Source: Prevotella sp. (GTDB taxonomy: Bacteria > Bacteroidota > Bacteroidia > Bacteroidales > Bacteroidaceae). From it: 32,902 bases of DNA. Positions within the stretch are counted from its first letter, which is position 1. Each line of letters begins with the position of its first letter. Of this stretch, positions 1-32,902 are shown piece after piece. The DNA is taken from contig JAFZAH010000046.1 of the NCBI GenBank assembly GCA_017548275.1, positions 1 to 32,902 on the forward strand. Reading direction: 5' to 3'. The notes under the pieces were generated by a model, which was not told where the DNA came from, searched no databases, and saw only the letters and a program-made list of their open reading frames with translations. The translations under genes were made by a program, and so were the position numbers.

Positions 1-249
1 ACGTAAAGAACAAAATCATACATATACTTACTGCCATGGTGAGAAAAAAGCAAAAGTTTGACAAGGATTATATTTTTACATTTGACACAAGTGTTAAAAA
101 CGTTAAATACCTTGTTTCTTAATATAGATTACCCCTCCTTTGAAAAAGGAGGGGAACTGGCTGACGCCTTTGGAATGATTTCCTTGAGATGATATAATGC
201 TATTATAATGCAAGAAGCAGATGCCAAAAACTTATTTTTTTGCACATTT
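1..249. other. Non-coding left edge
   Basis: I see no convincing gene here. The stretch is AT-rich and contains one perfect hairpin (listed separately at 132-154). It could include the 3' flank of a gene lying left of the window, but no reading frame enters from the edge with recognisable protein. Confidence 0.5.
132..154. repeat. GC-rich palindrome, CCCCTCCTTT / AAAGGAGGGG
   Basis: The arms are perfect 10-base complements around a GAA loop. No T-run follows on the plus strand, so a terminator role is weak. It resembles the other C-rich palindromes in this window (309-330, 2026-2056, 6191-6209, 26903-26933) and is best read as a member of that dispersed intergenic family. Confidence 0.6.
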
Positions 250-281
250 TTTGGCAAAGCGGAAATTTATCCGTACTTTTG
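250..281 (+). promoter_or_regulatory. Bacteroidetes-type promoter for the sugar transporter
   Basis: TTTG at 250-253 and TACTTTTG at 274-281 are separated by 20 bases, which fits the Bacteroidetes primary sigma consensus. Transcription would start near 288 and leave a 5' leader of about 160 bases that contains the hairpin at 309-330. Confidence 0.7.
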
Positions 282-308
282 CAGTTTGATAGGAGCCTCA
301 CCCCCGAC

Positions 309-330
309 CCCCTCCCCGAAGGGCGAGGGG
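309..330. repeat. C-rich hairpin in transporter leader
   Basis: CCCCTC (309-314) pairs with GAGGGG (325-330), and CCC (315-317) with GGG (321-323), around a GAA loop with one bulged C. It belongs to the dispersed palindrome family and, given the promoter at 250-281, should lie inside the 5' untranslated region. Confidence 0.6.
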
Positions 331-447
331 TGTAGTAAGTAACCAGCCCACTCTAAATCTGAGGCGATTTTGCAACGATATCAAGCACAGAAGGGCAAAA
401 CCAAACCATAAACCAAAATAACATCAACAAATAAAAACCTCACACGA

Positions 448-1917
448 ATGAATCAAAATCAGTCAGGTAGCAAAGCCTACCTATTCTCTATTGTATTGGT
501 TGCCGTCTTGGGCGGCTTGCTGTTCGGTTATGACACCGCTGTGATTTCTGGCGCGGAAAAGGGTCTTCAGGCATTCTTCAAAGATGCAGGCGACTTCAAC
601 TACACCGACGCATGGCATGGTTTCACCTGTTCGTCAGCCCTTATCGGCTGTATCATCGGCTCCGCCCTCTCAGGTTTGCTTGCTACTCGTTTAGGACGTA
701 AAAAATCACTTATTCTGGCAGGTATCCTGTTCTTTATCTCGGCATTGGGCAGCATGAACCCCGAGTTCCTGTTCTTCGAGAAGGGGAAAGCCACATTCGA
801 CCTGCTCATCGCATTCAATATCTACCGCGTCATCGGCGGTGTGGGTGTAGGACTGGCCTCTGCCATCTGCCCGATGTATATCGCCGAGGTGGCACCGTCA
901 AATATCCGCGGCACCCTAGTGTCATGGAACCAGTTTGCCATCATCTTCGGCCAGTTGGTCGTTTATTTCGTCAACTTCTTCATCTTAGGTGAACATATCC
1001 AGCCGCTCGTGGAAGAGATGGGCAAGGGACTTGCCGCCATCAACCCCGCCGCACAGTGGACAGTGACCACCGGTTGGCGCTATATGTTTGGTTCTGAGGC
1101 TGTTCCCGCAGGTCTGTTCGCCCTGCTCATCTGCTTCGTTCCCGAGACCCCGCGTTACCTTGTGATGATTGGTCAGGACAAGAAAGCAGAAGGCATTCTT
1201 GGCCGCATCAACGGCACCGACAAGGCCAAAGCCATTCTCGCCGACATCAAAGAGACCATCACCGTCAAGACCGAGAAGATTTTCACCTATGGTTGGGTGG
1301 TCATCTTCGTGGGCATCATGCTCAGCGTGTTCCAGCAGGCTGTGGGTATCAACGCCGTGCTCTACTACGCCCCGCGTATCTTCGGCGACATGGGCATGGA
1401 AGACCCGATGAAGGTCACCGTGCTGATGGGTATCATCAACATTCTCTTCACCCTCGTGGCTATCTTCACCGTGGAGAAATGGGGCCGCAAACCGCTGCTC
1501 ATTACGGGTAGCCTCGGTATGGCTATCGGCGCCTTGGGCGTAGCCTTCACCTTCGGCAAACCAGGCATGGAGATTGTCACCGCCATCAGCATCATGGTCT
1601 ATTCCGCATCGTTCATGATGTCGTGGGGTCCCATCTGCTGGGTGCTCATCTCCGAAATCTTCCCCAACACCATCCGTGGCGCAGCCGTGGCTATTGCTGT
1701 GGCCTTCCAGTGGATTTTCAACTGGATTGTCAGCACCACCTTCGTGCCGATGTTCAACATGGAACTGTCTGAAGGCGACGGATTCGGCCACTGGTTCACC
1801 TATGCGCTCTACGGCGGTATCTGCATCATAGCAGCCCTCTTCGTCTGGCGTATGGTTCCTGAGACCAAAGGCAAGACCTTGGAGGACATGACCAAACTTT
1901 GGAAGAAAGAAAAGTAA
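448..1917 (+). CDS. xylE: MFS sugar:proton symporter, XylE-like
   Basis: This 489-residue inner-membrane transporter belongs to the sugar porter family of the major facilitator superfamily, probably importing a pentose or hexose with protons. The length matches E. coli XylE (491 residues). Signatures occur in order: GGLLFGYDTAVISGA near the N terminus, RLGRKKS in the first cytoplasmic loop, PETPRYL before the central loop, QQAVGINAVLYYAP in helix 7, EKWGRKPLL, GPICWVLISEIFPNTIRG in helix 10, and the C-terminal PETKGKTLE. The QQ..GIN and W in GPICW correspond to sugar-binding residues known in XylE. It is preceded by its own promoter and followed by a repeat-rich gap, so it is probably monocistronic. 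The family is secure; xylose as substrate is inferred from similarity. Confidence 0.9.
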   Translation: MNQNQSGSKAYLFSIVLVAVLGGLLFGYDTAVISGAEKGLQAFFKDAGDFNYTDAWHGFTCSSALIGCIIGSALSGLLATRLGRKKSLILAGILFFISALGSMNPEFLFFEKGKATFDLLIAFNIYRVIGGVGVGLASAICPMYIAEVAPSNIRGTLVSWNQFAIIFGQLVVYFVNFFILGEHIQPLVEEMGKGLAAINPAAQWTVTTGWRYMFGSEAVPAGLFALLICFVPETPRYLVMIGQDKKAEGILGRINGTDKAKAILADIKETITVKTEKIFTYGWVVIFVGIMLSVFQQAVGINAVLYYAPRIFGDMGMEDPMKVTVLMGIINILFTLVAIFTVEKWGRKPLLITGSLGMAIGALGVAFTFGKPGMEIVTAISIMVYSASFMMSWGPICWVLISEIFPNTIRGAAVAIAVAFQWIFNWIVSTTFVPMFNMELSEGDGFGHWFTYALYGGICIIAALFVWRMVPETKGKTLEDMTKLWKKEK

Positions 1918-2160
1918 AAAGCCTCACTCCCATCCCCTCCATCCCGAGCGATGCTCGCCCCCCCGTAGCCTTCCCAAAGGGAGAGGGGCGTGGATAGAGA
2001 CAGGGGGCGGGAGCCAGAAAACAGGAACCCACCCTTACCCTCCCAAAGGGAGGGAACGATTGGCTAACTATTGTCTTCACTCCTCAACTCCTGCACTCCT
2101 ACACTCCAAAATAGTGAATTATCGGCTTTAACTTCCTTTACTTCTTATACATCCAAATAA
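1918..2160. repeat. Composite intergenic repeat region (palindromes plus octamer array)
   Basis: No gene is present. From left to right it holds a C-rich stretch with a CGAGC-GAT-GCTCG hairpin, a 31-base palindromic element (2026-2056, almost identical to 26903-26933), the motif AACTATTGTCTTCACTCCT (2066-2084), and an octamer array of CACTCCNN units (about 2077-2108). The 19-base motif recurs on the opposite strand at 12162-12180. No clear TAnnTTTG promoter for metF is visible. Confidence 0.75.
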
Positions 2161-3117
2161 ATGAATATACAAAGGTTGTTTGATGACAATATGACGGGGC
2201 GGCACTTCTCTTTTGAAGTGCTGCCGCCGCTCAAAGGCACGGGTACGGAAAGCCTTTTCCGCACCATCGCCAAACTGAAGGAGTTGGACCCGCTCTATAT
2301 CAACATCACCACGCATCACAGCGAGTTTGTGTATAAGGAGGCGGGCGACGGACTTCTGGAGCGGCGGCGTGTGCGTCTTCGCCCCGGCACCATCGCCATC
2401 GCAGCCGTCATCCAACAGCGGTTCGGCATTCCCGTCATCCCGCATATCATCTGCAGCGGCACCACCATCGAGAATATCGAATATGAACTGCTCGACCTGC
2501 AGTTTCTCGGCATAGAAAACGTGCTGTTGCTCCGCGGCGACAAAGCGAAAGACGACCGCGTGTTCACCCCTACCCCGGGCGGACACACCCACACCACCGA
2601 CCTCATCCAGCAGGTCAGGCGGTTCAATGAGGGTTTCTTCGCCGACGGCACCCCCATCAAGAATCCGGGCCGTCCGTTCTCGTTCGGTGTGGCATGCTAT
2701 CCCGAGAAACACGAGGAGGCGCCCAATCTGGAGCAAGACATGCTCTACCTGAAGATGAAACAAGACCTGGGCGCGCAATATGCCGTGACCCAACTGTTCT
2801 TCGACAACGAGAAATACTACGAGTTTGTGCGGCTGGCACGGGAGATGGGCATCACCATCCCCATCATTCCGGGCATTAAGCCATTTGCCAAACTGTCGCA
2901 ACTGACGGTGGTGCCCAAAACCTTCCATTGCGACATCCCGCAAGAGTTGGCAGCAGAGGTTATCCGCTGTAAAACCGACGAAGACGCACGCCGTCTGGGT
3001 ATCGAGTGGGCCACCCACCAGTGCCGCGACCTCTACGCCCACGGTGTGAAAAACATTCATTTCTACACCGTTTCGGCAGTCGATGCCGTCAAAGAGGTGG
3101 TGAACAGACTATTGTAA
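2161..3117 (+). CDS. metF: 5,10-methylenetetrahydrofolate reductase (MetF)
   Basis: This 318-residue flavoprotein reduces 5,10-methylene-THF to 5-methyl-THF, which supplies the methyl group for methionine synthesis. The N terminus has the family motif FSFEVLPPLKG with the conserved Glu at residue 19, followed by the beta/alpha barrel elements ITTHHSEF, LLLRGDK (folate/FAD region), FGVACYPEKH and TQLFFDNEKYYEF. The length is typical for bacterial MetF. The ATG at 2161 is the start because the first barrel strand begins about 15 residues in. holB follows 65 bases downstream on the same strand, so co-transcription is likely. No frameshift is seen. The long antisense frame at 2128-3060 is a shadow. 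Confidence 0.95.
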   Translation: MNIQRLFDDNMTGRHFSFEVLPPLKGTGTESLFRTIAKLKELDPLYINITTHHSEFVYKEAGDGLLERRRVRLRPGTIAIAAVIQQRFGIPVIPHIICSGTTIENIEYELLDLQFLGIENVLLLRGDKAKDDRVFTPTPGGHTHTTDLIQQVRRFNEGFFADGTPIKNPGRPFSFGVACYPEKHEEAPNLEQDMLYLKMKQDLGAQYAVTQLFFDNEKYYEFVRLAREMGITIPIIPGIKPFAKLSQLTVVPKTFHCDIPQELAAEVIRCKTDEDARRLGIEWATHQCRDLYAHGVKNIHFYTVSAVDAVKEVVNRLL

Positions 3118-3182
3118 AAGAAAAACATTGGGCCGACAGGGTCGTTAAGCCTCATTTGCCCAATAATGCCAATCAGAAAGCG

Positions 3183-4316
3183 ATGCGTTTCAGCGAAGTC
3201 ATCGGACAGGAAGAAGTGAAAGCGCGGTTGCGCCAAATGGTGGCCGACAATCGTGTGCCTCACGCCATGTTGTTCTGCGGTCCCTACGGATGCGGCAAGA
3301 TGGCCACGGCCTTGGCATTCGCCTCCTATCTGCTTTGCAAAACGCACGACAGCGACGATGATTGCTGCAATGAATGCCGGCAGTGCGCCATGGTGCGGCG
3401 GTGGGAGCATCCCGACCTGCACTTCACCTACCCCACCATCAAACAGAAGGGGATGCCTGCCGACTACAAACCGATCAGCGACGATTTCAACCGCGAATGG
3501 AAACGCCTGCTCAGCGGCGGACCCTATTTCACACTGCAACAGTGGATGGAACTGCTGCCGGTAGAGAACCAGCAATCCATCATCACCGTGGCCGAGAGCG
3601 ATGAACTGAGCCGGAAACTGAGCATCAAATCCAGCCAAGGCGGCTATAAGGTGTCACTCATCTGGCTGCCCGAAAAGATGAATGCCCAAGCGGCCAACAA
3701 ACTGCTCAAACTGCTGGAGGAACCACCCTCGCAGACGGTGTTCATCATGGTGAGCGAGCACCCCGAACAACTGCTCGACACCATCATCAGCCGCACACAG
3801 CGCATCGACTTCCGCCGCATCAGCGAAGACGACATTTATCAGGCGCTTGTCAACCAGCGGGGCATCGACGAGGATGCCGCACGACGCATAGCGCGCATCT
3901 CGGCCGGTGACTGGATGAAAGCCCTTGAAGAACTGGATGCAGGCAATGAGAACCGCCTCTTCCTCGACATGTTTATCATGCTCATGCGGCTGGCTTACAT
4001 GCGCAACGTGAAAGAACTGAAGAAATGGTCGGAAAACGTGGCCGCCTTCGGACGTGAGAAGCAAATACGGATGCTCACCTATTTCATGCGGCTCATACGC
4101 GAGAATTTCATGTATAATTTCCACCAGAAGGAACTGAACTACATGACCGCCGATGAAGAGAATTTCGCACGCAATTTCGCACGTTTCATCCATGAGGGCA
4201 ATGTCATCGAGTTGACGGATAAGTTGCAACTTGCCATCCGTGACATCGGACAAAACGCTGCGGCAAGAATCGTATTCTTCGACCTCGCACTGTTTACGAT
4301 TATGAAACTGAAATAA
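3183..4316 (+). CDS. holB: DNA polymerase III delta' subunit (clamp loader)
   Basis: This 377-residue cytoplasmic protein belongs to the clamp-loader AAA+ family. It starts MRFSEVIGQEEV at the ATG at 3183. An upstream ATG at 3006 keeps the frame open but lies inside metF and adds unrelated sequence. The Walker A-like loop is GPYGCGKM (residues 33-40), with Met replacing the usual Thr/Ser. A cysteine set (Cys52, 61, 62, 65, 68) matches the zinc module of delta'/DnaX proteins. LLEEPPSQTVFIMVSEHPEQLLDTIISRTQRIDF carries the sensor-1 region and the SRT/SRC-type motif. The degenerate Walker A fits delta', which does not hydrolyse ATP in E. coli. It lies between metF and ricT, all on the plus strand. 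Confidence 0.88.
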   Translation: MRFSEVIGQEEVKARLRQMVADNRVPHAMLFCGPYGCGKMATALAFASYLLCKTHDSDDDCCNECRQCAMVRRWEHPDLHFTYPTIKQKGMPADYKPISDDFNREWKRLLSGGPYFTLQQWMELLPVENQQSIITVAESDELSRKLSIKSSQGGYKVSLIWLPEKMNAQAANKLLKLLEEPPSQTVFIMVSEHPEQLLDTIISRTQRIDFRRISEDDIYQALVNQRGIDEDAARRIARISAGDWMKALEELDAGNENRLFLDMFIMLMRLAYMRNVKELKKWSENVAAFGREKQIRMLTYFMRLIRENFMYNFHQKELNYMTADEENFARNFARFIHEGNVIELTDKLQLAIRDIGQNAAARIVFFDLALFTIMKLK

Positions 4317-4392
4317 AGGGACGAAGGGCAAGGAGCGAGAGAACAGGCCGTTCTCTTCACTCTTCATCCTGAATAAAATAAATAAGGAATTC
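4317..4392 (+). promoter_or_regulatory. holB-ricT spacer with small hairpin and a Shine-Dalgarno
   Basis: GAGAAC (about 4340-4345) pairs with GTTCTC (about 4352-4357) to form a small hairpin without a T-run. AAGGA at about 4383-4387 lies about 6 bases before the ricT ATG and is one of the few Shine-Dalgarno-like sites in the window. It supports the start at 4393. Confidence 0.4.
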
Positions 4393-5604
4393 ATGGATTA
4401 TAAAAATATGAAATTCAAACTGGCGACGGGGTGCGACCGCGGACTCTGCCGCCGGGGCGTGGGCCGACAAGACAAGCAGTTGAACACCTACGACTGGTTG
4501 GCTGATGTGCCGGGCAACGCCGAGAGCACTGACCTGGTGGAAGTGCAATTCAAAAACACACGGAAAGGCTATTACCACAACGTCAACGGACTGGACCTGA
4601 AAAAAGGCGACATCGTGGCGGTGGAAGCCAATCCCGGACACGATATCGGCGTGGTGACACTCACCGGACAACTGGTGAAACTGCAAATCAAGAAGGCCAA
4701 CCTGAAATCGGCCGATGACATACGCCGTATCTACCGCCTCGCCAAACAGGTGGATATGGACAAATACGAGGAAGCGAAATCGCGCGAGCACGACACCATG
4801 ATTCAGAGCCGCCAGATAGCCAAAGACCTCGGTCTGGAAATGAAAATCGGCGATGTGGAGTATCAAGGCGACGGCAATAAAGCCATCTTCTATTACATTG
4901 CCGACGAACGCGTGGATTTCCGTCAACTGATCAAGGTGCTGGCCGACACGTTCCATGTGCGCATCGAAATGAAACAGATAGGCGCACGTCAGGAGGCAGG
5001 ACGCATAGGCGGAACAGGTCCCTGCGGACGCGAACTGTGCTGTGCCACATGGATGAAGAATTTTGTCAGTGTGAGCACCAATGCCGCACGGTTCCAAGAT
5101 ATCTCGCTCAGTCCGCAGAAATTGGCCGGCATGTGCGCCAAACTGAAATGCTGCCTCAACTACGAGGTGGACGATTATATCGAAGCAGGGAAAAGCATGC
5201 CGCCGCGCGACGCAGTGCTGCAGACGGTCGATAACGACTATTTCCCGTTCAAGGTTGACATTTTAGCAGGTCTCATCACCTACTCCACCGCCAAGGGCAT
5301 GGCTGCCAACATCGAAACTATCACAGCGGCAAGAGCACACGAGATCATCGAGATGAATAAACGGGGCGAGAAACCGCTCACACTGACCGACGATGACGAA
5401 AACCGTGAAAACGACCGTCCCATCGACTTGTTGGAAAGTGAAAGCATCACCCGATTTGACAAAAACAAGAAAAAGAAGAAAAAACGCAAAGCAGCCCAGA
5501 ACAAACCCGTAAACAACGACCAGGGTTTCAACAACGCCAAGAATCAGGGCGCAACTCGCCAGATGAACAAACGGAAACGCCCGCAAGGAGAACAAGCGGA
5601 GTAA
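4393..5604 (+). CDS. ricT: PSP1-domain protein, RicT/YaaT family
   Basis: This 403-residue cytoplasmic protein belongs to the PSP1 family. In Bacillus, RicT (YaaT) works in an iron-sulfur-containing complex with RicA and RicF that affects RNA processing by RNase Y; the role in Bacteroidetes is not established. Visible features are an N-terminal Cys pair (TGCDRGLCRRG), the beta-rich PSP1 core (residues about 30-190), and the hallmark GRIGGTGPCGRELCCATW with further cysteines in LAGMCAKLKCCLNY, candidate Fe-S ligands. The last 50 residues form a Lys/Arg-rich, probably disordered tail. The stop is at 5604, and gldH starts 15 bases later. The Lys-rich tail might bind RNA (inference). Confidence 0.88.
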   Translation: MDYKNMKFKLATGCDRGLCRRGVGRQDKQLNTYDWLADVPGNAESTDLVEVQFKNTRKGYYHNVNGLDLKKGDIVAVEANPGHDIGVVTLTGQLVKLQIKKANLKSADDIRRIYRLAKQVDMDKYEEAKSREHDTMIQSRQIAKDLGLEMKIGDVEYQGDGNKAIFYYIADERVDFRQLIKVLADTFHVRIEMKQIGARQEAGRIGGTGPCGRELCCATWMKNFVSVSTNAARFQDISLSPQKLAGMCAKLKCCLNYEVDDYIEAGKSMPPRDAVLQTVDNDYFPFKVDILAGLITYSTAKGMAANIETITAARAHEIIEMNKRGEKPLTLTDDDENRENDRPIDLLESESITRFDKNKKKKKKRKAAQNKPVNNDQGFNNAKNQGATRQMNKRKRPQGEQAE

Positions 5605-5619
5605 TTGCTTTTTCTTGAG

Positions 5620-6102
5620 ATGAACAAGCGGCAACATCTTCTATACATCCTATTCATGCCACTGCTGTTGTGTCTGTGCATCACGGCAGTGGCATGTCAT
5701 CCTTATACCCAGTATGACGAATACCGGCATACAGACGCGTCAGGATGGGACCGCGACAGTATCCTCACCTTCGACGTGCCTGCCATCGAACAAGACGGCA
5801 CCTATATCGAAGAACTGAACATCCGCACAGACAACAACTACCCTTTCCGCCAACTCTCATTGACCGTTGACCAGCAAATACTCCCTTCCGGCAAACATCT
5901 CATCGACACCTTGCAAATCGATGTCTATGACGATGAAGGCGATGCATCGGGAAAGGGTTTTTCCATTTTCCAAAACCAGTTGGTTTTCAAATTTATCTCA
6001 CTCCACAAGGGAGATTCCCTCCACATCAATGTCAGCCATAACATGCGGCGCCACAGCATATCCGGCATCAACGACGTAGGAATAAGACTGGAACAGAGAT
6101 AG
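5620..6102 (+). CDS. gldH: GldH-family gliding motility lipoprotein
   Basis: This 160-residue predicted lipoprotein begins at the ATG at 5620; an in-frame TTG at 5605 is less likely. The signal peptide MNKRQHLLYILFMPLLLCLCITAVAC ends in a lipobox with the modified Cys. The mature part is a small beta-sandwich-like domain (DSILTFDVP, YPFRQLSLTVDQQ, LQIDVYDDEG, FKFISLHKGDSLHINVSHNMR), which matches the GldH family. GldH is needed for gliding in Flavobacterium and is widespread in non-gliding Bacteroidetes, where its role is unclear. It sits 15 bases after ricT, so it is probably in the same operon. Its 3' end runs straight into a heptamer repeat tract. Confidence 0.82.
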   Translation: MNKRQHLLYILFMPLLLCLCITAVACHPYTQYDEYRHTDASGWDRDSILTFDVPAIEQDGTYIEELNIRTDNNYPFRQLSLTVDQQILPSGKHLIDTLQIDVYDDEGDASGKGFSIFQNQLVFKFISLHKGDSLHINVSHNMRRHSISGINDVGIRLEQR

Positions 6103-6103
6103 A

Positions 6104-6180
6104 TTTGAGATTTGAGGTTTGAGGTTTAAGAATTACAGTTAGAACACTAAACCTTAAACCCTAAACACTAAACCTTAGAA
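6104..6180. repeat. Period-7 tandem array after gldH
   Basis: Eleven consecutive 7-base units start one base after the gldH stop: TTTGAGA, TTTGAGG, TTTGAGG, TTTAAGA, ATTACAG, TTAGAAC, ACTAAAC, CTTAAAC, CCTAAAC, ACTAAAC, CTTAGAA. The phase holds although the unit sequence drifts from GAGGTTT-like to CTAAAC-like. It separates the convergent gldH and rodA genes together with the palindrome at 6191-6209. Confidence 0.75.
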
Positions 6181-6190
6181 CATTAGGTTG

Positions 6191-6209
6191 CCCCCTCCTT
6201 CGGAGGGGG
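6191..6209. repeat. Palindrome CCCCCTCC-TTC-GGAGGGGG between convergent genes
   Basis: A perfect 8-base stem with a 3-base loop. The flanking GTTAGGGGGAGGTT continues the same C-rich element on the minus strand. Lying between the convergent ends of gldH and rodA, it could act as a bidirectional transcription block. No T-run is seen. Confidence 0.6.
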
Positions 6210-6227
6210 TTAGGGGGAGGTTCTCTC

Positions 6228-7700
6228 CTACTCCTTCACCAACTCCTTTCTGCCGGCATCGATGCGGAGGAAGATAAAGAGCAGGATGGTGAAGCCCCAC
6301 AACGACGAGCCACCATAACTGAAGAACGGCAAAGGAATGCCGATGACAGGCGTGAGGCCGAGCACCATGCCCACATTCACAAAGACATGGAAGAAGAAGA
6401 TGCCAAGCACACAATAACCATACACACGCCCGAACTTAAACGGTTGTCGTTCAGCCAGATAGATAATCCTTAATATCAACAGCAAAAACAATATCAGCAC
6501 TGCCGACGAGCCGAGAAATCCCTCCTCTTCGCCAACCGTGCAGAAGATGAAGTCGGTATCCTGCTCCGGCACGAATTTCAATTTTGTCTGCGTGCCGTTG
6601 AGGAAGCCTTTGCCCGCCAAGCCGCCCGAACCAATGGCTATCTCGCTCTGATGCACATTGTATCCCGCACCCGAGATATCCTCGTCAAGACCCAGCAACA
6701 CATTGATACGTGCGCGCTGATGGGCTCCCATCACCTGATTGAGCACATAACTGGCAGAGTAGAAAAAGATGATGCTGCCCAGTGAAAACAGCGCGATATA
6801 CAGGTAATTGCGCACCCGCGACCCCAATCCCTGATATATCAGGAATCCTATCAACGCCGCACAGATGACCAGTTGCACCCACACCACATCAAAAGGTATG
6901 ACATAGACCGAGAACAGCAGGAACCCGAATGTGACCGTGAGGATATAACTCAAGATACCCAATGCTTTGCGTTTGTCATTGCAATAGACATAGACCATGG
7001 CGGAAGTGAATATCTGCACCAATAACAGCACGACAAACTTACCCACCGACGTGGGCGTATTGAGCAGTTGCAACTGCTCGTAACGTATGCCCAAGACGAA
7101 ATAGACGACCATGGCCACCCCCGCGAAAAGGATGCTGCCCGGCATTCCCTCACGATAAAACATGAGGAAGAACGACAGATAGACCAATGCCGAGCCCGTC
7201 TCTTTCTGCCCGACAATCAGTATCATCGGAAACAGCACAATGGCGCAGGCAGAAATGAAGTTGCGCATGTTCTGCATACTGAACCCGTATGCGCTCATGT
7301 ATTTGCTGACGGCCAAGGCGGTGGCGAATTTGGCAAACTCGGCAGGTTGCAATCTCAAGGGACCCATCACCAGCCACGAACGTGAGCCTTTGATTTCATG
7401 CGGATTGAAAATAGTACCGAACAGCAACACCAACATGATGCCGTAAATCACATATGCAAACGTGTCGTAATAGCGGTTGTCGAGCAACAAGATGACCAGT
7501 CCCAGCACCAGCGACGTGCCTATCCACACTATCTGCATCCCCGAGCGGGTATCAAGGCTAAAGAGGTCAGGGTTCTCGAAACTATACGACGCGCCGCAGA
7601 CACTGAGCCAGCCAAAAGCCAGCAGTGCCACATAGATAGCCACTGTCCACCAGTCGAGTGAGCGAATCACGCTTGAGCCTTTATCGGTCTGCTTTGCCAT
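6228..7700 (-). CDS. rodA: Rod-shape glycosyltransferase RodA (SEDS family)
   Basis: This 490-residue polytopic inner-membrane protein belongs to the SEDS family (FtsW/RodA/SpoVE). It polymerises lipid II into glycan strands together with its partner PBP2. About ten hydrophobic segments are visible. Family signatures include SRSWLVMGPLRLQPAEFAKF near residues 110-130, GQKETGSALVYLSFF, SEIAIGSGGLAGKGF, FVPEQDTDFIFCTVGEE and the C-terminal GIPLPFFSYGGSSLWGF. Its start overlaps the 3' end of mrdA by 20 bases, so it is translationally coupled to its transpeptidase partner. It is at the end of the mreBCD-mrdA-rodA operon. It is longer than E. coli RodA (370 residues) because of an extra membrane region in the middle, as is common in Bacteroidetes. 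Confidence 0.93.
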   Translation of the reverse strand: MAKQTDKGSSVIRSLDWWTVAIYVALLAFGWLSVCGASYSFENPDLFSLDTRSGMQIVWIGTSLVLGLVILLLDNRYYDTFAYVIYGIMLVLLFGTIFNPHEIKGSRSWLVMGPLRLQPAEFAKFATALAVSKYMSAYGFSMQNMRNFISACAIVLFPMILIVGQKETGSALVYLSFFLMFYREGMPGSILFAGVAMVVYFVLGIRYEQLQLLNTPTSVGKFVVLLLVQIFTSAMVYVYCNDKRKALGILSYILTVTFGFLLFSVYVIPFDVVWVQLVICAALIGFLIYQGLGSRVRNYLYIALFSLGSIIFFYSASYVLNQVMGAHQRARINVLLGLDEDISGAGYNVHQSEIAIGSGGLAGKGFLNGTQTKLKFVPEQDTDFIFCTVGEEEGFLGSSAVLILFLLLILRIIYLAERQPFKFGRVYGYCVLGIFFFHVFVNVGMVLGLTPVIGIPLPFFSYGGSSLWGFTILLFIFLRIDAGRKELVKE

Positions 7701-9546
7701 AGTTGATGTGATTACGTTGGATACTTGCCGCCTGCGACTCTGACGACGACGACAACTTGCCCTTGATATACTGTTCCATCATCAGCGCACCGATAGGCAC
7801 ACCGAAGGTGGCTCCGAAACCGCCGTTCTCCACATAGACAGCGATGGCAATCTGCGGGTCTTCCATCGGTGCGAATCCCATGAATGCGCTGTGGTCGCGT
7901 CCCCTGTTCTGCGCGGTACCGGTCTTTCCGCACACCGCATAGTCAGAGCGGTTGGCGCGGCGGCAAGTACCTGCCTGCACTGCCCTTCGCATACCCTGCA
8001 CCACCAGTTCGTATGCGCTGCGGGGCGCTTTCGTGTAGTGCTTGACGGTATAAAGAGAATCCAAAGGTGTGTCCTCAATCTCTTTCACCACATGGGGCGT
8101 AATGTAATAACCGCGGTTGGCGATGGTCGCTCCCAGATTGGCTATTTGCAACGGGGTAAGCGTCACCTCACCCTGTCCGATGGCGATACTGATGACACCG
8201 AGCGCGTTCCACCCGTTTTTGAAGGCATTGTCATAGAAATCGCCGTTGGGTATCATGCCTCTCGCCTCACCGGGCAAATCCACGCCCAATTTATAGCCAA
8301 AGCCCATGCTCACCATATAGTCGCGCCACACATTCATCGCATTCGACACGCCATTGTATTTTTTGTCGGTCAGCATGTGATACAGCCCCCAGCAGAAGTA
8401 ACCGTTGCACGACGTGCCGATGGCCGGTATCAGGCTGAGCGGTGAGCCATGGCCGTGACAACCCACACGCATGCCCGAATAGACAAATCCCCGATGGCAA
8501 GGATAGTTGGTGGCTTCGGTGATGATGTCCTCGCTGAGGAAGGTGAGCGCCTGCGATGTCTTGAACGTCGAGCCCGGCGGATAGGTACCCATGATAGCAC
8601 GGTTGAGCAACGGTTTCATCGGGTCGCGACTCAATGCCATGTGATTTTTTCCACGTTGGCGGCCAATCATCATTTGCGGGTCATAGGAAGGGCTCGACAC
8701 CAGACACAATATCTCGCCCGTGGAAGGCTCGATGGCCACGATACTGCCCAGTTTTCCCTCCATGAGCCGCTCGCCCAGACTCTGCAATTCTATGTCGATG
8801 CTCAACGTCAGGTTTTTTCCCGGCGTGGGCTGCGTGTCGTATTCGCCGTTTTGATAATTGCCCTGTATGCGTCCGCGAGAGTCGCGCAAGAGCACCTGCA
8901 CACCTTTCTTACCACGCAGATATGTCTCATAAGAACTCTCCACCCCCACCTTGCCGATATAATCGCCAGGCTGGTAGTAATCATCCTTTTTGATTTCAGC
9001 GGACGACACCTCGGCCACGTCGCCCAACACCAATGCCGCATTGGGATATTCATATTGGCGTACGCTTCGTTTTTGGATATAGAAACCCGGAAAACGATAC
9101 GATTTCTCATTAAAAATGCTGAACTCCTGGTCGGACAGTTGCGACATGAACACCTGCTGCGTATAGGGCGAATAACCGGGGTTTTTCGACCGGTCCTTGA
9201 TGTCGCTCATACGCCGTTCGAAAAAGTCGGGGGTGATGTCGAGCGTACGGCAGAACTCCAGGGTGTCGAGCACCTGAAGCGAGTCTTGTTGGTTGCCCAC
9301 CTCATTCATCACCACCATAATATCGTATGAGGGCTTGTTATACACCAACAATTTACCGTTTCGGTCAGAGATGATGCCTCGCGACGGATATTCCACCTTC
9401 TTCAGAAAAGCGTTGCTGTCAGCGTTTTTCTTGTAGTCGGGGCTCATAATCTGGAGATAGAACAGCCGGATGATGTACATCACCACCACGGCAATGGCCA
9501 CACCACCTATCACCCAACGTCGTTTGTCAAGTTCATACTCTTTCAT
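7681..9546 (-). CDS. mrdA: Penicillin-binding protein 2 (elongation transpeptidase)
   Basis: This 621-residue class B PBP cross-links peptidoglycan during side-wall elongation. A single N-terminal membrane anchor (residues about 11-32) is followed by the dimerisation/pedestal domain with SRGIISDRNGKLL. The transpeptidase domain carries the three active-site motifs: Ser326-T-F-Lys329, Ser379-Cys-Asn381 and Lys541-Thr-Gly543. The length matches E. coli PBP2 (633). It is the fifth gene of the purH-like, mreB, mreC, mreD, mrdA, rodA series and overlaps rodA by 20 bases. It would be the main target of amdinocillin-type beta-lactams by family knowledge. Confidence 0.95.
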   Translation of the reverse strand: MKEYELDKRRWVIGGVAIAVVVMYIIRLFYLQIMSPDYKKNADSNAFLKKVEYPSRGIISDRNGKLLVYNKPSYDIMVVMNEVGNQQDSLQVLDTLEFCRTLDITPDFFERRMSDIKDRSKNPGYSPYTQQVFMSQLSDQEFSIFNEKSYRFPGFYIQKRSVRQYEYPNAALVLGDVAEVSSAEIKKDDYYQPGDYIGKVGVESSYETYLRGKKGVQVLLRDSRGRIQGNYQNGEYDTQPTPGKNLTLSIDIELQSLGERLMEGKLGSIVAIEPSTGEILCLVSSPSYDPQMMIGRQRGKNHMALSRDPMKPLLNRAIMGTYPPGSTFKTSQALTFLSEDIITEATNYPCHRGFVYSGMRVGCHGHGSPLSLIPAIGTSCNGYFCWGLYHMLTDKKYNGVSNAMNVWRDYMVSMGFGYKLGVDLPGEARGMIPNGDFYDNAFKNGWNALGVISIAIGQGEVTLTPLQIANLGATIANRGYYITPHVVKEIEDTPLDSLYTVKHYTKAPRSAYELVVQGMRRAVQAGTCRRANRSDYAVCGKTGTAQNRGRDHSAFMGFAPMEDPQIAIAVYVENGGFGATFGVPIGALMMEQYIKGKLSSSSESQAASIQRNHINYGKADR

Positions 9547-9635
9547 TCTTTGTTCCTTTCATTCATAATTTAGTCCACATTATCATTTTTATTCTCTCTG
9601 GTCAGTAGTTTTTGTTTTGCCTTCACGAAACGGCC

Positions 9636-10142
9636 TCATTCTTTCCGTTTCTGCGCCATCTCCAGAAGCATGATAAGCAATATCGTAAGCACACTGCTGC
9701 CGACAACACGCTGTATCCACTGCATCCAGTTGAAGAAGGCAAACAATTCCAACGTGTAAAACGCCACACAATAAATCACTGTGGCGATAGTGACATAATA
9801 GAAATATTTGATACGGCCGAGTTCCGCCGCCGAAGGGCGTGCGTCTTCCGCCAATTCACGCGTGACGAACAAATCGAGCAACACGGGTTGCATCATACCC
9901 AGCAGTGTCATCGAACAAGCGCCCACACCGGGCGTATTCTGGAAGGTATCCATCAGCAGTCCGAGCACGAACGCCTCGACGATGATAGCCCACCGGGGAT
10001 AGTTACGCCTCATCTTCAGCACAAAGAAGATATACAACAATGGCGTGGCCACACCGAACAAAGAGATGTGGTTGAGTACAAACACTTGCACCACCCCCAA
10101 GGCGAGGAAACTTAACAGATGTCTCAGATAACTAAAATTCAT
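9636..10142 (-). CDS. mreD: Rod shape-determining protein MreD
   Basis: This 168-residue integral membrane protein has five or six hydrophobic helices (LSFLALGVVQVFVLNHISLF, IIVEAFVLGLLMDTF, LLGMMQPVLLDLF, VTIATVIYCVAFYTLELF, VVGSSVLTILLIMLLEM). Length, topology and position directly after mreC identify it as MreD, the membrane partner of MreC in the elongasome. Sequence motifs alone would be weak. The ATG at 10142 lies 17 bases after the mreC stop. About 90 bases separate it from mrdA. Confidence 0.88.
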   Translation of the reverse strand: MNFSYLRHLLSFLALGVVQVFVLNHISLFGVATPLLYIFFVLKMRRNYPRWAIIVEAFVLGLLMDTFQNTPGVGACSMTLLGMMQPVLLDLFVTRELAEDARPSAAELGRIKYFYYVTIATVIYCVAFYTLELFAFFNWMQWIQRVVGSSVLTILLIMLLEMAQKRKE

Positions 10143-10159
10143 GTTACTGCCCTCCCCTG

Positions 10160-11023
10160 TTATTTTTTCACTTCGAGGGCTTCCTCAGCCTTCTGTTCCA
10201 ACTCTGCCTGTTCGTTTTGCCTGCGGGCATAGCGTATGACACACACATTGCGCAACTGTGCATAATCCGTCGTCAGATTCACTTTCAAGCGATATGACAA
10301 TCCGTCGCGCGAGTCAAGTTGCTCGGTCACCACACCCACCATCAGCCCTGCGGGGAAGACAGTGGAATAACCGCTGGTGACTATGGTGTCGCCCGTCTCA
10401 AACTTCGCATGGCGGGGCACATCATCCACGTACGCCACATTGCTCGGACCGCCGTTCCAGTGGAGATATCCGAAATAGCCCCTGCCCTGAATGGCGCAAC
10501 TGATGTTTGATTTCTCATTGAGCACAGGAATCACCACCGAATAATGGGCAGAGGTCATATAGACGATACCCACCACGCCGGTGCCGCAGGCCACGCCCAT
10601 GTCGGGCATCACGCCGTCGGCCTCGCCTTTGTCGATTGTCATCAAGTTGTTGGGTTTGTGTACTGTATTGCCAATCACTTTGGCAGCAATGGTCTGGAGC
10701 GAATCAATCTCCAAAGCACGACGCACCTGGCCTGTCGTATCAGCACGCTCGAGTTCATTCAGACGTGTACGCAGCGCGCTCACCTCCTGCTCCAACTGCA
10801 AGTTGCGCACGGTCAGGTCCTCATTCTCGCCGCGCATGTGGAAGAAAGCGCCCACCCATGCGTCGGCCTCCATCACCTTTCCCGTGATGGCATTGGCGGA
10901 CGAGGACCACACACTGGCATGGTAACTGCTGTACTGAAACAGCAGCACCAATCCCACCACCTCTAATAAAATGAATACGAACCAGTGGTTATGTCGTGAG
11001 AGAAACTCTAATAGATTGCGCAC
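10160..11023 (-). CDS. mreC: Rod shape-determining protein MreC
   Basis: This 287-residue bitopic periplasmic protein scaffolds the elongasome and activates PBP2. It has a short cytoplasmic N terminus and one membrane helix (residues about 13-32). A coiled coil follows (residues about 65-100, ending LRTRLNELERADTT), then the beta-barrel core with AAKVIGNTVHKPNNLMTIDKGEADGVMPDMGVACGTGVVG, which is the family hallmark. The C terminus is a charged Glu/Lys tail. It lies between mreB (62 bases upstream) and mreD (17 bases downstream). The length is close to the family norm. Confidence 0.93.
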   Translation of the reverse strand: MRNLLEFLSRHNHWFVFILLEVVGLVLLFQYSSYHASVWSSSANAITGKVMEADAWVGAFFHMRGENEDLTVRNLQLEQEVSALRTRLNELERADTTGQVRRALEIDSLQTIAAKVIGNTVHKPNNLMTIDKGEADGVMPDMGVACGTGVVGIVYMTSAHYSVVIPVLNEKSNISCAIQGRGYFGYLHWNGGPSNVAYVDDVPRHAKFETGDTIVTSGYSTVFPAGLMVGVVTEQLDSRDGLSYRLKVNLTTDYAQLRNVCVIRYARRQNEQAELEQKAEEALEVKK

Positions 11024-11085
11024 CGACCAGAAATTTATGAAGGCTGGCTCTACCCGTTATCACGCGTGAGGCCAGCCTGTGTCGA

Positions 11086-12108
11086 TTATCTCATGAGGAA
11101 CGAGAAGCGGTCAACATTCTTCAATGCCACACCCGCTCCTTTTGCCACGCTGTGCAACGGGTCTTCCGCGATATGGAAGGGGATGTTGATTTTGTCGTGC
11201 AGACGTTTGTCAAGCCCCCTCAGCAATGCTCCACCGCCAGTGAGATAGATACCGTTGTGCACGATATCGGCATATAACTCGGGAGGAGTTTGTTCCAGAG
11301 CCGAGAGCACCGCATTCTCAATCTTTGCGATGGTCTTGTCCAGACAGTGTGCGATTTCCTGATAGCACACCGGCACCTCCATAGGCAGTGCCGTGATACG
11401 GTTAGGACCATGCACAATGTAGTCTTCGGGCGTCTCGTCGCCCAAGTCGGTCAATGCGCTTCCCACATGTATCTTGATACGCTCGGCCATACGCTCTGAC
11501 ACCTTCACATTGTGCTGACGGCTCATGTACTCCTGAATGTCGGCGGTCAGATCGTCGCCGGCGGTGCGGATAGAGTTGTTCGACACGATACCGCCCAATG
11601 AGATGACGGCAATCTCGGTAGAACCGCCACCTATATCGACAATCATGTTGCCCTCAGGAGCCTCAACGTCGATACCGATACCGATAGCGGCAGCCATCGG
11701 CTCGAAAATCAGATACACATCGCGGCCGTCGGCATGTTCGGCAGAGTCGCGCACAGCACGCAGTTCCACCTCAGACGCGCCCGAAGGCACACCGATGACC
11801 ATGCGCAGTGAAGGTGAGAACAGACGGCTACCGGAGTGAACCATCTTAATCAATCCGCGCATCATTAACTCACATGCCGTAAAGTCGGCTATCACACCAT
11901 CGCGAAGCGGTCGGACGGTGCGGATGTTGTCATGCGTTTTCTCGTACATCAGTTTGGCTTTCTCGCCCACGGCTATCATCTTGTCCGTTCTGCGGTCGAG
12001 AGCCACCACGGATGGCTCGTCCACCACGATTTTATCATCACTGATGATAATCGTATTGGCGGTGCCCAAGTCCATAGCTATCTCTTGTATAAACGAAAAG
12101 AATCCCAT
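11086..12108 (-). CDS. mreB: Rod shape-determining protein MreB (actin homologue)
   Basis: This 340-residue cytoplasmic actin-like ATPase polymerises beneath the membrane and directs cell-wall elongation. The nucleotide-binding motifs are visible: phosphate 1 DLGTANT (residues 13-19), VIGVPSGAS, phosphate 2 VDIGGGSTEIAV, and the adenosine motif YLTGGGALLRGLD. An amphipathic N terminus (MGFFSFIQEI) fits membrane attachment. It is followed by mreC, mreD, mrdA and rodA on the same strand. No clear promoter is seen in the 140-base gap upstream, which is filled with tandem repeats, so transcription may read through from the IMP cyclohydrolase gene. Confidence 0.97.
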   Translation of the reverse strand: MGFFSFIQEIAMDLGTANTIIISDDKIVVDEPSVVALDRRTDKMIAVGEKAKLMYEKTHDNIRTVRPLRDGVIADFTACELMMRGLIKMVHSGSRLFSPSLRMVIGVPSGASEVELRAVRDSAEHADGRDVYLIFEPMAAAIGIGIDVEAPEGNMIVDIGGGSTEIAVISLGGIVSNNSIRTAGDDLTADIQEYMSRQHNVKVSERMAERIKIHVGSALTDLGDETPEDYIVHGPNRITALPMEVPVCYQEIAHCLDKTIAKIENAVLSALEQTPPELYADIVHNGIYLTGGGALLRGLDKRLHDKINIPFHIAEDPLHSVAKGAGVALKNVDRFSFLMR

Positions 12109-12138
12109 CTTAATAAAAAATGAAATGTGAAAAATTTT

Positions 12139-12180
12139 GGAGTGAAGGAGTGGAGAAGTGAAGGAGTGAAGACAATAGTT
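12139..12180 (-). repeat. Octamer array ending in GACAATAGTT
   Basis: Four 8-base units, GGAGTGAA, GGAGTGGA, GAAGTGAA, GGAGTGAA, run into GACAATAGTT. On the opposite strand the 19 bases AACTATTGTCTTCACTCCT are identical to 2066-2084, where the same octamer family follows. It lies just upstream of mreB. Confidence 0.75.
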
Positions 12181-12201
12181 TTCAATTAGCGAAGCATTCT
12201 C

Positions 12202-12257
12202 TAACCTCTTACTTCTAACCTCTAACCCCTTATTTCCAACCTCTTACCTCTAACCTC
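12202..12257 (-). repeat. Period-7 array overlapping the IMP cyclohydrolase stop codon
   Basis: Eight 7-base units read on the plus strand as TAACCTC, TTACTTC, TAACCTC, TAACCCC, TTATTTC, CAACCTC, TTACCTC, TAACCTC. On the minus strand this is GAGGTTA-like. The gene's stop TAG and its last codons (Arg-Gly) are formed by the first units. Confidence 0.8.
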
Positions 12258-12846
12258 TGCTGAAATACTCGTGTATGGCAGTGTCGTAGTGTGAACTGAC
12301 GCCAAAGGCGCGGGTAGCAAACATACGGCGGTCGGCCAAATCGGTGTAAGCACCTTTCTCCTTGAGGATATCGAGCAGCACACCATATTCGGCTTTGCTC
12401 GGTACGATGACCACGTCGTTGAAGTTTTTGGCACCGGCACGGATGAGCGAGATGCCGCCGATGTCGATTTTCTCAATGATGTCGGCCTCTGAGGCACCGC
12501 TGGCCACCGTATCCTCAAAGGGATAGAGGTCAACGACGACGAGGTCTATCTCTGGTATCTCGTATTGTGCCATCTGCTCGCAGTCAGACTCCAGTTCGCG
12601 ACGGCCCAGAATGCCTCCGAACACTTTGGGATGCAGTGTCTTCACACGTCCGCCGAGAATTGACGGATAAGTGGTCACACTCTCCACAGTCTGGCATTCA
12701 TAACCCAACGACTCAATAAATTTCTGCGTACCTCCGGTAGAAAGGAATTTTACCCCTTCTTCATTCAACTTTTTCAGCAACTCATCCAGTCCGTCCTTGT
12801 GAAAAACGGAGATAAGTGCGGTTTTTATTTGTTTTTTGTCAGTCAT
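12250..12846 (-). CDS. Stand-alone IMP cyclohydrolase domain (PurH N-terminal, MGS-like)
   Basis: This 198-residue cytoplasmic protein matches only the methylglyoxal-synthase-like IMP cyclohydrolase half of PurH, which closes FAICAR to IMP. Motifs include ALISVFHKDGLDELLKKL, FLSTGGTQKFIE, SVTTYPSILGGRVKTLHPKVFGGIL, DLVVVDLYPFEDTV, IEKIDIGGISLIRAGAKN and FGVSSHYDTAIHEYF, where the domain normally ends. The AICAR transformylase domain of about 300 residues is absent, and only repeats and mreB follow. Bifunctional PurH is about 500-530 residues, so this is either a natural split enzyme (called PurJ in some literature) or a C-terminally lost gene. The domain itself looks intact. It has its own promoter at 12872-12902. 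Confidence 0.85.
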   Translation of the reverse strand: MTDKKQIKTALISVFHKDGLDELLKKLNEEGVKFLSTGGTQKFIESLGYECQTVESVTTYPSILGGRVKTLHPKVFGGILGRRELESDCEQMAQYEIPEIDLVVVDLYPFEDTVASGASEADIIEKIDIGGISLIRAGAKNFNDVVIVPSKAEYGVLLDILKEKGAYTDLADRRMFATRAFGVSSHYDTAIHEYFSRG

Positions 12847-12871
12847 AAATATGTCACTTGTAAAATTGTTG

Positions 12872-12902
12872 CAAAGTTACTTTAAATCAAGTGCAAAACA
12901 AA
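12872..12902 (-). promoter_or_regulatory. Promoter of the IMP cyclohydrolase/mre operon
   Basis: On the minus strand TTTG (12902-12899) and TAACTTTG (12879-12872) are 19 bases apart, matching the Bacteroidetes consensus. The start codon lies 26 bases downstream of the -7 element. Confidence 0.7.
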
Positions 12903-13089
12903 AGATTTTTCAAACTCTTTTTCCTTAATAAAGTTAAAAAGAAAAAACATTGACCTAAATCAAAAAATGATTGGATGTTTTTATTATGTCATCAACACGC
13001 TTTTAACGAGAAATTAAACTTTTTTATTTTGAATCCGTCTAAATAACAAAAAAAACCTCATCACATGTAGGTATTTCGAAATAAAGATG
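12903..13089. other. Divergent AT-rich regulatory region
   Basis: There is no gene. This spacer separates the minus-strand IMP cyclohydrolase operon from the plus-strand ferredoxin gene. It contains the TTGACCTAAATCAA box (12950-12963) and the first copy of a 10-base direct repeat (13065-13074). Confidence 0.6.
12950..12964. promoter_or_regulatory. FNR/CRP-like palindrome TTGACCTAAATCAAA, copy 1
   Basis: TTGA-N6-TCAA dyad, one base off the classical FNR box TTGAT-N4-ATCAA. The identical 15-mer recurs at 14963-14977. It is centred about 90 bases upstream of the predicted start of the minus-strand operon and about 150 upstream of the ferredoxin start. A regulator is not identified. Confidence 0.4.
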
Positions 13090-13118
13090 TATCTTTGCAC
13101 CAACAAAATGTAGGTATG
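13065..13118 (+). promoter_or_regulatory. Ferredoxin promoter with flanking ATGTAGGTAT direct repeats
   Basis: TATCTTTG at 13090-13097 is a good -7 element; a TTTG at the expected -33 position is lacking. ATGTAGGTAT occurs at 13065-13074 and again at 13109-13118, bracketing the core promoter 44 bases apart. This arrangement would suit an operator pair or activator site in place of the missing -33. Confidence 0.45.
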
Positions 13119-13178
13119 ACCTGCATCATATAAGAGAGTAAATAAACATTTTTGAACCAATAAACTTAAAAAAGAATT

Positions 13179-13346
13179 ATGGCATACGTAATTGGTGACG
13201 ACTGTATCGCTTGCGGTACCTGTATCGATGAATGTCCCGCTGGAGCCATCTCCGAGGGCGACAAGTATTCAATCAACCCTGATGAGTGCACAGAGTGCGG
13301 CACTTGCGCTGACGTTTGTCCGTCAGAGGCTATCAGCCTTCCGTAA
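13179..13346 (+). CDS. 2[4Fe-4S] ferredoxin, clostridial type
   Basis: This 55-residue cytoplasmic electron carrier has two canonical C-x2-C-x2-C-x3-C-P motifs: CIACGTCIDECP (Cys9, 12, 15, 19) and CTECGTCADVCP (Cys37, 40, 43, 47). Each would hold one 4Fe-4S cluster. The length and acidic composition are typical of clostridial-type ferredoxins that serve pyruvate:ferredoxin oxidoreductase and related enzymes in anaerobes. The start ATG at 13179 follows AAAAAAGAATT, a weak ribosome site. It is monocistronic, with its own promoter and a Rho-independent terminator 30 bases after the stop. Confidence 0.95.
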   Translation: MAYVIGDDCIACGTCIDECPAGAISEGDKYSINPDECTECGTCADVCPSEAISLP

Positions 13347-13375
13347 TGTAACCAATCATCGGAATCATATTGAAG

Positions 13376-13403
13376 GGCAGTCCATACACGGGCTGCCTTT
13401 TTT
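13376..13403 (+). terminator. Rho-independent terminator of the ferredoxin gene
   Basis: GGCAG (13376-13380) pairs with CTGCC (13393-13397) and is followed directly by six T. Confidence 0.7.
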
Positions 13404-13539
13404 GTGCGCATAACCGGCGCGGAAACCATAGTTGCCGCACAGCGGGAAAGCGGTCCGAGAACAGGACGCACAGCCAAGGCTCATCATGAATAAACGACAG
13501 CCGTATGCAATAAACCACCTAAAAACTCGTTATTGGTGT

Positions 13540-14274
13540 ATGCGGAGAACGATATTCTGTTTGATGTTGACCCTGCTGTGCGCAGTGCATGTCATGGGTC
13601 AGACGCGGCGTGTGCAAAACAGGCCTTATACTGATTTGCGCCCGTTTCATTTCGGTGTGTTCGTGGGCACTCACCTGCAAGACGTTGAATTTCTCAACGT
13701 CGGGCCACAAACGCTCGAGATGGAAGACGGCACCATGGCTGAGCGGCTTGTCACCTGCGACCAGGACCGTTGGGATCCCGGTTTCAACGTGGGTGTGCTG
13801 GGAGAATTCCGCCTGAGCGAGCATTTCCAGTTCCGCGTGGCGCCCGCCATGTATTTCGGCACCCGCCACCTCATGTTTCACAATTACTCCGAAGAAAAGG
13901 AAATAGAGGAACATCAGGAGTTGAAATCGGCATACGTCTCCACCGCCCTTGACTTGATTTTCGCCTCACCGCGTTTCAACAACCACCGTCCTTATGTGAT
14001 GGTAGGTTTGAACCCGATGATCAACCTCTCGGCGCGCGACAATGACTATTTGAAACTCAAGGGGACCGACCTGTTTTTTGAAGCGGGTGTAGGTTGTGAT
14101 TTCTACCTGCCATTCTTCAAACTCCGTCCAGAACTCAAATTCATGTTCAGCCTGGGCAATGCCCTCGACCCGAAGCACAGCGAGAAACTCAAGAACAAGA
14201 ACATGCTGCAATACACCAAGTCGGTGAGTGAAGCCAGCACCAAGATGTTCGTGCTGAGTTTCTATTTTGAATAA
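13540..14274 (+). CDS. porT: PorT-family outer membrane beta-barrel protein
   Basis: This 244-residue protein has a clear signal peptide starting at the ATG at 13540 (MRRTIFCLMLTLLCAVHVMGQ). Longer in-frame starts at 13432 or 13486 would put charged residues before the signal. The mature part has alternating beta-strands typical of a small outer-membrane barrel: LRPFHFGVFVGTHLQDVEF, FNVGVLGEFRLSEHFQFRVAPAMYFG, PYVMVGLNPMINLSARDND, FEAGVGCDFYLPFFKLRPELKFMFSLGN, and a C-terminal aromatic strand MFVLSFYFE. This matches PorT, which is required for type IX secretion in Porphyromonas gingivalis. Whether this organism has a complete type IX system cannot be seen here. Confidence 0.8.
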   Translation: MRRTIFCLMLTLLCAVHVMGQTRRVQNRPYTDLRPFHFGVFVGTHLQDVEFLNVGPQTLEMEDGTMAERLVTCDQDRWDPGFNVGVLGEFRLSEHFQFRVAPAMYFGTRHLMFHNYSEEKEIEEHQELKSAYVSTALDLIFASPRFNNHRPYVMVGLNPMINLSARDNDYLKLKGTDLFFEAGVGCDFYLPFFKLRPELKFMFSLGNALDPKHSEKLKNKNMLQYTKSVSEASTKMFVLSFYFE

Positions 14275-14288
14275 ACAATTTAACTGTC

Positions 14289-14338
14289 AAGAAGATAAAA
14301 GAAGGTAGAAGGAGATAGAAGGAGATAAAAGACAATAG
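14289..14338. repeat. Purine-rich repeat ending in GACAATAG
   Basis: GAAGGAGATA occurs twice in tandem within a run of AGAAGGTAG/AGATAAAAG words, and the tract ends in GACAATAG. The same terminal motif closes the octamer array at 12139-12180 and, reversed, begins the one near 2066. It lies just after the porT stop. Confidence 0.55.
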
Positions 14339-14417
14339 TACAGGCAACAGATTGACAGTACAGCAGGGTATCGCCTTCTATCCTTAACGACCTTAAAAAG
14401 CCATACCCTCATGACCG

Positions 14418-14459
14418 AATAAAAGCGGGCGGTTTCTGAATCCATCAGAAGCCGCCCGC
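14418..14459 (-). terminator. Strong terminator of a minus-strand mini-gene
   Basis: GCGGGCGGTTTCTGA (14425-14439) pairs with TCAGAAGCCGCCCGC (14445-14459), with one mismatch. On the minus strand the stem is followed by TTTTATT. It therefore terminates transcription coming from the right (14508-14886). The plus-strand side lacks a T-run. Confidence 0.8.
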
Positions 14460-14507
14460 CGAGCATATTTACCTATTTCTCAAATTTTTCAAAAGATACT
14501 GTGTGAG

Positions 14508-14591
14508 TTATTTTCTCTCAATCATGTTGTCACACAGGATGGCTGTAGCCACCATCATGGCACTTACTGCCACAAAAACTGTAATACTCAT
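14508..14591 (-). CDS. Putative 27-residue hydrophobic peptide
   Basis: ATG at 14591 opens a 27-codon frame: MSITVFVAVSAMMVATAIL followed by CDNMIERK and TAA. The first 19 residues could form one membrane helix, and the end is charged. AAAGAAAGGAT lies 7-17 bases upstream as a possible ribosome site. The frame sits between a minus-strand promoter-like site (14894-14925) and a strong minus-strand terminator (14418-14459). I do not recognise the peptide. It could be a small membrane protein, a toxin-like peptide or a leader, or the transcript may be a non-coding RNA with a chance ORF. Confidence 0.45.
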   Translation of the reverse strand: MSITVFVAVSAMMVATAILCDNMIERK

Positions 14592-14893
14592 AACTGTTAT
14601 CCTTTCTTTACTTTAAGTGAAACAATCTGCGCGCCATCTCGGCGTAAGCGTTCTTTTAAGTTATCCTGCAATCTTTTTACTTTCCTGTAACAATTCTCTT
14701 TTTACCTCTTAAAACCTACTTATTCTGCCAAACAATCTTCTTACCTAAGTACTCTGAAAATGGTCTCTTTACCTTATAATATTTTTATCAATCTTTTCTA
14801 TTTCTATGCTTTCGCATTCAAAACATCTCTTTCGCACCTGACCTCATGTCCGCTAACATTGGTTTCGACACCCGATGTCTTGTTTTTCTGGTG
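14592..14893 (-). other. Long leader of the mini-gene, with a possible upstream micro-ORF
   Basis: If the promoter at 14894-14925 is real, this is an untranslated leader of about 295 bases. It is purine-rich on the minus strand and carries GATTG at 14627, 14673, 14737 and 14793 (5' ends on the minus strand). A TTG-started frame of 24 codons (14671-14597; LQDNLKERLRRDG... then ...LKVKKG) ends 5 bases before the 27-codon ORF. It encodes a strongly basic helix-like peptide. No ATG is available for it, so coding is doubtful. Confidence 0.3.
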
Positions 14894-14925
14894 CAAAAGT
14901 AATGCTGTTTCACAAATTCCACAAT
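14894..14925 (-). promoter_or_regulatory. Promoter-like site for the minus-strand mini-gene
   Basis: On the minus strand TTG (14925-14923) and TACTTTTG (14901-14894) are 21 bases apart. The -7 matches the consensus perfectly and the -33 partly. Confidence 0.5.
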
Positions 14926-14962
14926 ACTTGCGACCCCTTTTCAACGAAAAGCACCCCCTTTT

Positions 14963-14977
14963 TTGACCTAAATCAAA
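14963..14977. promoter_or_regulatory. FNR/CRP-like palindrome TTGACCTAAATCAAA, copy 2
   Basis: Identical over 15 bases to 12950-12964. It lies about 80 bases upstream of the predicted start of the minus-strand mini-gene and about 90 upstream of the plus-strand OmpA-lipoprotein start. Confidence 0.4.
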
Positions 14978-15023
14978 GTACTGTGTGCGCACACAACGGA
15001 AAAATCGACCATTTTTCGCTTTT

Positions 15024-15058
15024 TTTGCCCTTTATCTGTCAGATAATCATTATCTTTG
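15024..15058 (+). promoter_or_regulatory. Promoter of the OmpA-type lipoprotein
   Basis: TTTG (15024-15027) and TATCTTTG (15051-15058), 23 bases apart, slightly longer than usual. The -7 element is a perfect match. The start codon is 31 bases downstream. Confidence 0.5.
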
Positions 15059-15088
15059 TGGAAACAAACGAAAATAACACCGGAAAAC

Positions 15089-15805
15089 ATGAAAAAAAAC
15101 GCATTTTTCTTGTTGATAATCTCACTTTGCATACTCGGATGCAAATCGAAAAACAATCTATCGGCCATCAGCGAACCTCATTCCATTGGCATCGACCTGT
15201 CAAAACCGGAAAGACCGTATTTCTCCAAATACAAAGAAATGATAGGAAGACAACCGCCTATCCCTACCACCAGTTACAAGAGTGGCATCGCACAAAGATA
15301 CATGCGTGAGCGCATCATCGCCCCACTCCAAGCGATTGACGGTCTGACCGTGGAAGAGGTCATGGAAGAATACAATTCAAGATTAGCGAAAATCACGATT
15401 TCCACAGACTTTCTGTTCAACTCCATGTCGCCCCGTTTGACGGATCGTGGTTCTGAATTGCTACGACAGATAGCACAACTGCTTGACGCCAACCCGCACA
15501 CTGTGGTCATGATTATCTGCCATTGCGAATACTCCTCCTTCCAAAACCGCACATTATTGACCCAAGCCCGTGCGGAAAGCATCGCCGAAGTATTGACAGG
15601 CATGGGGGTCGCTCAAGAACGCATCCTCGACCCCATGGGTTGCGGCGACGAATGGCCGGTAGCCAACAACAACACCAGCGTGGGAAGAAAGGAAAACCGA
15701 CGCGCAGAGATTTTCATCTGTCCCGCCAAATCATTGTATGAAAAGATTCTCAACGATGAAATAAGATTAGAGAACGGGAGGTTGAGAACAGATAGCGAAC
15801 AATAA
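15089..15805 (+). CDS. OmpA-like peptidoglycan-binding lipoprotein
   Basis: This 238-residue outer-membrane lipoprotein starts at the ATG at 15089, giving the signal MKKNAFFLLIISLCILGC with lipobox ILGC. An upstream in-frame ATG at 15056 overlaps the promoter -7 and is rejected. The C-terminal half (residues about 105-225) is an OmpA/MotB domain: ISTDFLFNSMSPRLTDRGSELLRQIAQLL, VMIICHCEYS (the usual [IV]xGHTD position carries CHCEY), AESIAEVLTGMGV, and GRKENRRAEIFI. NRR[AV] is the diaminopimelate-contacting motif. It probably anchors the outer membrane to the wall. The central region before the domain is unrecognised. Confidence 0.85.
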   Translation: MKKNAFFLLIISLCILGCKSKNNLSAISEPHSIGIDLSKPERPYFSKYKEMIGRQPPIPTTSYKSGIAQRYMRERIIAPLQAIDGLTVEEVMEEYNSRLAKITISTDFLFNSMSPRLTDRGSELLRQIAQLLDANPHTVVMIICHCEYSSFQNRTLLTQARAESIAEVLTGMGVAQERILDPMGCGDEWPVANNNTSVGRKENRRAEIFICPAKSLYEKILNDEIRLENGRLRTDSEQ

Positions 15806-15847
15806 TAGTTTTTGCATAAAACCGATGGGATTTTGCAAAAAAATCCG

Positions 15848-15855
15848 TATTTTTG
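15848..15855 (+). promoter_or_regulatory. Probable -7 element TATTTTTG
   Basis: A consensus -7 lies 30 bases before the lipoprotein ATG at 15886. No TTTG at the right distance upstream, so the promoter is only partly supported. Confidence 0.35.
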
Positions 15856-15885
15856 CGGTGATTTTGCAAAATCTCATTTTAGCGC

Positions 15886-16473
15886 ATGAAAAAAACACTT
15901 TTGATGATACCCGTACTGGGTATCGCCATGCTTTTCGGTATGGCCAGTTGCAAGAAAACGGAAGGCGGAAACACGGACAATAACGCCAAAGAGACAGCCA
16001 CAGACTCGACGGCAGCCATCAACAATGAGGGCGAGCCTGCCTTGTATGAGAATTACATCAACGAGAAATACGGTTACAGCGTGCTTGTGCCGGTGCAGAT
16101 GAAATGCACCGACGACCCGGCTATGGCTGAAGGCGCCAACTTTGCCATCGACGGCGAGGAGATGAACGCGCTGAGCGTCATCGCATCCGACAACTACGGC
16201 GGCAAGGCTTTCACTCCCGATGACATCAAAGCAGAGATGGTTTCCCTCGTGGCAGAACTTGACGGAGAAGAAGGCACCAAGGTATCGACAGCGGAGGAAG
16301 CAGACGGATGGACCATCACCGTCGAGGGCGGCGAACTCTTCCATCAGGTGTATAAAGCCAAATACAAAGGCGGACGCCGCTACGAACTGACCTACATCTA
16401 CAGTGAGAACCAAGCAAAAGTGCTCGGCAACACTATCGAGGAGGATGTAGTCAAGTCACTGAAAATCAAATAA
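15886..16473 (+). CDS. Predicted lipoprotein of unknown function
   Basis: This 195-residue protein has a lipoprotein signal (MKKTLLMIPVLGIAMLFGMASC) and a low-complexity linker rich in Asn, Thr and Asp (residues about 25-50). One compact domain follows that starts NYINEKYGYSVLVPVQMKC and ends NTIEEDVVKSLKIK. The YGYSVLVP start and the VKSLKI end resemble small PsbP/DUF1795-like folds in which a peptide chain is fitted for membrane-associated use. I cannot assign a function. Possible exported chaperone-like or scaffold role is a guess. Its promoter -7 at 15848 makes it independent of the OmpA-like gene upstream. Confidence 0.7.
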   Translation: MKKTLLMIPVLGIAMLFGMASCKKTEGGNTDNNAKETATDSTAAINNEGEPALYENYINEKYGYSVLVPVQMKCTDDPAMAEGANFAIDGEEMNALSVIASDNYGGKAFTPDDIKAEMVSLVAELDGEEGTKVSTAEEADGWTITVEGGELFHQVYKAKYKGGRRYELTYIYSENQAKVLGNTIEEDVVKSLKIK

Positions 16474-16505
16474 TTCAACTTAATGAAACAGTTAAGCAGT
16501 CTGTA

Positions 16506-16549
16506 GTTAAACCAGTTGTCCCGTACACAGATTATGACAATGGTTTAAC
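16506..16549 (+). promoter_or_regulatory. Inverted repeat in the parC leader
   Basis: GTTAAACCAGTTGTC (16506-16520) is the reverse complement of GACAATGGTTTAAC (16536-16549) apart from one deleted base; the loop is 15 bases. There is no T-run. It ends 29 bases before the parC ATG and could be an operator or an RNA structure controlling parC. Confidence 0.5.
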
Positions 16550-16578
16550 GAGGACGAACTCAAAGATAACATCAAATT

Positions 16579-19341
16579 ATGGACGACGAAATAAAAGACG
16601 AGATACTGAATGAGGAGAATCCCGCAGAAGAGGATATCCAGCAACCTGAAAACATAGCGGAAGAAGAGGCTGAGGAGGCATCATCGGCTGATGAAGACAG
16701 CGGTCTGCACTCCGACTACAAACCCGTGAGCCGTTTCGACGCGTCAGCAGTGCACCACCTCAGCGGCATGTACCAGAGTTGGTTCTTGGACTATGCCTCG
16801 TACGTCATTCTGGAGCGCGCCGTGCCCCATATCGAAGACGGTCTGAAACCTGTGCAGCGGCGCATCCTCCACTCGATGAAGCGCATGGACGACGGTCGCT
16901 ACAACAAGGTAGCGAATATCGTGGGACACACCATGCAGTTTCACCCCCATGGCGACGCATCCATCGCCGACGCGCTGGTGCAGATGGGACAGAAAGACTT
17001 GCTCATCGACACACAGGGCAACTGGGGAAACATTCTGACCGGTTCACCCGCAGCAGCATCACGTTACATTGAGGCCCGACTGTCGAAATTCGCCCTCGAC
17101 GTGGTGTTCAACCCCAAAACCACCGAGTGGCAACTGTCTTATGACGGGCGCAACAAAGAACCTATCACGTTGCCCGTGAAATATCCCCTGCTCTTGGCGC
17201 AAGGCGCTGAGGGCATCGCCGTGGGACTGTCGTCGAAAATCCTGCCGCACAATTTCAATGAGTTGTGCGACGCGGCCATCAGCCATCTCAGGGGCGAGGA
17301 GTTCCACCTCTACCCCGACTTCCCCACCGGCGGCAGCATCGACGTGTCGAAATACAACGACGGACAGCGTGGCGGAGTCATCAAAGTACGTGCGAAAATC
17401 GAAAAACTCGACAACAAAACACTCGTCATACGCGAGATACCTTTCTCCAAGACATCGGAGACACTCATCGACTCCATCACCAAAGCCGTGGAGAAGGGAA
17501 AAATCAAAGCGCGCAAAGTCGAGGACCTGACAGCCGCCGACGTGGAGATTCTCGTGCATCTGGCACCGGGCGTGTCGTCAGACAAGACCATCGATGCCCT
17601 CTACGCCTTTACTGACTGCGAAATCAACATCTCGCCCAACTGCTGCGTCATTCAAGACAACAAACCGCAGTTCCTCACCGTGAGCGACGTGCTGCGCCAC
17701 TCGGCCGAGCAGACCAAAGACCTGATACGTCAGGAACTGGAGATTCGCCGCAACGAACTACTCGAACAACTCCACTTCGCCTCTCTGGAGAAAATCTTCA
17801 TCGAAGAGCGCATCTATAAGGGCAAGCCCTTCGAGAACGCCCCGACGATGGATGCCGCCTGCGAATACGTGGATGAGCGGTTGACGCCCTATTATCCGCA
17901 GATGATACGCGAGGTGACAAAAGAAGACATCTTGCGACTGATGGAAATCAAGATGCAGCGCATCCTGAAATTCAACAAGGACAAGGCCGACGAACTGATG
18001 GCACGCCTCAAGGAACAGATTGAGGAGATAGAGCGCGACCTGGCTCACCTGACCGATGTCACGGTCAACTGGTTTGAGTTCATCAAGAAGAAATACGGCG
18101 CCGAACACCCACGCCACACCGAAATCAAGAATTTCGACACCATCGTGGCGGCAAAAGTGGTCGAGGCAAACGAGAAACTCTACATCAACCGCGCTGACGG
18201 ATTCATCGGCACCGGACTGAAGAAAGACGAGTATGTCTGCAACTGTTCCGATATCGACGACATCATCATCTTCTATAAAGACGGTAAATACAAGGTGATT
18301 CGTGTGGCGGAAAAAGTGTTCGTGGGTAAAAACGTGCTCCATGTACAGGTGTTCAAGAAAAACGACAAGCGCACCATCTACAACGTGGTCTATCGTGACG
18401 GCAAGCACGGCTTCTATTTCATGAAACGATTTAATGTGACCAGCCTGACCCGCGACAAAGAATATGACCTGACGCAGGGCACAGCCGGTTCGCGCGTGCT
18501 CTACTTCACCGCCAACCCCAACGGCGAAGCTGAGATTATCAAGGTGACACTTGACCCCAACCCCAAACTCAAGAAGATTTTCCTCGAGAAGGATTTCTCG
18601 GAAATCATCATCAAGGGACGTGCATCGAAAGGCAACCTCCTGACCAAAAACCCCATACACCGCATCAGCCTCAAGAGTCACGGACACAGCACACTGGGAG
18701 GAAGAAAGGTGTGGTTCGACCCCGATGTGAAACGCCTCAACTACGATGAGCACGGATTGTATCTGGGCGAGTTCAACGAGAGCGACGCCATCCTCGTGGT
18801 GCTTAAAAACGGAGAGTTCTATATTACCAACTTCGACACCAACAACCACTATGAGGATAACATCCTGATTATCGAGAAATGGCAGCAAGACAAAGTGTGG
18901 AGCGCGGTGCTCTACGATGCCGACCAGCAGGGATACCCCTATGTGAAACGCTTCCTCATGGAGGCTTCCAAACGGCATCAGAACTATCTGGGCGACAACC
19001 CCAACTCGCAACAGGTGCTGCTTACCGACACGGTCTTCCCGCGACTGCTCGTCACCTTTGGCGGTGCCGACGAAAACCGTCCCCCGATGGAAATCGACGT
19101 GGAACAGTTTATCGGAGTAAAGGGTTTCAAGGCCAAGGGAAAGCGCATCACCACCTGGCAAATCGCCAAGATTGAAGAATTGGAGCCGACACGGTTCCCC
19201 GAAGAGCAGGAAGATGGCGGTGAAGATGAAAATGCTGACGATAATGAGGACCTGGACCCCGACGCAGGAAAAAGCCAGCAACAGGTGATTGACGAGATTA
19301 CCGGCCAACTGAAACTCAATCTGTTTGAAGAAGATGAATAG
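16579..19341 (+). CDS. parC: DNA topoisomerase IV subunit A (ParC)
   Basis: This 920-residue type IIA topoisomerase subunit cuts and rejoins DNA to decatenate chromosomes with ParE. After an acidic N-terminal extension (residues 1-55, mostly Glu/Asp) comes the breakage-reunion domain: LDYASYVILERAVPHIEDGLKPVQRRIL, HPHGDASIADALVQMGQ and SPAAASRYIEARLS with the catalytic Tyr163. The coiled-coil region is at about residues 380-500, followed by a beta-pinwheel C-terminal domain. There is no GyrA box, which favours ParC over GyrA. At the quinolone-resistance position (HPHGD-S in GyrA) this protein has Ala-Ser, which I believe is normal for Bacteroidetes ParC. The C terminus is acidic. The next gene overlaps its stop by 8 bases. 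Confidence 0.92.
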   Translation: MDDEIKDEILNEENPAEEDIQQPENIAEEEAEEASSADEDSGLHSDYKPVSRFDASAVHHLSGMYQSWFLDYASYVILERAVPHIEDGLKPVQRRILHSMKRMDDGRYNKVANIVGHTMQFHPHGDASIADALVQMGQKDLLIDTQGNWGNILTGSPAAASRYIEARLSKFALDVVFNPKTTEWQLSYDGRNKEPITLPVKYPLLLAQGAEGIAVGLSSKILPHNFNELCDAAISHLRGEEFHLYPDFPTGGSIDVSKYNDGQRGGVIKVRAKIEKLDNKTLVIREIPFSKTSETLIDSITKAVEKGKIKARKVEDLTAADVEILVHLAPGVSSDKTIDALYAFTDCEINISPNCCVIQDNKPQFLTVSDVLRHSAEQTKDLIRQELEIRRNELLEQLHFASLEKIFIEERIYKGKPFENAPTMDAACEYVDERLTPYYPQMIREVTKEDILRLMEIKMQRILKFNKDKADELMARLKEQIEEIERDLAHLTDVTVNWFEFIKKKYGAEHPRHTEIKNFDTIVAAKVVEANEKLYINRADGFIGTGLKKDEYVCNCSDIDDIIIFYKDGKYKVIRVAEKVFVGKNVLHVQVFKKNDKRTIYNVVYRDGKHGFYFMKRFNVTSLTRDKEYDLTQGTAGSRVLYFTANPNGEAEIIKVTLDPNPKLKKIFLEKDFSEIIIKGRASKGNLLTKNPIHRISLKSHGHSTLGGRKVWFDPDVKRLNYDEHGLYLGEFNESDAILVVLKNGEFYITNFDTNNHYEDNILIIEKWQQDKVWSAVLYDADQQGYPYVKRFLMEASKRHQNYLGDNPNSQQVLLTDTVFPRLLVTFGGADENRPPMEIDVEQFIGVKGFKAKGKRITTWQIAKIEELEPTRFPEEQEDGGEDENADDNEDLDPDAGKSQQQVIDEITGQLKLNLFEEDE

Positions 19342-20146
19342 GCGACATCTCATCATGCTCATGCTCTGGGTGTGCGCTACGGGCATCATGGCTCAGAGCG
19401 ACACCATCGCCCCGAAGAAAGAGACTGTCTCGGCCAATTATTTCGCTGTGGGTTACACCGACATGCTCGACACCTATCTCTCGCCCGAGAAATTCAAAGG
19501 GGCGGAACTGCGGTTCATCAACGAAAAGACAAGCATACGTCCCGGTAGCCGGTGGACACGCCAGATGACCACGCAGACACTTATCAGCACAGGCAGCAGC
19601 CGCGGCGACGGCACCTCCATGGCCCTGCAGGCCAATTACGGCTACGCATGGCACTACAACTGGGATTTCATGGGCGGGCGGCTCAACGTGAAAGCCGGAG
19701 GCATGATTGACGGCGCCATCGGAGTGCTCTACAACATGCAAAACCAGAATAATCCCGCACAGATGCGCCTCTTCGCGAATATAGGTCCGTCAGGCATCGC
19801 CGACTACCGCTTCCATCTGTGGCGTTTTCCGGCATCACTGCGCTATGAGGTCTTTGTGCCCTTGTGCGGTGTCATGTTCAGTCCCAATTACGGACAGTCC
19901 TATTACGAGATTTTCAACAAGGGCAACTACGACCACAACATCGTGCCCACCACATTCATTTGTGCGCCCTCGCTGCGGAATATGCTTACACTCAACGTAA
20001 CGTGGGGTCGCAACACCTATTCCATCGGTTATCTGGGCGACATCCAACAGGCGTCTGTCAACAACCTGAAACAGCATATCTACTCGCACCTGCTGGTCAT
20101 AGGTTTCGTGCGGCATTTCAAAATTACGGACATCATACCACTTTGA
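19334..20146 (+). CDS. DUF3316 family secreted protein
   Basis: This 270-residue protein has a signal peptide (MNRRHLIMLMLWVCATGIMAQ). The ATG at 19334 overlaps the parC stop by 8 bases, implying translational coupling; an in-frame TTG at 19325 is less likely. The mature protein reads as a beta-barrel-like or DUF3316 domain: YFAVGYTDMLDTYLSPEKFKGAELRF, MALQANYGYAWHYNWDF, LNVKAGGMIDGAIGVLYN, FPASLRYEVFVPLCGVMFSPNYGQSYYEIF, SIGYLGDIQQASVNNLKQHIYSHLLVIG. DUF3316 is mainly found in Bacteroidetes and has no known function; outer-membrane location is inferred. The TGA stop sits inside the first unit of a heptamer array. Confidence 0.75.
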   Translation: MNRRHLIMLMLWVCATGIMAQSDTIAPKKETVSANYFAVGYTDMLDTYLSPEKFKGAELRFINEKTSIRPGSRWTRQMTTQTLISTGSSRGDGTSMALQANYGYAWHYNWDFMGGRLNVKAGGMIDGAIGVLYNMQNQNNPAQMRLFANIGPSGIADYRFHLWRFPASLRYEVFVPLCGVMFSPNYGQSYYEIFNKGNYDHNIVPTTFICAPSLRNMLTLNVTWGRNTYSIGYLGDIQQASVNNLKQHIYSHLLVIGFVRHFKITDIIPL

Positions 20147-20207
20147 ACATTGAACGTTGAACGTTGAAGGTTGAACATTAAAAGTTGAACGTGGAACATT
20201 GATCATT
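20143..20207 (+). repeat. Period-7 array between DUF3316 stop and S41 start
   Basis: Nine 7-base units in perfect phase: TTGAACA, TTGAACG, TTGAACG, TTGAAGG, TTGAACA, TTAAAAG, TTGAACG, TGGAACA, TTGATCA, then TT and the ATG at 20208. The TGA stop of the preceding gene lies in the first unit and the array fills the whole intergenic space, including where a ribosome site would be. Confidence 0.85.
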
Positions 20208-21215
20208 ATGAGAAAATATATAGCCATCATTCTTCCGCTCGTGGCATTCATGTTAACCTCCTGTATCGACGAGGAGGAATACGCCGACACTGCCAAAGGT
20301 AATTTCGAGGCGCTGTGGAAAGCCTTCGATGAGCATTACTGTTTCTTCGACCAGAAGCGCATACAGTACGGCGTGGATTGGAATGAGGTGTATACCCGAT
20401 ATGCGCGCCAGTTTGACAGCCACATGACCGACGAACAACAGTTTGAGGTGATGACCCGCATGATTGGCGAACTGCGCGACGGCCATGTCAACCTGTCCAC
20501 CGCCTTCGATTACGGGCGCAACTGGAGTTGGTATGAGGATTACCCCATCAATTTCAGCGAGAACATCCAGCGCAACTATCTCGGCACGGACTACCGCATC
20601 GCGTCAGGGCTTTATTACCGACGTTTGGACGACAATGTGGGATATGTCTATTACGGCAGTTTCTCAAGCGAAATCGGCTCGGGCAACCTCGACGAGGTGA
20701 TGCTTCATCTTGCGCCTTGCAACGGCCTCATCCTCGACATACGCAACAACAGCGGCGGCCAACTCACCAATGCGGAGAAACTGGCGGCGCGATTCACCAA
20801 CGACGAACTGCTGGTGGGTTATATGCAGCATAAAACGGGCAAAGGACACAATGATTTCTCGAAGATGGAGGAACAACGGCTGAAACCCGCCGACGGCATG
20901 AGATGGCAGAAGAAAGTAGCGGTGCTGACCAACAGGTCCGTCTTCAGCGCAGCCAATGAGTTTGTCAAATACATGAAATGTTGCCCGAACGTCACCGTCA
21001 TAGGCGACCATACCGGCGGAGGTGCAGGCATGCCGTTCAACAGCGAACTGCCCAACGGATGGGTGGTCAGATTCTCCGCCTGCCCGATGTATGACCGCAA
21101 CAAACAAAGCACCGAGGAAGGCATCGACCCTGACATCTTCGTCAACATGACCGCCGAAGACGAGGCCCGCGGCGAGGACACCATTATCGAATATGCCAGG
21201 AAGTTGTTAAGATAA
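20208..21215 (+). CDS. S41-family (tricorn/CTP-like) protease lipoprotein
   Basis: This 335-residue predicted lipoprotein starts at the ATG at 20208 (signal MRKYIAIILPLVAFMLTSC, lipobox LTSC). An N-terminal helical segment (NFEALWKAFDEHYCFF) is typical of Bacteroidetes S41 proteins. Catalytic signs are LRDGHVNL with His93, as in the tricorn subfamily, a central NGLILDIRNNSGG strand motif, and SVFSAANEF with the likely nucleophile Ser247, followed by GDHTGGGAG. This points to a Ser/His type S41B-like enzyme rather than the Ser/Lys CTP type. No PDZ domain is evident. It is an exported protease of unknown substrate. The gene is preceded immediately by the heptamer array. Confidence 0.85.
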   Translation: MRKYIAIILPLVAFMLTSCIDEEEYADTAKGNFEALWKAFDEHYCFFDQKRIQYGVDWNEVYTRYARQFDSHMTDEQQFEVMTRMIGELRDGHVNLSTAFDYGRNWSWYEDYPINFSENIQRNYLGTDYRIASGLYYRRLDDNVGYVYYGSFSSEIGSGNLDEVMLHLAPCNGLILDIRNNSGGQLTNAEKLAARFTNDELLVGYMQHKTGKGHNDFSKMEEQRLKPADGMRWQKKVAVLTNRSVFSAANEFVKYMKCCPNVTVIGDHTGGGAGMPFNSELPNGWVVRFSACPMYDRNKQSTEEGIDPDIFVNMTAEDEARGEDTIIEYARKLLR

Positions 21216-21218
21216 AAG

Positions 21219-21302
21219 GGAGATAAAGAGAAGAAAAAAGATGATAAAAGGACATTACTACTCCATTTGAGTGCTATTGTCCTTTTATCTTCTCTTTATC
21301 TT
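21219..21302. terminator. Bidirectional inverted repeat between convergent genes
   Basis: GATAAAAGGAC (21243-21253) pairs with GTCCTTTTATC (21279-21289), and the outer flanks AGATAAAGAGAAG / CTTCTCTTTATCT extend the dyad with an 8-base insertion on the left. The loop of about 25 bases includes CTATTGTCC, a variant of the GACAATAG motif. It separates the convergent S41 and Cys-rich genes and probably stops transcription from both sides. Confidence 0.6.
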
Positions 21303-21332
21303 CCGAGCGAACGCGGTGAGCGAAACAACCCT

Positions 21333-21761
21333 TTACTTCCCATTCTTCTCAGACTTATCGTCAGGCACATAGATGACATCACCCTCCAGACGATACTTAT
21401 CCACATCGACCGAGTCTGTCGGGGAAGCAACGGTAGAATCGCACATTGTAACCTTACCTCTTTCGATGTCCGGAGCGGGAATAATCCCCATCAAAGGGGA
21501 AGGACGTTTAGTAGCACAACCGGCAATAGCACCCACACCTATTGACAGTCCGGCAATAACCACTGCCTTGCCCACTTTACGGCGCAGGTTGAGTTGACGC
21601 TCCAGATAGCGCACCTCGGCCTCGCATGCAGGACAAGTGCCGGCGCACTCACCCTCGTGTGTACACTCACGCGGCTGATAATCTATCTCATTCGCTTCAG
21701 CGATGCTTTTACGCACCGATTTCAGTGCCTTACAAATTGCTTTACCTCTTGTCATAGTCAT
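21333..21761 (-). CDS. Cys-rich lipobox protein, paralogue 1
   Basis: I do not recognise a function. The frame is 142 residues from 21761; a second ATG at 21755 (140 residues) aligns exactly with the two paralogues at 30479 and 30972. Counting from 21755: a helical basic start (TRGKAICKALKSVRKSIAEANEI), a cluster Cys31-x5-Cys37-x3-Cys41-x2-Cys44 (ECTHEGECAGTCPACEAE), a basic stretch LRRKVGK, hydrophobic AVVIAGLSIGVGA, and the lipobox IAGC with Cys80. A hydrophilic acidic tail of 60 residues ends ...IYVPDDKSEKNGK. The Cys cluster could bind zinc or Fe-S. The second half looks like a lipoprotein signal. It has a promoter at 21780-21810. Confidence 0.8.
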   Translation of the reverse strand: MTMTRGKAICKALKSVRKSIAEANEIDYQPRECTHEGECAGTCPACEAEVRYLERQLNLRRKVGKAVVIAGLSIGVGAIAGCATKRPSPLMGIIPAPDIERGKVTMCDSTVASPTDSVDVDKYRLEGDVIYVPDDKSEKNGK

Positions 21762-21779
21762 TTAGTGTTTAGTACGATG

Positions 21780-21810
21780 CAAATATAAGGTATAATTGTC
21801 AATCATCCAA
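21780..21810 (-). promoter_or_regulatory. Promoter of Cys-rich paralogue 1
   Basis: On the minus strand TTG (21810-21808) and TATATTTG (21787-21780) are 20 bases apart, with the ATG about 20 bases downstream. Confidence 0.5.
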
Positions 21811-21854
21811 CTACAGCCTTATTTTTTGACATTTTTTATTTTAACTGCGAAAAA

Positions 21855-21886
21855 TTTGGCAAATTGAGAAAATCGGCGTACTTTTG
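21855..21886 (+). promoter_or_regulatory. Promoter of tRNA-Leu
   Basis: TTTG (21855-21858) and TACTTTTG (21879-21886) are separated by 20 bases, a full consensus match. The mature tRNA begins about 30 bases downstream. Confidence 0.8.
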
Positions 21887-21916
21887 CACCACCTTAGTGA
21901 AAACCTTAAGACATAA

Positions 21917-22001
21917 GCGCTTGTGGCGGAATTGGCAGACGCGCCAGACTTAGGATCTGGTGTCACACGACGTGAAGGTTCGAGTCCTTTCAGGCGCACC
22001 A
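21917..22001 (+). tRNA. tRNA-Leu (anticodon UAG)
   Basis: The 85-base sequence folds as a class II tRNA. The acceptor stem GCGCTTG pairs with CAGGCGC (one G-U). The anticodon stem CCAGA/TCTGG holds the loop CTTAGGA, with TAG at 21951-21953. A variable arm of about 13 bases (GTCACACGACGTG) is typical of tRNA-Leu. The T arm contains GGTTCGAGTCC. CCA is encoded. It decodes CUA and other CUN codons. No integrase or att duplication is seen next to it. Confidence 0.95.
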
Positions 22002-22042
22002 TAAACCGTCAATTATCTGGTTATCAGATGGTTGACGGTTTA
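22002..22042 (+). terminator. Hairpin directly after tRNA-Leu
   Basis: TAAACCGTCAA pairs with TTGACGGTTTA, and TATCTG with CAGAT(G), giving a long stem right after CCA. The T-run is weak (TACATATT), so it may be a terminator or a 3' processing signal. Confidence 0.5.
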
Positions 22043-22172
22043 CATATTCCTCTATGGATGCTTAGGAAGACTTAGAAAGATAATCTCTCCTTTCCTCCAA
22101 AGACTCCGTAGAGAAAGACCGACGAAAACCTAAATACAACTTAAAAATGTCTGTTGAGGCCGCGCCTTGCTG
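22043..22172. other. Non-coding gap after tRNA-Leu
   Basis: I see no gene, promoter or terminator of note in this gap before the 3' end of the minus-strand GH2 gene. Confidence 0.4.
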
Positions 22173-24719
22173 TCAATTGCCAAGAATCTCCACTTTATAT
22201 TTCATCACCTTCGGCAAGATGCACACGATATTCTTCTGCCCATGCGGCTCGATGGTGATATAATTATCACTATAAATGACCCCGTCAATGGGATTGCCTT
22301 TCTTGTCCTTGAGCACCACACGCTGCATATAAGCCACCTGGTCGGAGGGGTTGCTGACAGTCAGATTTACATACTCCCCGTTTTCTTCTGTCACTTTCAC
22401 CTGACATTTCGGGTGAAGTTGGTTGCCGATGGCCTTCATGTCTGCGTGTCGTATCACCGGGGTGCCCGTCCAGTCGGATTTCGGCCAGTCAAAGACATCC
22501 TCCGAACGTGTGAGGGCATATTCGTTCTCGGAGATGATATGGCCGTCAGACTCAAGCGTCAGGAAGAGATAGCCATTGTCTTCGGCCAATTCGATGGCGT
22601 CAAATACTGCTACCGACGATAGGGGCGGCATCGTCACTTGTTTCACCTGGCTTAGCAGCAATTTCCCATCCATACCATACACGTTCATGCGAGCAGTTGC
22701 AATGATGGTATCATCCAGACTGTTGACCGCTCGCACATCGTGCTGATAGTGGTTATAAATGAGTTGCACAGGTTCGCACGCTTTTCTTACTGCATAGAAC
22801 GACGCATTGGGTCGCAGATAATAATCATAGAGTTGCCAATAGACGCTGGGCCTTGCGCTGTTGAGCATCCATTGCACCAAAGCCGTAGCCTTCGGAAAGT
22901 TATAACGGAACGCCTCGAACATGGCTTTCGTGCCGTCGTAGTTGACCATGTTGGCCTTGCGGAGGAAGTCATCCAAACCTGTAGCCTCTCCATATCTTTC
23001 TGCGACCGTTTTTTTCAGGATATCCAGTTTATTGAACGCCTCAGCCGCCGAAGTGCAGTGGTAATCCCACACTTTGTCCAACGGCCACAGTTTATCGCCG
23101 AGCATCTGCCGCAATGACTCCTTCACGGGCAACTGCGCTCCGATACCCGTCTCGGTGTTGAAACCGAACGCACCGCCCGGAGCCTCGCTCCTGTACCAAT
23201 AGGCGGGAGCGACATATTCATAGGGACCCGCCATCTTGGTGCCTGAAGCGCCCGAGATATCGCTCTCCATCTGTTTGGCGGAAGTGATGTAAGGACGGTC
23301 GTCGATGGTCTTTTGCGCCTCCTGATAATGCTGTTCCAGTTTAGGAACGGGCAGTTTGTCACTACCCACGAACCATGCGATGATGGAGGGGTGATTGCGG
23401 AGATAGCGCAACTGGTCGTCGTATGAGCGCGAGATGATTTCCACGTCATCGTCGGTAAGAATGCCGCCGTAACGGTCATCGCAGGGTTTTCCGAGATAGT
23501 CCTCCCACTCCCAGAAACAACTCCATCCCGCCAACAACAAGATGCCTTTCTCGTCGCAGAGGTCATAGAGTGCCTGCGATGTGCCCCAGAACCCTTCAAG
23601 GCGCACAGTGTTGAGATTCATCTGTTTGACCATTTCCAACTGGCGGTCGTAACTATCGGCATTGTCGCGAAGGAAGATATCATCCGTCCAACCGGCACCC
23701 AGCAATTGGATGCGCTTGCCGTTGAGCGTAAAGGCGCGATAGCCGTCGCTGGTGATGAAACTGCCGACTTCGCGGATGCCAAAAGACACTTCCTGATTGT
23801 CAGAGAGAACATCATTTTGTTCAAACGAAAGATTCATGGAATACAAGGTGGGCGAGCCCATCGTATAGCACCACCACAGTCTCGGGTTCATCACATGCAA
23901 GGTCTCCATGACCTCGTCGTCAATCCTGACAGTCTTTGTCTGTTTGGCTTTCAGGGTGACAGGGACGTCACACTCCTCCCCCTCGAACGAACATACCAGT
24001 TTCCCGGTTACATCACGATTGCTGAGGTTGCGCACCTGGGTCTCGACATTCACCCACGCCTCTTTTAACGTGTTCAGATTGAGGCGCGTACACACCCGAG
24101 GCGACTCTATCACCACGGGACCGCAACGCTGCACCTTGACAGGCCTGACGATGCCCATGCTCTCGTCAAGCGGACGAGGGTTCCAATCTACGAAACCGAT
24201 GTTATACTCTCCGGGCTGACAGCGCCATGTCTCCACCACCAGCGTGTTCTGTTCCTTCGCCACACCTGTCACGTCGATGGCAAAGGTACGGAAAGGACCT
24301 GCTATGGTGTCACGCGAGGCCACCTTCACCCCATTGAGGTAGATATCGGCACGATAATCGAGTCCCTCAAACAACAAACGAACATGTTCGTTGTCGTTCA
24401 AACCATCCAAACGGAATGATTTCTTAAAAAGCCAAGGCACGAGAAACCGTTGTTTGTCATATTGGCGGTAATTGTCTTTCTCCAAGATGCCCTGGTACTC
24501 ACCATTGGCCGTAAGCGCTCCCATGACGGTAGTCGGGACACTTGTGGGATACCACTTGGCGGAAGATGCCCTACCCGACGACAAGGCTGCCCCATCCTGC
24601 CCTACGACCTCCGACGACTGACATTCCCAACCCTCGCTCAACTCAACGGTCTGGGCGAATGCTACTTGTGTACAGAGCCAAAATGACATCAATGACACGA
24701 TTTTTCTTGTTATATTCAT
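22173..24719 (-). CDS. GH2 exo-beta-D-glucosaminidase-like glycosidase
   Basis: This 848-residue exported enzyme starts at ATG 24719 with the signal MNITRKIVSLMSFWLCTQVAFAQ; an in-frame ATG at 24764 only adds 15 residues before the signal. The order is jelly-roll domain (VPWLFKKSFRLDG, LLFEGLDYRADIYLNGVKVA), Ig-like domain, TIM barrel (AFTLNGKRIQLLGAGWTDD, VRLEGFWGTSQALYDLCDEKGILLLAGWSCFWEW), and C-terminal Ig-like domains. At the acid/base site, where most GH2 enzymes have Asn-Glu, it has Gly-Ser-Asp (Asp454). This is the feature of exo-beta-glucosaminidases such as CsxA. The nucleophile is probably Glu523 in FNTETGIG. The likely substrate is chitosan-type or GlcN-linked glycans. An ROK kinase lies 76 bases upstream in the same orientation. 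Confidence 0.85.
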   Translation of the reverse strand: MNITRKIVSLMSFWLCTQVAFAQTVELSEGWECQSSEVVGQDGAALSSGRASSAKWYPTSVPTTVMGALTANGEYQGILEKDNYRQYDKQRFLVPWLFKKSFRLDGLNDNEHVRLLFEGLDYRADIYLNGVKVASRDTIAGPFRTFAIDVTGVAKEQNTLVVETWRCQPGEYNIGFVDWNPRPLDESMGIVRPVKVQRCGPVVIESPRVCTRLNLNTLKEAWVNVETQVRNLSNRDVTGKLVCSFEGEECDVPVTLKAKQTKTVRIDDEVMETLHVMNPRLWWCYTMGSPTLYSMNLSFEQNDVLSDNQEVSFGIREVGSFITSDGYRAFTLNGKRIQLLGAGWTDDIFLRDNADSYDRQLEMVKQMNLNTVRLEGFWGTSQALYDLCDEKGILLLAGWSCFWEWEDYLGKPCDDRYGGILTDDDVEIISRSYDDQLRYLRNHPSIIAWFVGSDKLPVPKLEQHYQEAQKTIDDRPYITSAKQMESDISGASGTKMAGPYEYVAPAYWYRSEAPGGAFGFNTETGIGAQLPVKESLRQMLGDKLWPLDKVWDYHCTSAAEAFNKLDILKKTVAERYGEATGLDDFLRKANMVNYDGTKAMFEAFRYNFPKATALVQWMLNSARPSVYWQLYDYYLRPNASFYAVRKACEPVQLIYNHYQHDVRAVNSLDDTIIATARMNVYGMDGKLLLSQVKQVTMPPLSSVAVFDAIELAEDNGYLFLTLESDGHIISENEYALTRSEDVFDWPKSDWTGTPVIRHADMKAIGNQLHPKCQVKVTEENGEYVNLTVSNPSDQVAYMQRVVLKDKKGNPIDGVIYSDNYITIEPHGQKNIVCILPKVMKYKVEILGN

Positions 24720-24795
24720 GAGTAATAATATTTGACGATATAGTTTTGATAAATACTCTGGCATTTCCAGGGTTCTTCAGGGTTTTCTAAGAGAA

Positions 24796-25617
24796 TCACT
24801 CTTCAAGCGCGGCGGCACCGAGCAGAGCCGCGTTTTCGAGATGCGAGGGGGCGATATGCAGGCGGGCCACAGACTCAGGATAAGGGAACTCGCCAAGACG
24901 TGCCAACATTCCATCCTTGTAAAAGTCGAAAGCATCGGCAATACCACCGCCTATGAAAACGGCCTCAGGGTCATAGGCAAAGAGCACGGCTTCGACCAAA
25001 CAGCCCAGATTGTCGCCGAAAACACGCCAAATGTCGAGTGCCTTCTGGTCACCCCGACGGGCATCCGCTGCCAATTGTTTGCCCGTCGTGCCATATTCTT
25101 CGAAGAAACGGCTGGCACAATAGTACTCATAGTCTTTTTCGCGGAAAGGCAGCGAACCGACCTCGCCGGCACAGGTATTACGCCCATTGTAAAGACGGCC
25201 GCCGATAATCAGACCCGAGCCCACACCGGTGCCGAGAGTCAATCCCACCATGTCGTTATAATCACGGCCCTCGCCAAACACATGCACACCCAACGCGAAA
25301 CAGTTGGCGTCGTTGTTGATGAACACAGGACGATGAAAAGCATCTTCCATGATATCTTTGAGATGGACCTCCTCCCATGCAGGAATGTTCGCGGCATGAT
25401 AGACAATGCCACGCTCACGGTCAACGATCGTCGGCACGCCCACACCGATGGATGTCACATCGTCGGTCAACAACCGTTTTACCAATGCCAGCAATGCGGC
25501 GTTCACCTCTTGCTCCGACCCTTTCGGGCAAGGCACCACCTCTTTCCTGACAAGCCGTTCGTCATCGACCAGCCCCGCCCTGAAATTGGTACCGCCCAAA
25601 TCCAATCCGATTCTCAT
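24796..25617 (-). CDS. ROK-family sugar kinase
   Basis: This 273-residue cytoplasmic kinase starts at ATG 25617 (MRIGLDLGGTNFRAGLVDD). The frame extends upstream to 25701 but without family sequence. Motifs: the ATP phosphate loop DLGGTNFRAG, SIGVGVPTIVDRERGIV, the catalytic region INNDANCFALG with the general-base Asp, TLGTGVGSGLIIGGRLYNG, and FIGGGIAD. The zinc-binding C-x-C-G-x2-G-C-x-E motif of many ROK kinases is missing; at that place is YYCASRFFEEYG. The substrate is probably glucose, glucosamine, N-acetylglucosamine or mannose. The neighbouring GH2 gene suggests glucosamine (inference). It is probably the first gene of a two-gene operon. Confidence 0.88.
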   Translation of the reverse strand: MRIGLDLGGTNFRAGLVDDERLVRKEVVPCPKGSEQEVNAALLALVKRLLTDDVTSIGVGVPTIVDRERGIVYHAANIPAWEEVHLKDIMEDAFHRPVFINNDANCFALGVHVFGEGRDYNDMVGLTLGTGVGSGLIIGGRLYNGRNTCAGEVGSLPFREKDYEYYCASRFFEEYGTTGKQLAADARRGDQKALDIWRVFGDNLGCLVEAVLFAYDPEAVFIGGGIADAFDFYKDGMLARLGEFPYPESVARLHIAPSHLENAALLGAAALEE

Positions 25618-25680
25618 AAGTTTGTATTTAATGTTGATTAAAGTAGTTAGAAAAAGACAAATGCAGATTACGCTCCCATC

Positions 25681-25756
25681 AACACCCAGAACTCCCATCA
25701 ACTCCCAGAACTCCCATCAACTCCCAGCCCCCAAACGACTAAACGACCAAACACTT
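25681..25756. repeat. Period-19 array plus octamers overlapping the HAD stop codon
   Basis: A 19-base unit AACNCCCAGAACTCCCATC occurs at 25681-25699 and 25700-25718, with a partial third copy (25719-25727). Octamers AAACGACT, AAACGACC and AAACACTT follow at 25733-25756. The last octamers encode the C terminus and stop of the minus-strand HAD gene. Confidence 0.8.
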
Positions 25757-26152
25757 AATCACCCTCTCCCAGTCTCTCATGGGGTCGAAGCCGAATTTAT
25801 CGTCTATGCCCACGTTGAAATAAAATTTGGCGTCGAAATTCGAAAGACGGGTGTTGTCCACCTCCGGATTGCCGTTGGCATAGTCGAAACGGATGCCGTC
25901 CTCGGCAAATTGCTTCAGATAAGCATCCATCTTGTCTTCATGGCAAGCGCTCCACACAATCAGACAAATATCCTCACGCGCCGACATCAGTTGCAACGCC
26001 TCTTTGGCAAGGGGGTAATAGTCGTACGTCTCCTCATCTTCATAACACGCGCGTACGATGGTGTCATGGATATCCACGACGACATAGATTTTCTCCCAGT
26101 TTTTCTCTCTCTTGCGTTTGAAAGCGGCTTGAAATGCTTTGCTGATGCTCAT
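25739..26152 (-). CDS. HAD-superfamily-like hydrolase with altered motif I
   Basis: This 137-residue cytoplasmic protein has the HAD strand order: motif I VVVDIHDT (Asp27-x-His29-x-Thr31), motif II LIVWSACH (Ser68), motif III Lys109 (FDAKFYF) and motif IV GIDDKFGFDP (Asp117, Asp118). Classical HADs have DxDxT; the second Asp, the general acid, is His here. A Cap domain is absent, as in small phosphatases. It could be a phosphatase with altered acid/base chemistry or a binding-only protein. Its last residues (Lys-Cys-Leu-Val-Val) are encoded by an octamer repeat. A -7 element TACCTTTG lies at 26188-26181. I assign the fold with moderate and the reaction with low confidence. Confidence 0.65.
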   Translation of the reverse strand: MSISKAFQAAFKRKREKNWEKIYVVVDIHDTIVRACYEDEETYDYYPLAKEALQLMSAREDICLIVWSACHEDKMDAYLKQFAEDGIRFDYANGNPEVDNTRLSNFDAKFYFNVGIDDKFGFDPMRDWERVIKCLVV

Positions 26153-26260
26153 GGTAATTGCGGGGAATAGATTGTTTATGCAAAGGTAAAGAAAAAGAAC
26201 GAAACGATAGCGGTTTTTGTTTTAATTTTATATCTTTGCAAAAAGAAAAAAGACTTCACC
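26153..26260. promoter_or_regulatory. Divergent promoter region
   Basis: A minus-strand -7 TACCTTTG (26188-26181) serves the HAD gene and a plus-strand -7 TATCTTTG (26231-26238) serves the secreted protein at 26261. Neither has a well-spaced TTTG at -33, so only the -7 elements are supported. Confidence 0.4.
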
Positions 26261-26812
26261 ATGAAAAGAACAATTCTATTGGCATTGGCGGCTGTTGTTT
26301 GCATAGCCATCCAAGCACAGAGCATATCGAAAAAAGACATTGACAAGACCGCCTTCTCTTATACGTACACACTCTCTGGGGGCATGTCGAGACTTATGTC
26401 CCGTGACGGCCGACTTGTCCGTCAAGGAATAGAAATCAACATTGCGAGAAAAGGCGGCGAGTGGTTTGTTTTTGGTTATCGTAATGAGGATGAACAGAGC
26501 ATGAAAGTGCCTGAGAAAGTGGCTAAACGCGTGATGAAGATGTTGAAGAGAATCAAATGGTCTGACCTCCATCCGGAACCTGTTGAAGGAATGATCAAAA
26601 CTTTCGCCGATGACGCTCCACACTGGACGTTGGAAGCCGAGAATCTTTTCGGGAAAATTATCCGTGAATCGGGCAACGAACTCGAGGGGTATGCAGAACC
26701 TAAAAAGATAAAGAAAGCCTTTGATAAAGTCATCCGTCAAATCGACAACGTCAATGACTATCTCAAGGGCTTCCTCACCATTGACTGGGGATCGCTCAAG
26801 CGAAAAAAGTAA
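26261..26812 (+). CDS. Secreted protein of unknown function
   Basis: I do not recognise this 183-residue protein. It has a signal peptide (MKRTILLALAAVVCIAIQAQ) cleaved by signal peptidase I, followed by a Lys/Arg-rich mature domain: FSYTYTLSGGMSRLMSRDG, INIARKGGEWFVFGYRNEDEQ, VPEKVAKRVMKMLKRIKW, and a C-terminal helical part with NVNDYLKGFLTIDWGSLKRKK. The predicted folding is mixed alpha/beta with amphipathic helices after residue 85. It is monocistronic and divergent from the HAD gene. Periplasmic location is inferred. Confidence 0.75.
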   Translation: MKRTILLALAAVVCIAIQAQSISKKDIDKTAFSYTYTLSGGMSRLMSRDGRLVRQGIEINIARKGGEWFVFGYRNEDEQSMKVPEKVAKRVMKMLKRIKWSDLHPEPVEGMIKTFADDAPHWTLEAENLFGKIIRESGNELEGYAEPKKIKKAFDKVIRQIDNVNDYLKGFLTIDWGSLKRKK

Positions 26813-26890
26813 CTCAACTATAGGAAACGAGATTTTCGATAGGTCTTGAAGTCTTTTGGTCACTACGCTTGCAGGTTTTGAGGTGGCAGG

Positions 26891-27937
26891 TCACACCAGC
26901 AATTCCCTCCCTTTGGGAGGGTCAGGGTGGGTTTGGACCATCATCTTCATGCCCCATTCATAGACCTGATCCATGACAGGCGTAGATTTGCCCTTCTCGT
27001 TTGCAAGTCTGCGGACAATGGCCAATCCGTACGAAAAATCCTCGGTAAAGTAACGGCTCTGAAAATCAGGGACATATCCGTCAACCGTTTTTTTCATCGG
27101 AGCCTTGATGCCCTTGAAGGCTTCTATACTGCGTAATTTCCTGGCCAGAGAAACGGCGTCGGCGCTATCATAGTATTCAAGCACTGAGGGGATACTGCCG
27201 GGTTCGATAGGCAACACCTCTAACAGACGCTGCAACTCCTCATCCATTGCCATGTAGAGGTTTGCCGCCCGCTCTGTCCACTCCTCATAAAACAACGGCA
27301 CATGGTCATAAGTAACACCCTCATGCCAGTCGCACCACAAATCATAAAGACGCGAGGGGTGCAGCAACGGGTTGCTGTTGGAAAGGCTTGCCTCATAGAA
27401 ACTATTGAGTAAATGAACGGGGGTTTTCAACATCTTTTCTAATGATTCACGCAAACCCTCCTTATCATCTGTGTGCTCTATGGCCACACTGAGACTATCC
27501 TTATAGCCCATCAGTCGGGCACGGCTGCCATATTCGACCGTGCGCGAGATGAAGGGTACACGCTGAAAACCAAAGAGTGGAATATTTGGCGGAAGAATGC
27601 TCATCGCTTCAAAAAAGAAGCCGGTGTTGCTCACCACACTGCCCACAGCCGTTGATGGCGACAGACAGTTTTTTATATTTTCAAGTATTTCGCGGATAGA
27701 ATAGCCTGGCAGGCAGAGCAGTACCACATCGGCACCAGAGACAGCCTGAGCGGCTTCGCTGTAGATGCCGTCCAGTTCCCCTCTGAGTTCGCCTCCGTCA
27801 GGTGTCTCAACGATAATATCCTTTTTCCATCGCCCAGGGTGGCGCGTCAGCACACATACCTCATATCTGTGCTGCGCTGACACGAATCCGGCCACGACAT
27901 GGCCCAAGTTTCCTCCTCCACAGATACAGATTTTCAT
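26891..27937 (-). CDS. NAD(P)-dependent octopine/nopaline dehydrogenase-family protein
   Basis: This 348-residue cytoplasmic oxidoreductase has an N-terminal Rossmann domain with GGGNLGHVVAGF (residues 7-18) and ADVVLLCLPGYS, then the helical octopine-dehydrogenase C-terminal domain (SNSNPLLHPSRLYD, WTERAANLYMAMDEELQRLLEVL, FQSRYFTEDFSYGLAIVRRLA). The latter region contains the HPxxLY-type motif of this family. Family members reductively condense an amino acid with a 2-oxo acid or act on related compounds; the substrate here is unknown. The gene lies 38 bases after GH95 on the same strand. The last 12-13 residues (THPDPPKGRELLV) are encoded by a GC palindrome copy at 26903-26933 and look foreign to the family. 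Confidence 0.8.
   Translation of the reverse strand: MKICICGGGNLGHVVAGFVSAQHRYEVCVLTRHPGRWKKDIIVETPDGGELRGELDGIYSEAAQAVSGADVVLLCLPGYSIREILENIKNCLSPSTAVGSVVSNTGFFFEAMSILPPNIPLFGFQRVPFISRTVEYGSRARLMGYKDSLSVAIEHTDDKEGLRESLEKMLKTPVHLLNSFYEASLSNSNPLLHPSRLYDLWCDWHEGVTYDHVPLFYEEWTERAANLYMAMDEELQRLLEVLPIEPGSIPSVLEYYDSADAVSLARKLRSIEAFKGIKAPMKKTVDGYVPDFQSRYFTEDFSYGLAIVRRLANEKGKSTPVMDQVYEWGMKMMVQTHPDPPKGRELLV
26903..26933 (-). repeat. 31-base palindromic element inside a CDS 3' end
   Basis: On the minus strand it is identical to 2026-2056 at 30 of 31 positions (T/G change). The core CCCTCCC-AAA-GGGAGGG is a perfect 7-base stem. It supplies most of the last 13 codons of the dehydrogenase gene. Confidence 0.85.
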
Positions 27938-27975
27938 TCTTCCCGTTCTTTTAGAGCGTCACCCATGTTGTCGGA

Positions 27976-30468
27976 TTACTTCACCGTCTTCAACTCTATC
28001 ACCTGCCCTTTCTTGGTCACGATGTCATACTCATAGACCGGTCGAAGGGTGGCCGACGGAGTCTGTTGCAGTTCTTTTGACACGAGCGGCTGTTTCACCT
28101 CGGCGCCCATGAGCAAGGGGTTGGGACAGGTACCGGAAGCCTTTTTCAGGCCTTTTCCGGTCAGCGGATAATAGGAGCGGACGCGCAGCGTGCCGCCGAT
28201 GGTGGAACGGATGCGGACGGTCATTTCACGACCCTTCGAATTCCAATTCTCATCGACCACGAACCCGCCACGGGCACATAAGCCTTTCACCTCGCCATAA
28301 CTCCAACAGTCGGGCAGCGCTGGCAGCAGATGCACGGCGCCGTCGTGACTTTGCAGCAACATCTCTGCCACTCCGGCCGTAAAACCGAAATTGCCGTCAA
28401 TTTGGAAGGGCGGATGAGCATCGAAGAGGTTGGGATAAGTACGTCCCAACGCCATTTGTTCACGAGCATTCTCCTTGAAATAATCGCCTGAACGGCCGTC
28501 GGGCGGCATCAGGTGCAACATATTCGATATGATGCGGTAGGCATGGTTGCCGTCGAGCATACGCGCCCAGAAATTGATTTTCCACCCTAGACTCCATCCT
28601 GTGGCCATGTCGCCGCGCTGTTGCAACGTGTTTGCCGCGGCGGCGAAGAGTTCGGGATGACTGTAGGGTGAAATCTGATTCGAGGGATATAGTCCGTAGA
28701 GGTGCGAGATATGGCGGTGTTCGTCTTTCGGGTCATCACCGTCAATCAGCCATTCCTGCAATTGTCCGTGGCGTCCGATTTGCATAGGGGGCAACTTATC
28801 GAGCACGTTTTTCAAGCGCTGCTGATAGTCGGCGGGTTCGCCCAGAATGCGGGCGGCGGCCAAGGTATTGCTCAATGCGTCGAACACGATTTGATTGTCC
28901 ATGGTGCATCCTGCCGTCACGGCCGTGCGTTTGCCCATGGGTCCGTGCTCCGGCGACACCGACGGCACTGCCACCAACCACCCGTACTGCGGATGGGGTT
29001 GCAGATAGTCAAGATAGAAATCGGCAGTGCCCTTGATGATGGGATACCACTGACGGAGGAAGGCTTTGTCGCCAGAGTAGAGATAATGCTGCCAAAGATG
29101 TGTGGCAAGCCATGCACCGCCGTTGGGGAACATGCCCCACTCCGCGCCGTCCAACGGTCCTGCGATGCGCCACAGGTCGGTGTTGTGGTGGGCTGTCCAT
29201 CCGCCGCAGTGATACATCTGCTGCGCAGTCTTGGCGCCCGTCTCGCTCAAGTCGCGTATCATCGAGAAGAACGGTCCTTGCGTCTCGGACAGATTGCACA
29301 CCTCAGCGGGCCAATAGTTCATTTCGGCGTTGATGTTGATGGTGTATTTCGAGTCCCACGGCGCCATGACCTTATCGTTCCACACGCCCTGCAGATTGGC
29401 GGGCTGTGTGCCGGGCTGCGAACTGCTGATGAGCAAATAGCGCCCGTATTGGAACATCAGTGCCACAAAGCCATAATCATCGCTCTTGGAGAAATTCATG
29501 AGTCTGTCAGAGGTTGATATCAGCCCCGAATCGGTCAGTGGTTTGGGCAGCGTCAGACTCACGCGGTTATATTGTTCTTGGTATTTCTCCTCATGGCGTT
29601 TGAGCAGTTTTTGGTAAGATTTGCCGTTGATGGCTTTCAATACGGCATCGTTCTTGGCCGAGGCATTGCCGCTCACATCGTGGTAATTGACGTAATTCGT
29701 CGCAGCCGTGATGTAGAGCGTCGCTGATGAGGCATTGCTCACTTTCATCTCGTCGCCTTCACCGTTCACCTCACCGTCGGTGTCGATTTTCACGCGGCAT
29801 TCGGCTTTCAAACCAGCCTTGATGCCCTCATGGTCGGCTCCGTCGATGACGGCCGTCAACATGTGATAATCCACATGGCGCGCGATGGGCATCTGACTGC
29901 GCAATCCAAAGGTGAAGTTGAGTTTCCGGTTACTCGAATAAGGCTCCATCCTCACCACGATGACATCATCTGCCATGGAGGCGAACACCGTGTATTTGTA
30001 TCCGTTAGCCTCCTGACCATGGTCGCAAAAATACATCTCGGCCTCGGCCTTGTCTAAATGCAGGTAACGGTGGTAAACCAACGGTTCCTTCTCACCGCCC
30101 GTACGGATATACAGGTCGGCCATAGGCAGGAAACGCTGACCATGCGGGCCTTTGATGAAATGTTTGTTGATGAGGTCAGCGGCAGCCTCTTCCTGACCGT
30201 CGAAAATCAACTGTCTTACTTCTGCCAGATGGTCATACGACTCCGAGGAGTTGTTGTCATGGGGCGAACCGCTCCAGAAGGTGTCTTCATTCAGAGAGAT
30301 GACCTCCTCGTCGGTACGTCCGAAGACCATGGCACCCAAATGGCCGTTACCGATGGGTAGGGCTTCTAGCCAACTGTTGGCGGGCTTGTGATAAGATAAT
30401 AAATAATTTTGCGCCGCTGCATTGGCTGCCCAAACCAGGCAACACAAACATATCAATGCTTTTTTCAT
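27976..30468 (-). CDS. GH95 alpha-L-fucosidase-type glycosidase
   Basis: This 830-residue exported enzyme has the signal MKKALICLCCLVWAANAAAQ. The N-terminal beta-domain (LPIGNGHLGAMVFGRTDEEVISLNEDTFWSG) is the GH95 hallmark, followed by an (alpha/alpha)6 barrel. Catalytic candidates align with Bifidobacterium AfcA: Asn378-x-Asn380 (NINAEMNYW), Glu507 (VSPEHGP) and Asp691 (FQIDGNFG). The enzyme inverts and releases alpha-1,2-linked L-fucose (or L-galactose) from host mucin or plant glycans. No SusC/SusD pair or regulator is close by. A Cys-rich lipobox gene ends only 10 bases upstream on the same strand, so the two are probably co-transcribed. Confidence 0.93.
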   Translation of the reverse strand: MKKALICLCCLVWAANAAAQNYLLSYHKPANSWLEALPIGNGHLGAMVFGRTDEEVISLNEDTFWSGSPHDNNSSESYDHLAEVRQLIFDGQEEAAADLINKHFIKGPHGQRFLPMADLYIRTGGEKEPLVYHRYLHLDKAEAEMYFCDHGQEANGYKYTVFASMADDVIVVRMEPYSSNRKLNFTFGLRSQMPIARHVDYHMLTAVIDGADHEGIKAGLKAECRVKIDTDGEVNGEGDEMKVSNASSATLYITAATNYVNYHDVSGNASAKNDAVLKAINGKSYQKLLKRHEEKYQEQYNRVSLTLPKPLTDSGLISTSDRLMNFSKSDDYGFVALMFQYGRYLLISSSQPGTQPANLQGVWNDKVMAPWDSKYTININAEMNYWPAEVCNLSETQGPFFSMIRDLSETGAKTAQQMYHCGGWTAHHNTDLWRIAGPLDGAEWGMFPNGGAWLATHLWQHYLYSGDKAFLRQWYPIIKGTADFYLDYLQPHPQYGWLVAVPSVSPEHGPMGKRTAVTAGCTMDNQIVFDALSNTLAAARILGEPADYQQRLKNVLDKLPPMQIGRHGQLQEWLIDGDDPKDEHRHISHLYGLYPSNQISPYSHPELFAAAANTLQQRGDMATGWSLGWKINFWARMLDGNHAYRIISNMLHLMPPDGRSGDYFKENAREQMALGRTYPNLFDAHPPFQIDGNFGFTAGVAEMLLQSHDGAVHLLPALPDCWSYGEVKGLCARGGFVVDENWNSKGREMTVRIRSTIGGTLRVRSYYPLTGKGLKKASGTCPNPLLMGAEVKQPLVSKELQQTPSATLRPVYEYDIVTKKGQVIELKTVK

Positions 30469-30478
30469 GACGATTCTC

Positions 30479-30859
30479 TTACTTCTCTTTTACTACATTC
30501 ATGTCCACAGAGTCGGGCAAAGCCTCCACATCGCCTGCCAATTCCTCAATCGTGTCGTTTTTTGACACATTTGTTGTTCGGGGGTCTTTCTCCACCATGC
30601 CGCTCGGCTGGAAGAGATTGCAACTGGCCAATGTGCCCAGGCTCATCGACAGTCCGGCGATGACCACCGCCTTGCCTGCACGGCGACGCAGACTGATTTG
30701 CCGCTCCAGATAACGCATCTCGGCCTCACATGCCGGACAGGTACCGGCGCACTCGCCCTCATGATGGCACTCACGGGGTTCATATACAATCTCATTCGCC
30801 TCGGCGATACGCTTGCGCACCGATTTCAAGGCCTTACATATTGCTTTTCCTTTGGTCAT
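30479..30859 (-). CDS. Cys-rich lipobox protein, paralogue 2
   Basis: Function unknown. This 126-residue protein has the same 80-residue module as paralogues 1 and 3: MTKGKAICKALKSVRKRIAEAN, then ECHHEGECAGTCPACEAE (Cys31, 37, 41, 44), LRRRAGK, AVVIAGLSMSLG and the lipobox LASC (Cys80). The 46-residue tail is acidic (KNDTIEELAGDVEALPDSVDMNVVKEK). The DNA of the module is more than 90 percent identical by eye to paralogue 3, while the tails differ. A full-consensus promoter is at 30889-30919. GH95 begins 10 bases after its stop, so it is probably the first gene of that operon. It could be an anchored partner of secreted enzymes (speculation). Confidence 0.85.
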   Translation of the reverse strand: MTKGKAICKALKSVRKRIAEANEIVYEPRECHHEGECAGTCPACEAEMRYLERQISLRRRAGKAVVIAGLSMSLGTLASCNLFQPSGMVEKDPRTTNVSKNDTIEELAGDVEALPDSVDMNVVKEK

Positions 30860-30888
30860 AATCGTAACGGGTTAATATGATTGGTTGA

Positions 30889-30919
30889 CAAAGATAATTC
30901 ATTTTTGCGAAAACACAAA
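30889..30919 (-). promoter_or_regulatory. Promoter of Cys-rich paralogue 2 and GH95
   Basis: On the minus strand TTTG (30919-30916) and TATCTTTG (30896-30889) are 19 bases apart, a full match. The start codon is 30 bases downstream. Confidence 0.75.
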
Positions 30920-30971
30920 ATTATGACGCCTTCGTCACGCCTTTTTATGTTTTTTCCACAAAAAGGGACGA

Positions 30972-31529
30972 TTATTCTTTCTCAGGGCCTCCTTCCACTG
31001 AATCTGGCACATTAGACTCATTCGGCCTGACAGGCTTATCTTGCTCGTCTTTCACCTTACCCGTCGGTTCGTACGATACTTCTCCGACAGCAACTACTTC
31101 CAGAGCCCCAATGCCCATAACGGTGTCATCCTTGTCGGATGGCACCACCTTCACGTCGGATTTACCATCCTCACCTGCGGAATCAGGCACTTCCATCACG
31201 GCACCGGCCAACTCTGTCACCTTTAACGAATCGACTCGTGTCGTGTCAGTGCCGCTCTTCTCGTCAACAGTTGTGCGTTTCACCTGATGGCAAGCGGTCA
31301 GTGCGCCCAGACTCATCGACAGTCCGGCGATGACCACCGCCTTGCCCGCACAGCGACGCAGACTGATTTGCCGCTCCAGATAGCGCACCTCGGCCTCGCA
31401 AGCGGGACAGGTACCGGCGCACTCGCCCTCATGATGGCACTCACGGGGCTCATACACAATCTCATTCGCCTCGGCGATACGCCTACGCACCGCTTTCAAG
31501 GCCTTACATATCGCTTTACCTCTGGTCAT
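30972..31529 (-). CDS. Cys-rich lipobox protein, paralogue 3
   Basis: Function unknown. The start is taken as ATG 31529 (185 residues) because it aligns with paralogue 2; an ATG at 31556 adds nine residues and overlaps the -7 element. The module is as in the others, with Cys31, 37, 41, 44, an extra Cys60 (LRRCAGK) and lipobox LTAC with Cys80. The 105-residue tail is acidic and low in complexity, rich in Asp, Glu, Val and Pro. It contains LAGAVMEVPDS, similar to LAGDVEALPDS of paralogue 2. This tail is the longest of the three. The promoter at 31554-31585 is its own and lies 27 bases from the CRISPR array. Confidence 0.83.
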   Translation of the reverse strand: MTRGKAICKALKAVRRRIAEANEIVYEPRECHHEGECAGTCPACEAEVRYLERQISLRRCAGKAVVIAGLSMSLGALTACHQVKRTTVDEKSGTDTTRVDSLKVTELAGAVMEVPDSAGEDGKSDVKVVPSDKDDTVMGIGALEVVAVGEVSYEPTGKVKDEQDKPVRPNESNVPDSVEGGPEKE

Positions 31530-31553
31530 GGAAATTACTTGTTGATGTTTTTG

Positions 31554-31585
31554 CAAAAATAATCCTTTTTTACAATAAAACCAAA
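31554..31585 (-). promoter_or_regulatory. Promoter of Cys-rich paralogue 3, beside the CRISPR array
   Basis: On the minus strand TTTG (31585-31582) and TATTTTTG (31561-31554) are 20 bases apart. The array begins 27 bases farther right, so no separate leader of usual length fits on this side. Confidence 0.75.
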
Positions 31586-31612
31586 ATTGACACCTACGTA
31601 TCTTTAAAGAAA

Positions 31613-32902
31613 GTTGTTTACCAATGTTTTCCTACATCAAACCACAACTTTGTTATCTTGCTCGTTATTCGTGTCATCGTTGTTTACCAATGCTTTCCTA
31701 CATCAAACCACAACGCATCATCAAAGATATATGGAGTGCGGTTTGTTGTTTACCAATGCTTTCCTACATCAAACCACAACTCTCCGTATTTGCGTTCCAT
31801 CCGTTCAATGGTTGTTTACCAATGCTTTCCTACATCAAACCACAACTCAGTACGGCTCATATTTTGCCGTTCTCTCGTTGTTTACCAATGCTTTCCTACA
31901 TCAAACCACAACTGGTAAAGGTGTTACCGATTCTCCTAATAAGTTGTTTACCAATGCTTTCCTACATCAAACCACAACATGTACTCAATCGAGTACATTT
32001 GCTCTGCGTTGTTTACCAATGCTTTCCTACATCAAACCACAACTAACTGTATGATTTTGAATAATATTATATAGTTGTTTACCAATGCTTTCCTACATCA
32101 AACCACAACGATTATCTGCCTGGCTTTCTTTTTATTGTGTTGTTTACCAATGCTTTCCTACATCAAACCACAACGCGCTGTTTCTCGCCCTTAATTACAA
32201 CAAAGTTGTTTACCAATGCTTTCCTACATCAAACCACAACAGGCAGACGACACCATTGAGGATTACAACGTTGTTTACCAATGCTTTCCTACATCAAACC
32301 ACAACTCCACCGCTCAAACAGTGCCTTGTTGGGCGTTGTTTACCAATGCTTTCCTACATCAAACCACAACGCAAGAAGGAGAAAGTGGTCAACGGCACCG
32401 TTGTTTACCAATGCTTTCCTACATCAAACCACAACATAAGGATTTTTAATATTTTGAGGTCTGATGTTGTTTACCAATGCTTTCCTACATCAAACCACAA
32501 CTGACGGCCGATGTCGTTGGCGGTGAGGGTTGTTGTTTACCAATGCTTTCCTACATCAAACCACAACCCTGGTGCAGAACTGCCGCCAGCAGTATAGGTT
32601 GTTTACCAATGCTTTCCTACATCAAACCACAACTATGCGACCCATGCGTTAACGGCTTTCCTAGTTGTTTACCAATGCTTTCCTACATCAAACCACAACT
32701 GGCGATATAATATTATTTTGTTCTCTTAGTTGTTTACCAATGCTTTCCTACATCAAACCACAACTAACTATCGTTAGACAACAAATCGCCAACAGTTGTT
32801 TACCAATGCTTTCCTACATCAAACCACAACTTGCGAGTGCTTCGGGATAGGAGTTGACAGGTTGTTTACCAATGCTTTCCTACATCAAACCACAACTCAA
32901 GA
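31613..32902 (-). CRISPR. CRISPR array, 20 repeats visible, continues past the window
   Basis: Twenty 36-base repeats begin GTTGTTTACC and end AAACCACAAC on the plus strand, at 31613, 31679, 31745, 31811, 31877, 31943, 32008, 32074, 32139, 32205, 32270, 32335, 32400, 32466, 32532, 32598, 32664, 32729, 32795 and 32861. All 19 complete spacers are 29 or 30 bases and unique. Only the first repeat (31613-31648) differs, having T for C at position 15, which suggests that the left end is the old, leader-distal end and that the leader lies off the right edge. The reverse complement starts GTTGTGGTTTG. A 36-base repeat with 30-base spacers is usual for type II and type VI-B; no cas gene or tracrRNA is present to decide. 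Strand is inferred from the degenerate repeat. Confidence 0.97.

Follow-up and report, generated by a model that had tools for sequence, protein, structure and literature searches.

The window, by which we mean the entire 32,902-nucleotide stretch of DNA under analysis, from the gut-type bacterium Prevotella sp., contains three genes whose products, P0001, P0002 and P0003, start with the same cysteine-rich module (Table 1). An earlier note on this DNA had described their N-termini as 80 shared residues, and all three sequences bear this out: they align without gaps, and C31, C37, C41 and C44, the basic stretch LRR.xGK, the hydrophobic segment AVVIAGLS and the lipoboxes LASC, LTAC and IAGC are present as described. 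The lipobox cysteine is residue 80 in each protein; the numbering of P0003 is higher by two when it is read from its first ATG and is identical from the second. To the four cysteines of the earlier note a fifth, C8, has to be added, which was overlooked and is as invariant as the others in 214 near-full modules. The full set of cysteines comprises positions 8, 31, 37, 41, 44 and 80 in P0001, positions 8, 31, 37, 41, 44, 60 and 80 in P0002, and, counted from the first ATG, positions 10, 33, 39, 43, 46, 82 and 107 in P0003. The start of P0002 is the ATG at 31529; a longer open reading frame with a TTG start begins at 31556.

Table 1. Module genes of the window and the features of their products
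Feature	Positions	Strand	Basis
P0001, module protein of 126 aa with Cys module, hydrophobic segment, lipobox LASC and short acidic tail	30479..30859	-	
Cys module of P0001, residues 1-59	30683..30859	-	profile match
P0001 lipobox Cys80 codon	30620..30622	-	computed from residue 80
Glycine motif LAGDV of P0001, residues 107-111	30527..30541	-	
Module protein P0002, 185 aa, lipobox LTAC	30972..31529	-	
Cys module of P0002	31353..31529	-	profile match
P0002 lipobox Cys80 codon	31290..31292	-	computed
P0002 variant of the glycine motif, LAGAV at residues 107-111 (departs from the strict motif)	31197..31211	-	
P0002 second variant, VAVGEVSY at residues 146-153 (departs from the strict motif)	31071..31094	-	
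Module protein P0003, lipobox IAGC; 142 aa (first ATG) or 140 aa (second ATG)	21333..21761	-	
Cys module of P0003	21579..21755	-	profile match
P0003 lipobox Cys codon, residue 82 (80 from second ATG)	21516..21518	-	computed
Glycine motif LEGDV of P0003	21375..21389	-	

When an 81-residue query was run against the window genome, it retrieved the other two copies with E values of 1.3e-44 and 3.4e-40, a likeness far beyond chance. The only further match (E 0.04) is interrupted by two internal stops, and the window genes are the sole full module copies found in the 3.22-Mb assembly, which is 87% complete. Scanned with Pfam and NCBIfam, P0001-P0003 stay below the cut-off of every model. The parts that follow the lipobox cysteine measure 46 (P0001), 105 (P0002) and 60 (P0003) residues, in agreement with the range of 46-105 given before; the view that they are wholly unrelated does not hold, as the tails of P0001 and P0003 share the motif L-x-G-[DE]-[VI], of which P0002 has variants only and which recurs in relatives. 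This recurring glycine motif had also gone unmentioned in the earlier note.

The cysteines of the module are all but invariant. C8, C31, C41 and C44 are kept in all 214 near-full modules, a count that covers those of the 216 distinct modules with at most six gaps and thereby leaves out the most degenerate one (L226). C37 is kept in this set as well, except in three enzyme-fused copies that have a cysteine at the adjacent position, and Gly39 is replaced in a single module (L227), which stems from a genome (G733) lacking the enzyme described below. The distribution of the module, assessed within the phylum and below, is patchy: in draws that each include the window genome, it was found in 23 of 100 relatives of this genome, in 51 of 399 genomes of the family, in 15 of 393 of the order and in 2 of 395 of the phylum, the latter two both falling within the same family. 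Because no more than 16 candidates were scored for each genome in profile searches, some modules were possibly missed. In a named collection, the best 80 of 540 relatives, which represent 76 loci, carry the labels Prevotella, Prevotellaceae and other Bacteroidales, and P. veroralis, P. multiformis and P. aurantiaca are among the named carriers. Comparison of the module with Pfam and NCBIfam gave sub-cut-off matches only (Fer4_7, E 0.057; PFLE_PFLC, E 0.02-0.04), and a PDB sequence search yielded no relative better than E 0.26, with LysW, ResA and anti-TRAP as weak matches at E 0.26-0.45. A viral origin is not supported: the viral collection yielded a single match, truncated at the end of its locus.

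In P0001-P0003 the hydrophobic segment comes after about 60 residues, and the signal is hence not a terminal one behind a short n-region. A pattern-based survey of 211 distinct relatives, from which L152-L154 (analysed apart) as well as L087 and L155 (without the C-x5-C-x3-C-x2-C spacing) were omitted, detected a lipobox-like cysteine after the hydrophobic segment in 139 proteins, most often 36 residues after C44 (63/139). Another 63 possess the segment and no detected lipobox cysteine, three of them looking like lipoboxes that the pattern missed, and the remaining 9 have no strong segment, two being cut by the locus end. Many of the 63 proteins end in A-x-A-Q-like sites. An A-x-[AS] site occurs in the expected stretch of 44 of them, a modest excess over shuffled sequences (mean 34, max 43).

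The module is likewise combined with quite different partners. Pfam recognises TonB_C in 68 and CarbopepD_reg_2 in 11 of 118 module proteins scanned; in one of the latter (L030) the matching part aligns with positions 3-86 of SusC. HIRAN fusions, a serpin and an ADP-ribosylglycohydrolase carry the module without an export segment, proteins of 85 and 88 residues consist of the module only, and a number of genomes have it attached to the C-terminal end of an enzyme. Such carriers and the module-only proteins identify the module as an independent domain, and the lipobox is one option among several for the proteins that bear it. The lipoprotein layout of the earlier note, a Cys domain followed by segment and lipobox, thus describes the three window genes in the right order and fails as the defining feature, since the very case that the note had named as contradicting it, relatives with a segment and no detected lipobox cysteine, is found 63 times among 211. 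Cleavage by signal peptidase II, which would free a Cys-rich peptide, is possible for proteins with this layout.

What does define the family became apparent from its gene neighbourhoods. When the genes flanking the 76 named loci were clustered, one family stood out, a radical-SAM protein of about 205 residues encoded at 41 loci (in one case, L085, as a 468-aa open reading frame); the next cluster is represented at 10. A serpin as general partner was rejected because the serpin-holding cluster is heterogeneous and present at 10 of the 76 loci. Housekeeping-looking neighbours include an LptF/G-like permease (5/76), and inspection by eye of the 25 largest neighbour clusters recognised neither a glycyl radical enzyme nor a dedicated transporter or leader protease.

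Profile searches detected the enzyme in 73 of the 80 genomes with a module and in none of 60 without one; the latter are a subset of all module-free genomes and comprise 38 from the first set, assessed by a single-sequence search, plus 22 listed ones. Within the genus set, the enzyme (>200 bits) is found in 20 of 22 genomes with the module as opposed to 0 of 38 without it (p=5.5e-14), and the corresponding numbers in the second set are 53 of 58 and 0 of 22; as the sequences are related, p-values given here do not represent independent tests, and the counts are uncorrected for shared ancestry. Other activases score at most 99 bits on the enzyme profile, save one partial sequence with 137 bits. 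Among the seven module genomes without the enzyme, two are incomplete (G036, G051), one has a contig-end fragment (G836), two contain degenerate modules (G569, G733), and two possess intact modules (G499, G776).

The two genes are also physically linked. Considering at least one module place per genome rather than every one, 68 of the 73 enzyme-bearing genomes have a module no more than 3 kb from the enzyme, 66 of them on the same strand. In the named loci its gene usually follows directly after the module gene or genes, and the reading frames overlap at 21 of 41 loci, 11 of these being 4-base overlaps. The window genome is one of the five for which this does not hold: its 213-aa protein is encoded on another contig (C23:118975-119583), unlinked to the modules and adjoining genes that resemble SusC and SusD. 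The radical-SAM partner escaped the earlier note because the enzyme gene lies outside the window. There are often several module proteins and usually one enzyme per genome (for instance five versus one in G044). In two genera, g22 and that of G716 (g229), the module is fused to the C-terminus of the enzyme; family f22 has this fusion in 6 of 9 genomes. By the yardstick of comparative genomics, these data show that module and enzyme are coupled, and it is the pairing with the radical-SAM protein, rather than the lipobox, that is the defining feature of the module family.

PFL-activase abstracts a hydrogen from a glycine, Gly734 of PFL. It is this PFL-activating enzyme (3c8f) that provides the best solved match of the enzyme family, with an E value of 2.3e-23. 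Radical_SAM is found above its Pfam cut-off, CX3CX2C is present in all 124 family members, and GGGEP is conserved as well. The residues aligned to Asp16 and Asn38 of PflA are kept in 123 and 124 of the 124 members, respectively; a modelling paper describes these two residues as anchoring the target Gly734 (PMC9326890). The family is nevertheless set apart from known activases: six members scanned against the glycyl-radical-activase model TIGR02494 of NCBIfam reach 117-136 bits versus a cut-off of 174.35, and the alignment stops at about residue 191 of PflA, soon after which the family ends without a C-terminal part of PFL-activase. Apart from Radical_SAM, which Fer4_12 overlaps, Pfam detects no cluster domain in the enzyme, and no SPASM domain. 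A reading as defence system is not supported: P0001-P0003 match nothing in PADLOC, the enzyme of the window genome matches viperin models weakly (E 0.003; E 6e-6 for family member L220), and in a HIRAN client it is the HIRAN portion to which candidate models align.

The glycine motif of the client tails is the third element. Counting was carried out on 112 nonredundant tails, retained from 225 distinct ones after 50% redundancy removal, and allowed [LIVMF] at the first place. L-x-G-[DE]-[VI] is present in 28 of 38 nonredundant short tails, whereas 300 shuffles produced a mean of 1.4 and a maximum of 5; an earlier count with [DEN] at the fourth place had given 28 versus 1.6 and was repeated with [DE]. 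Taking all tails, it occurs in 61 of 112, against 8.1 (max 19) in 200 shuffles. Its density per 1000 residues amounts to 10.4 in short tails and to 0.28 in 482 module-free neighbour ORFs. At 65 motif sites outside the TonB FPGG context, L occupies the first place in 73%, D the fourth in 69% and V the fifth in 73%; the pattern itself dictates the remaining letters. The strict motif is absent from 10 of the 38 short tails and from 51 of the 112 nonredundant tails, and the minimal module proteins L232 and L235 (85 and 88 aa), which adjoin the enzyme, are without it. When tails are sorted into classes by patterns of our own making, not by Pfam, the motif is found in 17 of 30 TonB tails (expected 3.1, max 9), in 4 of 5 HIRAN tails (expected 0.6, max 3) and in the one serpin tail; it does not rise above shuffled sequences in the Reg class (5/12; expected 1.1, max 5) and in the class of other tails (6/26; expected 2.1, max 6).

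Module-free counterparts served as controls. In relatives, TonB proteins that lack the module have, for example, VFDVVEQMPSFPGG at the place where module versions have IFGDVVEQMPSFPGG or VFGDVAEQMPSFPGG. A glycine within the nine residues before xPxFx[GN]G is found in 53 of 64 module TonB contexts and in 1 of 20 module-free ones, and the full motif in 21 of 55 versus 0 of 16; two module TonB versions read VFDV, without the glycine. At the TonB-box-like site, a glycine precedes [DE]-[VI] in 11 of 11 module contexts but in 0 of 7 module-free contexts of the window genome, and with a looser pattern it is present in 15 of 20 versus 1 of 16. Together, these controls indicate that unrelated tails carry the same glycine. 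For HIRAN clients, one of the four matches (L224) falls inside the domain itself, and we therefore relied on the linker, where the motif is present for 8 of 9 genomes containing the enzyme and for 0 of 3 lacking it (p=0.018).

The idea that the motif is the target of the enzyme was noted before we checked six systems whose module protein lacks it. In three of them, all g22 fusions, a small gene with the motif lies next door; in L231, L232 and L235 a motif partner is absent or loose only. The survey was then extended to family f22. In all six genomes with the fusion, the next gene, 12-33 bases downstream, encodes a module-free peptide of 61-92 residues, which contains L-[VI]-G-[DE]-[IL] in a variable acidic stretch (6/6, five strict). 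The six peptides are homologous and consequently count as one evolutionary case; they reveal that module and motif can sit on one protein or on two, an arrangement to be expected of a module that joins the motif to the enzyme. Beside other minimal, fused and unlinked systems, the search for motif partners, which left out L302, L304 and L305 where the pattern found no enzyme, returned nothing next to the enzyme beyond in-domain matches for L297 and L298 and a loose AYGGEIEEP beside it for L299, and the motif is absent from the SusC/SusD-like genes beside the enzymes of the window genome (L300) and of G019 (L303).

A Cys-rich domain, a radical enzyme and a glycine motif in this combination suggest a protein-modification system and not simply an odd lipoprotein signal. 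We propose, with a probability of roughly 0.6, that the module docks client proteins to the radical-SAM enzyme and that the latter acts on the glycine of the motif, which on the pattern of its occurrence is the likely target. The module of about 60 residues would serve as a portable, leader-like docking domain for a single enzyme of the PflA or glycyl-radical-enzyme-activase clade. The enzyme would bind it while the client is still cytoplasmic and would abstract a hydrogen from the glycine of L-x-G-[DE]-[VI], in the way PFL-activase does at Gly734. The clients of the window would then be exported as short lipoproteins by means of segment and lipobox, with the module left behind on the cytoplasmic side; in other clients the module would be attached to TonB C-terminal domains or to SusC N-terminal domains with a TonB box, and HIRAN, serpin and ADP-ribosylglycohydrolase domains would be further clients lacking an export segment. 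The conservation of the module, its coupling to the enzyme, the fusions and the enrichment of the motif are comparative results; docking, the glycine as target, the order of the steps, a metal in the module and the product are what we infer around it.

What the enzyme might leave on its clients is a more tentative matter. It may be an activase-type enzyme repurposed to mark unrelated proteins that are not glycyl radical enzymes by way of the five-Cys domain, yielding either a new modification of the glycine alpha-carbon or a glycyl radical that breaks lipoproteins, TonB-like proteins and cytoplasmic regulators at the glycine on contact with O2; we give this extension less than even odds. The glycyl radical of PFL is cut by oxygen, and the small partner protein YfiD can receive such a radical (PMC8683613), so that an oxygen-labile mark on the clients is conceivable by analogy.

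The enzyme might instead modify the module itself, for instance at a cysteine or at Gly39, leaving another role for the motif, such as that of a TonB-box-like strand. Gly39 and the cysteines are invariant, with the lone Gly39 exception residing in a genome without the enzyme; motif-less proteins of 85 and 88 residues stand beside the enzyme; and SusC-like tails have the motif at a place that overlaps the TonB-box site. Yet HIRAN and serpin clients without any export segment also carry the motif, and in f22 it is found on a separate peptide, the module there having become part of the enzyme. We regard modification of the module as unlikely. A similar, low degree of credence is due to the idea that the module assists the enzyme as an auxiliary iron-sulfur or electron-transfer partner and that the client tails serve just to localise it. 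Five invariant cysteines, the fusion to the C-terminus of the enzyme and the fact that Pfam sees no extra cluster domain in the enzyme beyond Radical_SAM/Fer4_12 would fit this idea, but it leaves unexplained why a genome has several different clients and why the glycine motif recurs, and the ferredoxin-like and activase-like matches of the module are far below cut-off.

The earlier note had envisaged a lipoprotein with a Cys-rich cytoplasmic extension from which signal peptidase II yields two products, nothing else being needed. Despite the lipobox-like cysteine in all three window genes and in most relatives, this is already refuted as a general account, and we consider it quite improbable overall: it is at odds with the 63 relatives without a detected lipobox cysteine and the nine without a strong segment, with the HIRAN, serpin and ADP-ribosylglycohydrolase fusions and with the module at the C-terminus of the enzyme, and it leaves the co-occurrence of the enzyme unexplained. 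We dropped as highly improbable a membrane sensor or anti-sigma-like protein with a zinc-binding cytoplasmic domain of the ZAS type, which would have a similar topology (N-terminal cytoplasmic domain, one segment, periplasmic tail), since the H-x3-C-x2-C signature of ZAS anti-sigma factors is absent from the module consensus and an ECF-sigma-like gene is found in only 3 of 76 loci, versus 41 for the radical-SAM gene.

If docking by the module does direct the enzyme to the motif glycine, radical-SAM activases would not be confined to switching on metabolic enzymes. One activase would modify envelope and cytoplasmic proteins of Prevotella-like bacteria by means of a transplantable tag, TonB-type envelope proteins would bear a new post-translational mark, and an N-terminal domain that Pfam and NCBIfam models do not match above cut-off would gain a role. 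The small pair of docking domain and motif would be open to direct testing.

We found no description of the pairing of module and radical-SAM protein in the open-access PMC literature searched, but several known systems invite comparison. Bufferins modified by MNIO enzymes (PMC12452194) are likewise bacterial peptides modified post-translationally by a dedicated enzyme, which is, however, of a different class. Module proteins share the TonB C-terminal domain or the N-terminal domain of SusC with ordinary Bacteroidota proteins, but they add an N-terminal Cys module and a lipobox or signal-peptidase-I-like end, and mostly have an extra glycine before the conserved strand. Another comparison is with the radical-SAM RiPP systems with leader and core, among them sactipeptides such as ruminococcin C (PMC8188230). 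There is a leader-like domain that can be fused to the enzyme, a short core-like motif, and small precursor-like genes, namely the short-tail module genes and the f22 peptides, that adjoin the radical-SAM gene. The leader-like part is, unlike in these RiPPs, a Cys5 domain, many clients are full-size proteins, the 25 largest neighbour clusters contained no recognised dedicated transporter or protease, and Pfam sees no SPASM domain. The remaining comparison is with PflA, PFL and the spare-part protein YfiD. The enzyme family described here lacks a C-terminal part of PflA, stays below the NCBIfam activase cut-offs, and has no glycyl radical enzyme recognised among those 25 clusters; its partners are TonB, SusC-like, lipoprotein, HIRAN and serpin proteins marked by the Cys module. 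It belongs to the same clade nonetheless and has kept CX3CX2C, GGGEP and the two residues described as anchoring the target glycine, and in the PFL system, too, there is a small partner protein, YfiD, which can receive the glycyl radical (PMC8683613).

Beside the main glycine motif, L-x-G-[DE]-[VI], the tails of the module proteins contain a second recurrent motif resembling G-[ML]-P-x-P-P, which is present in 4 of the 112 nonredundant tails versus 0.1 after shuffling. Its carriers are HIRAN and some membrane clients, for instance in the linkers of loci L219, L229 and L230; the window protein P0003 possesses a similar stretch, LMGIIPAP. The other module genes of the window, the P0001/P0002 pair, are directly adjoined by a CRISPR-like array that extends to the contig end and consists of a 36-base repeat present 20 times, with a single mismatch in one copy.

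An identical four-gene order recurs in L297 and L298, loci stemming from two families. It comprises a ~355-aa protein whose start lies near the stretch ISASRSTDIPAFYADW, a ~1250-aa protein, the radical-SAM enzyme, and a soluble module protein of 85 or 88 aa. The ~1250-aa protein of L297 has sub-cut-off matches to LRR-adhesins and repeat proteins.

In L218, a region matching ADP-ribosylglycohydrolases (sub-cut-off) precedes a radical-SAM family member in one fusion, and a HIRAN-module gene directly follows. The members in L220 (G617) and L221 (G809) are extended by ~120 N-terminal residues and likewise adjoin HIRAN-module genes. The second family member of G042 is directly preceded by a TonB-like ORF (L301) with the sequence NIFGVVEEMPSFPGG, in which the glycine is present; no module is visible in this ORF, which lies close to the contig start; the contig end may have cut a module off.

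In both genomes whose short-tail clients are unlinked, the window genome (L300, contig C23) and G019 (L303), the radical-SAM gene is located behind SusC/SusD-looking genes; in G019, the SusD-like stop codon abuts it.

Coordinates of the loci and of the array
Feature	Genome:contig	Positions	Content
L297	G533:C6	6074-11784	four-gene order
L298	G1072:C11	5060-10734	four-gene order
L301	G042:C49	71-505	144-aa TonB-like ORF
L218	G042:C4	1024-2730	fused radical-SAM family member
Array	window	31613-32896	CRISPR-like repeats
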